Origin: Candidatus Hodarchaeaceae archaeon
GTDB taxonomy: Archaea; Hadarchaeota; Hadarchaeia; Hadarchaeales; Hadarchaeaceae
Length of the DNA: 37,282 bases
Direction of reading: 5' to 3'
NCBI GenBank assembly: GCA_030018135.1
Contig: JASEGJ010000010.1
Location: 1 to 37,282, forward strand
Within the stretch, counting starts at the first letter, position 1, and the number at the start of each line of letters is the position of its first letter. This document shows, in pieces, positions 1-37,282 of the stretch. The position numbers and the translations under genes are program-made. A model generated the notes under the pieces. The model made no database searches. It saw only the letters and a list, made by a program, of their open reading frames with translations, and was not told where the DNA came from.

Positions 1-664
1 TCCCAATTTCCTACGTCCCTCCCAAGGAAACGAGGGAACTCAGGGAGCTCGTGAGGCTTCGGACCTATTTGGTGCGAGAGCGGGCTAAGTTCAAGAATAA
101 GATACGGGCTGAGTTGACGAAAAGGAAAATTCGGTTCCTAAGCAACCCGTTCGCCAAGAAGCGTAGGTCTTTGCTGAGGAAGCTTGGGATCAGACAGGTA
201 AGCGAATGCCTTGCAGTCATGAAAACGCTCGACGAGCGAATCAAGCGGATCTCGAAGAAAATCGAAAAGAAATCGGAAGAGAGCGAAGAAGCCAAATTGC
301 TCATGAGCATACCAGGGGGTGAGCTACTTTTCGGCGCTTGCCATTCTATCGGAGATCGGCGATATCTCGAGATTCTCAGACGAGGAAAAGCTCTGTAGCT
401 ACGCCGGATTGGTTCCATCCGTGTACTAATCAGGGATCCATCCGAAGATACGGAGCATTAACGAAACAAGGGAGCAAGATGCTTCGATGGATCGTCCAAG
501 AATGTCTTTGGACCCATCTGCGATACGACACACACGTCTCGAGATTCTTCTTCAGACTAGCGCGGAGAAAAGGGAAGAAAGTAGCCGCCGTCGCGGCGGC
601 GAGGAAATTGCTCGTGGCCATCTACTGGATGTTGAGGAACCGAGAAGAGTTTCGCGCTCATTAA
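1..664 (+). pseudogene. IS110-family transposase remnant, 5' end outside window
   Basis: Three successive frames give consecutive pieces of an IS110/IS116/IS902 transposase. The first holds the coiled linker (VPPKETRELRELVRLRTYLV). A second frame at about 340-425 reads ILSEIGDISRF...LCSYAGLVPSVY and then hits a stop. A third frame from about 430 reads RRYGALTKQGSKMLRW...KGKKVAAVAAARKLL and stops at 664. The catalytic Ser region (YAGLVPS, then GALTKQGS) is recognisable, but no single frame spans it. The N-terminal DEDD domain lies before base 1. This is a dead insertion sequence; a second broken member of the family lies at 7990-8770 on the other strand. Confidence 0.8.
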
Positions 665-666
665 GT

Positions 667-785
667 GGGGCAGGGGCACCTCGGTTATTCGACTGCGGCT
701 TTGACCGCGTGGGTTTGATTGAGGGCCCCAAGCGAAACACCATACTGCGGCCGAGACCGCGAATAGATGTCTGCAGTTATGCCCC
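667..785 (+). repeat. Dispersed repeat copy A (about 119 bp), partner at 18094-18213
   Basis: The segment starts two bases after the IS110 stop codon and is about 85% identical to the reverse complement of 18094-18213. In one frame both copies encode GAGAPR-x-F-[DN]-CGFDRVGLIEGP, and many differences are conservative at protein level, which suggests the C-terminus of a mobile-element protein. An IS200/605 TnpB tail is my guess and is unproven. Confidence 0.6.
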
Positions 786-1071
786 AAATTTAAAGGGTGA
801 TGCGAAATAAAAAAGTGAAGCGCGGAACGAAAGCGAGGAACTTAACATAGATGTCGAATAAATCCATAGAATGGATAAAATTCTCATTTCATTTCCTCCG
901 TCGCGCAGTGCGCGCTAAGGTCCGCAGGTTGTGAGCTAAATGCCATGACCAGGATGCTACGGTTTTCGTTCGGATCCTTTTTACACTTTGTGTGTGAGCC
1001 ATAGCGGTTCGCCAAGCCGACGATCGAGGAAATTTTTGGCACATGAAACGGAGTCCTGAGGAGGATCCGAA

Positions 1072-1573
1072 ATGCGTCTGGTCCCTTGGAGCAGGATCGC
1101 TTATTGGTTCTGCATCAAATGCGGTGAATGTTGTCGGAGATACAACCCCCCCCAGCCTAACATGGATCGAGGCTTTCCGGCTCACGGCCCGGTTCGGGCG
1201 GGAATCATCAAGAACGAGATAGCCCCGACATTCAGGTTTGGGGAGCAGGGATGTCCTACTTTAGCCGGAAAAATGTGCACCCTACAATTCGGATACGTGC
1301 AAAGGCTTGGTGCCGGGCAATCCGTTCGGTACCTTCATCGCCCGAGTTATCCCCGAATTCATAGGACTTGGATTGGGTTCGTGCAAATCCCAGCATTGGT
1401 CAAACTCGCTCCTACCGAACCCCCGAGAAACTTTTTTGCGATTGGGCCAGCATATCCATCGGCCGGCCATGAGAACGGACCCCAGATCGATCCGAAAAAA
1501 CGTGGCCAATTCGTTTAATCGATTCTCTTCGTCTGCCCGCAAAAACGGTGCAAAGGGGGAAAACCTGAGCTAA
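1072..1573 (+). pseudogene. YkgJ-like Zn/Fe-chelating domain protein, decayed
   Basis: A frame from ATG 1072 contains FCIKCGECCRR, matching the Cys cluster of the YkgJ/UPF0153 family, followed by GCPTLAGKMCTL, the second Cys segment. Near 1310 the recognisable sequence moves to another frame (GNPFGTFIARVIPEFIGLG), which stops at 1573. The family is a Cys-rich metal-chelating fold of unclear role. The frameshift and lack of a long single product mark it as a remnant. Bases 786-1071 upstream contain no gene I can support. Confidence 0.5.
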
Positions 1574-1639
1574 TTCCTCCGAACATCCGGCGAACTCCAA
1601 TCTCGCGTTAACGAGTGAGACTCAAATCGACCTGAACCC

Positions 1640-2384
1640 GAACTCACCCAATATCCAAGTCTCTTCTTCTTTGCGTTGCTCGGTCCGCCGTCTGCGCTCG
1701 AACTCCCGCCGGAGCCGTCTGAACATTTCCTCGACTTCGCGCGCGCCGTTCGAGGGCGTCATATCGAACCTGATCCCTAAGATTCGGCGAGCACCTCGAG
1801 CACGTCTGAGTCGAGCGCGGATCGATGAGCGTCCCGTGGATCCGGCCTAGCAAGCATACGCCCCGCATGCCCACAATCGTCCGAGCGCGAGCATCAAACC
1901 CGAAGCGCCCACGATGGGTCCAACCTCAGTTCCCTGAACATCCCCGAAACCCCGCACTCGCGCAGAACTCCGGATCGCTGGCCGAAACGACCACCCGGGG
2001 TTTCGCTGATGGGTATTCGCCCGCGGCAAAACAGTGAAAAGCCGCTTCACCCCGAACCGTTCAGCCACGTCGAGGGTTTGGTTAATCACCTCGTAGTGCC
2101 CTTGAGGCGTGGTGACTTAGACATCGCCGGTCACGATAACGAATTCCTTTTCACCCGAACGTGCCGAATAAAATCCATCACAGAGTAAACGCGCAGAACA
2201 GTCGCGCTCCACAACCACTGGTGGGGGAAGTGAGGCGAGTGAAGCTCGAGAATCGTTCGGCCGAAAGCTCGGCGATCAGATGTTGGCCGCCAGCTTGCCG
2301 ATATAGCCGATACCTATGCATCCTTTCGATAAACGTGGGATGCTTCAGCTTTGGTGTAGACAAAAACTTTACCTCAGATCGCAT
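1640..2384 (-). pseudogene. PAC2-family proteasome assembly chaperone-like protein, decayed
   Basis: Reading leftwards, broken frames give SEVKFLSTPKLKHPTFIEGM, then QHLIAELSAERF, EKEFVIVTGDV-stop-VTTPQGHYEVINQTLDVA, then RGFGDVQGTEVGPIVGASGL, and finally RGVCLLG...HGTLIDPRS. This order matches archaeal PAC2-domain proteins. At least three frame changes and one in-frame stop separate the pieces. It lies directly downstream of a broken nop10 and aIF2-alpha on the same strand, reproducing the conserved archaeal order aIF2alpha-nop10-PAC2. The entire string is dead here, so functional copies presumably lie elsewhere. Confidence 0.7.
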
Positions 2385-2389
2385 TCGCT

Positions 2390-2547
2390 CTATTCGCTTT
2401 TGGTTTGCTTCTTTAATAATCTCCTGTAGCGTCCATACGAATCGGCCGGGGAAAACTTCGGCGGATGTGGGAAACCGTTTTCCCCACAGCTAGGACATCA
2501 CTCTTTGAGGTAAATACCCCGCAATCCGCACATCGCTTCAACCTCAT
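2390..2547 (-). pseudogene. Nop10-like H/ACA RNP protein, frameshifted
   Basis: The ATG at 2547 opens MRLKRCADCGVF. After one frame change the sequence continues CPSCGENGFPHPPKFSPADSYGRYRRLLKK, the classic Nop10 zinc-ribbon and Pro/Tyr-rich tail (KFSPxDxYGxYRR). Nop10 is a subunit of the box H/ACA pseudouridylation complex. The length after repair is about 52 residues, normal for the family. It sits between the aIF2-alpha and PAC2 remnants in the usual archaeal order. Confidence 0.75.
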
Positions 2548-2559
2548 CTGCCCGCCCTT

Positions 2560-2850
2560 TGAATAAGTGAAATTCCCCGAACTCCCGGATCCCTTCACCG
2601 CATCCATCGCCCGCTCCGCCACCCGCTGCGCCGCGGCCTCAGCCTGCTTATAGGAACGAGCCATCTTGATCCTATATCCGGGCGACCCAACGTAGTACAT
2701 CTCGACCGCAACTCCCGTGCTCTTGACTGAATCGCGGCATCGATCATCGCTTGCTTCAGCTTCTCAACCTCATCGGGCTCGGGGCAATCAAATCCAGGTC
2801 TCCAACCACCCTAAAGCTCGGGGATACCACGATCGAAGCAGAATTTTTTT
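2560..2850 (-). pseudogene. aIF2-alpha C-terminal domain remnant
   Basis: Two frames give EPDEVEKLKQAMIDAAI and then MYYVGSPGYRIKM...YKQAEAAAQRVAERAMDAVKG, which matches the C-terminal alpha-beta domain of archaeal initiation factor 2 alpha (YxGSPxYRI and KxAE motifs). The S1 domain and helical middle domain are absent: upstream sequence runs straight into the end of the helicase gene. The fragment therefore lost its 5' two thirds by deletion and then acquired frameshifts. Confidence 0.7.
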
Positions 2851-2886
2851 GAATCCAATAGGATCCGAAATTACCTTACTGCATTT

Positions 2887-5001
2887 TTACTCAATGGCCT
2901 CCTTAACGGCGTAAATTCTCGCGTGCAATTTGCCTTCAAGTTTGTACAGTTTGGCGGCGGCCTTGAACCTGCTTCCCTTCTTGATCAGTTGCCTAGGTCC
3001 ATCGTACTCGTTCGGCATCAACACTAAGTGCCATTTGTCGTCAACAGATAAAATAGCCTTCCCAGGCAGGATCCTTTCGACTTCAAAAGTGTGGATCTCT
3101 CGGGGTCTATGCCTGGCAACTTCTACTTCCGCCGGATAAATCCTCTCGCCCACCCTCCTGACTTGATCCTCGTCGTGGAGCCTATCCAACGCTGCCCCTA
3201 CCGCACCCGGGCTGATGCCCTCGGCCTCTAGCTCTGCGCTCAGCTCCGCGACGGGAACACCTTCACGTCCAGCTCTGAGTGTCCGCATCAGGATGAGCTT
3301 GGCCACCTCTTTCACCTCCCTATTGAACCACTTCAACCGCTCCTTCTCCAAGGATTCCAGTTCCAGTTCGATTGAAACCTCGGGTGCTCGACCTTCAATT
3401 GGCGCGTACTCCTCGGCTTCAGAAATCACCTCCATCGACATGGGGCTTTCCTTCGGGGCAGGGCCAAATCGTGCGATAGGCTCGAGCTCAAAATTCAAGC
3501 TCTTCACTAAGGACTTCATCCGCTCCGCCATTTTCGTGCTCGCCCTGAGGTAGCTCACGTCAAGCGTCCCCTCGGTAGCTAGGATCACAACCCTACCGAA
3601 CCTCCTCCTTCCGGTCCTTCCCTTCCTCTGGATGTATCTGATCTCACTCGGGACTGGCTCGTAAAAGACGACCAAGTCTACGCTCGGGACATCGAGCCCT
3701 TCCTCGCCTATGCTCGTCGCCACAAGCACCTTTAACTCTCCTTTCCTGAATTTTTCGAGCAGGAAAGCTTGCCGCTCTTGGCTCATCCCGGTGTCCCCAG
3801 CCCTATCAGCCTGCCCGATGAATCTGGCGGAACTTATCCCGACCTCGGAAAGCCTCGAAACCAAGTGAGAGGATGTATCCCTATATTGGGTGAAGACGAT
3901 TATATTCGAGGACGGCTTTCCCGAAAGTTGCCCCAGCAAGATGCGCTCTAGGGCATTTACCTTCGGATGCTCTTCCAAAGAATCTAGGATTTCGTAAACC
4001 CTTCTAAAAGTCAGACCGGAGGCAATTGCTCTGTGGCTAAGCTTTTCGCTTTGCTTAACACGCTCCAGGAAACATTTGAGCGCGTATGCGCCCTGGCTTT
4101 CCAATAGCTCTAGTGCATGAAAGAGCGTAAGCGCAGTGGATTGCAGGGCGACGATGCTATAGAGCCGCCTTCGCTCTTCTTCCAGTGGTGTTTCTTCTAT
4201 TCTATATCTCAGCTCGTCTCCGAGTTTGAGCAGATCGGTTCTGAATACGTACTTCGGATCCTTTTTGATGACGCCAATCGAAGACAATTTCTGAAGTCTT
4301 TCTTCCAGCATTCCCCTCAAGATTTCCCTCGGTTTCCGGTAGGATTCCGGCAACCGCACGAGCTTCCAATCCATCGCAATTGGACTTATATAGGGCCTGA
4401 CATCTGGATCCTCTTCGGTCCTAGTCTCCACGTGTTCGATGTGAAGAGCCTTGCATAACTCCACGATCTTCTTCCGATCTGCCCTTGGGCTAGCAGTCAG
4501 ACCCAAGATTATCGGGTAAGGCGCCTCGTTCAAGTAGGCCTCCGCCACTCGGGTGTAAGCATAATTCTTCCTTGCCCTATGGCACTCGTCGAAAACGAGC
4601 AGGCTAAAGTTTCTCAATTTAAGCCCGAGCCTGCAATCGTTCTGGACGACCTGGGGAGTCGCGAAGTAAATACGGGCCGAGCCTTTCCAAGCGTGAAGCC
4701 TATAGCTAGGTGCGTATTTCCCAGTTAAAACTTGCACATCTTGGGGGCGGAGCTTGAGGAACCTCATGAAAGTATCCCTGTGCTGCAGGACGAGAGGCCT
4801 AGTTGGAGCCATGACCAAGACTTTCATGTTGCTGTAATTGTAGAGAAAGTGAGATGCGACTAAGGACGCTATGACAGTCTTTCCGAGCGCGGTAGGTAGT
4901 ACGACCAGCGTATTCCTCTTTATAGCCTCCCCAGCAACCGCAAGCTGATAGACCCTTTGCTCAAAGGCTCTTTCCCTCACCAGCGGATTTATCGGTAGCA
5001 T
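2887..5001 (-). CDS. Hef/FANCM-type superfamily 2 DNA helicase, no XPF nuclease
   Basis: A 704-residue ATP-dependent helicase. Walker A is LPTALGKT (35-42), motif II is DECH (138-141), followed by TAS, a helical insertion domain typical of Hef, and motif VI QRKGRTGRRR. Hef proteins act on stalled forks and branched DNA. Euryarchaeal Hef continues into an XPF nuclease and HhH domain. This one instead ends with a coiled region, a probable winged helix (about 560-630, VPVAELSAELEAEGISPGAV) and a small C-terminal domain. It therefore resembles the helicase-only form found in other archaea, where XPF is a separate protein. It is intact although DNA on both sides is decayed. Start ATG 5001. Confidence 0.85.
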   Translation of the reverse strand: MLPINPLVRERAFEQRVYQLAVAGEAIKRNTLVVLPTALGKTVIASLVASHFLYNYSNMKVLVMAPTRPLVLQHRDTFMRFLKLRPQDVQVLTGKYAPSYRLHAWKGSARIYFATPQVVQNDCRLGLKLRNFSLLVFDECHRARKNYAYTRVAEAYLNEAPYPIILGLTASPRADRKKIVELCKALHIEHVETRTEEDPDVRPYISPIAMDWKLVRLPESYRKPREILRGMLEERLQKLSSIGVIKKDPKYVFRTDLLKLGDELRYRIEETPLEEERRRLYSIVALQSTALTLFHALELLESQGAYALKCFLERVKQSEKLSHRAIASGLTFRRVYEILDSLEEHPKVNALERILLGQLSGKPSSNIIVFTQYRDTSSHLVSRLSEVGISSARFIGQADRAGDTGMSQERQAFLLEKFRKGELKVLVATSIGEEGLDVPSVDLVVFYEPVPSEIRYIQRKGRTGRRRFGRVVILATEGTLDVSYLRASTKMAERMKSLVKSLNFELEPIARFGPAPKESPMSMEVISEAEEYAPIEGRAPEVSIELELESLEKERLKWFNREVKEVAKLILMRTLRAGREGVPVAELSAELEAEGISPGAVGAALDRLHDEDQVRRVGERIYPAEVEVARHRPREIHTFEVERILPGKAILSVDDKWHLVLMPNEYDGPRQLIKKGSRFKAAAKLYKLEGKLHARIYAVKEAIE

Positions 5002-5085
5002 AGAGACGTTCCAATCTCGCTTCCGATCGATCGCCTTAAACTACTATCCCACAGAGGTGACCGAAAGTAATGCCCTTCAGGTAGC

Positions 5086-5424
5086 TTAGATCTCTATGAC
5101 TTCTGCTTTCTTTTTTAGCTTCGGTTTTTCTGCAGTTGGCGGATTGATCTCATCTATACTACTCATGAGTTTTTCGAGCCTTTCCTCAGCCAACAAATTC
5201 TTGAACTCCTTGAGTTCCAAGAGGTTTCTGACAACCAAACCTCTCTTTTTTGTCGGGTTGCCGGACGCGTCTACTGGGTTTATCTCAACACAGAGCCTTT
5301 GTGGGTATCTTTTGTAAGTGGGAAGCTTGAGAATAAACATACCGGGGACGCTCGTCGGTCTCCTCTCCCATTCCTTTCCCTTTTCCAAAAACAGCTTCAG
5401 GGATTCCGCGAGTTTTTCACCCAT
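5086..5424 (-). CDS. Conserved hypothetical protein, 112 aa
   Basis: An acidic-basic soluble protein with no signal or membrane segment that I do not recognise. The core (RPTSVPGMFILKLPTYKRYP, then VEINPVDASGNPTKKRGLVV) looks like a small beta-rich domain, followed by a helical segment and a Lys/Pro-rich tail. It lies 84 bp upstream of the helicase gene on the same strand and may share its transcription. No function is claimed. Confidence 0.55.
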   Translation of the reverse strand: MGEKLAESLKLFLEKGKEWERRPTSVPGMFILKLPTYKRYPQRLCVEINPVDASGNPTKKRGLVVRNLLELKEFKNLLAEERLEKLMSSIDEINPPTAEKPKLKKKAEVIEI

Positions 5425-5789
5425 TTTTCCGGCTCCGTGATGTCGTAAAACTCAGCACCTATTAAATTTTTCTAGGTTGATTAGCAGGAAACCGTTCTAA
5501 AGAAAGAGTGCCCAGTCGATGTGAAACATTCATCGACGGCTAGCTCGCTAGGCTCTCATACTCGTTGCTAACGTACATTTACTCGAAGGCTAGACCCATG
5601 CCCCAGAGGTTCCAGAAAAGGAATTCAAAATACTTGTTGAATTTTTCATGGTCATACCCTAATCGAAGGGCCGGCACACCAAAACTGCTTTTTCTCTATG
5701 AAACCCCTTCACCTAGGCACTCCTCGCGGTGCCCGTTCAAGCCATACCTTTTGAACACCTCTTTCCACCACGTTTAATAGTGGCGAACT
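5425..5789. other. Intergenic or decayed DNA, no gene called
   Basis: The minus strand holds short coding-like pieces (for example GYDHEKFNKYFEFLFWNLW around 5590-5670 and WWKEVFKRYGLNGH around 5720-5775) interrupted by stops. They could be the tail of the beta-helix remnant to the right or of another lost gene. I see no RNA gene or repeat here. Confidence 0.35.
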
Positions 5790-6260
5790 TGCATGCTAGA
5801 TAGTTCCTCTCTTCGGTTTGTGCCAAGAACCATTTGGTCGCCTTTATTCCCGTAGCAGAGCCGGTTCGTGAAATTCATAGCCAGATTGATCTTATTCACA
5901 ATACCATTGTCATTGTTGAAGCTACTGTTTGTCGCTATGAGGTTGTTATCAGTATGGCGCACCGTCCAAGACGTTTCCTTGGTAGGTGCAGGCCGAGATT
6001 GTGTTGTTGCTTGTGCGGAACAAGCAAATGCCGTCATGACTCAGATTCTTCATCCAGCAACCGACGATTTTCGAGTTCTCCACGCCGTGAAGTGAATCCC
6101 GTGCACGCTACCGGTATGGTTTATGCCTTGTTCCCGTCGATGCGCACATCCCCGATCAGCAGGTTGACCTGTTCGAAGCGTAATCACGCTTATATCGGCG
6201 TTTTTGTTGTCCACCATCCTGAGCACCGTCGCAGCGACAGCGTCTCGATTGCAATGTAGG
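5790..6260 (-). pseudogene. Right-handed parallel beta-helix protein remnant
   Basis: Frames broken by stops contain VENSKIVGCWMKNLSHDGI, SNNTISACTYQGN and NNLIATNSSFNNDNGIVNKI. These are the Asn-rich, about 22-residue coils (hxxNxhxxNxxxxGI) of pectate-lyase/NosD-type beta-helix surface proteins. The proper reading moves between at least three frames. Such proteins are usually exported adhesins or carbohydrate-active enzymes; nothing specific can be said for this fragment. Confidence 0.55.
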
Positions 6261-6733
6261 AATATGAAGAAACAGTGGCGATGGCCGATGTTATTACCCA
6301 GTTCGTGGCCACATTAGGCGGAAAGAGAGCATCGCGAGCGCTCGGAGGTGAGAGAAGGGTGTCAATCACATCTTTCTTTTCAGAGCGAGATCCTCATACT
6401 CCGCGTGATCTTCGACGAGTTCAGCTAGAGGTTCTAATTCTCCATGGTGCTGAAGATGCTAGAGAAAGCCGTTCTGATAGTGAAAGCGGCGAGCAAGTCG
6501 TCGTGAAACCTTGGCCCAAATCATCAGGTTTTCCCAGGTAATCACGCCCAACTTGCTCAGTTGCGCCTGAACGGAAAACGAAAACCATCCAATTTTCATC
6601 TACTTGCGGAACTACTGCAATGGCACAGTAGCTTAAAAACATTTTGGACGAACTCTATAACTTTCTCAATACTAGACACTTTGGCGGCGATGACGTCAAC
6701 GGTTTCATGAAGTTTTACTAGGGCAGTAATCAT
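6261..6733. other. Decayed coding DNA of unknown origin
   Basis: On the minus strand, ITALVKLHETVDVIAAKVSS (6625-6715) looks like a coiled coil and is followed, in other frames, by LSKLGVITWENLMIWAKV and HGELEPLAELVEDHAEYEDL. These may be fragments of one lost gene. No complete ORF or known family is supported. Confidence 0.3.
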
Positions 6734-7102
6734 CTATCGGTAATAAGAATAGGTTGGGTAAATCAGATAATGGGGGTAAATAGGATAGTTTGTTGGCCGC
6801 TTGGGCCCGTAGATAATTAAGCGAAGGAACTCCTTTCCGCGCTCGCGGAAATTTCTCAAAAATATGTCCCACAATTCTCTTCTATCGCTCTTTCCCTTTG
6901 CTCCTTTGAAAATCTGATTTGACCATCGGACAACTGCCTCTGCATGGAGCTTCGCATACTCCTTATTTTCGAAAGCGAATGCCTCCAGCACCCGCCTCGG
7001 CGCGTATTTTCCTGCGATTTCATTTATGAGGGCTTGGTTCTCTCGGATGCGCTGCATCCCTTCTCGTCTGGCTCGCTCCTCAGCCTCCTCTTGCCTTTTC
7101 AA
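6734..7102 (-). CDS. Hypothetical basic protein with Tyr/Pro tail, 122 aa
   Basis: Unrecognised. The N-terminal 30 residues are a charged helix (KRQEEAEERARREGMQRI), the middle is helical and basic, and the last 20 residues are a Pro/Tyr repeat (YPIYPHYLIYPTYSYYR), which is unusual. The start is taken as TTG at 7102, preceded by GGAG seven bases upstream; no ATG is available. It follows two small ORFs on the same strand with short spacing, so the three probably form one operon. Confidence 0.45.
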   Translation of the reverse strand: MKRQEEAEERARREGMQRIRENQALINEIAGKYAPRRVLEAFAFENKEYAKLHAEAVVRWSNQIFKGAKGKSDRRELWDIFLRNFRERGKEFLRLIIYGPKRPTNYPIYPHYLIYPTYSYYR

Positions 7103-7122
7103 GCGCCAACTCCTATATCCTC

Positions 7123-7257
7123 CTAGGATCCCATTCCCCTCCCCGATAATTCTTTAAGAATTCCTCTGAGTTCTTCGAGATCCTTCTGGCTTGAGAGCGA
7201 ATCGCACTTCGAGGAAATGAAATCCAGCCCCTCGGTCAGCCTCTTAACTCGCTCCAT
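7123..7257 (-). CDS. Small hypothetical protein, 44 aa
   Basis: The ATG at 7257 lies inside the last codons of the upstream ORF (22-base overlap), an arrangement typical of translational coupling. The product (MERVKRLTEGLDFISSKCDS...) is a short amphipathic helical protein. Its stop lies 20 bases before the next start. The overlap and the RBS-spaced downstream gene support it as real. No family is recognised. Confidence 0.4.
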   Translation of the reverse strand: MERVKRLTEGLDFISSKCDSLSSQKDLEELRGILKELSGRGMGS

Positions 7258-7571
7258 TTGCTATCTGCCCCCGCCCCAGACACTTCATCTAAAGCCTGCT
7301 CCAGGGCCGCCTTCAGCTCTTCAGCACCCTCGTGGATTTCCTGTCTCAACTTAAATTGCTCGAATTCTTCTCGGATGCTCGGCTTCTCCTCCCCTAGCGG
7401 TGCCTCCCTTGTCCCCAGTGCGACCCTACCTGCTGAAAACGTTGGCGCGTTTCTTCTGTTATCGGAACACCAGCCGCCTCGCACGCCTCGGAGAGACCTA
7501 GGAATTGGCCATAGAGTTGCCTCCGGGGGAACCCCTCCCCCTCCCGCTCCCGTATGGAGGGGGCCTACCAT
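7236..7571 (-). CDS. Hypothetical protein, C-terminal coiled coil
   Basis: An ORF of up to 111 aa. The first half is low-complexity (Gly/Pro/Arg) and may not be translated. The second half (IREEFEQFKLRQEIHEGAEE...) is a convincing charged helix, so the true start may be internal. It is the first gene of a three-ORF minus-strand group in otherwise decayed DNA. No family assignment. Confidence 0.35.
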   Translation of the reverse strand: MVGPLHTGAGGGGVPPEATLWPIPRSLRGVRGGWCSDNRRNAPTFSAGRVALGTREAPLGEEKPSIREEFEQFKLRQEIHEGAEELKAALEQALDEVSGAGADSKWSELRG

Positions 7572-7772
7572 TTTTCTCGTAAAAATCTCGGATTTTATGG
7601 ATTATTTTATTCCGCTGCTCTGACCAAACATGCCTCCTGTAGGTCATGATAACGTTGATAATGACCGTTAAGAGCGAAAACGTAGATAACGTGCGCAGAA
7701 TTTCAATGAACTTCTATTTCCAAAGCTCATCCCGTTCCTTAACTCACTCTATCCGTTATTCTTAGTCAACAT

Positions 7773-7915
7773 ATGATGATCTACCTCTGTATGAACTGCC
7801 TCAATGAGATAAGACCGTACAAGGAGCCGGGAAGAGGAAGGTTCAATGTCCAAAGTGTGGCAGGAGGGTGACTGTGAGACACGAGACCCTTAGGGGTGCC
7901 GCTAAAAATGTTTAG
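7773..7915 (+). pseudogene. Zinc-ribbon mini-protein, frameshifted
   Basis: ATG 7773 reads MMIYLCMNCLNEIRPYKEPG. After a one-base shift it continues VQCPKCGRRVTVRHETLRGA to a TAG at 7913-7915. Together these make a two-CxxC zinc ribbon of about 47 residues, like RPB12-type or other archaeal mini zinc ribbons. The frameshift near 7835 breaks the second CxxC away from the first. The bases between 7572 and 7772 show no gene. Confidence 0.45.
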
Positions 7916-7989
7916 CAAACTCCCTCCTCCGTTTGGAAGGTGGGCGATTTTCCGGATCCGCTAAATCCTACCGAACCGCTTCCGATACT

Positions 7990-8770
7990 CACATTTCACC
8001 TCGAGTGTAACGGAAGAATAGGGGATCCGCTGTTGTATCTCGTAACTGGGGTCGAGAAGATACACAACGAATGGCGAAAGTTGAGCCCAGTTCTTGACGA
8101 CGATTCATTTGAGAGAACACTCTCGCGAGCCTTCCACCGGGACACCAGTTGATGTGGGACAAGTAGCCTCGATCAGAGCCCACTTGATCCACTGCCTCTT
8201 CCCTTCCTCGTGTGCTCAGCCGTTTGCTTCACCCTTGGGACGAGCCCGCGTAGTGGGCGAGCTTGTCAGGGCTCGGGAACCTCTTCACATCGCATATCTC
8301 GGCGTAAAGGGTCAAAGCCGTCAGGAAACCTTTCCCGGTATGCTCTGCACGACCCTGACTGCTTTCACCCCCTATCTCTTCTGGAGTTCGTGCTCTATTT
8401 GCTTCATCTGCCCTTCTACGAGAGCTAGGATTTTTACGTTCTGTGAGATATCGCAGATCCCCAAGTCCAAAGCCTCTTTTCTTCCTTTGATAGTTCCCGG
8501 GTGCCTCGAGCTCGATGCTCGATGCTCCTCTTCCTTAGCTCCGACCAAGTTCGGTTCCTCGGTGCCGTGGAGATCTTTCGTCTGAGAGCCCTATGTCTAA
8601 GCAGGTCCCTTAGCCAACGCATTTCCTTGTCGGGGACGTAGCAGGTGGGGAGCCAATCCATTCGCGTCAAATGGGCTAGCAGCTCGCTCTCGATCTTATC
8701 GGTTTTGGCATCCTAGCCCTCATCTTCACCTTGATGGGGTTAGCCAGAAGGTGTGTGGCCAAGCTCTTTT
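7990..8770 (-). pseudogene. IS110-family transposase remnant, second copy
   Basis: Leftward frames give ATHLLANPIKVKMRAR, KIESELLAHLTRMDWLPTCY, VPDKEMRWLRDLLRHRA, LSELRKRSIE, then GKGFLTALTLYAEICDVKRF and SPDKLAHYAG. This is the order of an IS110 transposase (DEDD-domain tail, linker, Transposase_20). Several frameshifts separate the blocks and the C-terminus is scrambled. It is a different, more decayed family member than the one at 1-664. Confidence 0.65.
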
Positions 8771-8877
8771 CCCCTCAGCTTTCGAATCCGCGATACCCCC
8801 GAGGGATTAAATAAGTATTATCACATCGAAGTCGGAAAAAATTTTAAGTGATGAGCGCTTGTTAATATTGGGAAAAG

Positions 8878-9929
8878 ATGAAGATCAAAAATTTTAAAAA
8901 TTTTTCAAAATTGAAGCATGAAAATTTCATGGTTTCCGCCCGGTACGCTGAGCGCACCCCTCCGGGCCCGCCACATCTATTGGTACGATTCTGGAGATCC
9001 GCAATATGGCGTCGCGCGAGGGGAAACCGCGATAGGCAGGAAGGTGACCGGGTACGGCTACATAGCTCAGACCGGCGTTTCGATCGAGGTTTCGCCCCTC
9101 AGACAAGGCGACATACGGGATCCGCGCTGCAGTACGGTGTCGTAGTGAAGAACCTCGGCAACGCAAATGACAGCTTTAGCTTAGCCGTTTCCGACGACAA
9201 GGGTTGGAGCGTGAGCATCTCGCCCGCGCTGATCGAGAAACTGCCCCCGAACGAGAACGCTACCGCCACGCTCACGGTGAACATCCCGGCTGAGGCGTCG
9301 GCCGGACAGAGCGACGTAGTTACGGTGACCGCCACCTCACAGGGTGATAACACGGTAAATGCCGGCAAAAGGTCCCCGCGTTGGTCGCCTATGTCACGCA
9401 GCTCTCTCCGAACAATGACGCTGCGGTGTTTCAGGATCTGCCGAACTCGAACTACGGCGGCGAGAATTGGCTGGAGGTGGCGAGCAAGATCGATAGCAAC
9501 AGGAGGTCCTATCTGAAGTTCGACCTATCGCAGCTTTCAGAGAACGCGTTGCCGCTGGATGCCGACCTCAACCTATACTTCTACTGGGGTTCCGGATTTA
9601 CGACGCTGCGGGATGCGGGCGTGCTCATCGAGGCTCGCGCGATCCTCGACGATAGCTGGAGTGAATCTACGGTGATGTGGAACAACGCCCCAGCTCTGGG
9701 TGATCTGCTCAATGCCGTGGAAATCGGTTCCTACGGGTGGAAGGTGTGGAGCGTGGGCGACTTCGTCGCACAACAGTCCCAGAACGACAAGCTAGCGAGC
9801 TTTGCCATCAAGTTCAGCGTGGAGAGCTACGATTCGACACTGCGGAGGATACGATTCTACTCGGAGGAATACGCGGACAACCTAGACCAAAGGTCGTATC
9901 TGAAAGTAGAATACTTCCCATCGGGCTAG
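8878..9929 (+). pseudogene. Surface protein with NEW3/CARDB-like and DNRLRE domains, frameshifted
   Basis: Pieces in order are IYWYDSGDPQYGVARGETA..GYIAQTGVSIEVSPL, a shift near 9110, then QYGVVVKNLGNANDSFSLAV...VTVTATSQGDNT (an Ig-like additional domain), a shift near 9375, then AYVTQLSPNNDAAVFQDLPN...RSYLKVEYF, a full DNRLRE carbohydrate-binding domain ending at 9929. The normal signal peptide is missing and the N-terminus is out of frame. The last 182 codons could still be translated from GTG 9381. It precedes two exported phosphatases on the same strand and may once have been part of that surface gene set. Confidence 0.6.
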
Positions 9930-10016
9930 AGTTCAGGGCGGCTAGCGCCGCCCGCTTTCTTTTTAATTGGAAAGGCAAGATGAGGGAGGAGAATCCCCTG
10001 AACAAGAAGTTTTAAT

Positions 10017-11090
10017 ATGCAGATGGGTAGTCAACTTGGGTATGGCGTGAGCGGGAGAACTGGAATTTTTGCATTCGCCCTCACACTTTGCATCGTCCTT
10101 GGAGCTTTGGGGAGCATCATCGTAGTTCAGGCGGAAGGCCCGAGGCAGGTCGAGCACGTCATCCTCATCGTGATCGACGGTGTGCGCTCGGATATCCTCC
10201 TCGAGGCAAACACGCCGACGTTCGACATGCTCGCGGGCGAGGGCTCCTACACCTGGAACGCATGGACGGTCTTCCCGTCCGAAACGGGGTATGCCATACC
10301 CTCCTTATTGGCCGGGTCGACCCCAGACGTTCACAACGCGGCCGGCTTCCGATATTGGAGCGATGTAGAATCCATATTCGAGGTGTTCGAGAGGTCCGGC
10401 CTGCCGACGGCCGTGATAGGGGGCAGCACGATGACCTACAGCGGGGTCGAGCCGACCTACTCGACGGGGTACTACTACCGCGGTGATCAGGACGCGCACT
10501 CGGCGGACTTGGCTATAGAATGGCTCGTCGAACATAAACCGTTCTTCATCTACGTTTACAACCCCGTGCCGGACCGAATGGGCCACGCGCGCGGCCACGA
10601 CAGCGCGGAGTATCGAGGGGCAATAGAGAACGCCGACTACCACGTAGGCAGGCTGATCCAAGCGCTCAAGGATCAGGGGGTGTACGACCGCACGCTGATA
10701 GTGATCACCACCGACCACGGCATGACCGGCACCTCCCACAGCTATGGTCACGAGACCGACATGCGAACCTTCTCCATCTGGCATGGCCCGGGCGTCAAGC
10801 GGGGGTACGAGATGGTCGACAACTTGTACATAGCCGCCAGCGTCACCCACGGCGAGACCCATGTGGCGCACCGCATCATCGACATCGCGCCCACGATAGT
10901 TACGCTGGCCGGGCTATCGCCCCCCGAGCGCTGGAACGGGGAGGTAATCTGGCAGATCCTCGCGGAGTCCGCTGAAATCCCCGGTGGAGTATCTTGGGGC
11001 CCGATCGCAGCGCTGATCGTCGTCGTGGTCATCGCCATCGCGGCGCTCCGGCATAAACGCTTTAAGGGACGCGCGAAAGTGAGGAGGTAA
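10017..11090 (+). CDS. Membrane-anchored type I phosphodiesterase / nucleotide pyrophosphatase-like
   Basis: A 357-residue alkaline-phosphatase-superfamily protein. A signal/TM segment (about 15-38) is followed by the metal-binding IDGVRSD, the nucleophile region FPSETGYAIPSLLAGSTPD (T of SET in the NPP Thr position), a VPDRMGHARGHD metal site, TTDHGMTG, and a late His (HGETHVAHRIIDIAPT). A C-terminal TM helix (about 325-345) ends in a basic tail. Hence the catalytic domain is outside the cell with both ends in the membrane. It probably hydrolyses phosphodiesters or nucleotides. It is followed after 4 bp by another extracellular phosphatase gene, suggesting one operon for phosphate scavenging or surface-polymer turnover. 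Confidence 0.8.
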   Translation: MQMGSQLGYGVSGRTGIFAFALTLCIVLGALGSIIVVQAEGPRQVEHVILIVIDGVRSDILLEANTPTFDMLAGEGSYTWNAWTVFPSETGYAIPSLLAGSTPDVHNAAGFRYWSDVESIFEVFERSGLPTAVIGGSTMTYSGVEPTYSTGYYYRGDQDAHSADLAIEWLVEHKPFFIYVYNPVPDRMGHARGHDSAEYRGAIENADYHVGRLIQALKDQGVYDRTLIVITTDHGMTGTSHSYGHETDMRTFSIWHGPGVKRGYEMVDNLYIAASVTHGETHVAHRIIDIAPTIVTLAGLSPPERWNGEVIWQILAESAEIPGGVSWGPIAALIVVVVIAIAALRHKRFKGRAKVRR

Positions 11091-11094
11091 GAAC

Positions 11095-12480
11095 ATGGGG
11101 GACCGCCGGCTTTCAATGGTTCTCATGGGTTTGTTGGTTTTCACCCACGCTTGTGCTATCCCCTCAGCGGAAGCCGAAGCCCCCGATCCTCCGGCATATG
11201 TTTATTTAACTTGGGCGCGCGACGACACCGCCCGCAGCATCAACATCAGCTGGCGGACGATGAAGGAAGGATATCTGGGCGAGGTGCTTTACGACACCGA
11301 GCCTCGCGGTGGCGACCCAGAACTTTACCGCTTTCGCGCGGTCGGCGACCCCGATGTCACACCTGTGACATATGAGGGATTGGAGGGCTACGTGCACCAT
11401 GTCGAGCTCACCGGCTTGGAGCCTGGTACCGTCTACTACTTCATCGCCGGGCATTCCAGCTACGGATGGAGCGAGGAGCGGGCCTTCCGCACCGCCCCGG
11501 CGAGCAGGACGAGCTTCAGGTTCGTCGCGGCGGGGGACTCTCACTCCGGCGCCGATGTCCGGCCCTACCCGGAGTGGCCGGAGTCGCGGGATAACAACAC
11601 GAAGCTCATGGCGCAGCAAAGCCCGTCGTTCCTCTTGGGCTTGGGCGACTACGCCTTCTACTACAACGACCAGTGGGAGTGGGACAACTGGTTCAGGGCT
11701 CTAGATAATTACCTAGTCACGCCCGAGGGGCTGATGGTGCCCATCGTCCCGACTGTAGGGAATCACGAGGTCGTCTACCCGCAGCCACTCGATTACGACC
11801 CCGAGACCGAGGCCACGAACTACTACGCGCAGTTCAACCTCCCGGGCAACGAGCGTTGGTACGCGCTGAGCTGGGGGCCCGACCTGCGGGTAGTCGTGCT
11901 CGACAGCGAGGTGCTAAACATCAGATCCGAGACTTGGCAGGAGCAGCTCGAGTGGCTCGATGCGGAGCTGGAGGCGTCCAAGGACTACCTCTGGAGGGTG
12001 GTGATCTTCCACAGGCGCATGGTGATAGGTGGTACCCTCGAACCGAGGCAGGAGGAATGGGCGTTCCTCTTCGACAGGCACCGCGTCGACTTGGTGCTCT
12101 CAGGGCACACCCACAGCTACGAGCGCTCGCACCCGCTCGACTGGACTAGGGCGCCCGGCGAGGTCATGCAGCCCGGTGATGGGGTTATCTACATAATTGC
12201 TGGCGGGTGGGGAGGCCCAATGACCGGGCGCCCACCCGCGTGGAGCACCGCCGCCGGGCCAGAGGCCAGGTTCCATCACCTAGTCATCGATGTTTTTGAG
12301 AACGGCACGCTGCGCCTTCGCGCGATCGATAGCGAGGGCAATGCATTGGACGAGTTCACACTGCATAAGGATCTGCCAGCCGAGAGCCCAGCCGGATCAC
12401 CGATGATCGCGATATTTACGGTCATCATCGCAGTCGTGGCTGCTGGCGCCATATACTTTCTCAAGAGAGAGAAAAGGTAA
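11095..12480 (+). CDS. Purple-acid-phosphatase-like metallophosphoesterase, exported and anchored
   Basis: 461 residues with a signal peptide (1-25), an Fn3-like N-terminal PAP domain (about 33-135, ending GLEPGTVYYF..) and a calcineurin-like domain. Metal motifs are AAGDSHSG, GLGDYAFYYN, GNHE and SGHTHSYERSHP. A C-terminal TM helix (about 437-456) and basic tail anchor it. Purple acid phosphatases are binuclear metal phosphomonoesterases. The first motif lacks the family's usual Gly-rich form (GDxG), a minor variation. It is transcribed with the upstream phosphodiesterase (4 bp gap); together they could take phosphodiesters to free phosphate outside the cell. Confidence 0.82.
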   Translation: MGDRRLSMVLMGLLVFTHACAIPSAEAEAPDPPAYVYLTWARDDTARSINISWRTMKEGYLGEVLYDTEPRGGDPELYRFRAVGDPDVTPVTYEGLEGYVHHVELTGLEPGTVYYFIAGHSSYGWSEERAFRTAPASRTSFRFVAAGDSHSGADVRPYPEWPESRDNNTKLMAQQSPSFLLGLGDYAFYYNDQWEWDNWFRALDNYLVTPEGLMVPIVPTVGNHEVVYPQPLDYDPETEATNYYAQFNLPGNERWYALSWGPDLRVVVLDSEVLNIRSETWQEQLEWLDAELEASKDYLWRVVIFHRRMVIGGTLEPRQEEWAFLFDRHRVDLVLSGHTHSYERSHPLDWTRAPGEVMQPGDGVIYIIAGGWGGPMTGRPPAWSTAAGPEARFHHLVIDVFENGTLRLRAIDSEGNALDEFTLHKDLPAESPAGSPMIAIFTVIIAVVAAGAIYFLKREKR

Positions 12481-12753
12481 GAAAAGCGCGGTTATCCACA
12501 CACCGCTCTCCGCCCTGCAGGATCGACTCCAGCTGAAGTTTTTTCTATTTACCCCGCTCGTGCCACCCATGTAACTGCAGCACTCGTATCGTAGACGACT
12601 CCCGCGATAGAGACCGAGGCGAAAAAAGCACGAGCTGAAGCGGAGCCGGAATTGCACCGCGCTTAAATCCCATCCTCGCCTAAATTGAGGGGGGTCGATT
12701 ATCTGACCATCCTCCCAAGGAGGAGAAGGAGGAGGCGAGTCGCCGGCGATGTG

Positions 12754-13185
12754 ATGAGGGGCCTGGCGCTCTTCGTGGTATTTCTGGGGCTATCCATAGT
12801 AGTCCACGAGACCTCCCACTTGGTCGTCGCCAGGGCGCTGGGCTACGAGGCCGACGTCCACTACGGGATCCAGCTCCCCTACATCTACGGTGTCGTCAGC
12901 ATCGACCCTCCCTCGAGGGGCTTGATCGACACGCTTCTCATATTCTCGATCGGCGGGCTTGGGGCGGGTGCGGTTTTTTACATCCTTTGGTACGCGATCG
13001 ATGATATCATCGCCAAGCTCATCCTCTCCTTCTTCACCTCGATGCAGGTCGTCTACGGCGTAATGGAGCCGATGGTCGCGTTCAGGCTGGTGGAGAGGGC
13101 TTGGCTCGGCACCGTGCCCATGGCGGCCGGCTTGATCGCGCTGATCGCCTTCAGGATAATCTACTGGAGACTGGGCTGGTGGTAA
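12754..13185 (+). CDS. M50-like membrane metalloprotease (HETSH)
   Basis: A polytopic membrane protein of 143 aa from ATG 12754. A longer form from TTG 12685 would add a run of seven arginines and is less likely; GGAGG lies 18 bases before the ATG. The first TM helix contains HETSH, the HExxH zinc site, in the membrane-embedded position of site-2 proteases. Four or five TM segments follow. The second M50 motif (NxxPxxxLDG) is not evident, so it may be a divergent or truncated family member. No partner gene is adjacent. Confidence 0.55.
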   Translation: MRGLALFVVFLGLSIVVHETSHLVVARALGYEADVHYGIQLPYIYGVVSIDPPSRGLIDTLLIFSIGGLGAGAVFYILWYAIDDIIAKLILSFFTSMQVVYGVMEPMVAFRLVERAWLGTVPMAAGLIALIAFRIIYWRLGWW

Positions 13186-13487
13186 AGTAAATAGGGAGGA
13201 AAATATCTAGGGACAGCGGCGATAGGGCGGTCGCATGTAGGTAGGTCCTCCCACAGCCTCTACTGAGCTCCAAATCATCGGAGCAAGGTGGGATTTTTGC
13301 GGCCGCCCCGTCATAGACCGAAGAAAGGTCGTTTTGATGGACACGGGAATCCATCCGCGCTTCATCGCACCGAGCGTTGAGCCTTTTGATCCGGCTGAGG
13401 AGGATTTACAAGCCGATAGCTCGCTTGCGGACCTCGGGATGAACCTCACGCCTTAAGATATCGAAGGGCGATGTTACATCGAGTAAA
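13186..13487. other. Intergenic, unassigned open stretch
   Basis: A plus-strand frame of about 70 codons without a start codon (…ARWDFCGRPVIDRRKVVLMD, then FDPAEEDLQADSSLADLGMN) ends about 30 bases before the prenyl synthase ATG. It reads like protein but I cannot match it to a family. It may be a remnant. No repeat or RNA is visible. Confidence 0.3.
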
Positions 13488-14534
13488 ATGACTTGGGAAG
13501 CCTTGTTGGATCGGTATACGGCCCTCATCGACCGCAAGCTGGAGGGGCACTTCAGGTCGTTGAAAGAGGTGGCGAGTAAATACCACCATTTCATGCTCGA
13601 GACCTATGAAAACCTCGAGGAATATGTGCTCAGAAGGGGGAAAAGGTTGGCTTCGTGTAGCACCCTCCTCGCTTACAAGGGTTATGCCGGCGATGTGGAC
13701 GAAAAAATCCTCAATGTTGGCGTCGGCATAGAACTCTATAGGCATTCTATCCTAGTCCACGACGACTTGGTCGACGAGGATGAAGCCAGAAGGGGCGGAA
13801 AATCGTTTCACGAGCTCTCCTCCGGAGTTCGCGGCCCAAAGTTTGGAGGGGGAGTTGCCATTTTCTTGGGCGATGCGGCATATGCCCTCTCGCTGGAGGC
13901 GATATTGAACTCTGGCTTCAGCGGGGAAGCGCTGCTTCGAGTGGTCCGGCTGTTGGCTGGGGGTTACCGTGAGGTGAACGAGAGCCAGGTCCTCGATTTG
14001 CTTTTCGAGCACAAGGAGCCGGATGTCGAGGAGTGGTACGCAATGGCATCCAAAAGGGCGGCGTCCCTCTTCAAAGCCACGATATTAACCGGCGCCATCC
14101 TCGGCGGCGCGCCGGAGGAGGACCTGCGGACCCTGGGGGAAGCGGCGGTGAACATAGGCTACGCGTTCGACATCCAGGACGACATCATAGATACCTTCGC
14201 CACCGAGCAGCAGTACGGCAGGCCGCCTGGCGGGGACGTAGCCCGGGGTAAAAAGCCCCTCCACGTAGTGTACGCGCTTAAGTTGGCCGGGCCGGACGAG
14301 CTGGAGGTGTTTAAGGGCATCATAGGCAAGGGCAGGCTCACCTCGGAAGACCTCGAAACGGTGCGCGAGATCCTGAGGAGGACGGGCGCCCTAAGGGCCG
14401 CGAAGGCCAAATCGGTGGAACACGCTGAGGAAGCGAAGGAGCTGATCGGAAGGACGCGAATGGACGGGGGAAGCAAGGAGTTCTTCAGCGCTTTCACCGA
14501 TTACATCGCCCGAAGTCTGGACTGGTACAAGTAA
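13488..14534 (+). CDS. Geranylgeranyl-type polyprenyl diphosphate synthase
   Basis: 348 residues, trans-isoprenyl diphosphate synthase fold. The first Asp-rich motif is DDLVDED (92-98) followed by RRG, and the second is DDIID (231-235). It condenses IPP with allylic diphosphates; in archaea the C20 or C25 product feeds ether-lipid synthesis. The IPP-binding segment reads GKRLAS where the family usually has GKRLRP: the Lys and first Arg are kept but the Arg-Pro is lost. Residues just upstream of the first motif are small or aliphatic, so chain length cannot be predicted safely. It stands alone, convergent with the AOR gene. Confidence 0.85.
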   Translation: MTWEALLDRYTALIDRKLEGHFRSLKEVASKYHHFMLETYENLEEYVLRRGKRLASCSTLLAYKGYAGDVDEKILNVGVGIELYRHSILVHDDLVDEDEARRGGKSFHELSSGVRGPKFGGGVAIFLGDAAYALSLEAILNSGFSGEALLRVVRLLAGGYREVNESQVLDLLFEHKEPDVEEWYAMASKRAASLFKATILTGAILGGAPEEDLRTLGEAAVNIGYAFDIQDDIIDTFATEQQYGRPPGGDVARGKKPLHVVYALKLAGPDELEVFKGIIGKGRLTSEDLETVREILRRTGALRAAKAKSVEHAEEAKELIGRTRMDGGSKEFFSAFTDYIARSLDWYK

Positions 14535-14594
14535 CATTGGATCGGCCCAAGTGCTATTTAGCCGGCCCGCCGCTGGAGCCGATTCGCGTCACGC

Positions 14595-16400
14595 TCACGC
14601 GTACTTGCTCAACCCGAGTTCCTTAAGCTTCTCCGGCGTCGGCCTCCCGTCCTTCCATCCTCGCAATTTGTAGTACTCGTCGAGCATCGCGTCGAGCTTT
14701 ACCACATGTCCCTTTGCCGGACCTTCGGGCATTGGCTCCTTCAGGAGCCTTGAGGGTAGCGTGTCGTGTTCGCGCCCGAAGCCCTCGCGGTTTATGAAGA
14801 GCCGCTCGAGGTTGTAGATCCGCTCGCCCGCCTTCAGCAGGTCGTCGGCCGACCAATTCCAGCCAGCGATGGCGTTGAGGAGTTCGGCGATCTCCGGTGC
14901 ACCGAACGCGAAGGTCAGGAACTTGCAAACGACTGCCGAGTCGCAAACCGCGAAGAGATCTTGGAAGGTCTTCACCCACCGCGCCTTGCCATCGGTCGCG
15001 AACCCATCGAGGCGCTCGGGGATGCCCAAGATTTCCGGCGCGATCATGTAGGCCCGCAAGTGACAGCCGCCCCGGTTGCTGGTCGCATAGCCAAGCCCAT
15101 GGCCTTGTACCCCGCGGGGGTCGTAAGCAGGCAACTCCAGTCCCTTGACATGCATCGCGAGCTCGGGCACGCCATATTTCTCCGCCAGCCTCTTAGCGCC
15201 CAGCGCGATATCGTCTCCGAAGCCGACGCGATAGGCGGTTCTCCAGGCGAGTTCGACAATCACCTGGGGGTTGCCGAACCTGAGTTCAAGCCCTCCAAGC
15301 CTCTCCTTTGAGATCTTGCCCCTCTCGTACAGCTCCATCGCGCAGCCCACGGTATTGCCGTAGGAGATCGGGTCGATGCCCAGCTCATCGCACAGGTTAT
15401 GCGCTTTGGTTATGGCATTGAGGTCGTCGATGCCGCAGTTTGCGCCCAACGACCAATCCGTCTCGTACTCCGGCCCCTCGCCCTCGACTTGGTACGGCGG
15501 TTGGGTCACCCGAGTAACCCTACCACAGGCTATCGGACAGCCCCAACAAGCCTTGTTTTTGACGAGGATCGTCTTGGCGATGGTCTCGCCGCTCGTCTTG
15601 TCCGCGGTCGGAAAAGTGCCCGTCTGGAAGTTGCGCGTCGGGTAGATGCCGTGCTCGTTGATGATGTTCACAAGCACGGCGGTGCCGTAGGTGGGCAACG
15701 CTTGACCGGTTACGCCGCTATCCTTGATCATCTTCAGCACCTTCGCCACGGCTTCCCTGAGCTTTCCCTCATCAGCGATAGGAGGCTTTTTGGTCCCCCG
15801 CACCGCGACCGCCTTCAGGCGCTTGGAGCCCATCACCGCGCCAGCTGCGGTTCTGCCGGCCGCGCGGTGCTTGTCGTTGATGATCGCGGCGCACATCGCG
15901 AGGTTCTCGCCGGCGGGTCCAATCGATGCGACCTTGATTTGAGAGTCGCCGAGTTCCCTCCTGATGTCGTCCTCGGTGTCCCAGGTGCCCTTGCCCCAAT
16001 AGCGCTTCGCAGGCTTGAGTTCCGCCTCGCCATTATGGAGCCACAGGTAAACTGGCTCGCTTGCCCTGCCCTCCAGTATTATGCCCTCGTAGCCCGCGAA
16101 TCTCAGCTCGGGGCCGAAATCCCCGCCGCAGTTGGTGTCGCCTATACCGCCGGTCAGGGGCGACTTGGTGATCACGTGAAACCTGCCGCTCGCGGGAAAT
16201 GCCGTTCCCGTGGCCGGACCGACCATGAAAAGCAGCTTGTTTTCTGGCCCCAGGGGGTCTACGCCCGGTTTGAACTCGTCCATGAGTAACTTCACGCCCA
16301 AGCCGCGCCCACCCATGAATTTCTCGACATCCTCGTCATCGACCATTTCGTCCCTCATGGAGCCCGACGAAAGGTCGACTCGGAGCAATTTCAATTTCAT
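14595..16400 (-). CDS. Tungsten-dependent aldehyde:ferredoxin oxidoreductase
   Basis: 601 residues, normal AOR length. The N-terminal pterin-binding domain opens MKLKLLRVDLSSGSMRDE and includes FMGGRGLGVKLL. The 4Fe-4S site is CWGCPIAC (around 284-291) with the fourth Cys in CDSAVVCKF near 490. The LG-x-C and D-x2-G-x-C type pterin contacts are present in the C-terminal half. It oxidises aldehydes to acids with ferredoxin, and needs a tungsten/molybdenum pterin cofactor; MoaE and a MoaD-MoeB fusion are encoded 9-10 kb away. GGAG lies just before the ATG. The upstream sequence has ACTTAAAC about 40 bases before the start as a likely TATA element. Confidence 0.9.
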   Translation of the reverse strand: MKLKLLRVDLSSGSMRDEMVDDEDVEKFMGGRGLGVKLLMDEFKPGVDPLGPENKLLFMVGPATGTAFPASGRFHVITKSPLTGGIGDTNCGGDFGPELRFAGYEGIILEGRASEPVYLWLHNGEAELKPAKRYWGKGTWDTEDDIRRELGDSQIKVASIGPAGENLAMCAAIINDKHRAAGRTAAGAVMGSKRLKAVAVRGTKKPPIADEGKLREAVAKVLKMIKDSGVTGQALPTYGTAVLVNIINEHGIYPTRNFQTGTFPTADKTSGETIAKTILVKNKACWGCPIACGRVTRVTQPPYQVEGEGPEYETDWSLGANCGIDDLNAITKAHNLCDELGIDPISYGNTVGCAMELYERGKISKERLGGLELRFGNPQVIVELAWRTAYRVGFGDDIALGAKRLAEKYGVPELAMHVKGLELPAYDPRGVQGHGLGYATSNRGGCHLRAYMIAPEILGIPERLDGFATDGKARWVKTFQDLFAVCDSAVVCKFLTFAFGAPEIAELLNAIAGWNWSADDLLKAGERIYNLERLFINREGFGREHDTLPSRLLKEPMPEGPAKGHVVKLDAMLDEYYKLRGWKDGRPTPEKLKELGLSKYA

Positions 16401-16572
16401 CTCCAGTCCTCCAACGGTTCAATAACGCTTACTGGTTTAAGTAAGTTTTGAAGTTAGGGCAGTCAGTTATAAACAATTCAGCAACCAAAATCATTTGGAA
16501 ATGTAGAGTAAAGTTCGGATGACCTTAGCACTAGCGAGCTATTTAATCGTGGGGAATCAAAACTTAAAGGGT

Positions 16573-16707
16573 AGCCCCGTGGGGTAGACCAGTAAAGCTG
16601 GGCCTAATGGTCAGGGTTCAAAGCCCCCATAAAAGCCTTCGGGCCTTTGGAGCCCGTGACCCCGGTTCGAAATCGGCCAGCCGACGAAGTTCCGGGCGGG
16701 GCTACCA
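16573..16707 (+). tRNA. tRNA-Gln (UUG) with insertions in D loop and T loop
   Basis: The acceptor AGCCCCG pairs with CGGGGCT (16697-16703), followed by A and encoded CCA. The anticodon arm is CGGGC-CTTTGGA-GCCCG (16640-16656), anticodon UUG at 16647-16649, with no insertion in the anticodon loop. The T stem CCCGG (16661-16665) pairs with CCGGG (16692-16696), but the loop is 26 nt instead of 7, an insertion of about 19 nt holding a TCGG/CCGA hairpin. Between D-stem strands GGGT and GCCT there are about 50 nt instead of about 9, best read as two introns of about 20 nt each around GGTCA. A TATA-like TATTTAATC lies about 30 bp upstream. Removal would need bulge-helix-bulge splicing; exact junctions are inferred. 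Confidence 0.8.
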
Positions 16708-16903
16708 TTTTTGTTAAGTAGTCTTGAGAAGTCGGATCGCCGAAGGACGTGGGGCAATTATCGCTTTTTAGCCGCTTTATTGCCTCCTTAAGGGCGTTTT
16801 CCGCGACCCGTGAAATGTTCAGGCCCGCATCCTTCGCTTCCTTCAAGATAGCAGGATCAAGGGTGATTGCGGTTATCTGGCGCTTTCGGTTTGGTCCCTT
16901 CAT
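16604..16903 (-). CDS. CcdA/RHH-type antitoxin-like ORF running into tRNA antisense
   Basis: The first 50 residues (KRQITAITLDPAILKEAKDA then GLNISRVAENALKEAIKRLK) resemble CcdA-like antitoxins: a beta strand followed by two helices. The remaining half reads the antisense of tRNA-Gln and is probably a recombination by-product of integration, since the normal C-terminus would lie where the tRNA now is. The ATG follows a TATATAC stretch. A 39-aa ORF sits 13 bp upstream. No clear cognate toxin is present unless the HEPN protein serves. Confidence 0.5.
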   Translation of the reverse strand: MKGPNRKRQITAITLDPAILKEAKDAGLNISRVAENALKEAIKRLKSDNCPTSFGDPTSQDYLTKMVAPPGTSSAGRFRTGVTGSKGPKAFMGALNPDH

Positions 16904-16916
16904 GTATATACACTCC

Positions 16917-17035
16917 TATGCACTCTCAGCCTCTTCAAGCACTTCTTTCAATCTCCTAGATATAATCCCCTTGATGTTTTCCATACTCTGCTCCTCCGCG
17001 AGGCGGCAAAGTTGTTCTATTCGCTCAGGAGACAA
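16917..17035 (-). CDS. Small ORF upstream of the antitoxin-like gene
   Basis: A short helical protein (SPERIEQLCRLAEEQSMENI, then SRRLKEVLEEAESA), 39 aa if started at TTG 17035. The same frame extends further upstream without an ATG. The stop is 13 bp before the antitoxin-like ATG on the same strand, so the two may be co-translated. Composition looks coding, but the start is unsure. Confidence 0.3.
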
Positions 17036-17197
17036 CTTGCGGCCCCGCCCTCGCCTGCTCGATGCTGCACACTATTAAAAACCACTTTGCCAACCGAGAC
17101 AGTGCATCGCCCATATTAAACCACGCGACATAAAAACTCGGCGCGATCTTTTTTTAGATTTTTAAGGAAATAAAAAAAGAGAGTTTGGGGCCCTAGG

Positions 17198-17674
17198 ATG
17201 GACTGGAGAGAATTTCTTCCTGTACATGAGTATAAAGCGTGGGTCGAAGACGCTCGAGATAAATTGGAGGAAGCGAAGAAGGATCTAGATGACTTTCCTT
17301 TTAGTGCCTTTCAACGGGCCCATGAATCTGCCGAATTTTTATTAAAAGCCGTTTTGGTCCGTGCGGGCAAATTCGGTAGAAAAAATCGAATCCACCAATT
17401 ACCACCGCTTCTGGATAAGATAGATCGCGAAAAATGCCTTCCACCCGGAGCGATTACTAAAGCACGAGAAATTGTGCCAGAACTCGAGATTATAAATGTG
17501 GGCGGCCCGCGACCAGCCCCTACGCATGTCGACTCCATTACATACACAGCCGAGGTTGAATATCCGAAGGCAGGAATGTCTTCTACCGATCGAATATCAA
17601 AGGAAATGGCTGAGGAAAAAATATGTTTGTCACAACAACTGCTTGAATTATTACTTCCTTATTTGGACTGTTAA
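17198..17674 (+). CDS. HEPN-domain protein
   Basis: 158 residues with the HEPN pattern: an N-terminal helix (WVEDARDKLEEAKKDL), then FQRAHESAEFLLKAVLVRAG in place of the family's QQAAEKALKAxL helix, IHQLPPLLD, and a C-terminal helix. HEPN proteins are often RNases or partners of MNT nucleotidyltransferases in toxin-antitoxin pairs. The canonical Rx4-6H motif is not clear, so it may be non-catalytic. No MNT gene is adjacent. It is AT-richer than the chromosomal genes and lies inside the integrated element. Confidence 0.65.
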   Translation: MDWREFLPVHEYKAWVEDARDKLEEAKKDLDDFPFSAFQRAHESAEFLLKAVLVRAGKFGRKNRIHQLPPLLDKIDREKCLPPGAITKAREIVPELEIINVGGPRPAPTHVDSITYTAEVEYPKAGMSSTDRISKEMAEEKICLSQQLLELLLPYLDC

Positions 17675-17684
17675 ATTGGCGCTG

Positions 17685-17969
17685 TTAACTTTTCTTTTTC
17701 CTCAACAATCTTCTTATTTGCTCTTCCTGTCTATTGTACCATTTATCAAAGAGCAGATACCCAAAGGGTAAATGAATGCCAAAGATTCCGAGTCCTCAGA
17801 AAATTAGGGGCCAGTGAAACCATATCTTTTCCGGCACAACTACGAGGTTGTAAACTGGAAAAATAACTGCGTTGAAAACCAAGTATATCACGAGATGGCA
17901 AAGGAAACCTTTTTTTGCTTCTCTCTTTTCCACAACTCTTCTCGCTTCTCTGTAATCCTTCACACTCAT
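17685..17969 (-). pseudogene. 2TM-domain protein with an internal TGA
   Basis: From ATG 17969 one frame runs 94 codons to TAA (17685) with a single internal TGA at 17796-17798 (codon 58). The product (YREARRVVEKREAKKGFLCH, then LVIYLVFNAVIFPVYNLVVV and a second hydrophobic segment IFGIHLPFGYLLF) fits the small 2TM domain family. In that family a Trp is common at the place of the TGA (PL-x-x-W-G-x-G), so a TGG to TGA change is the simplest explanation. TGA is used as a normal stop elsewhere in the window (e.g. AOR). Confidence 0.6.
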
Positions 17970-18093
17970 TTTTTCACATCCATCGGTGTGATATTGCTTC
18001 CTTAAAAGGTTGATGGAGGTATTAAGTTAACACCTATGTGAATCGCGAGGTTTTTTATTCATTTCGGTTTTCTCACTATCACCTCATCGGTTT

Positions 18094-18213
18094 TGGGCAT
18101 GATTGCATACACCTATCCGCGGTCTTTCGCCGCAATATAGTTTTTCGCTCGGGGCCCTCAATCAAACCCACGCGGTCAAAGCCGCAATTGAATTCCCGAG
18201 GTGCCCCTGCCCC
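18094..18213 (-). repeat. Dispersed repeat copy B, partner of 667-785
   Basis: The reverse complement matches 667-785 over about 119 bp at roughly 85% identity. Here the frame continues upstream (LFDERRVNIMLPQPSKGETK) into the shared GAGAPREFNCGFDRVGLIEG segment and ends about 40 codons later with CPKPMR. This looks like the C-terminus of a transposon protein lost upstream. Confidence 0.6.
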
Positions 18214-18331
18214 TTTTGTTTCTCCCTTTGATGGTTGTGGGAGCATGATATTCACCCGCCTCTCATCGAATAGTTTGAGAGGCGGATCCCTTAAAGCCGA
18301 GCGATTCATCATCCTATCAGCACCGTTAAAT

Positions 18332-19222
18332 TTACGAGAGAACTTTTAACCCCGCGCCATCGTATATCCTCTTTAACCGTTCGGGAGAGAAGTCCGTGTA
18401 ATGCCTCGCCAGCACGCTCCTCGGAACCCGCCCACAGAAGGCATCGACGTATCTGTCTGCAACGCCCAACTCGCCCATCTCGGAGCAGAACCAGTCGCGC
18501 AAAATCTGGGGCGTGATCTTAACGCCCGATGCCTCGCTCGCCCGCTTGAACCACCTATCAATTCGACTACTCCGCCACGGAAAGAGCCTTTGGTCGGCGC
18601 TCACGTCCCGCCCGTTGAGGTATTCTCTCAGCGCTTGCTCCGCTTCTCGGTTGAAAAATGACGCCCATCTTTTCTTTGTTATTGTGCTTGTTACGTTTGG
18701 CAGCACCATTCTCTTGTCAAGGTCGATGTCGCCTATCTTGAGCGATGCGACCTCATCTCGCCTAAGCCCCGATGTGGCGAGCATCAGGAACACCGCACGT
18801 TCAAATGGCCTTTTGAGCGCTTCGTAAAATCGCTTCAACTCTTCCTTGGTCGGCACCCTTTTCGGCTTGAACTCTTGGCGCGGTAATTTGAACGTCGCCA
18901 CTATTTCGCCTCTGCCCAAGAAGTCGCGGAAAAATCTTCTAAATGCTTTAAGAATGTTGGCGCGAGTCGAGGCGCTTGAATCCTTAAAGCCCGCGAGATA
19001 ATCTCTAATAACATCGGTCGAAACTTCAGCGCCGTTTAACCATCTCAAGAATCGTTTAATTTCACGACAATGATCTTGGGCGGTGGCCTCGGACAGCGAT
19101 AGGTCGATCGTGCAAAATTTCTTGAACTTCTCCAAAACATCAGGATCGAACGTTATGCCTTTGGAGCCCGCGACGCCGGTTCGAATCCGGCCGGGGCTAC
19201 TAAATTTTAGGAAAAGTCGCAT
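18332..19222 (-). CDS. Tyrosine site-specific recombinase (integrase)
   Basis: 296 residues. An N-terminal SAM-like core-binding domain (about 26-110) is followed by the catalytic domain with R154/R155 (TSGLRRDE), Lys near 183-184, QILRDWF (R242, where bacterial enzymes have HxLRH), H274 (LARHY) and nucleophile Y287 (RIYD). This layout matches archaeal plasmid and virus integrases. Residues 8-22 are encoded by the antisense of a tRNA-Gln 3' half (19157-19200), so the attachment site lies inside the 5' end of the gene. The frame is intact. It is the only clearly functional mobility gene in the window. Confidence 0.85.
   Translation of the reverse strand: MRLFLKFSSPGRIRTGVAGSKGITFDPDVLEKFKKFCTIDLSLSEATAQDHCREIKRFLRWLNGAEVSTDVIRDYLAGFKDSSASTRANILKAFRRFFRDFLGRGEIVATFKLPRQEFKPKRVPTKEELKRFYEALKRPFERAVFLMLATSGLRRDEVASLKIGDIDLDKRMVLPNVTSTITKKRWASFFNREAEQALREYLNGRDVSADQRLFPWRSSRIDRWFKRASEASGVKITPQILRDWFCSEMGELGVADRYVDAFCGRVPRSVLARHYTDFSPERLKRIYDGAGLKVLS
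19157..19200 (+). repeat. att site: intron-less copy of tRNA-Gln 3' half
   Basis: This copy has GCCTTTGGAGCCCG, a variable region, T stem GCCGG, loop TTCGAAT, CCGGC and acceptor CGGGGCTAC. It matches 16643-16704 except that the T-loop insertion (about 19 nt) is absent. It retains the UUG anticodon but no D arm or 5' acceptor strand, so it is not a gene. Confidence 0.8.
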
Positions 19223-19267
19223 TTTTTTCGCCGCACGTAAGCTTAATATCGGCGATGCGCAAGTAAA

Positions 19268-19492
19268 ATGAGGCGAGGGCTCATGGCCGTGGTTGAAAGG
19301 GGGTTAAGGAAGGTAGGGATAACGGTTTCCAAGCCGGTCTTGGCCACGACGTGCATCATCTTCGGGCTGCTGGTCATAATTTTTTCAGAACTCCTCCAGT
19401 GGATAGTCGGATTGTTCCTGATAACCCAGGGAATGCTCATATTGGCCGACTACATGAAACTCAAGAGGCACCAAGCACGCCTAACAGGCTGA
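19268..19492 (+). CDS. Small membrane protein, 74 aa, two TM segments
   Basis: An N-terminal basic helix (RRGLMAVVERGLRKVG) is followed by two hydrophobic helices (about 22-40 and 43-60) and a basic tail (KLKRHQARLTG). It begins 68 bp beyond the att copy, so it belongs to the chromosome. No family is recognised. Confidence 0.55.
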   Translation: MRRGLMAVVERGLRKVGITVSKPVLATTCIIFGLLVIIFSELLQWIVGLFLITQGMLILADYMKLKRHQARLTG

Positions 19493-19561
19493 ACTCGAAA
19501 CGGGTAGGCGACATGATTGTGGGGCGTTATGAAGCGCCACGCCCCAGCTGCCAGAATTTCG

Positions 19562-20248
19562 CTATACCAACATCAATTCGACCAATTCGTGGAGGTTTTT
19601 AGCCCGCCTTACCTCAATGCCGGGCGCCCTTGGCACGCCGGTTTGATTGGAGGCCACGATGAAAACTTTAAAGCCGGCCTCCTCGGCGACGCGCAGTTTC
19701 ACGTCGATCTCCCCGACAGGTCCGAGCCTGCCGTACCCGTCCAAGGTCGCGCTGACGATCGCATCTCGGCGCACTTCCCTATTTTCGATCGCGGCGACCA
19801 ACACGACCCCCATCGCGCCGCCAGCTGATGGGCCGGCGATGACCTCGACATCCGCCTCGATGGAGAAGACGACATCCGCTGAGGAGAGGTCAAAACCCGT
19901 CTCCCGCTCGGCGGCCAGTTTGGCGTTCCTAGCGGACTTCTGGGTGTCCTCGTTCTCGTAGGGCGGCACGCTGATGAGCACCCGTCCCTTGCCCAAGCCA
20001 AGCTCGACGGTAAGCGTTGCCAGCCTCCCCTCCCCCCGCCCCTGCTTGACGACGCCCACGATCGCCGTGGAGCGCGCGCTGACCCCGCCCTCCGCAAGCT
20101 CCAAGGGAGGTCTCGTGGCGTACCAGCTGGAGGCGAGCGTGCCGCCGAGGCAAAGGCCTATCAAGAAGGCGGCGACTAAAAGGCCCTTCAAACTCGACCC
20201 TTTTGCCCGGTGCAGCTCAAGCTGGTCCATGAGGCTCATGCGGGTCAC
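19562..20248 (-). CDS. Membrane-anchored Lon-like (S16) serine protease
   Basis: 228 residues: cytoplasmic N-terminus, one TM helix (about 21-42), then an extracytoplasmic S16 protease domain. The catalytic dyad is S141 in GPSAGGAMG and K184 in GEIDVKLRVAEEAG. There is no AAA+ ATPase domain, so this is the ATP-independent COG1750-type archaeal protein. The start is GTG 20248; ATGs follow 9 and 18 bases later. It is likely to degrade or process exported peptides. It is convergent with the 19268 membrane protein and divergent from the 20298 gene. Confidence 0.8.
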   Translation of the reverse strand: MTRMSLMDQLELHRAKGSSLKGLLVAAFLIGLCLGGTLASSWYATRPPLELAEGGVSARSTAIVGVVKQGRGEGRLATLTVELGLGKGRVLISVPPYENEDTQKSARNAKLAAERETGFDLSSADVVFSIEADVEVIAGPSAGGAMGVVLVAAIENREVRRDAIVSATLDGYGRLGPVGEIDVKLRVAEEAGFKVFIVASNQTGVPRAPGIEVRRAKNLHELVELMLV

Positions 20249-20297
20249 ATAACCGCCAACCTAATTTAATAGTTGTCCAATCTTAAATTTGGATTCC

Positions 20298-20741
20298 ATG
20301 ATAAGATACACGGGACTAAAATTCCAAGTGGCGGTGGATGTGGCGTTCGTGTTCATTCTGGCGCCACTGTACTTCATCTTACGTTCAAACTTGCCCCTGT
20401 TACAACATGAGATTAAAGTGCTCTTCAGCGCCAGCTACGTAATACTTGCGTTGAGCATCCTAGTCCTCTTTCTAATTTTCGGGATGAACCCAAAGCTTTC
20501 GCTTTTGATTCACGTCGCCCTCTTCCCCATGCTGGGTGCCTTCTACCTCTTTCTGAAGTGGATGCCGGACGCGATCAGGAAGGTCGGGGGTGTGCCGCCT
20601 TACGGCTCCGATCCGGGGATGTTCTCGGCGAACATGCTGGCTTACCTGATAGTACTTTTTGGATATTTTATTGGCCAGCTCGTCCTTTACCTGCACGAGC
20701 AGAAGCTGGTGCCGGTACCATATTATCGGCCCATCGAATAG
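20298..20741 (+). CDS. Four-TM membrane protein, unknown
   Basis: About 147 aa with four hydrophobic segments (about 12-30, 46-63, 70-87 and 115-135) and a short loop rich in Gly/Pro (GGVPPYGSDPGM) before the last helix. ATG 20298 is preferred to TTG 20289. The upstream AATTTAATAG is a plausible TATA box. No family is recognised. Confidence 0.6.
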   Translation: MIRYTGLKFQVAVDVAFVFILAPLYFILRSNLPLLQHEIKVLFSASYVILALSILVLFLIFGMNPKLSLLIHVALFPMLGAFYLFLKWMPDAIRKVGGVPPYGSDPGMFSANMLAYLIVLFGYFIGQLVLYLHEQKLVPVPYYRPIE

Positions 20742-20804
20742 GTGCGCGCGGATCGCCACATTGAGAAGCAAGCTTATTAAAAATGGAGGATACTCCTAAT
20801 CGGT

Positions 20805-20935
20805 AGCCCCGTGGGGTAGACCAGTAAAGCTGGGCCCAATGGTCAATCCTGGCGGACGCTTCACAAGGCCGCAATCTGGATCCGTCGACCCCGGTTCGAA
20901 ATCGCCCCGCGACGAAGTTCCGGGCGGGGCTACCA
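20805..20935 (+). tRNA. tRNA-Gln (CUG) with three insertions
   Basis: The acceptor AGCCCCG pairs with CGGGGCT, followed by A and encoded CCA. After the D-stem strand GGGT the sequence up to GGTCAATCCT contains an extra stretch of about 20 nt nearly identical to that of the UUG gene. The anticodon stem GCGGA pairs with TCCGT; removing GCTTCACAAGGCCGCAA (17 nt) between positions 32 and 33 yields loop CTCTGGA, anticodon CUG. The flanking GCGG/CCGC helix with bulges AC^G and AA^T is a good bulge-helix-bulge. The T loop has an extra of about 18 nt with a TCGC/GCGA hairpin. A TATA-like TTATTAAAAA lies about 30 bp upstream. Confidence 0.8.
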
Positions 20936-20943
20936 TTTGATCC

Positions 20944-21177
20944 CTAGACCTCGACCACGATCGCCGTGTTCGTATCGACGACGCCCTTGATCTTGTGGAT
21001 GCCCTCGACAACCGTGTTCGTCAGCTTCGCCAGATCCTTCGCCTCGACGAAGACGACGATATCGTACGGCCCCGTCACGACGTGCACGGACTTAACTCCG
21101 GCCAGGCGCTCGAGTTCCTTCGCGACTTGCCTGACCCTGCCGATTGCCGCGGTCACCAAGATATAAGCCTGTATCAC
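20944..21177 (-). CDS. Stand-alone Lrp/AsnC ligand-binding (RAM) domain protein
   Basis: 77 residues (IQAYILVTAAIGRVRQVAKE, then GVKSVHVVTGPYDIVVFVEA) forming one RAM domain without any HTH. I chose GTG 21177: GGTGA precedes it by four bases, and the TATA box TTATAAAT at 21212-21218 would place the transcript start just upstream. An ATG at 21204 lies too close to that box. Such proteins bind amino acids or small ligands and can modulate full-length Lrp regulators. Confidence 0.75.
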   Translation of the reverse strand: MIQAYILVTAAIGRVRQVAKELERLAGVKSVHVVTGPYDIVVFVEAKDLAKLTNTVVEGIHKIKGVVDTNTAIVVEV

Positions 21178-21286
21178 TTGCTCACCCCGCCAATTCTTTG
21201 GCATAATGCTATTTATAAGAACCGCCTCGAGAAGACCACCGTTTTCAAACGGAGGATGAATCGATGGATTACTTTCGACGACCGCG

Positions 21287-21490
21287 TCACGTCGATTCCT
21301 TGATGTCGAGCTTTCGCTTAAGGACGAGCTCCACCGAGCGAACAACGCAGCCGCCCGCGCCTATCGCCTTCGCAACCTGCTCCTTTGGAACGTAGACGAC
21401 GAGCTGTTCACCCTGCTCCTCAATCTTATCGATCTTGACGTTCAACATTCGCTTTATCAGTTCGATAGTTTTCTCTTCCAAGTGACGCAA
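21287..21490 (-). CDS. Single KH-domain protein, NusA-like
   Basis: 67 residues: an N-terminal helix (LEEKTIELIKRMLN) and a type-II-like KH fold with the GxxG loop GAGGCV in VAKAIGAGGCVVRSVELVL. It resembles one KH module of archaeal NusA-like RNA-binding proteins. It lies between the RAM protein and TraB genes on the same strand, with gaps of about 80-110 bp. A role in RNA binding is likely; the target is unknown. Confidence 0.65.
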   Translation of the reverse strand: MRHLEEKTIELIKRMLNVKIDKIEEQGEQLVVYVPKEQVAKAIGAGGCVVRSVELVLKRKLDIKEST

Positions 21491-21567
21491 CTCCCTTGCG
21501 ATGTTCTAATTCGGATTTAAAAAAGCTTATGCCGTCGGGTGGACGTCAAAAGTCGTTTGTTAGCTTT

Positions 21568-22278
21568 CTAAGCCGCCACCGTATACCCCCATGAAACCGC
21601 ATGCCATCCTCTGCGTTCTCTCGTCAATCTCTGGCAGAGCCCCGGAACATGTCCAGCGCCGACGACGCATACGATCCTCCCACTGCTCAGGGCGAGGAGC
21701 TCGGCGATCCTCGCCGCCATATATTCATTGCGCTCCTCGATGAGTACCTCGTAGGCGGCTGGCGACGCGCGTTTCAGCGAGGACAGAAGGTGGGAGAGGA
21801 CCTCATCCTCGGTAAGCTTGTCCAATTTCACACGCGGGCCAAAGGGTAGGAACCCCAGCAAGATTTCGGCCAAAAACTTCATCTTTTCCATCATCCCCGT
21901 TCGCCCCATGAGCCTCTCCAACGTTATCCCGATGTCGCGATCTATGAGTTCGACCCTAGCGCCGACCCTTTTCGCGCACTCGATCGCAGCAAGCATTTCC
22001 TCGCCGGCCGGTGTGCCCGTCTGGCGGGCAAACCTGTTTTGGAGGAGGTAGAGCAAGTTGTTTAGCATGAATAGCCCAAACCTCCGGGCGCGCAGCACCT
22101 CGAGCACGCTTGGCCGCGGGAGATCATGCGCGAGCGCTTCATACCGCCCACGGCAGAGTTCGACGGCCACGACCTCCGGTCGCTCGCGCTCGATCGCCCT
22201 TTCGGCCTCGACCCTGCTCTCTGGCAGGATGTGGGCCACGCCTACCAGGATGAGGCGGTCGTTCAGCCTTCTAAGCAC
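21568..22278 (-). CDS. TraB/PrgY-family protein, short form
   Basis: 236 residues. The N-terminal motif is GVAHILPES (the usual GTAHVSxxS), then PEVVAVELCRGRYEAL, a central R/D/E cluster (GARVELIDRDIGITLERL), and the C-terminal VCVVGAGHVPGL. These mark the TraB/TIKI-like fold. Many archaeal homologues carry C-terminal TM helices; this one stops after the GxGH motif, so it is soluble. Its start overlaps the end of the riboflavin reductase gene by 8 bp, so the two are coupled. Confidence 0.8.
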   Translation of the reverse strand: MLRRLNDRLILVGVAHILPESRVEAERAIERERPEVVAVELCRGRYEALAHDLPRPSVLEVLRARRFGLFMLNNLLYLLQNRFARQTGTPAGEEMLAAIECAKRVGARVELIDRDIGITLERLMGRTGMMEKMKFLAEILLGFLPFGPRVKLDKLTEDEVLSHLLSSLKRASPAAYEVLIEERNEYMAARIAELLALSSGRIVCVVGAGHVPGLCQRLTRERRGWHAVSWGYTVAA

Positions 22279-22930
22279 CTCGCCACCCCTTGACGCGATA
22301 GGTCAGGAGGAGATCGGCCCCGACGCGCCCGACGTTTTTTAGCTCGATTTCAACGCCATCGGAGACCTTGGCGAACCCCTCGCCGCCGACGAGGGTTCTG
22401 GCCGCCTCGCCCCCGACGATTCGAGGGGCGACCGCGACCCGCACCTCGTCCACCAGCCCCTGCCTGAGCATCCCCCAGTTCAGGGTCGAGCCCCCCTCGA
22501 GCAAGAGCTTGCGCACGCCCAGCGCGTACAGCCTCTCGAGAAGCATCGGCAGGTCGACCTCCTTGTCGCCGCCAACTATCACCCGCGCGCCCATCGCTCG
22601 AAGCTTCTCCACATTCCTCCTCGGCGCCCTCCTGCTCACCGCGACGATGGTCTGCGCCGAGCCATCCAGGACCTTAGCGCCTCGAGGGGTCTTCGCCAAG
22701 CTGTCCACCACAACTCGCATCGGGTTCTTGCCCCGCGTGCGCCTCACGGTGAGCGAGGGATCGTCGGCGAGCACCGTGCCCACGCCCACCATGACCGCAT
22801 CGACGCTCGCGCGGAGTCTATGGACGCGGTCGAGGTCCTCCTCGCAGGAGATCCTGCTATCGCCGGCGACGGTGGCGATCTTGCCGTCGAGCGTCATCGC
22901 CGCGTTGAGGACGACGTAAGGGCGGGCCAT
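22271..22930 (-). CDS. Archaeal riboflavin reductase (diamino-ribosylaminopyrimidine-phosphate reductase, RibD C-domain)
   Basis: 219 residues with DHFR-like fold signatures: VVLNAAMTLDGKIA at the N-terminus, DAVMVGVGTVLADDPSLTVR, RVVVDS, and LLEGGSTLNWGML. This stand-alone reductase form (2,5-diamino-6-ribosylamino-4(3H)-pyrimidinone 5'-phosphate reductase) is the archaeal route to riboflavin. It is upstream of and overlaps traB. Its upstream region has the 11-mer GGTTCAATAAC also found before AOR. Confidence 0.85.
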   Translation of the reverse strand: MARPYVVLNAAMTLDGKIATVAGDSRISCEEDLDRVHRLRASVDAVMVGVGTVLADDPSLTVRRTRGKNPMRVVVDSLAKTPRGAKVLDGSAQTIVAVSRRAPRRNVEKLRAMGARVIVGGDKEVDLPMLLERLYALGVRKLLLEGGSTLNWGMLRQGLVDEVRVAVAPRIVGGEAARTLVGGEGFAKVSDGVEIELKNVGRVGADLLLTYRVKGWRGA

Positions 22931-23117
22931 TCGCGAACCCCAGGGTTCAATAACTCGCCCGGGGCTCTTAAGGCTGTTTAGCCGTTATGGGCTTCCCGGA
23001 CCATTCGCATCCGAAAAAATAATAAGCACCCCTCACAAGTAGCCATCGCACGGTTAGGCGGTGATTTGCCGAAAAATGGGTGATGATCTCTCATAAGCTC
23101 AGATAGGAGGTGGCTGG

Positions 23118-23363
23118 ATGAAAAAGGCGTCCGAATACTACGGCATGCGCATTTACAGCGATCGAGCGCGTTACATCGGCGCGGTCGAGGATGTAGTGAT
23201 CGACGATAAGGAGGGTGCGGTGGTGGGGCTGGCTTTTGGCCGGAGGGAGGGCAAAGTGGCCTCTGTGCCCTACAGCAGCATTATGGCGATTGGCGACATC
23301 GTTCTCGTTCGAACCAAAAAGCCGACTGAACCAGGAGGGGCCGGTGTTGCTGCAGGAGTTTGA
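23118..23363 (+). CDS. PRC-barrel domain protein
   Basis: 81 residues: a single PRC barrel (GMRIYSDRARYIGAVEDVVI, DDKEGAVVGLAFGRREGKVA, VPYSSIMAIGDIVLV). In archaea, small PRC-barrel proteins are linked to RNA processing and the CdvA division protein shares the fold. GGAGG lies eight bases before the ATG. Its 3' end overlaps the next gene by 20 bp, so the two are co-transcribed. Confidence 0.8.
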   Translation: MKKASEYYGMRIYSDRARYIGAVEDVVIDDKEGAVVGLAFGRREGKVASVPYSSIMAIGDIVLVRTKKPTEPGGAGVAAGV

Positions 23364-23889
23364 CGGCAAGCGACCGCGCATCCACCCCACAGCATTTGTC
23401 CACCCCGCCGCAGTCGTCATCGGTGATGTCACCATAGGGGAATACTCCAGCGTCTGGCCTGGTGCGGTCGTCCGGGGGGATTTTGCAAGCGTTAAGGTGG
23501 GCCGCTACACCTGCGTGCAGGACAATACCGTCGTCCACGCAGCCGACATCTATGAGGGTAAAACGGAGAAGTACTTGCCGGTCAAGATCGGCGACTACGT
23601 CATCGTCGGTCATAACGCGCTACTGCACGGCTGTGCGATAGCGAATGACTGCATAGTTGGCGCTGGCTCGATTGTGTTCAACGGCGCCAGGGTCCGCGAG
23701 GGGGCGCTCGTAGGCATGGGGGCGGTTGTGCTGGCGGATGTTGAGGTGCCCCCGCGCACCATCGTCATCGGCATACCGGCAAGACCCCTTCGGAGGTTGA
23801 CCGATGAGGAGTTCGGCAGGATCCGCGCACAGGCAAAAAACTACGCCAAGCTGGCGAGGCTGTACAAATCGTCCGGCGTAGAAGGTTAG
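23344..23889 (+). CDS. Gamma-carbonic-anhydrase-like left-handed beta-helix protein
   Basis: 181 residues from GTG 23344, which follows AGGAGGGG; the open frame extends upstream but overlaps the PRC gene fully. Hexapeptide repeats (HPAAVVIGDVTIGEYSSVWP...) form a trimeric beta-helix. The zinc ligands H65, H90 and H95 (VVHAAD, VGHNALLHGC) match the gamma class. The acidic loop of the Cam prototype is absent, as in CamH and YrdA forms, so carbonic anhydrase activity is plausible but uncertain. A C-terminal helix packs the trimer. Confidence 0.85.
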   Translation: MLLQEFDGKRPRIHPTAFVHPAAVVIGDVTIGEYSSVWPGAVVRGDFASVKVGRYTCVQDNTVVHAADIYEGKTEKYLPVKIGDYVIVGHNALLHGCAIANDCIVGAGSIVFNGARVREGALVGMGAVVLADVEVPPRTIVIGIPARPLRRLTDEEFGRIRAQAKNYAKLARLYKSSGVEG

Positions 23890-23979
23890 GTTACAATGCT
23901 TCAGTTTTTACTGTCATCTCCTTTTAGCGACTACGCCCGTCGGTAGCCCATTGAACCCATCGATCGCGTTTTAAGCCCT

Positions 23980-25059
23980 TCAGAGCGGCACAAACGTGGT
24001 CTCCAGTCGATCATGGGTTGGATATTCCTCGACTATGGCAAACTTTAGATTTGGCTCGAGCTTGGCCAGCTCTTCCGCGATGTACCAGGCCGTCTCGAGC
24101 CTGCATTTTTTTCTATCGACTGCCATTAGCTCGGCGGGGATGTCATAGCGCCTGATCAATCGCCTTCTCGTGGCCCTCAGCTCTGCTGCCGGCAGGTCGT
24201 AGATGATGCCCTTTATCAGCAACCCATCCTCGTTGATGACATCGTAGGGCATCGCGACATTTTTCGCCCTCCGCTTGAGCCTGTTGCGCAACTGCACGCC
24301 GTCCTTGAGCGCGCTTGGGCAGTAGTGGATGTTTAAGCGGGTGTTACGGGCCGCCCATTCAAGCACCCTTCGCGCGATCTCCTCGCTGCCCTTTACCGCC
24401 ATCGATTCATCTGACTTGATCTTGAAACCTCTAGCCTTTAGCGCCGCGAGGTTCGTGTCGGAGAACTCCAGCTCGTTCAAATTGACGAAGGGGCAACCGA
24501 TGCGATCCAGTTCGCGAAGCAACGCGATGGTATGCCTAAATTTGCCCGGTACCGCGGGAATTTCGACGCCGGCGCGGAGCCCGGCCTCCAACGCCCTTTG
24601 AACGGGCTCGTGCGACCAAGTGTGGAATCTGAGCTCGTCGAGCCCCGCCAGACGCAACCTGTGCAATTGCTTCGAGGACAGCTCGCCCCCCACGTACATG
24701 TGGACGTGATGACGTTTGCCGAACCTCCGCTTGAGGAGCCGAAGGTAGCGAAGGGCTCGTCCTAGCCGCAGGGATGGGTCGCCCCCAGTTAGGCCGGTGC
24801 CAAGCGCATCGATGAGTTCGGCTTCCTCGACGATATCTCGCTGAGACCTGACCGGGCGCTCGTTGGCGTAGATGACATCCTTGCCGCGGCGCCTATCCGA
24901 TAGCGGGCAATAAAAGCAGCCACGGGTGCAGAGCCCGGTGACAAACAGCACCAGCTTAGCGCCGCGTATGCAAAGTCGGCAGCCCTTTGGCATTCTTCCA
25001 AGCAGGATCGAGTTCGCGGGGGTGCGGACGACTCGGCGGCGCTGGTCACTCGCCCTCAT
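23980..25059 (-). CDS. Radical SAM protein, COG2108-like
   Basis: 359 residues. The radical-SAM cluster site is CTRGCFYC (CX3CX2C, around 43-51), preceded by another pair GCRLC that may bind metal. GTGLTGGDPSLRLGRAL is the SAM-binding GGE-like segment. The protein resembles archaeal homologues related to pyruvate-formate-lyase activators (COG2108). Its substrate is unknown. Its start overlaps the end of moaE by 14 bp, placing it in the molybdopterin operon. Confidence 0.75.
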   Translation of the reverse strand: MRASDQRRRVVRTPANSILLGRMPKGCRLCIRGAKLVLFVTGLCTRGCFYCPLSDRRRGKDVIYANERPVRSQRDIVEEAELIDALGTGLTGGDPSLRLGRALRYLRLLKRRFGKRHHVHMYVGGELSSKQLHRLRLAGLDELRFHTWSHEPVQRALEAGLRAGVEIPAVPGKFRHTIALLRELDRIGCPFVNLNELEFSDTNLAALKARGFKIKSDESMAVKGSEEIARRVLEWAARNTRLNIHYCPSALKDGVQLRNRLKRRAKNVAMPYDVINEDGLLIKGIIYDLPAAELRATRRRLIRRYDIPAELMAVDRKKCRLETAWYIAEELAKLEPNLKFAIVEEYPTHDRLETTFVPL

Positions 25060-25474
25060 GAACCCAGTACTCCCCGCTTTCCGTGACTTCCTTCTTCCAT
25101 ATCGGCACCTCCGTTTTTATGCGGTTCATGATCTTTTGGAGCGCGGAGAATACGTCGGATCGGTGCCTGCCACCCACGATGACATAAATGGCGTCATCCC
25201 CGGGCGTCAGGTCATCGATGATGTGGTGGATCATCACCCTCGAAATTTTCGGGTCCTTTTCCACATCCCTGGCTATTTGTTCGAGCTTTTTCACGGCATC
25301 CTCAGAGCACTCGTAGTGGAGTCGCTTCACCTCCTCGCCATCCTTCGACACATGCCTGACCACGCCGATGAAACAACCTATCGCGCCAACGTTCCCCCTG
25401 AGATCTTGCCTGAACTCTTCCAACAGCTTGGGCAGGTCAAGTTCGCCTTTCCGGTGGATCCCAACGTCGGCCAT
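25046..25474 (-). CDS. moaE: Molybdopterin synthase catalytic subunit MoaE
   Basis: 142 residues from ATG 25474. Key segments are GAIGCFIGVVRH, RLHYECSEDA, RVMIHHIIDDLTPGDDAIYV, GGRHRSDVF and the catalytic Lys region PIWKKE. It transfers sulfur from thiocarboxylated MoaD to precursor Z to form the dithiolene. A MoaD-MoeB fusion lies upstream on the same strand. The nearby AOR needs this cofactor. Confidence 0.9.
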   Translation of the reverse strand: MADVGIHRKGELDLPKLLEEFRQDLRGNVGAIGCFIGVVRHVSKDGEEVKRLHYECSEDAVKKLEQIARDVEKDPKISRVMIHHIIDDLTPGDDAIYVIVGGRHRSDVFSALQKIMNRIKTEVPIWKKEVTESGEYWVHEGE

Positions 25475-25542
25475 TGTTAGCCCCAATGGAACTAGTTCGT
25501 CCAGTTAAAATTAGCCTCCGACCAAGTTTTAGAAGTATATCG

Positions 25543-26559
25543 CTAAATGCCTTTGCAAACGGGGCAGTTTGGATCCCGGCGAACTTCGATTACGTCGAAC
25601 GTCATGTCCTCCCCGTTAAAGAACAGCATTTGTCCGACGAGCGGTTTGCCTATGCCCACGATGAGCTTGATAGCCTCCATCGCCTGAAGGCAGCCGATCG
25701 CGCCCGGCGTCGGACCCAGTACTGGGAAGGCGGGTTTCATGGGCGGTTCCCTCGGAATGATGCATCTCAAACACGGCCCCTTGCCCGGCAGGACGGTCGC
25801 GAGCTGGCCGATGAGCCCCTCGACGGCGCCGTGCACGAATGGCACGCGGTTGCGCACGCAGGCTTCGTTCAACAGGTAGCGCGTTGGATAGTTGTCCATG
25901 CCATCGATGACGACATCGGCGTCCTTGATGAGGGCACCCACATTTTTGTTCGTTATGACGTCGAGCTTGCTGTCTATTTCCACGCTCGGGTTCATGGCAA
26001 ACAACTTTTCGATCGCAGACCCAGCTTTTGACCGACCCACGTCGAGATGCCAATGCAGTATCTGGCGGTTGAGATTGCTGAGTTCGACTCGTTCAGCGTC
26101 GAGGATTGTCAGGTGCCCAACGCCGGCAGCGACCAAGTATACCGAGGCGGGACTGCCGAGGCCCCCCAAGCCAGCCACGAGCACGTGCGCGGCCTTCAGC
26201 TTTCGCTGTCCCTCCTTGCCAAATCCGCGAATCATCATCTGCCGATTGTAGCGCTCGAGTTCCTCCGGCGTGAACGATGCTCCGCCCGATACCGGCGGAA
26301 AGATCGCCACGATGTCGCCATCTTTTAGCCCCGTCTTCAACCCGCTGAGCAGGTTTATGCCGCGGCCGTTCACCAGAATGTGGACGGTATCGCGCAGCTT
26401 TCCAGTCCTTGGCTCATAGAGTTGTTCAGCTAGCCTTTCCCCAAACTTACGGACGAGCTCCTCGAGCAGGGAAGCTACATCCTCTACGCCATCGATGTCC
26501 TCTTGTTCCTTCCCAACGGCCTCGCGGAAGTTCGCGAAGAACTTCACCTTGATAGCCAA
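25543..26559 (-). CDS. MoaD-MoeB fusion: ubiquitin-like sulfur carrier joined to its E1-like activator
   Basis: 338 residues. Residues 1-93 are a MoaD/ThiS beta-grasp domain ending FPPVSGG, with Gly-Gly at 92-93. Residues 97-338 are a MoeB/ThiF E1 domain: Rossmann loop GLGGLGS (130-136), SNLNRQ (161-166), IDGMDNYPTRY (218-228), and zinc Cys pairs 263/266 and 332/335. The Cys used by ThiF-type E1 enzymes to form persulfide links is not seen in the usual segment, so this is an adenylyl transferase type. The carrier's glycine tail must be free to be adenylated, so either it is cut after GG or works only as a scaffold. A JAMM protease gene lies at 34 kb. Confidence 0.9.
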   Translation of the reverse strand: MAIKVKFFANFREAVGKEQEDIDGVEDVASLLEELVRKFGERLAEQLYEPRTGKLRDTVHILVNGRGINLLSGLKTGLKDGDIVAIFPPVSGGASFTPEELERYNRQMMIRGFGKEGQRKLKAAHVLVAGLGGLGSPASVYLVAAGVGHLTILDAERVELSNLNRQILHWHLDVGRSKAGSAIEKLFAMNPSVEIDSKLDVITNKNVGALIKDADVVIDGMDNYPTRYLLNEACVRNRVPFVHGAVEGLIGQLATVLPGKGPCLRCIIPREPPMKPAFPVLGPTPGAIGCLQAMEAIKLIVGIGKPLVGQMLFFNGEDMTFDVIEVRRDPNCPVCKGI

Positions 26560-26668
26560 TGTGCCACCAGCCCACGGTTGGGTTCGATCAATTATAAGTT
26601 TAGAGGGTAGGGTTTTCGGCAGTCATGTTAATGAAACAGTGGTCGGCGGGGGCTGGGGAATGCCTATA

Positions 26669-26684
26669 TTTACCTATCGGTAAA
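26669..26684. promoter_or_regulatory. Palindrome TTTACC-N4-GGTAAA in the TBP promoter
   Basis: A perfect 6-bp inverted repeat separated by TATC, overlapping the TATA-like CTATATTTA (26664-26672). It lies between the divergent MoaD-MoeB and TBP transcription units and about 25 bp upstream of the short ORF before TBP. It may be a regulator site for either side. Confidence 0.45.
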
Positions 26685-26707
26685 GGGTTGTCCGAGGGGG
26701 AGCATAG

Positions 26708-26830
26708 ATGTCGGCGCGAGGCTTCTCGGGCATAAAAATTTCAGCTTCGTGTGGAAGGTTCAAGCGGGATCGAGTAGCATCGCGCTTAAGACGAAGAGGC
26801 TATGGCCAAGAGATCCCCCGCGGGGCATAG
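26708..26830 (+). CDS. Short basic ORF (40 aa) upstream of TBP
   Basis: ATG 26708 follows GAGGGGGAG by six bases. The frame (MSARGFSGIKISASCGRFKR, then Arg-rich) stops 12 bp before the TBP start, whose own ribosome site (GAGGGGTG) begins at that stop. It may be a real mini-protein or an upstream ORF tuning TBP translation. No family is recognised. Confidence 0.4.
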   Translation: MSARGFSGIKISASCGRFKRDRVASRLRRRGYGQEIPRGA

Positions 26831-26842
26831 GAGGGGTGGAAA

Positions 26843-27385
26843 ATGGCAGGGGTAAAAACACAAATTCAAAACATAGTGCTGTCCGTCACCTACGAGGGCA
26901 TAGAGTTCAACCTCGAGAAGCTGGCGAAGTCCCTGGACGGGGCGAGGTACGACCCGGAGGTCTTTCCGGGCATAGCGTATAAGTCGGAGGATCCTTCGGC
27001 GTCATTTCTCATCTTCTCATCGGGCAAGATGAACTGCGTCGGCGCAAGAAGCATGAACGACGCCAGGCAGGCGATAAAGAAGCTGACGAAGAAGCTCAGA
27101 AAGGCCAGCGTCAAGGTAAAATCCGAGCCGAAGGTCGAGGTTCAAAATATGGTCGCTTCCTTTGACTTCGGAAGGGAGTTCGACCTCGAGCGAATCGCAC
27201 GAAGTTTTGAGAACACCGAGTACGAGCCCGAGGTCTTTCCGGGGCTCGTCTTCAGGCTCGACGATCCTCCTGTCGTAGTGCTGCTATTCGTGTCGGGGAA
27301 GGGCGTCTGCGCTGGCGCTAAGAGCATGAGGGACGTAAAAAAGGCGGCACAAAAGATAACTAAATTACTTTCCCGCCGAGCATAG
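26843..27385 (+). CDS. tbp: TATA-box binding protein TBP
   Basis: 180 residues, two TBP repeats (about 6-92 and 97-180). Each has the signature segments: IQNIVLSV / VQNMVASF, YDPEVFPGIAYK / YEPEVFPGLVFR (intercalating Phe), and FLIFSSGKMNCVGA / VLLFVSGKGVCAGA. It recruits TFB and RNA polymerase at archaeal promoters. An ATG after GAGGGGTGGAAA sets the start. The gene is preceded by a small ORF and a palindrome in its promoter. It is strong evidence that the window is archaeal. Confidence 0.95.
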   Translation: MAGVKTQIQNIVLSVTYEGIEFNLEKLAKSLDGARYDPEVFPGIAYKSEDPSASFLIFSSGKMNCVGARSMNDARQAIKKLTKKLRKASVKVKSEPKVEVQNMVASFDFGREFDLERIARSFENTEYEPEVFPGLVFRLDDPPVVVLLFVSGKGVCAGAKSMRDVKKAAQKITKLLSRRA

Positions 27386-27420
27386 TGGCCCAGTTTGCCC
27401 CGCAGCTCCCACAGAATTTT

Positions 27421-27433
27421 ATAACAACGTTAT
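27421..27433. promoter_or_regulatory. Operator candidate 1: ATAAC-AAC-GTTAT
   Basis: A perfect palindrome overlapping the TATA box (GTTATATTTATAAGG) of the Cys-rich peptide ORF. The sequence after it matches that at 37167 (operator, then TAT-ATAAGG) over about 26 bp allowing four differences. Confidence 0.75.
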
Positions 27434-27460
27434 ATTTATAAGGGGGGGGTTTATCGAAGT

Positions 27461-27473
27461 ATAACGGTGTGAT
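27461..27473. promoter_or_regulatory. Imperfect second operator: ATAAC-GGT-GTGAT
   Basis: One arm is identical to the palindrome and the other has one mismatch (GTGAT). It sits 40 bp after the perfect copy, close to the expected transcription start, and just before the ribosome site. A paired arrangement would permit cooperative binding. Confidence 0.4.
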
Positions 27474-27488
27474 AGAGGAGGTAATCCA

Positions 27489-27518
27489 ATGAGGAATAGC
27501 CTTTGCGCCTGCTGCTGA
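27489..27518 (+). CDS. Nine-residue Cys-rich peptide ORF, MRNSLCACC
   Basis: ATG 27489 is six bases after GAGGAGGT, the strongest ribosome-binding site near any gene here. The ORF is MRNSLCACC then TGA. It has its own TATA box and the sulfur-island operator upstream. No plus-strand gene follows: the next gene is on the minus strand and ends at 27579. A T-run (CCTTTTTCC, about 27537) could end the transcript. Three Cys codons in the last four suggest a Cys-sensing leader or a thiol-metal micro-peptide. Reading through TGA would add CVGR before TAG. Confidence 0.55.
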   Translation: MRNSLCACC

Positions 27519-27578
27519 TGCGTCGGGAGATAGGCCTTTTTCCTCCCAATTACCATCAACCGAAAACGAATTGTGTTC

Positions 27579-28373
27579 CTAATCTGTTTCTACCATATAT
27601 CTCTTCAGTTTCTCAGCGAGTTCGGCGGGAAGTGGCATAGATTCCATGAGCGTCGTATCCGTACAAACGGAAACGGTCGAGCACTCGGCCACCACTTTAC
27701 CCGACGTGAGATTTTTGATGACATTTCTGAACTTTATGTGCTTCCGTCCAACCTCTTCCACCCAGACCGCGACCTCGATCATGTTGTCCAATCTGACTGG
27801 CCCAAGTATCCTGCCCGAGGTCTCCACGGTTGGGACAAACAGGCCAAACTTGTGGATTAACGCGGCATAGCTGAAACCGAGGCCCTCGAGAAGCTCCTGC
27901 TGCGCCCGCTCGCAGAACCTAAAGTAGTTCGTGTAGTGCATGACTTGTAGGTAGTCCGTGTCCGAGAGGGAGACCTTATAAGATCTCTTGAAAGCGTTGC
28001 TGGGTATGAAAATTTCCTTCTCAGCGACTGCCATGGGTTCCGCTACCTCCGGCTCGATACTTGCTATCGACCCACGGACCCCTAAAGAATTCAGCAATTT
28101 ATCCGTTTCATCCGTGGCCTTTTCTTTCGCCGCTTTTTCGTCGAGCCCAGCATCCAGCAGTTCCTGTGTGCGGATGTCCCGGTACAATGCCACATTTTCC
28201 ATGAAATCTTCTGGGCTGAGCTTACCTATTATCATGCCGGCGTGGATCATGACCAAGTCACCGGACGAGATCCCGCTCGCCGCCACGACGACCTCTTTCT
28301 TAACTCCGCCGAAATCCACGAGGGCTGTGGGACCATCGAGGCTAAGGATTTTTGCTGGAACGCCCCAACACAT
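27579..28373 (-). CDS. HypC fused to a hotdog (4HBT) thioesterase-like domain
   Basis: 264 residues from ATG 28373, chosen because HypC needs Cys as residue 2 (MCWGVPAKI); GGGAG lies nine bases upstream. Residues 1-75 are HypC, the chaperone that with HypD carries the Fe(CN)2CO unit for NiFe hydrogenase. After a helical linker, residues about 125-264 form a YbgC-like hotdog domain (LSDTDYLQVMHYTNYFRFCE, then GPVRLDNMIEVAVWVEEVG). HypC is normally about 75-95 residues; this fusion is unusual. It overlaps nothing but starts one base after the hypD stop, so the pair is co-translated. Confidence 0.8.
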   Translation of the reverse strand: MCWGVPAKILSLDGPTALVDFGGVKKEVVVAASGISSGDLVMIHAGMIIGKLSPEDFMENVALYRDIRTQELLDAGLDEKAAKEKATDETDKLLNSLGVRGSIASIEPEVAEPMAVAEKEIFIPSNAFKRSYKVSLSDTDYLQVMHYTNYFRFCERAQQELLEGLGFSYAALIHKFGLFVPTVETSGRILGPVRLDNMIEVAVWVEEVGRKHIKFRNVIKNLTSGKVVAECSTVSVCTDTTLMESMPLPAELAEKLKRYMVETD

Positions 28374-28374
28374 G

Positions 28375-29622
28375 TTAGCCATCTCCCGATCGTGCCTCGG
28401 ATTTAACCGAACTCATCTCGCTGTACCTGGCCCAGATAGCGCATGCCCCCTCCGAGGATACCATACATGGCCCCCACGGGTTCAGCGGGGAGCAGCCCTT
28501 CATGAAGAGGGGGCAGTCCGCGGGCTTAGCTATGCCGACGATGACCTCGCCGCACCTACACCTTGGAGGGAGGTCGTGCTCCCATGGGACGCCGTGGTGC
28601 GCATGGGTGTAAATAAATTCCTTCGGGGTCAAATCCGGCACGTCGAAGTGTTTCAATGCATCATGCTTTTCGAAAAATTCCCCTTTGAGCTTGAGCCCGC
28701 TTCGGGGGATGAATCCGAGACCCCTCCAAGCCGCATATGCCCTTTCAAAGACCTCGTCAATCAATTTCTTCGCGTATTCGTTCCCTCCCCATTTCACGAG
28801 CCGCTTGTACTCTATCTTTACCGCGGGTCTGTTCTCCTTTATCATCAGGAGTATCTGGGCCACCGCCATCAGGACGTCGATCGGCTCAAACCCTGCGACC
28901 ACGGTGGGCAAACCGTGCACCCGCGGAAGGAACTCCCACTCCGCCGCGCCGATTATGGTTGAGACGTGGCCTGGCGCTATAACCCCCCTTATCGGCAACA
29001 ACCCGCGCTCTTGGTGGATCTTGACAGTGTACTTCATCGATGGCGGGGTCAACCTCATTACGTTAAGGAATTTTAGGTCCTCCGAAACCATTCCCCTCGT
29101 CAGCGTCAACGCGTAACTGGGGGCCGTCGTCTCGAACCCTATGCCGAAAAACACGCTCTCTTTTCCTTGCTCACGCGAGTCCCTTGCCGCATCGAGGAAG
29201 CTATAAACGACTTTGACATCGCCGCCATCCACCTTAACTTCTTGGAGGCTGGCAGGGCATCCGGCCTTTGCGCTGCGAAGTCTCAGCGAGTCGCCATAGG
29301 TGTAAATCCTGATGCCTTCCCGCGCGAGTTTTACTGCGACATCGACATAGTACGAGGGGACAACGCACACGGGGCAACCTGGTCCAGCCACCATGTCCAA
29401 GAAAGGAGGAAGGAGGTCCCTCAGGCCGTAGTAGGTTGTGGTCCATTCGTGGGTGCCGCAGAAGTTCATTATCTTGATCGCGTCGCATTTCTCCCTCTCC
29501 CTGATCGCGCTAGCGTACTTCCATATGGTGTCCCTAAGCTTCGACGCTAGCGGTAGGTTCTGCCTGAACACTTGTCTTATGAGTTCCCGGTCATCGAGCT
29601 GACTTTTCAAGTACCGCACCAT
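28375..29622 (-). CDS. hypD: HypD, hydrogenase Fe-site assembly scaffold
   Basis: 415 residues with MNFCGTHEWTTT, AGPGCPVCVVP, TFxFGIGFETTAP-type segment (FFGIGFETTAP), GVIAPGHVSTIIG, VAGFEPIDVLMA and the C-terminal 4Fe-4S Cys set (RCRCGEV, DCPLFMKGCSPLNPWGPCMV). HypD holds the iron while cyanide and CO are attached. The usual CGTHEHT motif reads CGTHEWT, losing one His. The upstream region has an AT-rich promoter-like stretch (29623-29660). hypE, hypF and hydrogenase genes are not in this window. Confidence 0.92.
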   Translation of the reverse strand: MVRYLKSQLDDRELIRQVFRQNLPLASKLRDTIWKYASAIREREKCDAIKIMNFCGTHEWTTTYYGLRDLLPPFLDMVAGPGCPVCVVPSYYVDVAVKLAREGIRIYTYGDSLRLRSAKAGCPASLQEVKVDGGDVKVVYSFLDAARDSREQGKESVFFGIGFETTAPSYALTLTRGMVSEDLKFLNVMRLTPPSMKYTVKIHQERGLLPIRGVIAPGHVSTIIGAAEWEFLPRVHGLPTVVAGFEPIDVLMAVAQILLMIKENRPAVKIEYKRLVKWGGNEYAKKLIDEVFERAYAAWRGLGFIPRSGLKLKGEFFEKHDALKHFDVPDLTPKEFIYTHAHHGVPWEHDLPPRCRCGEVIVGIAKPADCPLFMKGCSPLNPWGPCMVSSEGACAIWARYSEMSSVKSEARSGDG

Positions 29623-29703
29623 CCCGCTATCAAATCATGTCTTTAACTATTTAGGCAACGGAAAAAAATTCAGTTTTCCGCAATGCGGTGCCAATGCTGT
29701 TAT

Positions 29704-30139
29704 TCAAACCTTATCCGCTTCGAGCAATAGTCGGAGATCCTCATCCTTTAGGTCTGCCCTATGATATACTCTGACCAAGTAAGCTACCCGATCCGCAACC
29801 GATGACTCAACGCCTAGTTCACCCAAGATTTTTCGTGCAAGCTTTGAGCCTTTTCGGCAGTGGATTTCCATCTTTGAATTCTGGTCTTGAATGTTGCCCA
29901 CAAATCCCCCTCGGTATGGAAGGGAGTAACCAATATCATGGAGGTAAGCGGCTGCGATGAGCAACTGCTTGTTGAGCGTCGATGTTTTAAGGAGCCTTTT
30001 CACGTTCGCGACTACCTTCGCTGTATGCTCGTAGTACCTAGGCACGCTGTTCTCGAATATCTCCTTAACCCTTTGGTCCAGCTTCGTTTCAAGAGCCCGC
30101 AGCCATCTAGATGCTCTGCCTGTCGAACTCGTGCTTCAT
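29704..30139 (-). pseudogene. HD-domain phosphohydrolase-like protein, frameshifted at N-terminus
   Basis: The main frame reads RALETKLDQRVKEIFENSVP, RYYEHTAKVVANVKRLLKTS, AAAYLHDIGYSLPYRGG, MEIHCRKGSKLARKI: an HD fold with HT, HDIG-like and later His. The ATG at 30139 (MKHEFDRQS) is in another frame and runs into TAG about 10 codons later, so one indel near 30110 separates start and body. The ATG overlaps the stop of the hemerythrin-like remnant, so the two once formed an operon. Confidence 0.6.
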
Positions 30140-30447
30140 AAATTTTCAAATTTGTCATTTGAGCTTGCTGAGGAAGAGGTCATCCTGAGCTTGTTCATTA
30201 GGTCCTCATACGTCATCCTGTCTACCAAGCTCCAGTTGAACTCCTCTGCCTCCCTGAACTCCAAACGCAGCGCGTTATATGGACATGCGGGGGACATGCG
30301 GCGTGCGATGTCCCCAAGCTTTCTAGCTCCCCTTTGACCTGACTGAAATTTTCAGCTGCATTGGCTTTTTCGACTACTTGGTCCAGTTCGCCCCAACTTC
30401 TGCAGTATTACCTCGTGTTCCTCCTTCAGTATCTGAATTGGGTGCAT
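30136..30447 (-). pseudogene. Hemerythrin/HHE (DUF438-like) protein remnant
   Basis: From ATG 30447, MHPIQILKEEHEVILQKLG matches the first helix of hemerythrin-type HHE proteins. A shift near 30385 leads to ESLGDIARRMS, after which a deletion removes the His-pair helices, and the C-terminus (EEFNWSLVDRMTYEDLMNKL) stays open to TGA 30136. These proteins bind di-iron or oxygen/NO. It is inactive. Confidence 0.55.
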
Positions 30448-30506
30448 GGGATCTAGCGCCGAGGCCTTCCCAATAATCCGGTGAAAATTTTACTTGTCTA
30501 TAAGAG

Positions 30507-31133
30507 CTAATATTTTTTGCACAACCGAACGGCTTGCATAATATGGGCGGCATGAGCGTCAGCGCCCATCTCGTGCGCCAAGCTCTCCGAAGCGGCCGAT
30601 CCGCCGATGATAACCTTTACATTTTTTCTGAGCCCCCTCGCCTCCAACATCCCGACGGCCCGCCACGCCGCATAAATCGCCGTCGAAAGCCGCAGCGACA
30701 TTGCAGCGATGTCAGCTTTATGCCTCTCGACTGCTTTGACGAAGGTCTCCGGCGAAACGAAGACGCCCACATCCACCACCTCGAATCCCGCGGCCCTCAG
30801 CCACGTAGCCACCAAATTTTTCCCGATGTCGTGTACGTCGGGTCCGACCGTCCCGATCACAACCTTACCTAACTTTCCTCCTTCAGGTAACTTCGGTGCA
30901 AGCCTTTCCCGGGCCCTCTCAAACATCTCGGCGGCGATCAAGACCTCCGGCAGGAAAATTTCTTGTTTTTCATATGCTCCCCCGACGGCCATCATCCCCC
31001 GCGATAGGCCCCTCAAAATGGCTTGAGCTGGGATTTTCTGAAGTGTAGCCCTATCGATGTCCTCGAGGAGTCCCCTATAGTCGAGCCTACTTACATCTCG
31101 CTCAATTTCCCTCAAAATTTTAGCCATGGGCAT
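30507..31133 (-). CDS. Corrinoid protein of a methyltransferase system (MtbC/MtaC type)
   Basis: 208 residues. An N-terminal helical cap (about 1-85) is followed by the B12-binding Rossmann domain with DVHDIGKN (99-106; H101 is the cobalt ligand) and VIIGGSAASESLAHEMGADA. It carries a methyl group on cobalamin between two methyltransferases. The ATG overlaps the end of the UroD-like gene by 14 bp, so the two proteins are surely partners. No substrate-specific MtaB/MtmB/MttB gene is present here. Confidence 0.88.
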   Translation of the reverse strand: MPMAKILREIERDVSRLDYRGLLEDIDRATLQKIPAQAILRGLSRGMMAVGGAYEKQEIFLPEVLIAAEMFERARERLAPKLPEGGKLGKVVIGTVGPDVHDIGKNLVATWLRAAGFEVVDVGVFVSPETFVKAVERHKADIAAMSLRLSTAIYAAWRAVGMLEARGLRKNVKVIIGGSAASESLAHEMGADAHAAHIMQAVRLCKKY

Positions 31134-32175
31134 GGGCCTTCGCCACCTCCAACACGGCTTTAACCTTCGCCATGGCGCCGGCCTCGCCGAAGCTCCTGCC
31201 CGGGAATGGCCTATGCGTGTCTGTTAAAACCAGCCGCCTGCTGCCGTGGCGGCGCAGGAGTTTTTCCGCTACCCTGGCGACCTCCTGTGGTCCGACATCA
31301 TCCATGAACATGAGCTCTATCGGAATTCCCGTAAAGAAGACCATCTCGCTGACCGCCTTTCGGGCTTTCACGATTAAATCCACCCACTTGAGCGAATCGC
31401 CGACCGTAGCCTTGGGCGCGAAATCGAGCGGGTGGAGCGAGTCGTAACACCTCGCGAGCTCGACTAAAAGGTTTCGAACGAGAAGGTTACCATCCGCGTG
31501 CAACTTCGTGAATTTCCCCCGCTTCCTCACCTCGCCGGCCAGCTTCCTGTGCCAGCGAAGGTAGTCGCGTCGCATGAACCGGGCTGAGTAGTTTGGCCCC
31601 GCGTGGCCGCATGCGTCGTCGGCTATGCGCACCGCGTCGACGTAATTGAGTTCAGCTCCCACCTTCACCAGCTCGAGGATGTATGCGCCGCACCGGTCGT
31701 ACAGCTCGCGGCCCCTGCGTGGCCCCAACTCCGTCAGGATCGAAAAGTCGAAGTGATGCCTGGAGAGCGCCGGGTAAGTCGCGCGTTCAGGGTAGGCGAT
31801 GGGCGAGGGGGGCATGCAGAAGAATTCGCTCTGCTCGGTTGGCCCCAGGACCTCGAATACGACGAATCTATCATTCGTGAACCGCTCCATCTCTTCGACT
31901 TTGTTCATCGTCTCCTCGACGACCTCGTCGACGTCGGGCCAGTCGTACTCGTCCATGTCGAGCCCCTCCGACCACTCCCACAGGTCCCCCCCCTCGCGGC
32001 GCCTGAACGGACCTCCCTTCGAGAGAAAGGATCCCCACCTAGGCACCCATGCATGAATCACGACCGCATCGCCCAGCTCGTGCTCCAAGGTCTTTTGCTC
32101 GCTCTCGAACAGGAGTGGGATTCGAGGCGGCTCCTTGCCCTCAAAGACCGCGTGGACGAGTTCCCTCGAGTTCAC
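31120..32175 (-). CDS. UroD-family methyltransferase paired with the corrinoid protein
   Basis: 351 residues, TIM-barrel uroporphyrinogen-decarboxylase superfamily. N-terminal NSRELVHAVFEGKEPPRIPL is typical of MtaA/CmuA-like and O-demethylase-associated proteins. The zinc motif of MtaA (HxC) reads KLHADGN, with Asp replacing Cys, so metal or substrate use probably differs from coenzyme-M methyltransferases. It probably transfers a methyl group to or from the co-encoded corrinoid protein. An AAGGAGGGG ribosome site precedes the start. Confidence 0.8.
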   Translation of the reverse strand: MNSRELVHAVFEGKEPPRIPLLFESEQKTLEHELGDAVVIHAWVPRWGSFLSKGGPFRRREGGDLWEWSEGLDMDEYDWPDVDEVVEETMNKVEEMERFTNDRFVVFEVLGPTEQSEFFCMPPSPIAYPERATYPALSRHHFDFSILTELGPRRGRELYDRCGAYILELVKVGAELNYVDAVRIADDACGHAGPNYSARFMRRDYLRWHRKLAGEVRKRGKFTKLHADGNLLVRNLLVELARCYDSLHPLDFAPKATVGDSLKWVDLIVKARKAVSEMVFFTGIPIELMFMDDVGPQEVARVAEKLLRRHGSRRLVLTDTHRPFPGRSFGEAGAMAKVKAVLEVAKAHAHG

Positions 32176-32185
32176 CGAGCACCCC

Positions 32186-32496
32186 TCCTTGAAAAATTTA
32201 ACGCGATGCGCGGGCGAGATGCCTCTTGTAGGAGTTGGCGCAGTGCACGCAGCAGAACATCAACACCACATGAACGCGATGTCAGGCTGCGGTGAAGTTG
32301 CTGAGGTCCCCTTCCGCGACACATTCGATTTGCCCCCATAGGCTGCACTCCTCACAAATTCGCAGAAGCGCGCCGGCAATTTCGGCCTCTGCCCGGCAAT
32401 CACTTCCTTCGATATCTTTATCGCCACAGGGCTCGCCGAGAGCTGAAAGAATTTTCGAAATTTCTTTGATGTCCCCTCATACCTCATTTCATTCAA
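32186..32496 (-). pseudogene. DUF169-like N-terminal fragment plus CCxxC remnant
   Basis: ATG 32496 (inside the SepCysS stop region, 8-bp overlap) reads KKFRKFFQLSASPVAIKISK then PARFCEFVRSAAYGG, the N-terminal half of DUF169/COG2043. It ends at codon 78, where the family continues for over 120 residues. Beyond it another frame has VVLMFCCVHCANSYKRHL, resembling a TRASH/YHS metal-binding segment. I read this as a deletion joining two broken genes. Confidence 0.5.
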
Positions 32497-33709
32497 CCCC
32501 GATGTCGTATGACCTAGCTATTTCGTGAAATGCATCCGCGACCTTTTGAAGTTGATCTCGGTTCAGGCCGTAAGTGTTTAATTTTATCAGCTTGGTCATC
32601 CCTGGATGTATGCCGGATATCTTCCTCTTTTTAAGTTCCTCGTGGAGGAAGAACCCGCGCCGTTCATGTTTTTTGGCGACCCTGTGGAAGGATGGGGTTT
32701 CGAAGCTGACGAGGGTGTGCCGCCTCGGCCGTTCGCCAAGTTGGTGGAAGTCCTTGATGCGTTCTAATTCTTTTACCAACCACCTGATTTTCTCCACCTC
32801 CTCCTCCCAGCGCTTCACTCGCCCGACGACGTGCGGGAAGCTCGCCATTAGCGTCGCGATTGGCGCCCCGAACACTGGCGGACATCCGAAGAGGAAGACC
32901 TCTTTTTTAGCGAAGGCACGGCCGCTCCAAGGACCTTTGATCGTCGAAGTTCTGAAAACCTTATCTGCGAACTCATAGGTTGTTGCTAAAATTCCTATTG
33001 GCCCAGATGCAGCCCAAGATTTATGCCCGCTACCCACCAGAAAATCTGCCTGCAACTTTTTGCCGTCTACAGGCATAACGCCCGCCGTGTACGCGGCATT
33101 CAAGATGAAAGGTACACCGTAACTCTTAGCTATTTTTCCAACCGCAGCTGCTTCAGCGAGGTTCCCGTAGCGGTAGTCGGCATGCGTTAGAAGTACCGAC
33201 GCCGGGAGCTCACCCGTTTCTCGCTTGACCTCATCGATTTTTACCGCATAGTCGTCTGCCTTTATCTTGAACTCGGGATAACCGCTGTGCGGCACCTCGA
33301 CTATCTTGAGGCCGTTGAGCTCAGCTGCGATGTAAGTGGTGTAATGAGCAAGCGAGTCGATCACTACCATGTCACCAGGCTCAGTTATTGCCTTGAAAAT
33401 CGCATTTTTTGCGCCCCTTGCGCCTGGTGTGAAGTTGACCTCGTCCATGTTCAAAAACTTGGCCACATCGTCGGCGAAGTCGAATATGGGCGGTTTTTTC
33501 ACCAGGTCAACGCGACCCTCTAAACAATAATCGCAGACGCTGTAGCCGTCGGCGAATGAGAGCAGGGTCTCGCGGGTTTCCGGGGGCAGTATTCCTCCCC
33601 TTTGAATCGGGTGTAAATTGATCCAACTCTCGTCGACCTCTCGGCGGAGGTTTTTGTATATGTCGAGATTTATTTCTCTCACCCTATCGTCCCCAAGAAA
33701 CTGTCCCAC
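32489..33709 (-). CDS. pscS: Sep-tRNA:Cys-tRNA synthase
   Basis: 406 residues, PLP fold type I. The PLP Lys is K230 in GSGHKSWAASG. The three Cys needed for sulfur relay are present: C59 and C62 (YSVCDYC) and C276 (FGCPP). NLHPIQRGG is the substrate-phosphate region. It turns phosphoseryl-tRNA(Cys) into Cys-tRNA(Cys), and with SepRS is the only Cys route in several archaea. The start is GTG 33709, with a perfect ATAAC-N3-GTTAT operator 8 bp upstream. An internal GTG near 33682 is an alternative. The divergent neighbour is a TusA-like sulfur carrier. Confidence 0.93.
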   Translation of the reverse strand: MGQFLGDDRVREINLDIYKNLRREVDESWINLHPIQRGGILPPETRETLLSFADGYSVCDYCLEGRVDLVKKPPIFDFADDVAKFLNMDEVNFTPGARGAKNAIFKAITEPGDMVVIDSLAHYTTYIAAELNGLKIVEVPHSGYPEFKIKADDYAVKIDEVKRETGELPASVLLTHADYRYGNLAEAAAVGKIAKSYGVPFILNAAYTAGVMPVDGKKLQADFLVGSGHKSWAASGPIGILATTYEFADKVFRTSTIKGPWSGRAFAKKEVFLFGCPPVFGAPIATLMASFPHVVGRVKRWEEEVEKIRWLVKELERIKDFHQLGERPRRHTLVSFETPSFHRVAKKHERRGFFLHEELKKRKISGIHPGMTKLIKLNTYGLNRDQLQKVADAFHEIARSYDIGVE

Positions 33710-33716
33710 GAACTTA

Positions 33717-33729
33717 ATAACTGTGTTAT
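33717..33729. promoter_or_regulatory. Operator candidate 2: ATAAC-TGT-GTTAT, divergent promoter
   Basis: A perfect palindrome in the 18-bp space between SepCysS (minus) and the TusA-like ORF (plus). TTTAAC on the minus side and CTTAATAAC on the plus side are possible TATA elements that overlap it, so a bound protein would block both promoters. Confidence 0.75.
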
Positions 33730-33982
33730 GTTAAATATCCTTTATCGAAAGCAAGGGTCGGCTCGAAAAATCGATATCCGGGGCGATGTTTGCCCTTACA
33801 CATTCGTGAAGTCGAAGCTCGCGCTGGAGGACATGGAGGGCGGCTAGGTGCTCGAGATCATCGTCGACCACGCGCCTGCCGTCGAAAACGTCCCGAGGAG
33901 CTTGACCAACGAAGGGCATAAGGTGCTCGAGGTTAGACAGGTTGGGGAAAGCGAGTGGAAGATCGTCGTGAGGAAGGCTTAG
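33728..33982 (+). pseudogene. TusA/SirA-like sulfur carrier with an internal TAG
   Basis: One frame from ATG 33728 to TAG 33980 (84 codons) encodes KIDIRGDVCPYTFVKSKLAL, the TusA fold with catalytic Cys in the CPxx motif, then after codon 40 (TAG, 33845-33847) VLEIIVDHAPAVENVPRSL and GESEWKIVVRKA. The TAG replaces a position that is Glu or Gln in relatives (G-E-V-L), i.e. one base change. Both halves are well conserved, so the break is recent, or the stop is read through. It shares an operator with SepCysS, for which it could deliver persulfide sulfur. The only available ATG overlaps the operator. Confidence 0.7.
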
Positions 33983-34396
33983 CGAACCTTTATTTCAAGT
34001 TCCTCAATTCTACCACCCTTGCAAATGTAGGCCCTTCTTTCTCTGATTTTTTTCCTTCGTCGCGCCTACGATTAGCCACGCCACGTCGGGCCATAGAGCC
34101 AAGAACTCCGCGTCCCTGCCGCTCACGTGGGCGCTGGCATTTGGGTGGGAGTGATAGATGCCGATGAGCGCCAGCCCCCTTGACTCGGCTTCCACGATGG
34201 CATTGTAGACGAATTCCGCGTCTATTTCGAAGATTGTCGCCGATTCCTCGATATTTTCGGCCGAAATTACATCCTCGACATTTAGGTCCGCGTTCGCCCG
34301 CTCCCCCACCAATAGACCACAACATTCCACGGGGAAGCACTTCAGCGAATGCTCATCGATCGCGCGCAGGTCCTCTTTTTGGATCTTGAGCCTCAT
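33979..34396 (-). CDS. JAMM/MPN+ metalloprotease, frameshift in an A7 run
   Basis: About 138 residues after joining frames. The JAMM residues are all present: Glu in PVECCGLLVG, HSHP and the S-x2-D of HVSGRD. The first frame ends early (KKGLHLQGW, stop 34010). Skipping one A in the A7 run (about 34045-34051) instead gives RERRAYICKGGRIEELEIKV and a TAA at 33979, the normal family C-terminus, whose stop overlaps that of the TusA-like ORF by 4 bp. Archaeal JAMM proteins remove ubiquitin-like SAMP/MoaD/ThiS modifiers or process carrier precursors. It may act in this sulfur island or on the MoaD-MoeB fusion. Confidence 0.75.
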
Positions 34397-34445
34397 CCGT
34401 CCACCACTTGACTAAACCCCCCCTTCCAAATTTAAAGAAAGAATT

Positions 34446-34532
34446 CCACCAGTCTTTGACTGGTGGTAACCCGTAGCTGAGTGACAGCATCCTGAAGTCG
34501 AGCATTTCATGCCGCCGGTCTTTGACCGGCGG
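34446..34532. repeat. Paired 9-bp hairpins with TTT loops and compensatory changes
   Basis: The first hairpin has arms CCACCAGTC and GACTGGTGG (34446-34466). The second has arms CCGCCGGTC and GACCGGCGG (34512-34532). Both loops are TTT. The stems differ at two pairs, A-T against G-C, each with both bases changed, so pairing is conserved. The 45 bp between contain no ORF. They sit between the JAMM and ThiI-type genes, 50 bp before the operator. They could be IS200/605-type ends, a MITE, or a structured RNA. Confidence 0.7.
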
Positions 34533-34581
34533 TTCTTGACAAACAAAAACAAATATGTCGCTAAAATCACGCTCGCTTTTA

Positions 34582-34594
34582 ATAACGTCGTTAT
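34582..34594. promoter_or_regulatory. Operator candidate 3: ATAAC-GTC-GTTAT
   Basis: A perfect palindrome 23 bp upstream of the ThiI-type start codon, overlapping the TATA-like CTTTTAATAAC. Confidence 0.75.
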
Positions 34595-34617
34595 GCTAAA
34601 AATTCTTAGGGTTCGCC

Positions 34618-35283
34618 ATGAGGGAAAAGGTCGTGTGCTTGGTCTCAGGGGGCATAGATTCCCCGGTCGCCTGCGCCTTGGCCGCTAGTAGGTTCGAGGT
34701 TTTGCCGCTTCACTTCTGCCTTTACCCCTACACGTGCGAGGAGACATTCCTCGTGGCGATGGAGGTGCTGAAGGATCTCAGGAAAAAGGCCAAGTTCAAG
34801 AAGGTCATCGTCTACCCCTGGGCGAGGATTTTGGACGCCATCCTGAAGTATCGGGAAAAGAGGAGCTACGCTTGCCTCGCGTGCAGGAAGAGCATGTTTG
34901 AGGTCGCCGAATCCATCTGCGAGCGGGAGGGGGCGGCGGGAATAGTAACGGGGGAGTCGCTCGGGCAGAAGGCGACTCAGACGTTGACGAACCTTGGTGT
35001 GACCTCCCGGGGGATCAAATTTCCGATCTTCAGGCCCTTGCTCGGCTTGGACAAGGAGGAGATAGAGGGGATCTCCAAGCGGATGGGCATCTGGCACGAG
35101 GTACACGCCGGCTGTTGCTTCGCCACCCCGAGGTACCCGCGGACGAGGGCTGAGCTCGAGGTGCTCGACAAGTTCCTCGAGGACCTAAGGATTCGAGAGG
35201 CGATTCAGCGGGGTTTTGAGGGGATTTTGGAGGTCCGCACCTTCGAGGAGGACTTCAAGGGCTACCTCGAGGCACTCGCATAG
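34618..35283 (+). CDS. ThiI-type PP-loop sulfurtransferase, no THUMP domain
   Basis: 221 residues. The PP-loop is SGGIDSP (10-16). The region YACLACRKSMFEVAESICER, then IVTGESLGQKATQTLTNLGV, is diagnostic of the ThiI AANH domain (tRNA 4-thiouridine synthase / thiazole sulfur donor). The N-terminal ferredoxin-like and THUMP domains are missing, so tRNA recognition must differ, or it serves thiazole or another thiolation. Cys pairs (CLAC, GCC near 164) could relay sulfur. The operator lies immediately upstream. ATG 34618 follows TTAGGG by five bases. Confidence 0.85.
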   Translation: MREKVVCLVSGGIDSPVACALAASRFEVLPLHFCLYPYTCEETFLVAMEVLKDLRKKAKFKKVIVYPWARILDAILKYREKRSYACLACRKSMFEVAESICEREGAAGIVTGESLGQKATQTLTNLGVTSRGIKFPIFRPLLGLDKEEIEGISKRMGIWHEVHAGCCFATPRYPRTRAELEVLDKFLEDLRIREAIQRGFEGILEVRTFEEDFKGYLEALA

Positions 35284-35341
35284 TTCTGGGCCCTGCGATG
35301 ACACTTTTGGTCGTCGACAGGGTGTTGACAAACCTTGGCGT

Positions 35342-36189
35342 TCACCTGAGCTTTTCCAAGATCGCGTGATGCCTCTCGCAGAATTCGTGTTCCTTCGGGC
35401 CGAGTTGGGCTAGGATGACCTCCTCCTGCCAATGGCCATTAAAGAGCCGACACTTCCTGTCGGGGCAAAACGGCTCGAGCATGAGGTGATGGAAGATAGC
35501 CTGCATCACATACCCCTTCATCACCTCCGTGAGCCTATCGTCGTCGTAATCGATGAACCTGCCCTTGAACCTCTCCTTCAACGCCTCTATGGGCACACCG
35601 CTCATCCCCAGCGCCGCGTATCGCTGCTTGAGTAGGTAGAACTCCTTGGGCTTGGCGGGCGCCTCGACGATACCAGTGGTGGAGATGATGGAAGGGAGGC
35701 CGTAGACGCTCACGCGCGCGTGGTATCTCCGGTCTCCCTCGTCGAAAGTGGCGAAGAAGCGGTTCGTGAAGATAATGTGAGCATGCTCGATGCTGAACTC
35801 GTCAGTTGGCAGAATTTCCCGGAGCAGCGCTTGGAGCTTGAATCCATCGTAGAGCACCCCAGTGAGCCTGAGGCTGGGGTCGCGAAGGAGCTTACGCTCG
35901 AACTCGATTTCACCGGGGAGTGGCTCAAAGTGCGTGTCTGGGTTCGACGGGTCGCGGATCTTCGTCTTGGCCAGCTTCAGAGCTAGGGCTTCGATTTTAT
36001 CCGGCGAAGTTGCTTAATGAAAGGTCCTCGCACCTCGACCGGGACCTTGCCAAATTTATCCTCCAGACAGCGGGCAATCTCAAACAGGTCGAGGGTCTTA
36101 GCTGAGAGGTCTTGGTACAAGTGGATGCTAGGCAAACGTTCGCTTATCACCGTTGAGTTGCTCATGTAGAGCACCACGTCTATTTTCAA
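35342..36189 (-). pseudogene. Putative metallopeptidase (DUF6775-like), frameshifted
   Basis: The N-terminal frame from ATG 36189 (MKIDVVLYMSNSTVISERLP...FIKQLRR) stops at 35983. The remaining frame (SPDKIEALALKLAKTKIRDP...) is open from about 36012 to 35342 and contains HIIFTNRFFATFDEGDRRYH, SIISTTGIVEAPAKP and a His/Cys-rich end (FHHLMLEP, CPDRKCRLFNGHWQEE). One base gained or lost near 36005 restores a protein of about 282 residues. The assignment to the DUF6775 putative metallopeptidases is by recollection of the central motif. It is downstream of thi4. Confidence 0.55.
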
Positions 36190-36270
36190 GCAGTTGTACT
36201 ACTTTAAGCGCTCCACCATACGCTCCGAAGGAAAGGATGAAAAGCGATGTGCAAATGGTAACTTGATCTT

Positions 36271-37056
36271 CTATAACTCCTGTAACTTCTGATACGCGAC
36301 TTCCGCTGCTCGCCGGCCGCTGATCAGCATCGAGCCGAAAGTTGGACCCATCCTCGGCAGGCCGTAGGCCGTCGTCACCGCCATCCCCGCAACGATGAGG
36401 CCTGGGTAGACCTCCCCCGTATGCTCGACAACGAGATCCTCGGAGCGCTCGACCCACATGGCCCCGTAGCCCGGCACCCTGATCAGGCCTCGCCGCTCGA
36501 GCAGGCGCACCACGGCCGCGTCGTGCCCCGTCGCATCGATCACGAGCTTGCTCTCCAGCCCGACCGGGTCAACGCATGTCAGCTCGCGGGGCAGCGTCGA
36601 CACGGGGGTCCAGTTGATAACAACGCCTCCCACGCGGTTCTTCTCCCGAAGCACGATGTCGTCGATCAGCGCCATGTTGAGTATCTTCGCGCCAGCGTCG
36701 CAGGCGGCGGCGATCAGCCTTGAGCAGGCGTGGGGACCATCGGCCACGTAAAGGCCCTTCGACGACTCTATGTAGGGGACCCTCAACTCATCGAGGATTT
36801 TTTGCGCTGGTGCTCGAATAGTAACCTTGTTGAGCAAAAACCCGCCGATCCAGAAACCCCCGCCTAGGTAGTTGTTCCGCTCGACGACGAGGGTGTTCAC
36901 GCCTCGCTCCGCCAGCCCCTTTGCGGCCATCAGACCGCTCGGGCCGCCTCCGACCACTATCACATCGCTCTCGGCGTATTTTTGAAAATCCTTCATGAAC
37001 TCGCCGACGATCGCCCTCGTTATTTCCTTTTCCCCCGCCGGTTCAAAGGCTACCAT
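36271..37056 (-). CDS. thi4: Thi4 thiazole synthase, Cys-type active site
   Basis: 261 residues from ATG 37056 (GTG 37065 also possible). The FAD/NAD Rossmann motif is [19 protein letters not shown], followed by [21 protein letters not shown] and [16 protein letters not shown]. It builds the thiazole phosphate precursor of thiamine from NAD, glycine and sulfur. At the position where methanogen enzymes have His and accept sulfide (H-V-D-P), this protein has Cys161 (LTCVDP), like the yeast suicide enzyme that donates its own Cys sulfur. An operator overlaps its promoter at 37167 with a leader of roughly 80 nt. Confidence 0.88.
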
Positions 37057-37166
37057 TTCCACCACCGTCCACCGCTGCTATTTTCAAATCAGCCAAATCC
37101 TCGCCCTCTTGGGTATTAAGTTTTTGTTTTTCAAAGATCTCCTCGCTCCCGCATCGCCTTATTTAT

Positions 37167-37179
37167 ATAACAGTGTTAT
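37167..37179. promoter_or_regulatory. Operator candidate 4: ATAAC-AGT-GTTAT (Thi4 promoter)
   Basis: A perfect palindrome overlapping AT-rich TATA elements. On the minus strand the operator is followed by ATAAATAAGG, closely matching the segment after operator 1. The next gene upstream ends at 37196, so the site can only serve thi4. Confidence 0.75.
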
Positions 37180-37195
37180 ATTTATTTAAGTCATA

Positions 37196-37282
37196 TCACC
37201 TAATTTTCGCCGTAAAATAGTTCTTGAGATACTTCCTCACAGCTTTTTCCAATCCCTGAAGGTCACCGTAAAACCAGTTGGC
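37196..37282 (-). CDS. Partial gene, C-terminal 28 residues
   Basis: An open frame from the window edge (NWFYGDLQGLEKAVRKYLKN, then YFTAKIR) ends at TGA 37196-37198. It is a charged helix followed by a short tail. The family is not recognisable from this fragment. Confidence 0.45.
   Translation of the reverse strand, partial: ANWFYGDLQGLEKAVRKYLKNYFTAKIR

Follow-up and report, generated by a model that had tools for sequence, protein, structure and literature searches.

What is a perfect palindrome, ATAAC-N3-GTTAT, doing at four promoters of one archaeal contig, and which protein reads it? The original prediction proposed that it is the operator of a sulfur and cysteine regulon. We analysed the window, that is, the whole stretch of 37,282 nucleotides, together with the rest of the assembly and related genomes.

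Operator copies and their genes in the window

The window has exactly four perfect copies of ATAAC-N3-GTTAT, at 27421, 33717, 34582 and 37167, as had been predicted. The low chance expectation holds as well: about 0.02 copies are expected per window (0.019 by base composition; Poisson P(>=4) about 5e-9), and none was seen in 100 dinucleotide shuffles. The Hadesarchaeal assembly, 1.108 Mb in 45 contigs, contains five exact operators, the only one outside the window being C23:1713; the reversed pattern, used as a control, has no match anywhere in it. Allowing two mismatches in the 15-base motif gave 20 genome matches versus 26 for the control, and no further sites are claimed. The four-site operator is confirmed. 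The sites and the adjacent features are as follows.

27421..27433, no strand: operator 1, ATAACAACGTTAT, exact match, abutting the TATA box TTTATAAG
27461..27473, no strand: imperfect second operator, ATAACGGTGTGAT, on the opposite side of the same TATA box
27489..27518, plus strand: tiny ORF rich in Cys (MRNSLCACC-stop) with GGAGGT ahead of it; relative of the leader MRDLLCGCCDCC in genome G016
32489..33709, minus strand: SepCysS, Sep-tRNA:Cys-tRNA synthase (TIGR02539, 513 bits, cut-off 365)
33717..33729, no strand: operator 2, ATAACTGTGTTAT, common to two divergent genes
33728..33982, plus strand: ORF for a TusA-like sulfur carrier, with an in-frame TAG at 33845-33847, its start codon overlapping operator 2
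34582..34594, no strand: operator 3, ATAACGTCGTTAT, exact match
34618..35283, plus strand: ThiI-like PP-loop sulfurtransferase (PRK08349 150 bits, TIGR00342 134 bits, both below cut-off)
36271..37065, minus strand: Thi4, sulfide-dependent ADP-thiazole synthase (TIGR00292, 256.6 bits, cut-off 148.3)
37167..37179, no strand: operator 4, ATAACAGTGTTAT, abutting TATAAATA of thi4

The position of each site relative to the ORFs agrees with the predicted promoter location of all four. Operator 2 lies at the start of SepCysS and across the ATG of the TusA-like ORF. Of this predicted pair of targets SepCysS stands, its match being above the cut-off, whereas the TusA-like ORF is not intact; a relative in G008 (L037:7175) has CAG in place of the in-frame TAG. 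Operator 3 is 24 bp ahead of the ThiI-like ORF. Here the promoter site was predicted correctly, but the product, 221 amino acids long, consists of a PP-loop domain alone and scores 134 bits against the 264.5-bit cut-off of the ThiI model; it is not a full ThiI. Thi4, downstream of operator 4, is a candidate target as proposed. Operator 1 is situated between the 3' ends of the genes for TBP and HypC, and the tiny ORF, also named in the prediction, is therefore its sole candidate target.

This ORF resembles the leader of a cysteine attenuator. It has its own TATA box and GGAGGT, and in G016 (L164) its relative is found behind an operator and ahead of the TauE-AprA-ferredoxin-Sat operon; G001 has a degenerate copy (MRDLVCLNSD) in the same place. 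The codon pattern occurs twice among 61 genomes, each time 43-68 bp past the start of an operator. All this argues against a chance ORF or the relic of a lost operon with no function as a leader. Nevertheless, the window copy may quite possibly be just that: no gene follows on the plus strand before the convergent HypC gene, the only TauE of G000 is distant and located elsewhere, and the predicted fold of the transcript is no better than that of shuffled sequences (z -1.0).

The operator and a candidate regulator in related genomes

The motif is rare and promoter-located in its own genome, and in relatives from other genera and families it recurs upstream of the orthologues of SepCysS, the ThiI-like gene and Thi4. 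The checks that the original prediction had named as able to refute it thus came out in its favour. Further candidate targets in relatives are NifS-IscU, tRNA-Cys (directly after the operator in four genomes), genes of homocysteine synthesis, and the sulfate-activation (Apr-Sat) and iron-uptake (FTR1-FeoB) operons. The presence of tRNA-Cys in a metabolic regulon makes sense, since the SepRS/SepCysS route builds cysteine on this tRNA. The operators flank the TATA box on either side or overlap it, as expected of a repressor. The predicted sulfur and cysteine regulon gains members, but the operator is not exclusive to sulfur genes, as haloarchaeal thiamine regulators of the ThiR type share it; moreover, several operators in DPANN genomes lie upstream of orc1/cdc6, which a sulfur regulon leaves unexplained.

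With so short a motif, the copies could conceivably have clustered by chance or belong to a repeat that is mobile or structural, and 7 of the 11 sites in G001 look intragenic, as chance would give. However, the flanks of the copies differ, the expectation is as low as given above, and orthologous promoters retain the operator across families and phyla. This conservation rules out such an origin, to which we assign a negligible probability.

The prediction had inferred a regulator and noted that no helix-turn-helix (HTH) candidate is encoded in the window. In relatives the operator precedes the gene of a small HTH protein of ~100-130 amino acids, which is likely to be the regulator, judging from this placement. 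In L059 and L066 the order is operator, regulator, sufC, sufB and more suf genes, and operons with the order operator, regulator, NifS, IscU were found too. Across the regulators the length is about 97-155 amino acids, and there is a conserved pattern Cys-x(~87)-Cys-x2-Cys, in which Cys 5, 90/92 and 93/95 are at least 90% conserved; C-xx-H and a further CxxC are often present. Structure models are confident and all-helical. The Pfam scan of two regulators yielded generic HTH models only, no known family beyond these and no solved structure covering the fold was matched, and NCBIfam gave no match reaching the cut-off, the single DeoR match being far below it. A search of the literature, mostly outside subscription journals, returned nothing relevant on the family name or on an archaeal Fe-S regulator, and it turned up no archaeal regulator dedicated to assembling Fe-S clusters or to making cysteine.

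The regulator and the operator tend to occur together. In Hadarchaeota, the exact operator was found in 11 of the 12 genomes with the regulator versus 4 of the 16 without it (Fisher P 6e-4), and all 12 regulator promoters contain the operator or a one-mismatch version. Of 75 archaeal loci, 13 have the motif no more than 150 bp ahead of the regulator gene; the six spacer variants tried, and likewise the four palindromes used as controls, gave 0. In a further phylum, where 128 of 156 genomes encode the regulator, 15 of 26 regulator promoters contain the operator, in most cases at a distance of 43-49 bp from the start codon that follows. The pairing was also observed in Aenigmatarchaeota, Nanoarchaeota, Nanohaloarchaea and Aciduliprofundum, some of the pairs heading suf or nifS-iscU operons. 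It is not universal, as most homologues from Methanobacteriales have no exact operator upstream. Neither the regulator (queried with a single sequence and with alignments of 8 and 26 rows) nor IscU was found in the genome containing the window. The assembly is 93% complete, and its incompleteness would explain these absences. Co-occurrence of the regulator with IscU is partial: G017, G025 and G026 have the regulator and no IscU match, and G003 and G021 the reverse. Sequence comparison establishes the operator, the list of targets, their conservation, the autoregulatory placement and the homology to ThiR described below, and the original interpretation is supported overall.

Proposed mechanism and possible signal

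DNA binding, repression and the signal are inferred from this arrangement. In the best explanation, in which we have fair confidence, an autoregulated, TATA-blocking relative of ThiR that has no ThiN domain represses sulfur mobilisation and Fe-S assembly. ATAAC(R-N-Y)GTTAT would be its operator (putative operator DNA TATAACRNYGTTATA or TATAACAGTGTTATA), and a dimer bound across or beside the TATA box would block assembly of the pre-initiation complex. The predicted targets comprise cysteine on tRNA (tRNA-Cys, SepCysS), sulfur mobilisation (NifS/Csd, TusA, ThiI-like, E1-like ThiF), Fe-S building (IscU in Hadarchaeota, SufCBDSU in Aenigmatarchaeota and Nanoarchaeota), sulfide use (Thi4, homocysteine synthesis, APS reductase/ATP sulfurylase), iron uptake (FTR1-FeoB) and the gene of the regulator itself. 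The three near-invariant cysteines, one near the N-terminus and two in the CxxC that follows the HTH, are probably the ligands of an Fe-S cluster, and less likely bind zinc or carry a persulfide; shortage of clusters or sulfur would relieve repression.

The kinship to ThiR raises the possibility of a thiamine operator. ThiR, which Rodionov et al. are said to have described in 2017, is reportedly the archaeal thiamine regulator, consisting of an HTH and ThiN. The candidate regulator is homologous to its N-terminal HTH (hhalign 98.9%, E 1e-17, 123 columns), and the operator is found, with 0-1 mismatch, at four of four haloarchaeal thiR or thiD-thiR promoters and is the same at the thiR/tenA/thiD promoters. 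If the regulator answered to thiamine phosphates, Thi4 and the ThiI-like gene would be its real targets. However, ThiN (PF10120) is absent from the regulators and present only in haloarchaeal proteins of 308-314 amino acids, and instead of an all-thiamine regulon of the ThiR type, most targets (tRNA-Cys, SepCysS, NifS-IscU, suf, Apr-Sat, FTR1-FeoB) belong to cysteine, sulfur and Fe-S metabolism. A thiamine signal is thus improbable. It is less far-fetched, though still unlikely, that the same regulator and regulon respond directly to cysteine, sulfide or persulfide, the signals named in the original prediction, with the cysteines binding zinc or forming a thiol/persulfide switch. Both CxxC and C-xx-H...C-xx-C, the latter shared with ThiR, are zinc motifs as well, and genes of cysteine synthesis and sulfur relay are in the regulon. 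On the other hand, the N-terminal Cys and CxxC trio is absent from ThiR and so is not simply structural, and an Fe-S readout accounts better for suf, IscU and iron uptake as targets. Together with the conserved cysteines, these targets favour a sensor of Fe-S or of a Cys-ligated metal. Such sensing would not be universal, since some homologues from Nanohaloarchaea retain the operator without the cysteines, which are thus not needed for DNA recognition.

Comparison with known systems

The regulator and ThiR share the HTH, the operator and the link to thi4-type genes, and differ in ThiN, the cysteine trio and the targets. This suggests that a single HTH and its operator came to serve two ends, thiamine when joined to ThiN and sulfur when equipped with cysteines. 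We tentatively propose, well short of conviction, that a Cys-ligated sensor of Fe-S or sulfur, derived from ThiR, is a dedicated regulator of Fe-S and cysteine supply in Hadarchaeota and several DPANN phyla, that its regulon includes tRNA-Cys, and that in Hadarchaeota this control comes on top of a leader peptide with cysteine codons. The protein family, its operator and the listed targets are now open to testing in vitro.

Polycysteine leader ORFs are known from mycobacteria (Canestrari et al. 2020, as cited in PMC13236596). Like these, the archaeal ORF is short, rich in Cys and, in G016 (L164), located ahead of an operon for sulfur assimilation; it differs in lying behind a transcriptional operator and in being orphaned in the window, where no operon follows. 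If genuine, the leader would be an instance of archaeal gene control by a leader peptide.

In bacteria, the dedicated regulators of Fe-S biogenesis are IscR and SufR, according to the portion of a review consulted (PMC8593673), where SufR is described as binding CAAC-N6-GTTG and holding a [4Fe-4S] cluster. The candidate regulator would share repressor logic for Fe-S biogenesis with IscR, but the two regulators scanned have no match to the Rrf2 family (PF02082). The analogy with SufR of cyanobacteria and actinobacteria goes further: an autoregulated gene heading a suf operon (L059, L066), a palindromic operator with AAC/GTT, and cysteines beyond the HTH. However, the archaeal regulator has no SufR/DeoR family match, is much smaller and has a wider regulon; its C5 ... 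CxxC, often with C-xx-H and CxxC, differs from the C-X12-C-X13-C-X14-C site of SufR, as does ATAAC-N3-GTTAT from the SufR operator.

Operator sites in the window

The palindromic operator ATAAC-N3-GTTAT occurs in the window at exactly the four positions originally noted, listed below with the genes served, and nowhere else. The number expected from the base composition of the window is 0.019 (Poisson P(>=4) ~5e-9), and 100 dinucleotide shuffles contained no copies. The assembly (1.108 Mb, 93% complete), where the window is the whole contig C1, has one further exact site, on contig C23, 5' of an ORF of unknown function.

27421: lacks an ordinary gene target, since the TBP gene and HypC converge on it with their 3' ends; at most, a nine-codon ORF is driven from here
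33717: between SepCysS (TIGR02539, above cut-off) and a TusA-like ORF
34582: upstream of a ThiI-like enzyme
37167: upstream of Thi4 (TIGR00292, above cut-off)

The assignments of SepCysS, the TusA-like protein and Thi4 stand, whereas the predicted ThiI-type enzyme is retained only as a lone PP-loop ThiI-like one. A one-mismatch copy lies 40 bp past site 27421, so that two operators flank one TATA box.

The TusA-like ORF contains an in-frame TAG (33845-33847), where the relative G008 has CAG (Gln); this may be a sequencing error, a pseudogene or stop-codon recoding. By eye, with no profile search, the DUF6775-like gene behind Thi4 (35342-36189, minus strand) is apparently split into two ORFs; in relatives it is a single ORF of ~290 aa. 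HypC (27579-28382, minus strand), also judged by eye, is apparently fused to a thioesterase-like domain and adjoined by HypD. The best NCBIfam matches of a corrinoid protein (30507-32175, minus strand), MtgC/MtbC, are below cut-off; a UroD-like methyltransferase gene adjoins it.

The regulon and its candidate regulator in Hadarchaeota

The motif is likewise rare and clustered in 41 relatives, recurring at promoters of sulfur genes. The operator precedes SepCysS, ThiI-like, Thi4-DUF6775, a LarE-like/Thi4 operon, NifS-IscU, a Csd-ThiF-NifS-IscU-regulator operon, the homocysteine-synthesis enzyme HcyBio, a heavy-metal ATPase, FTR1-DtxR-FeoB (iron uptake), TauE-AprA-ferredoxin-Sat (sulfate activation) and a ThrRS-editing-domain-like protein. 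The tRNA-Cys gene lies directly 3' of the operator in four genomes, at a distance of 9-16 bp. The curated table of 36 Hadarchaeal promoter sites and 44 site-target pairs was built by hand from regions around sites and is a list, not an unbiased rate. By hand count, the 12 genomes with the regulator and the window's own genome together have 53 exact sites, of which about 36 are at such promoters; the remainder are mostly intragenic, mainly in G001. The prediction that this operator defines a sulfur/cysteine regulon is well supported.

Comparative genomics identifies a family of candidate regulators. In clusters that include it, the regulator gene is also preceded by the operator; it encodes a small HTH protein starting with M(K/R)PPCE, with ITQPAVSQYL in the HTH followed by YCxxC. 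In a wider alignment C5 and CxxC are retained in at least 90% of the sequences. The closest matches in a profile search of genome contigs with this alignment were from Hadesarchaea (Hadarchaeota). In each of the 12 Hadarchaeal genomes encoding the regulator, its promoter contains the operator, either exactly or with a single mismatch. Exact sites occur in 11 of these 12 genomes vs 4 of 16 without the regulator (P 6e-4).

The window's genome is one of these four. As originally noted, no candidate HTH regulator is encoded in the window, and neither the regulator nor IscU was found in the 93%-complete genome. Since the two are often neighbours in relatives, a single assembly gap could remove both and is the likely explanation, unproven because their co-occurrence over genomes is only partial.

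Regulator-operator pairing in other archaea

The regulator led to 75 archaeal loci. In 13 of them, including ones from Aenigmatarchaeota, Nanoarchaeota, Nanohaloarchaea and an Aciduliprofundum, an exact operator lies no more than 150 bp upstream of the regulator. Motifs with six other spacer lengths and four control palindromes gave no such upstream matches, and only 10 exact operators occur elsewhere in the 860 kb of these loci. Downstream of the operator in two loci (L059, L066) come the regulator, sufC, sufB and other suf genes; the order in L053 is tRNA-Cys, cysteinyl-tRNA synthetase, an editing-domain protein, operator, regulator, nifS, iscU. In the further archaeal phylum of G031 the regulator is present in 128 of 156 genomes, and an exact operator is present in 15 of 26 readable promoters, in most of them 43-49 bp ahead of the start codon. 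Most Methanobacteriales homologues among the loci found by the regulator have no exact operator upstream.

Several exact motifs were also observed upstream of orc1/cdc6-like genes in DPANN genomes (L158, L234, L239, L241, L243 and L245, the last with as many as four in 300 bp). These may be repeats of a replication origin, or the palindrome may serve a second purpose there. Two Nanohaloarchaeal genomes, those of loci L090 and L122, contain 23 exact sites (vs 2 control matches) and 38 (vs 0), respectively; their regulator homologues lack the conserved cysteines. The variant ATAAC-N4-GTTAT has 111 copies in the loci retrieved with the regulator; these probably form a repeat array confined to a single locus or a few loci.

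Possible mechanism and relation to known systems

The operators are positioned at the TATA element, overlapping it or directly adjoining it on one side or the other, and in some cases between it and the start. Steric repression by the regulator would explain such an arrangement better than activation would. An R-N-Y bias in the central triplet lengthens the palindrome. AlphaFold models of the regulator (pLDDT 88) consist entirely of helices, the N-terminal one being long; Foldseek found no solved relative beyond the HTH. The targets cover iron, sulfur and the scaffolds combining the two, a range that suggests Fe-S status as the signal that would be sensed, through a sensor chemistry that is hypothetical.

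The nine-codon ORF at site 27421, MRNSLCACC, has a TATA box and GGAGGT. A degenerate codon search of 61 genomes found this pattern only twice: once in the window, and once in G016, there with the operator before MRDLLCGCCDCC-stop and TauE-AprA-ferredoxin-Sat after it. A degraded copy is present at the corresponding position of G001, and a close TauE is present, among 31 genomes, in G001 and G016 only. No regulatory RNA structure was demonstrated in a fold test. The ORF looks like a cysteine-codon leader orphaned in the window, a role that is hypothetical, and resembles the mycobacterial polycysteine leaders (Canestrari et al. 2020, as cited in PMC13236596).

Matches to the regulator on haloarchaeal plasmids are proteins of 308-314 aa with a C-terminal ThiN domain, the homology covering their N-terminal half. 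These fit the published ThiR family. Their promoters, beside tenA, thiD or thiR, contain the operator with at most one mismatch. The ThiR proteins lack the C5 and CxxC trio of the stand-alone regulators and have the C-xx-H...C-xx-C segment found in many of them. The N-terminal homology, the shared operator and the differing cysteines mark the stand-alone proteins as a ThiN-less branch or a sister of ThiR, where cysteines replace the thiamine sensor; they differ from ThiR itself in the absence of the ThiN domain and in regulon content. They do not fit SufR in family model, cysteine spacing or operator, but, like SufR, are autoregulated heads of suf operons.

Follow-up and report, generated by a model that had tools for sequence, protein, structure and literature searches.

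What might a reading frame of nine codons, three of them for cysteine, do where no gene stands behind it? This question is raised by a locus of Candidatus Hodarchaeaceae archaeon. An earlier note on the 37,282-nucleotide stretch that was analysed (the window) had described the ORF, MRNSLCACC, as free-standing, with its own promoter, a pair of operators and a strong ribosome site, and had read it as either an autonomous micro-peptide or a Cys-codon sensor. It was found that the cassette is real, exceeds chance and is homologous to a leader that precedes a sulfur operon. Probably, it represents a cysteine-sensing leader of archaeal type whose operon was lost or left behind in the window's genome.

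Structure of the cassette

The ORF, the operator pair and the ribosome site were confirmed on the plus strand (Table 1), and the promoter, recognized from sequence only, is putative. The two operators are spaced by 40 bp. Within the Shine-Dalgarno (SD) sequence, GGAGGTAATCC agrees at 10 of 11 positions with the canonical 16S complement, GGAGGTGATCC. The codons of the ORF are ATG AGG AAT AGC CTT TGC GCC TGC TGC TGA. Because TGA terminates 4 of the 20 window genes examined, it was taken as a stop, and its reading as a Sec or Cys codon was rejected. A transcript of about 80 nt is predicted. The possible hairpin before the T-run was no better than shuffled sequences and was not called by the terminator scan. 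A reading of TGATG and CTGA as the boxes of a C/D-box sRNA was also rejected: no convincing C box was seen by eye, and the cassette had no match among Rfam families.

Table 1. Cassette elements and further operators in the window
Feature	Position	Strand	Basis
Operator 1, perfect TATAACNNNGTTATA palindrome, TATAACAACGTTATA, 0 mismatches	27420..27434	+	pattern scan
TATA-like box ATTTATAAG	27434..27442	+	sequence
Operator 2, TATAACGGTGTGATA, 1 mismatch; close to predicted transcription start	27460..27474	+	pattern scan
Extended Shine-Dalgarno sequence GAGGAGGTAATCC	27475..27487	+	sequence
Nine-codon ORF MRNSLCACC, TGA stop	27489..27518	+	N-terminal codons kept in two relatives
Possible imperfect hairpin, Cys codons on 5' side, directly before T-run	27499..27535	+	z -1.0
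T5 run, likely archaeal terminator	27537..27541	+	sequence; archaeal U-tract termination, PMC8716108
Operator between SepCysS (-) and interrupted TusA-like frame (+)	33717..33729	.	pattern scan
Operator ahead of ThiI-type gene	34582..34594	+	pattern scan
Operator ahead of Thi4	37167..37179	-	pattern scan

The cassette lies in a convergent gap between the genes for TBP (26843-27385, plus strand) and a HypC-4HBT fusion (27579-28382, minus strand). In agreement with the earlier claim that no plus-strand gene follows, the next one with Pfam support is ThiI at 34618, approximately 7 kb away and with its own operator. The fusion of HypC to a 4HBT thioesterase domain is suggested by long matches in three genomes (G011, G001 and G012); in the relative G005, HypC stands alone.

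The order of operator, TATA-like box and, after about 55 nt, ATG is similar to that of the Thr-ED promoters of the relatives G005 (about 55 nt) and G024 (about 37 nt), where a common box also serves SepCysE in the opposite direction. Owing to this resemblance to promoters with a bidirectional box, firing of the window promoter on the plus strand is plausible.

Comparison with chance

One mini-ORF of the window combines an SD sequence with at least three Cys in at most 20 codons, versus 0.13 per dinucleotide-shuffled window; with a one-third-Cys criterion added, shuffled windows contained 0.017. At the gene-wide Cys use of the window's genome (1.26%), at least three Cys within eight codons have p = 1e-4. 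An excess of Cys codons near the stop is present in the short ORFs of the window (CACC-stop) and of Hadesarchaea archaeon CSMAG_1323 (CDCC-stop); by chance, an ORF this rich in Cys and with a ribosome site is expected about 0.02 times per window. The operator pattern with up to two mismatches occurs five times in the window (0.23 expected). Its perfect core occurs five times in the whole 1.1-Mb genome, including four times in the window; the reversed control gave zero. The sole perfect operator outside the window in this genome (contig C23, L040:1713-1725) precedes a predicted secreted protein. Operators with one mismatch elsewhere in the genome were set aside; they resemble background and adjoin no tRNA-Cys.

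Homologous leaders in relatives

The earlier note had proposed a search of relatives for a Cys-rich ORF behind the same operator. A DNA-level search of 28 Hadarchaeota genomes for the pattern MRxx(L)CxCC gave two matches, the window and CSMAG_1323, with the operator before both. In CSMAG_1323, the operator is followed by GGTGGTGACG, the ORF MRDLLCGCCDCC with its stop codon, a hairpin with T5, and genes for TauE/SafE (TSUP), AprA and AprB. The hairpin, TGGTCA-N7-TGGCCA with CTTTTT, was identified between leader and operon by the terminator scan. TauE/SafE was assigned to PF01925, AprA scored above the NF005331 cut-off, and the AprB-like ferredoxin scored below the aprB cut-off.

Another leader was found in Ca. 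Hadarchaeum sp. DR5_53_9 (G001), in the order operator, GGTGGTGGCA with GGTGGTG, MRDLVCLNSD and its stop codon, AGCC-TGAC-GGCTTTTTT with T6, TSUP and AprA. Its TSUP is 62% identical to that of CSMAG_1323, and its T6 run with a 4-bp stem was not called by the terminator scan. The ORF ends at a TAA after one Cys, and CC before a further stop codon comes next in the same frame; either this leader is degraded, or the TAA is an error of the assembly, whose coverage is low (3.5x). Two of the three known leaders are therefore rich in Cys.

Between the window and CSMAG_1323, 21 of 27 nucleotides are identical in codons 1-9, versus 7 of 60 upstream and 19 of 60 downstream; between CSMAG_1323 and DR5_53_9, the value is 17 of 18 in codons 1-6. 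The conserved element is the reading frame, and conservation is confined to it. RNA structure was rejected as a conserved feature because the leader folds were near those of shuffled sequences, the CSMAG_1323 hairpin excepted. This hairpin was also the only call of the terminator scan over the three leaders; the window has its T5 run without a called hairpin. At the ends of both Cys-rich leaders (window 27516-27521; CSMAG_1323 L046:4347-4352), a Cys codon stands directly 3' of the TGA (TGA TGY), and the TGATG at this site could permit restart.

The earlier note had counted loss of the ORF where the operator stays as evidence against its proposal. The ORF was kept, though of about 45 operators in relatives no more than 2 have it, and each of these two ORFs precedes TSUP-AprAB. 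Weak short matches aside, AprA was seen solely in the two genomes with the leader-bearing operon. A sulfur operon follows the leader in cis in CSMAG_1323 and DR5_53_9 and does not in the window. A spread beyond Hadarchaeota was considered and rejected: the pattern occurred in 15 of 394 archaeal genomes, versus about 13 with reversed-pattern controls. Since the matches are at about the control level and those outside the phylum have neither operator nor SD, no wider spread is claimed.

Genes adjoining the operator

Exact sites of the operator, ATAACNNNGTTAT, are present in 12 of the 22 genomes of the family. In loci of four Hadarchaeota genomes, one of which (G024) belongs to another family of the same order, the operator adjoins tRNA-Cys(GCA) at 10-20 bp upstream (L027:2302, L028:8931, L029:1930 and L038:5537). 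It follows that tRNA-Cys itself appears to be part of the regulon. Further neighbours in the family and order are SepCysE/SepCysS, the Thr-ED protein (PF08915), ThiI-type genes and Thi4, together with a small HTH protein and an aminotransferase of class V (NifS type); inside the window, the operator stands next to SepCysS, ThiI and Thi4. Together with TSUP-AprAB of the relatives, these genes make the link to a sulfur operator stronger than originally proposed. Judged by the genes that it adjoins, the operator marks a Cys-tRNA/sulfur regulon of Hadarchaeota.

An XRE-type HTH gene has the operator upstream (L028:8038-8433; homologues L146-L157). Within the family, it was detected in 9 of the 12 genomes with the operator versus none of the 10 others (p = 4.6e-4), and because of this co-occurrence its product is likely to be the repressor of the regulon, subject to autoregulation. 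The window's own genome (93% complete) gave no match to this candidate repressor.

Diverging from SepCysS at a common operator, a TusA-like sulfurtransferase frame (33728-33982, plus strand) matches PF01206 with E 8e-24 when read through. One in-frame TAG interrupts it, possibly as a result of a pseudogene, recoding or an assembly error.

Orphan state of the window cassette

No match to AprA was found in the window's genome at 93% completeness. The orthologous TSUP was not found there either, the search yielding a distant match of 28% alone. Because of this, the window cassette is regarded as an orphan. In G005, where ThiS, TBP and HypC are ordered as in the window, only about 70 nt separate TBP from HypC, and this gap contains neither operator nor ORF. 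Therefore, the cassette was either gained in the window's genome or lost in G005. Its conservation at the TBP-HypC junction was rejected, as it is missing in G005, the sole relative in which this gene order was seen. Both the stand-alone state and the second operator before the leader were seen in the window's genome only.

Interpretation and alternatives

The element may be explained, with a probability of about 0.6, as a Cys-codon leader cassette of the Hadarchaeota Cys-tRNA/sulfur regulon, which is the TSUP-AprA-AprB leader in two relatives and an orphan here. In the relatives, its layout is of the attenuator type: an ORF, with Cys codons at its end in CSMAG_1323, then a U-run and the operon. 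A Cys-codon sensor is favoured over a micro-peptide because the homologous ORF precedes a sulfur operon in two relatives, with a terminator-like site between them in one. Of the two readings in the earlier note, the sensor thus gained from the leader position, and a conserved stand-alone micro-peptide found no support, the ORF being stand-alone in one genome only. Against the leader reading count the small set of three leaders, one of them with a single Cys, the folds close to shuffle level, the terminator call limited to CSMAG_1323, the lack of a match to the candidate repressor in the window's genome, and a window promoter that might equally fire on the minus strand.

From the arrangement of these elements, repression, ribosome stalling and control of termination may be proposed as follows. 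Upon shortage of sulfur or cysteine, the repressor, probably the XRE-type HTH protein, would free the promoter. A ribosome on the leader would then sense charged tRNA-Cys at the Cys codons directly before the stop, and its delay there would determine whether RNA polymerase halts at the U-run or continues into the operon. Termination in archaea depends on aCPSF1/FttA and a U-tract (PMC8716108, PMC11616081), and the delayed ribosome could alter termination of this kind. In the window's genome, the cassette would yield only the RNA of approximately 80 nt and a nine-residue peptide, as a relic or through reuse in trans.

Reduction to a pure relic has somewhat less than an even chance. According to this explanation, TSUP-AprAB was lost or moved and a functionless stub of promoter and leader was left, a scenario that leaves room for the leader reading in the relatives. 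It is favoured by the failure to find AprA and the orthologous TSUP and by the syntenic gap of G005 without the element. However, no part of the cassette, from the operators and the TATA-like box to the SD and the ORF, looks damaged, and the second operator is peculiar to the window. If the Cys-codon leader did become an orphan here, loss of the operon may have been the cause. A doubtful extension of the leader reading is that an attenuator-type Cys leader, freed from its operon, now acts in trans as a tiny, operator-controlled Cys-sensing RNA or peptide and reports Cys-tRNA charging to other targets.

It is unlikely that the locus encodes a trans-acting sRNA or dual-function RNA, in which a transcript of approximately 80 nt, or read-through antisense to the 3' end of the HypC-thioesterase gene, regulates mRNAs with the Cys codons as tuning. 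The stand-alone promoter and U-run would suit such an RNA, and leader peptides are able to act in trans (peTrpL, PMC7298713), but no significant structure, Rfam match or target was identified.

An autonomous micro-peptide, made upon derepression of sulfur metabolism and binding metal, persulfide or thiols through its Cys residues, is quite unlikely. CACC and CGCCDCC resemble metal-binding sequences, the SD is strong, the window has no cis target, and stand-alone small proteins containing Cys are produced in Methanosarcina mazei (PMC11456600). Nevertheless, the product has only nine residues, the ORF is in the leader position ahead of the operon in both relatives, and in DR5_53_9 a single Cys precedes the stop.

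Finally, it is highly improbable that the promoter with the operator acts for the minus strand and that the ORF arose by coincidence: on that strand, CCTTATAAATATAACGTTGTTATA has the TATA-operator order of the DR5_53_9 leader and the SepCysE promoters, but the same bidirectional box drives genes both ways in G005 and G024, the ORF has two homologous leaders that also follow this operator, and the transcript would run antisense into TBP.

Comparison with known systems

Leader peptides that respond to amino acids are a textbook bacterial device. The literature search gave no paper that mentions leader peptides or attenuation in archaea, which is weak evidence of absence because subscription papers were mostly outside its scope. 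If the Cys-codon leader reading is true, an archaeal leader of this kind would be wired to an operator common to tRNA-Cys and SepCysE/S. In this lineage, which reportedly forms cysteine on its tRNA, charging and biosynthesis are one process. The leader would also give a defined test case for control of aCPSF1/FttA and U-tract termination by archaeal ribosomes.

In its passages on RNA-dependent cysteine synthesis, PMC5424206 reports that Hadesarchaea encode this route (SepRS/SepCysE/SepCysS) and describes no leader. SepCysE/S and tRNA-Cys have the operator in common with the cassette; the pathway is the regulated function and not the element. peTrpL, encoded by the trp attenuator of Sinorhizobium meliloti, is a leader peptide with a role in trans (PMC7298713). 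The likeness lies in a leader peptide possibly acting in trans, whereas peTrpL is bacterial and unrelated in sequence.

In the account given in PMC9031893 (citing Canestrari et al. 2020), mycobacterial polycysteine leaderless uORFs sense Cys supply via ribosome speed, and the downstream genes are attenuated. Their starts are leaderless, whereas the Hadarchaeota leaders, as read from their DNA, have a strong SD or GGTGGTG together with the operator. The cys/cbs operons of actinobacteria have leader peptides with runs of Cys near the stop and no conserved terminator hairpins, and Rho-type termination was proposed for them (Seliverstov et al. 2005, PMC1262725). These leaders resemble the present one in being short ORFs with Cys codons near the stop and, as in the two relatives, ahead of sulfur or cysteine genes. 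However, they are bacterial and the operon follows, whereas the Hadarchaeota case is archaeal, has an operator common to other sulfur genes, precedes TSUP-AprAB in relatives and is free-standing in one genome.
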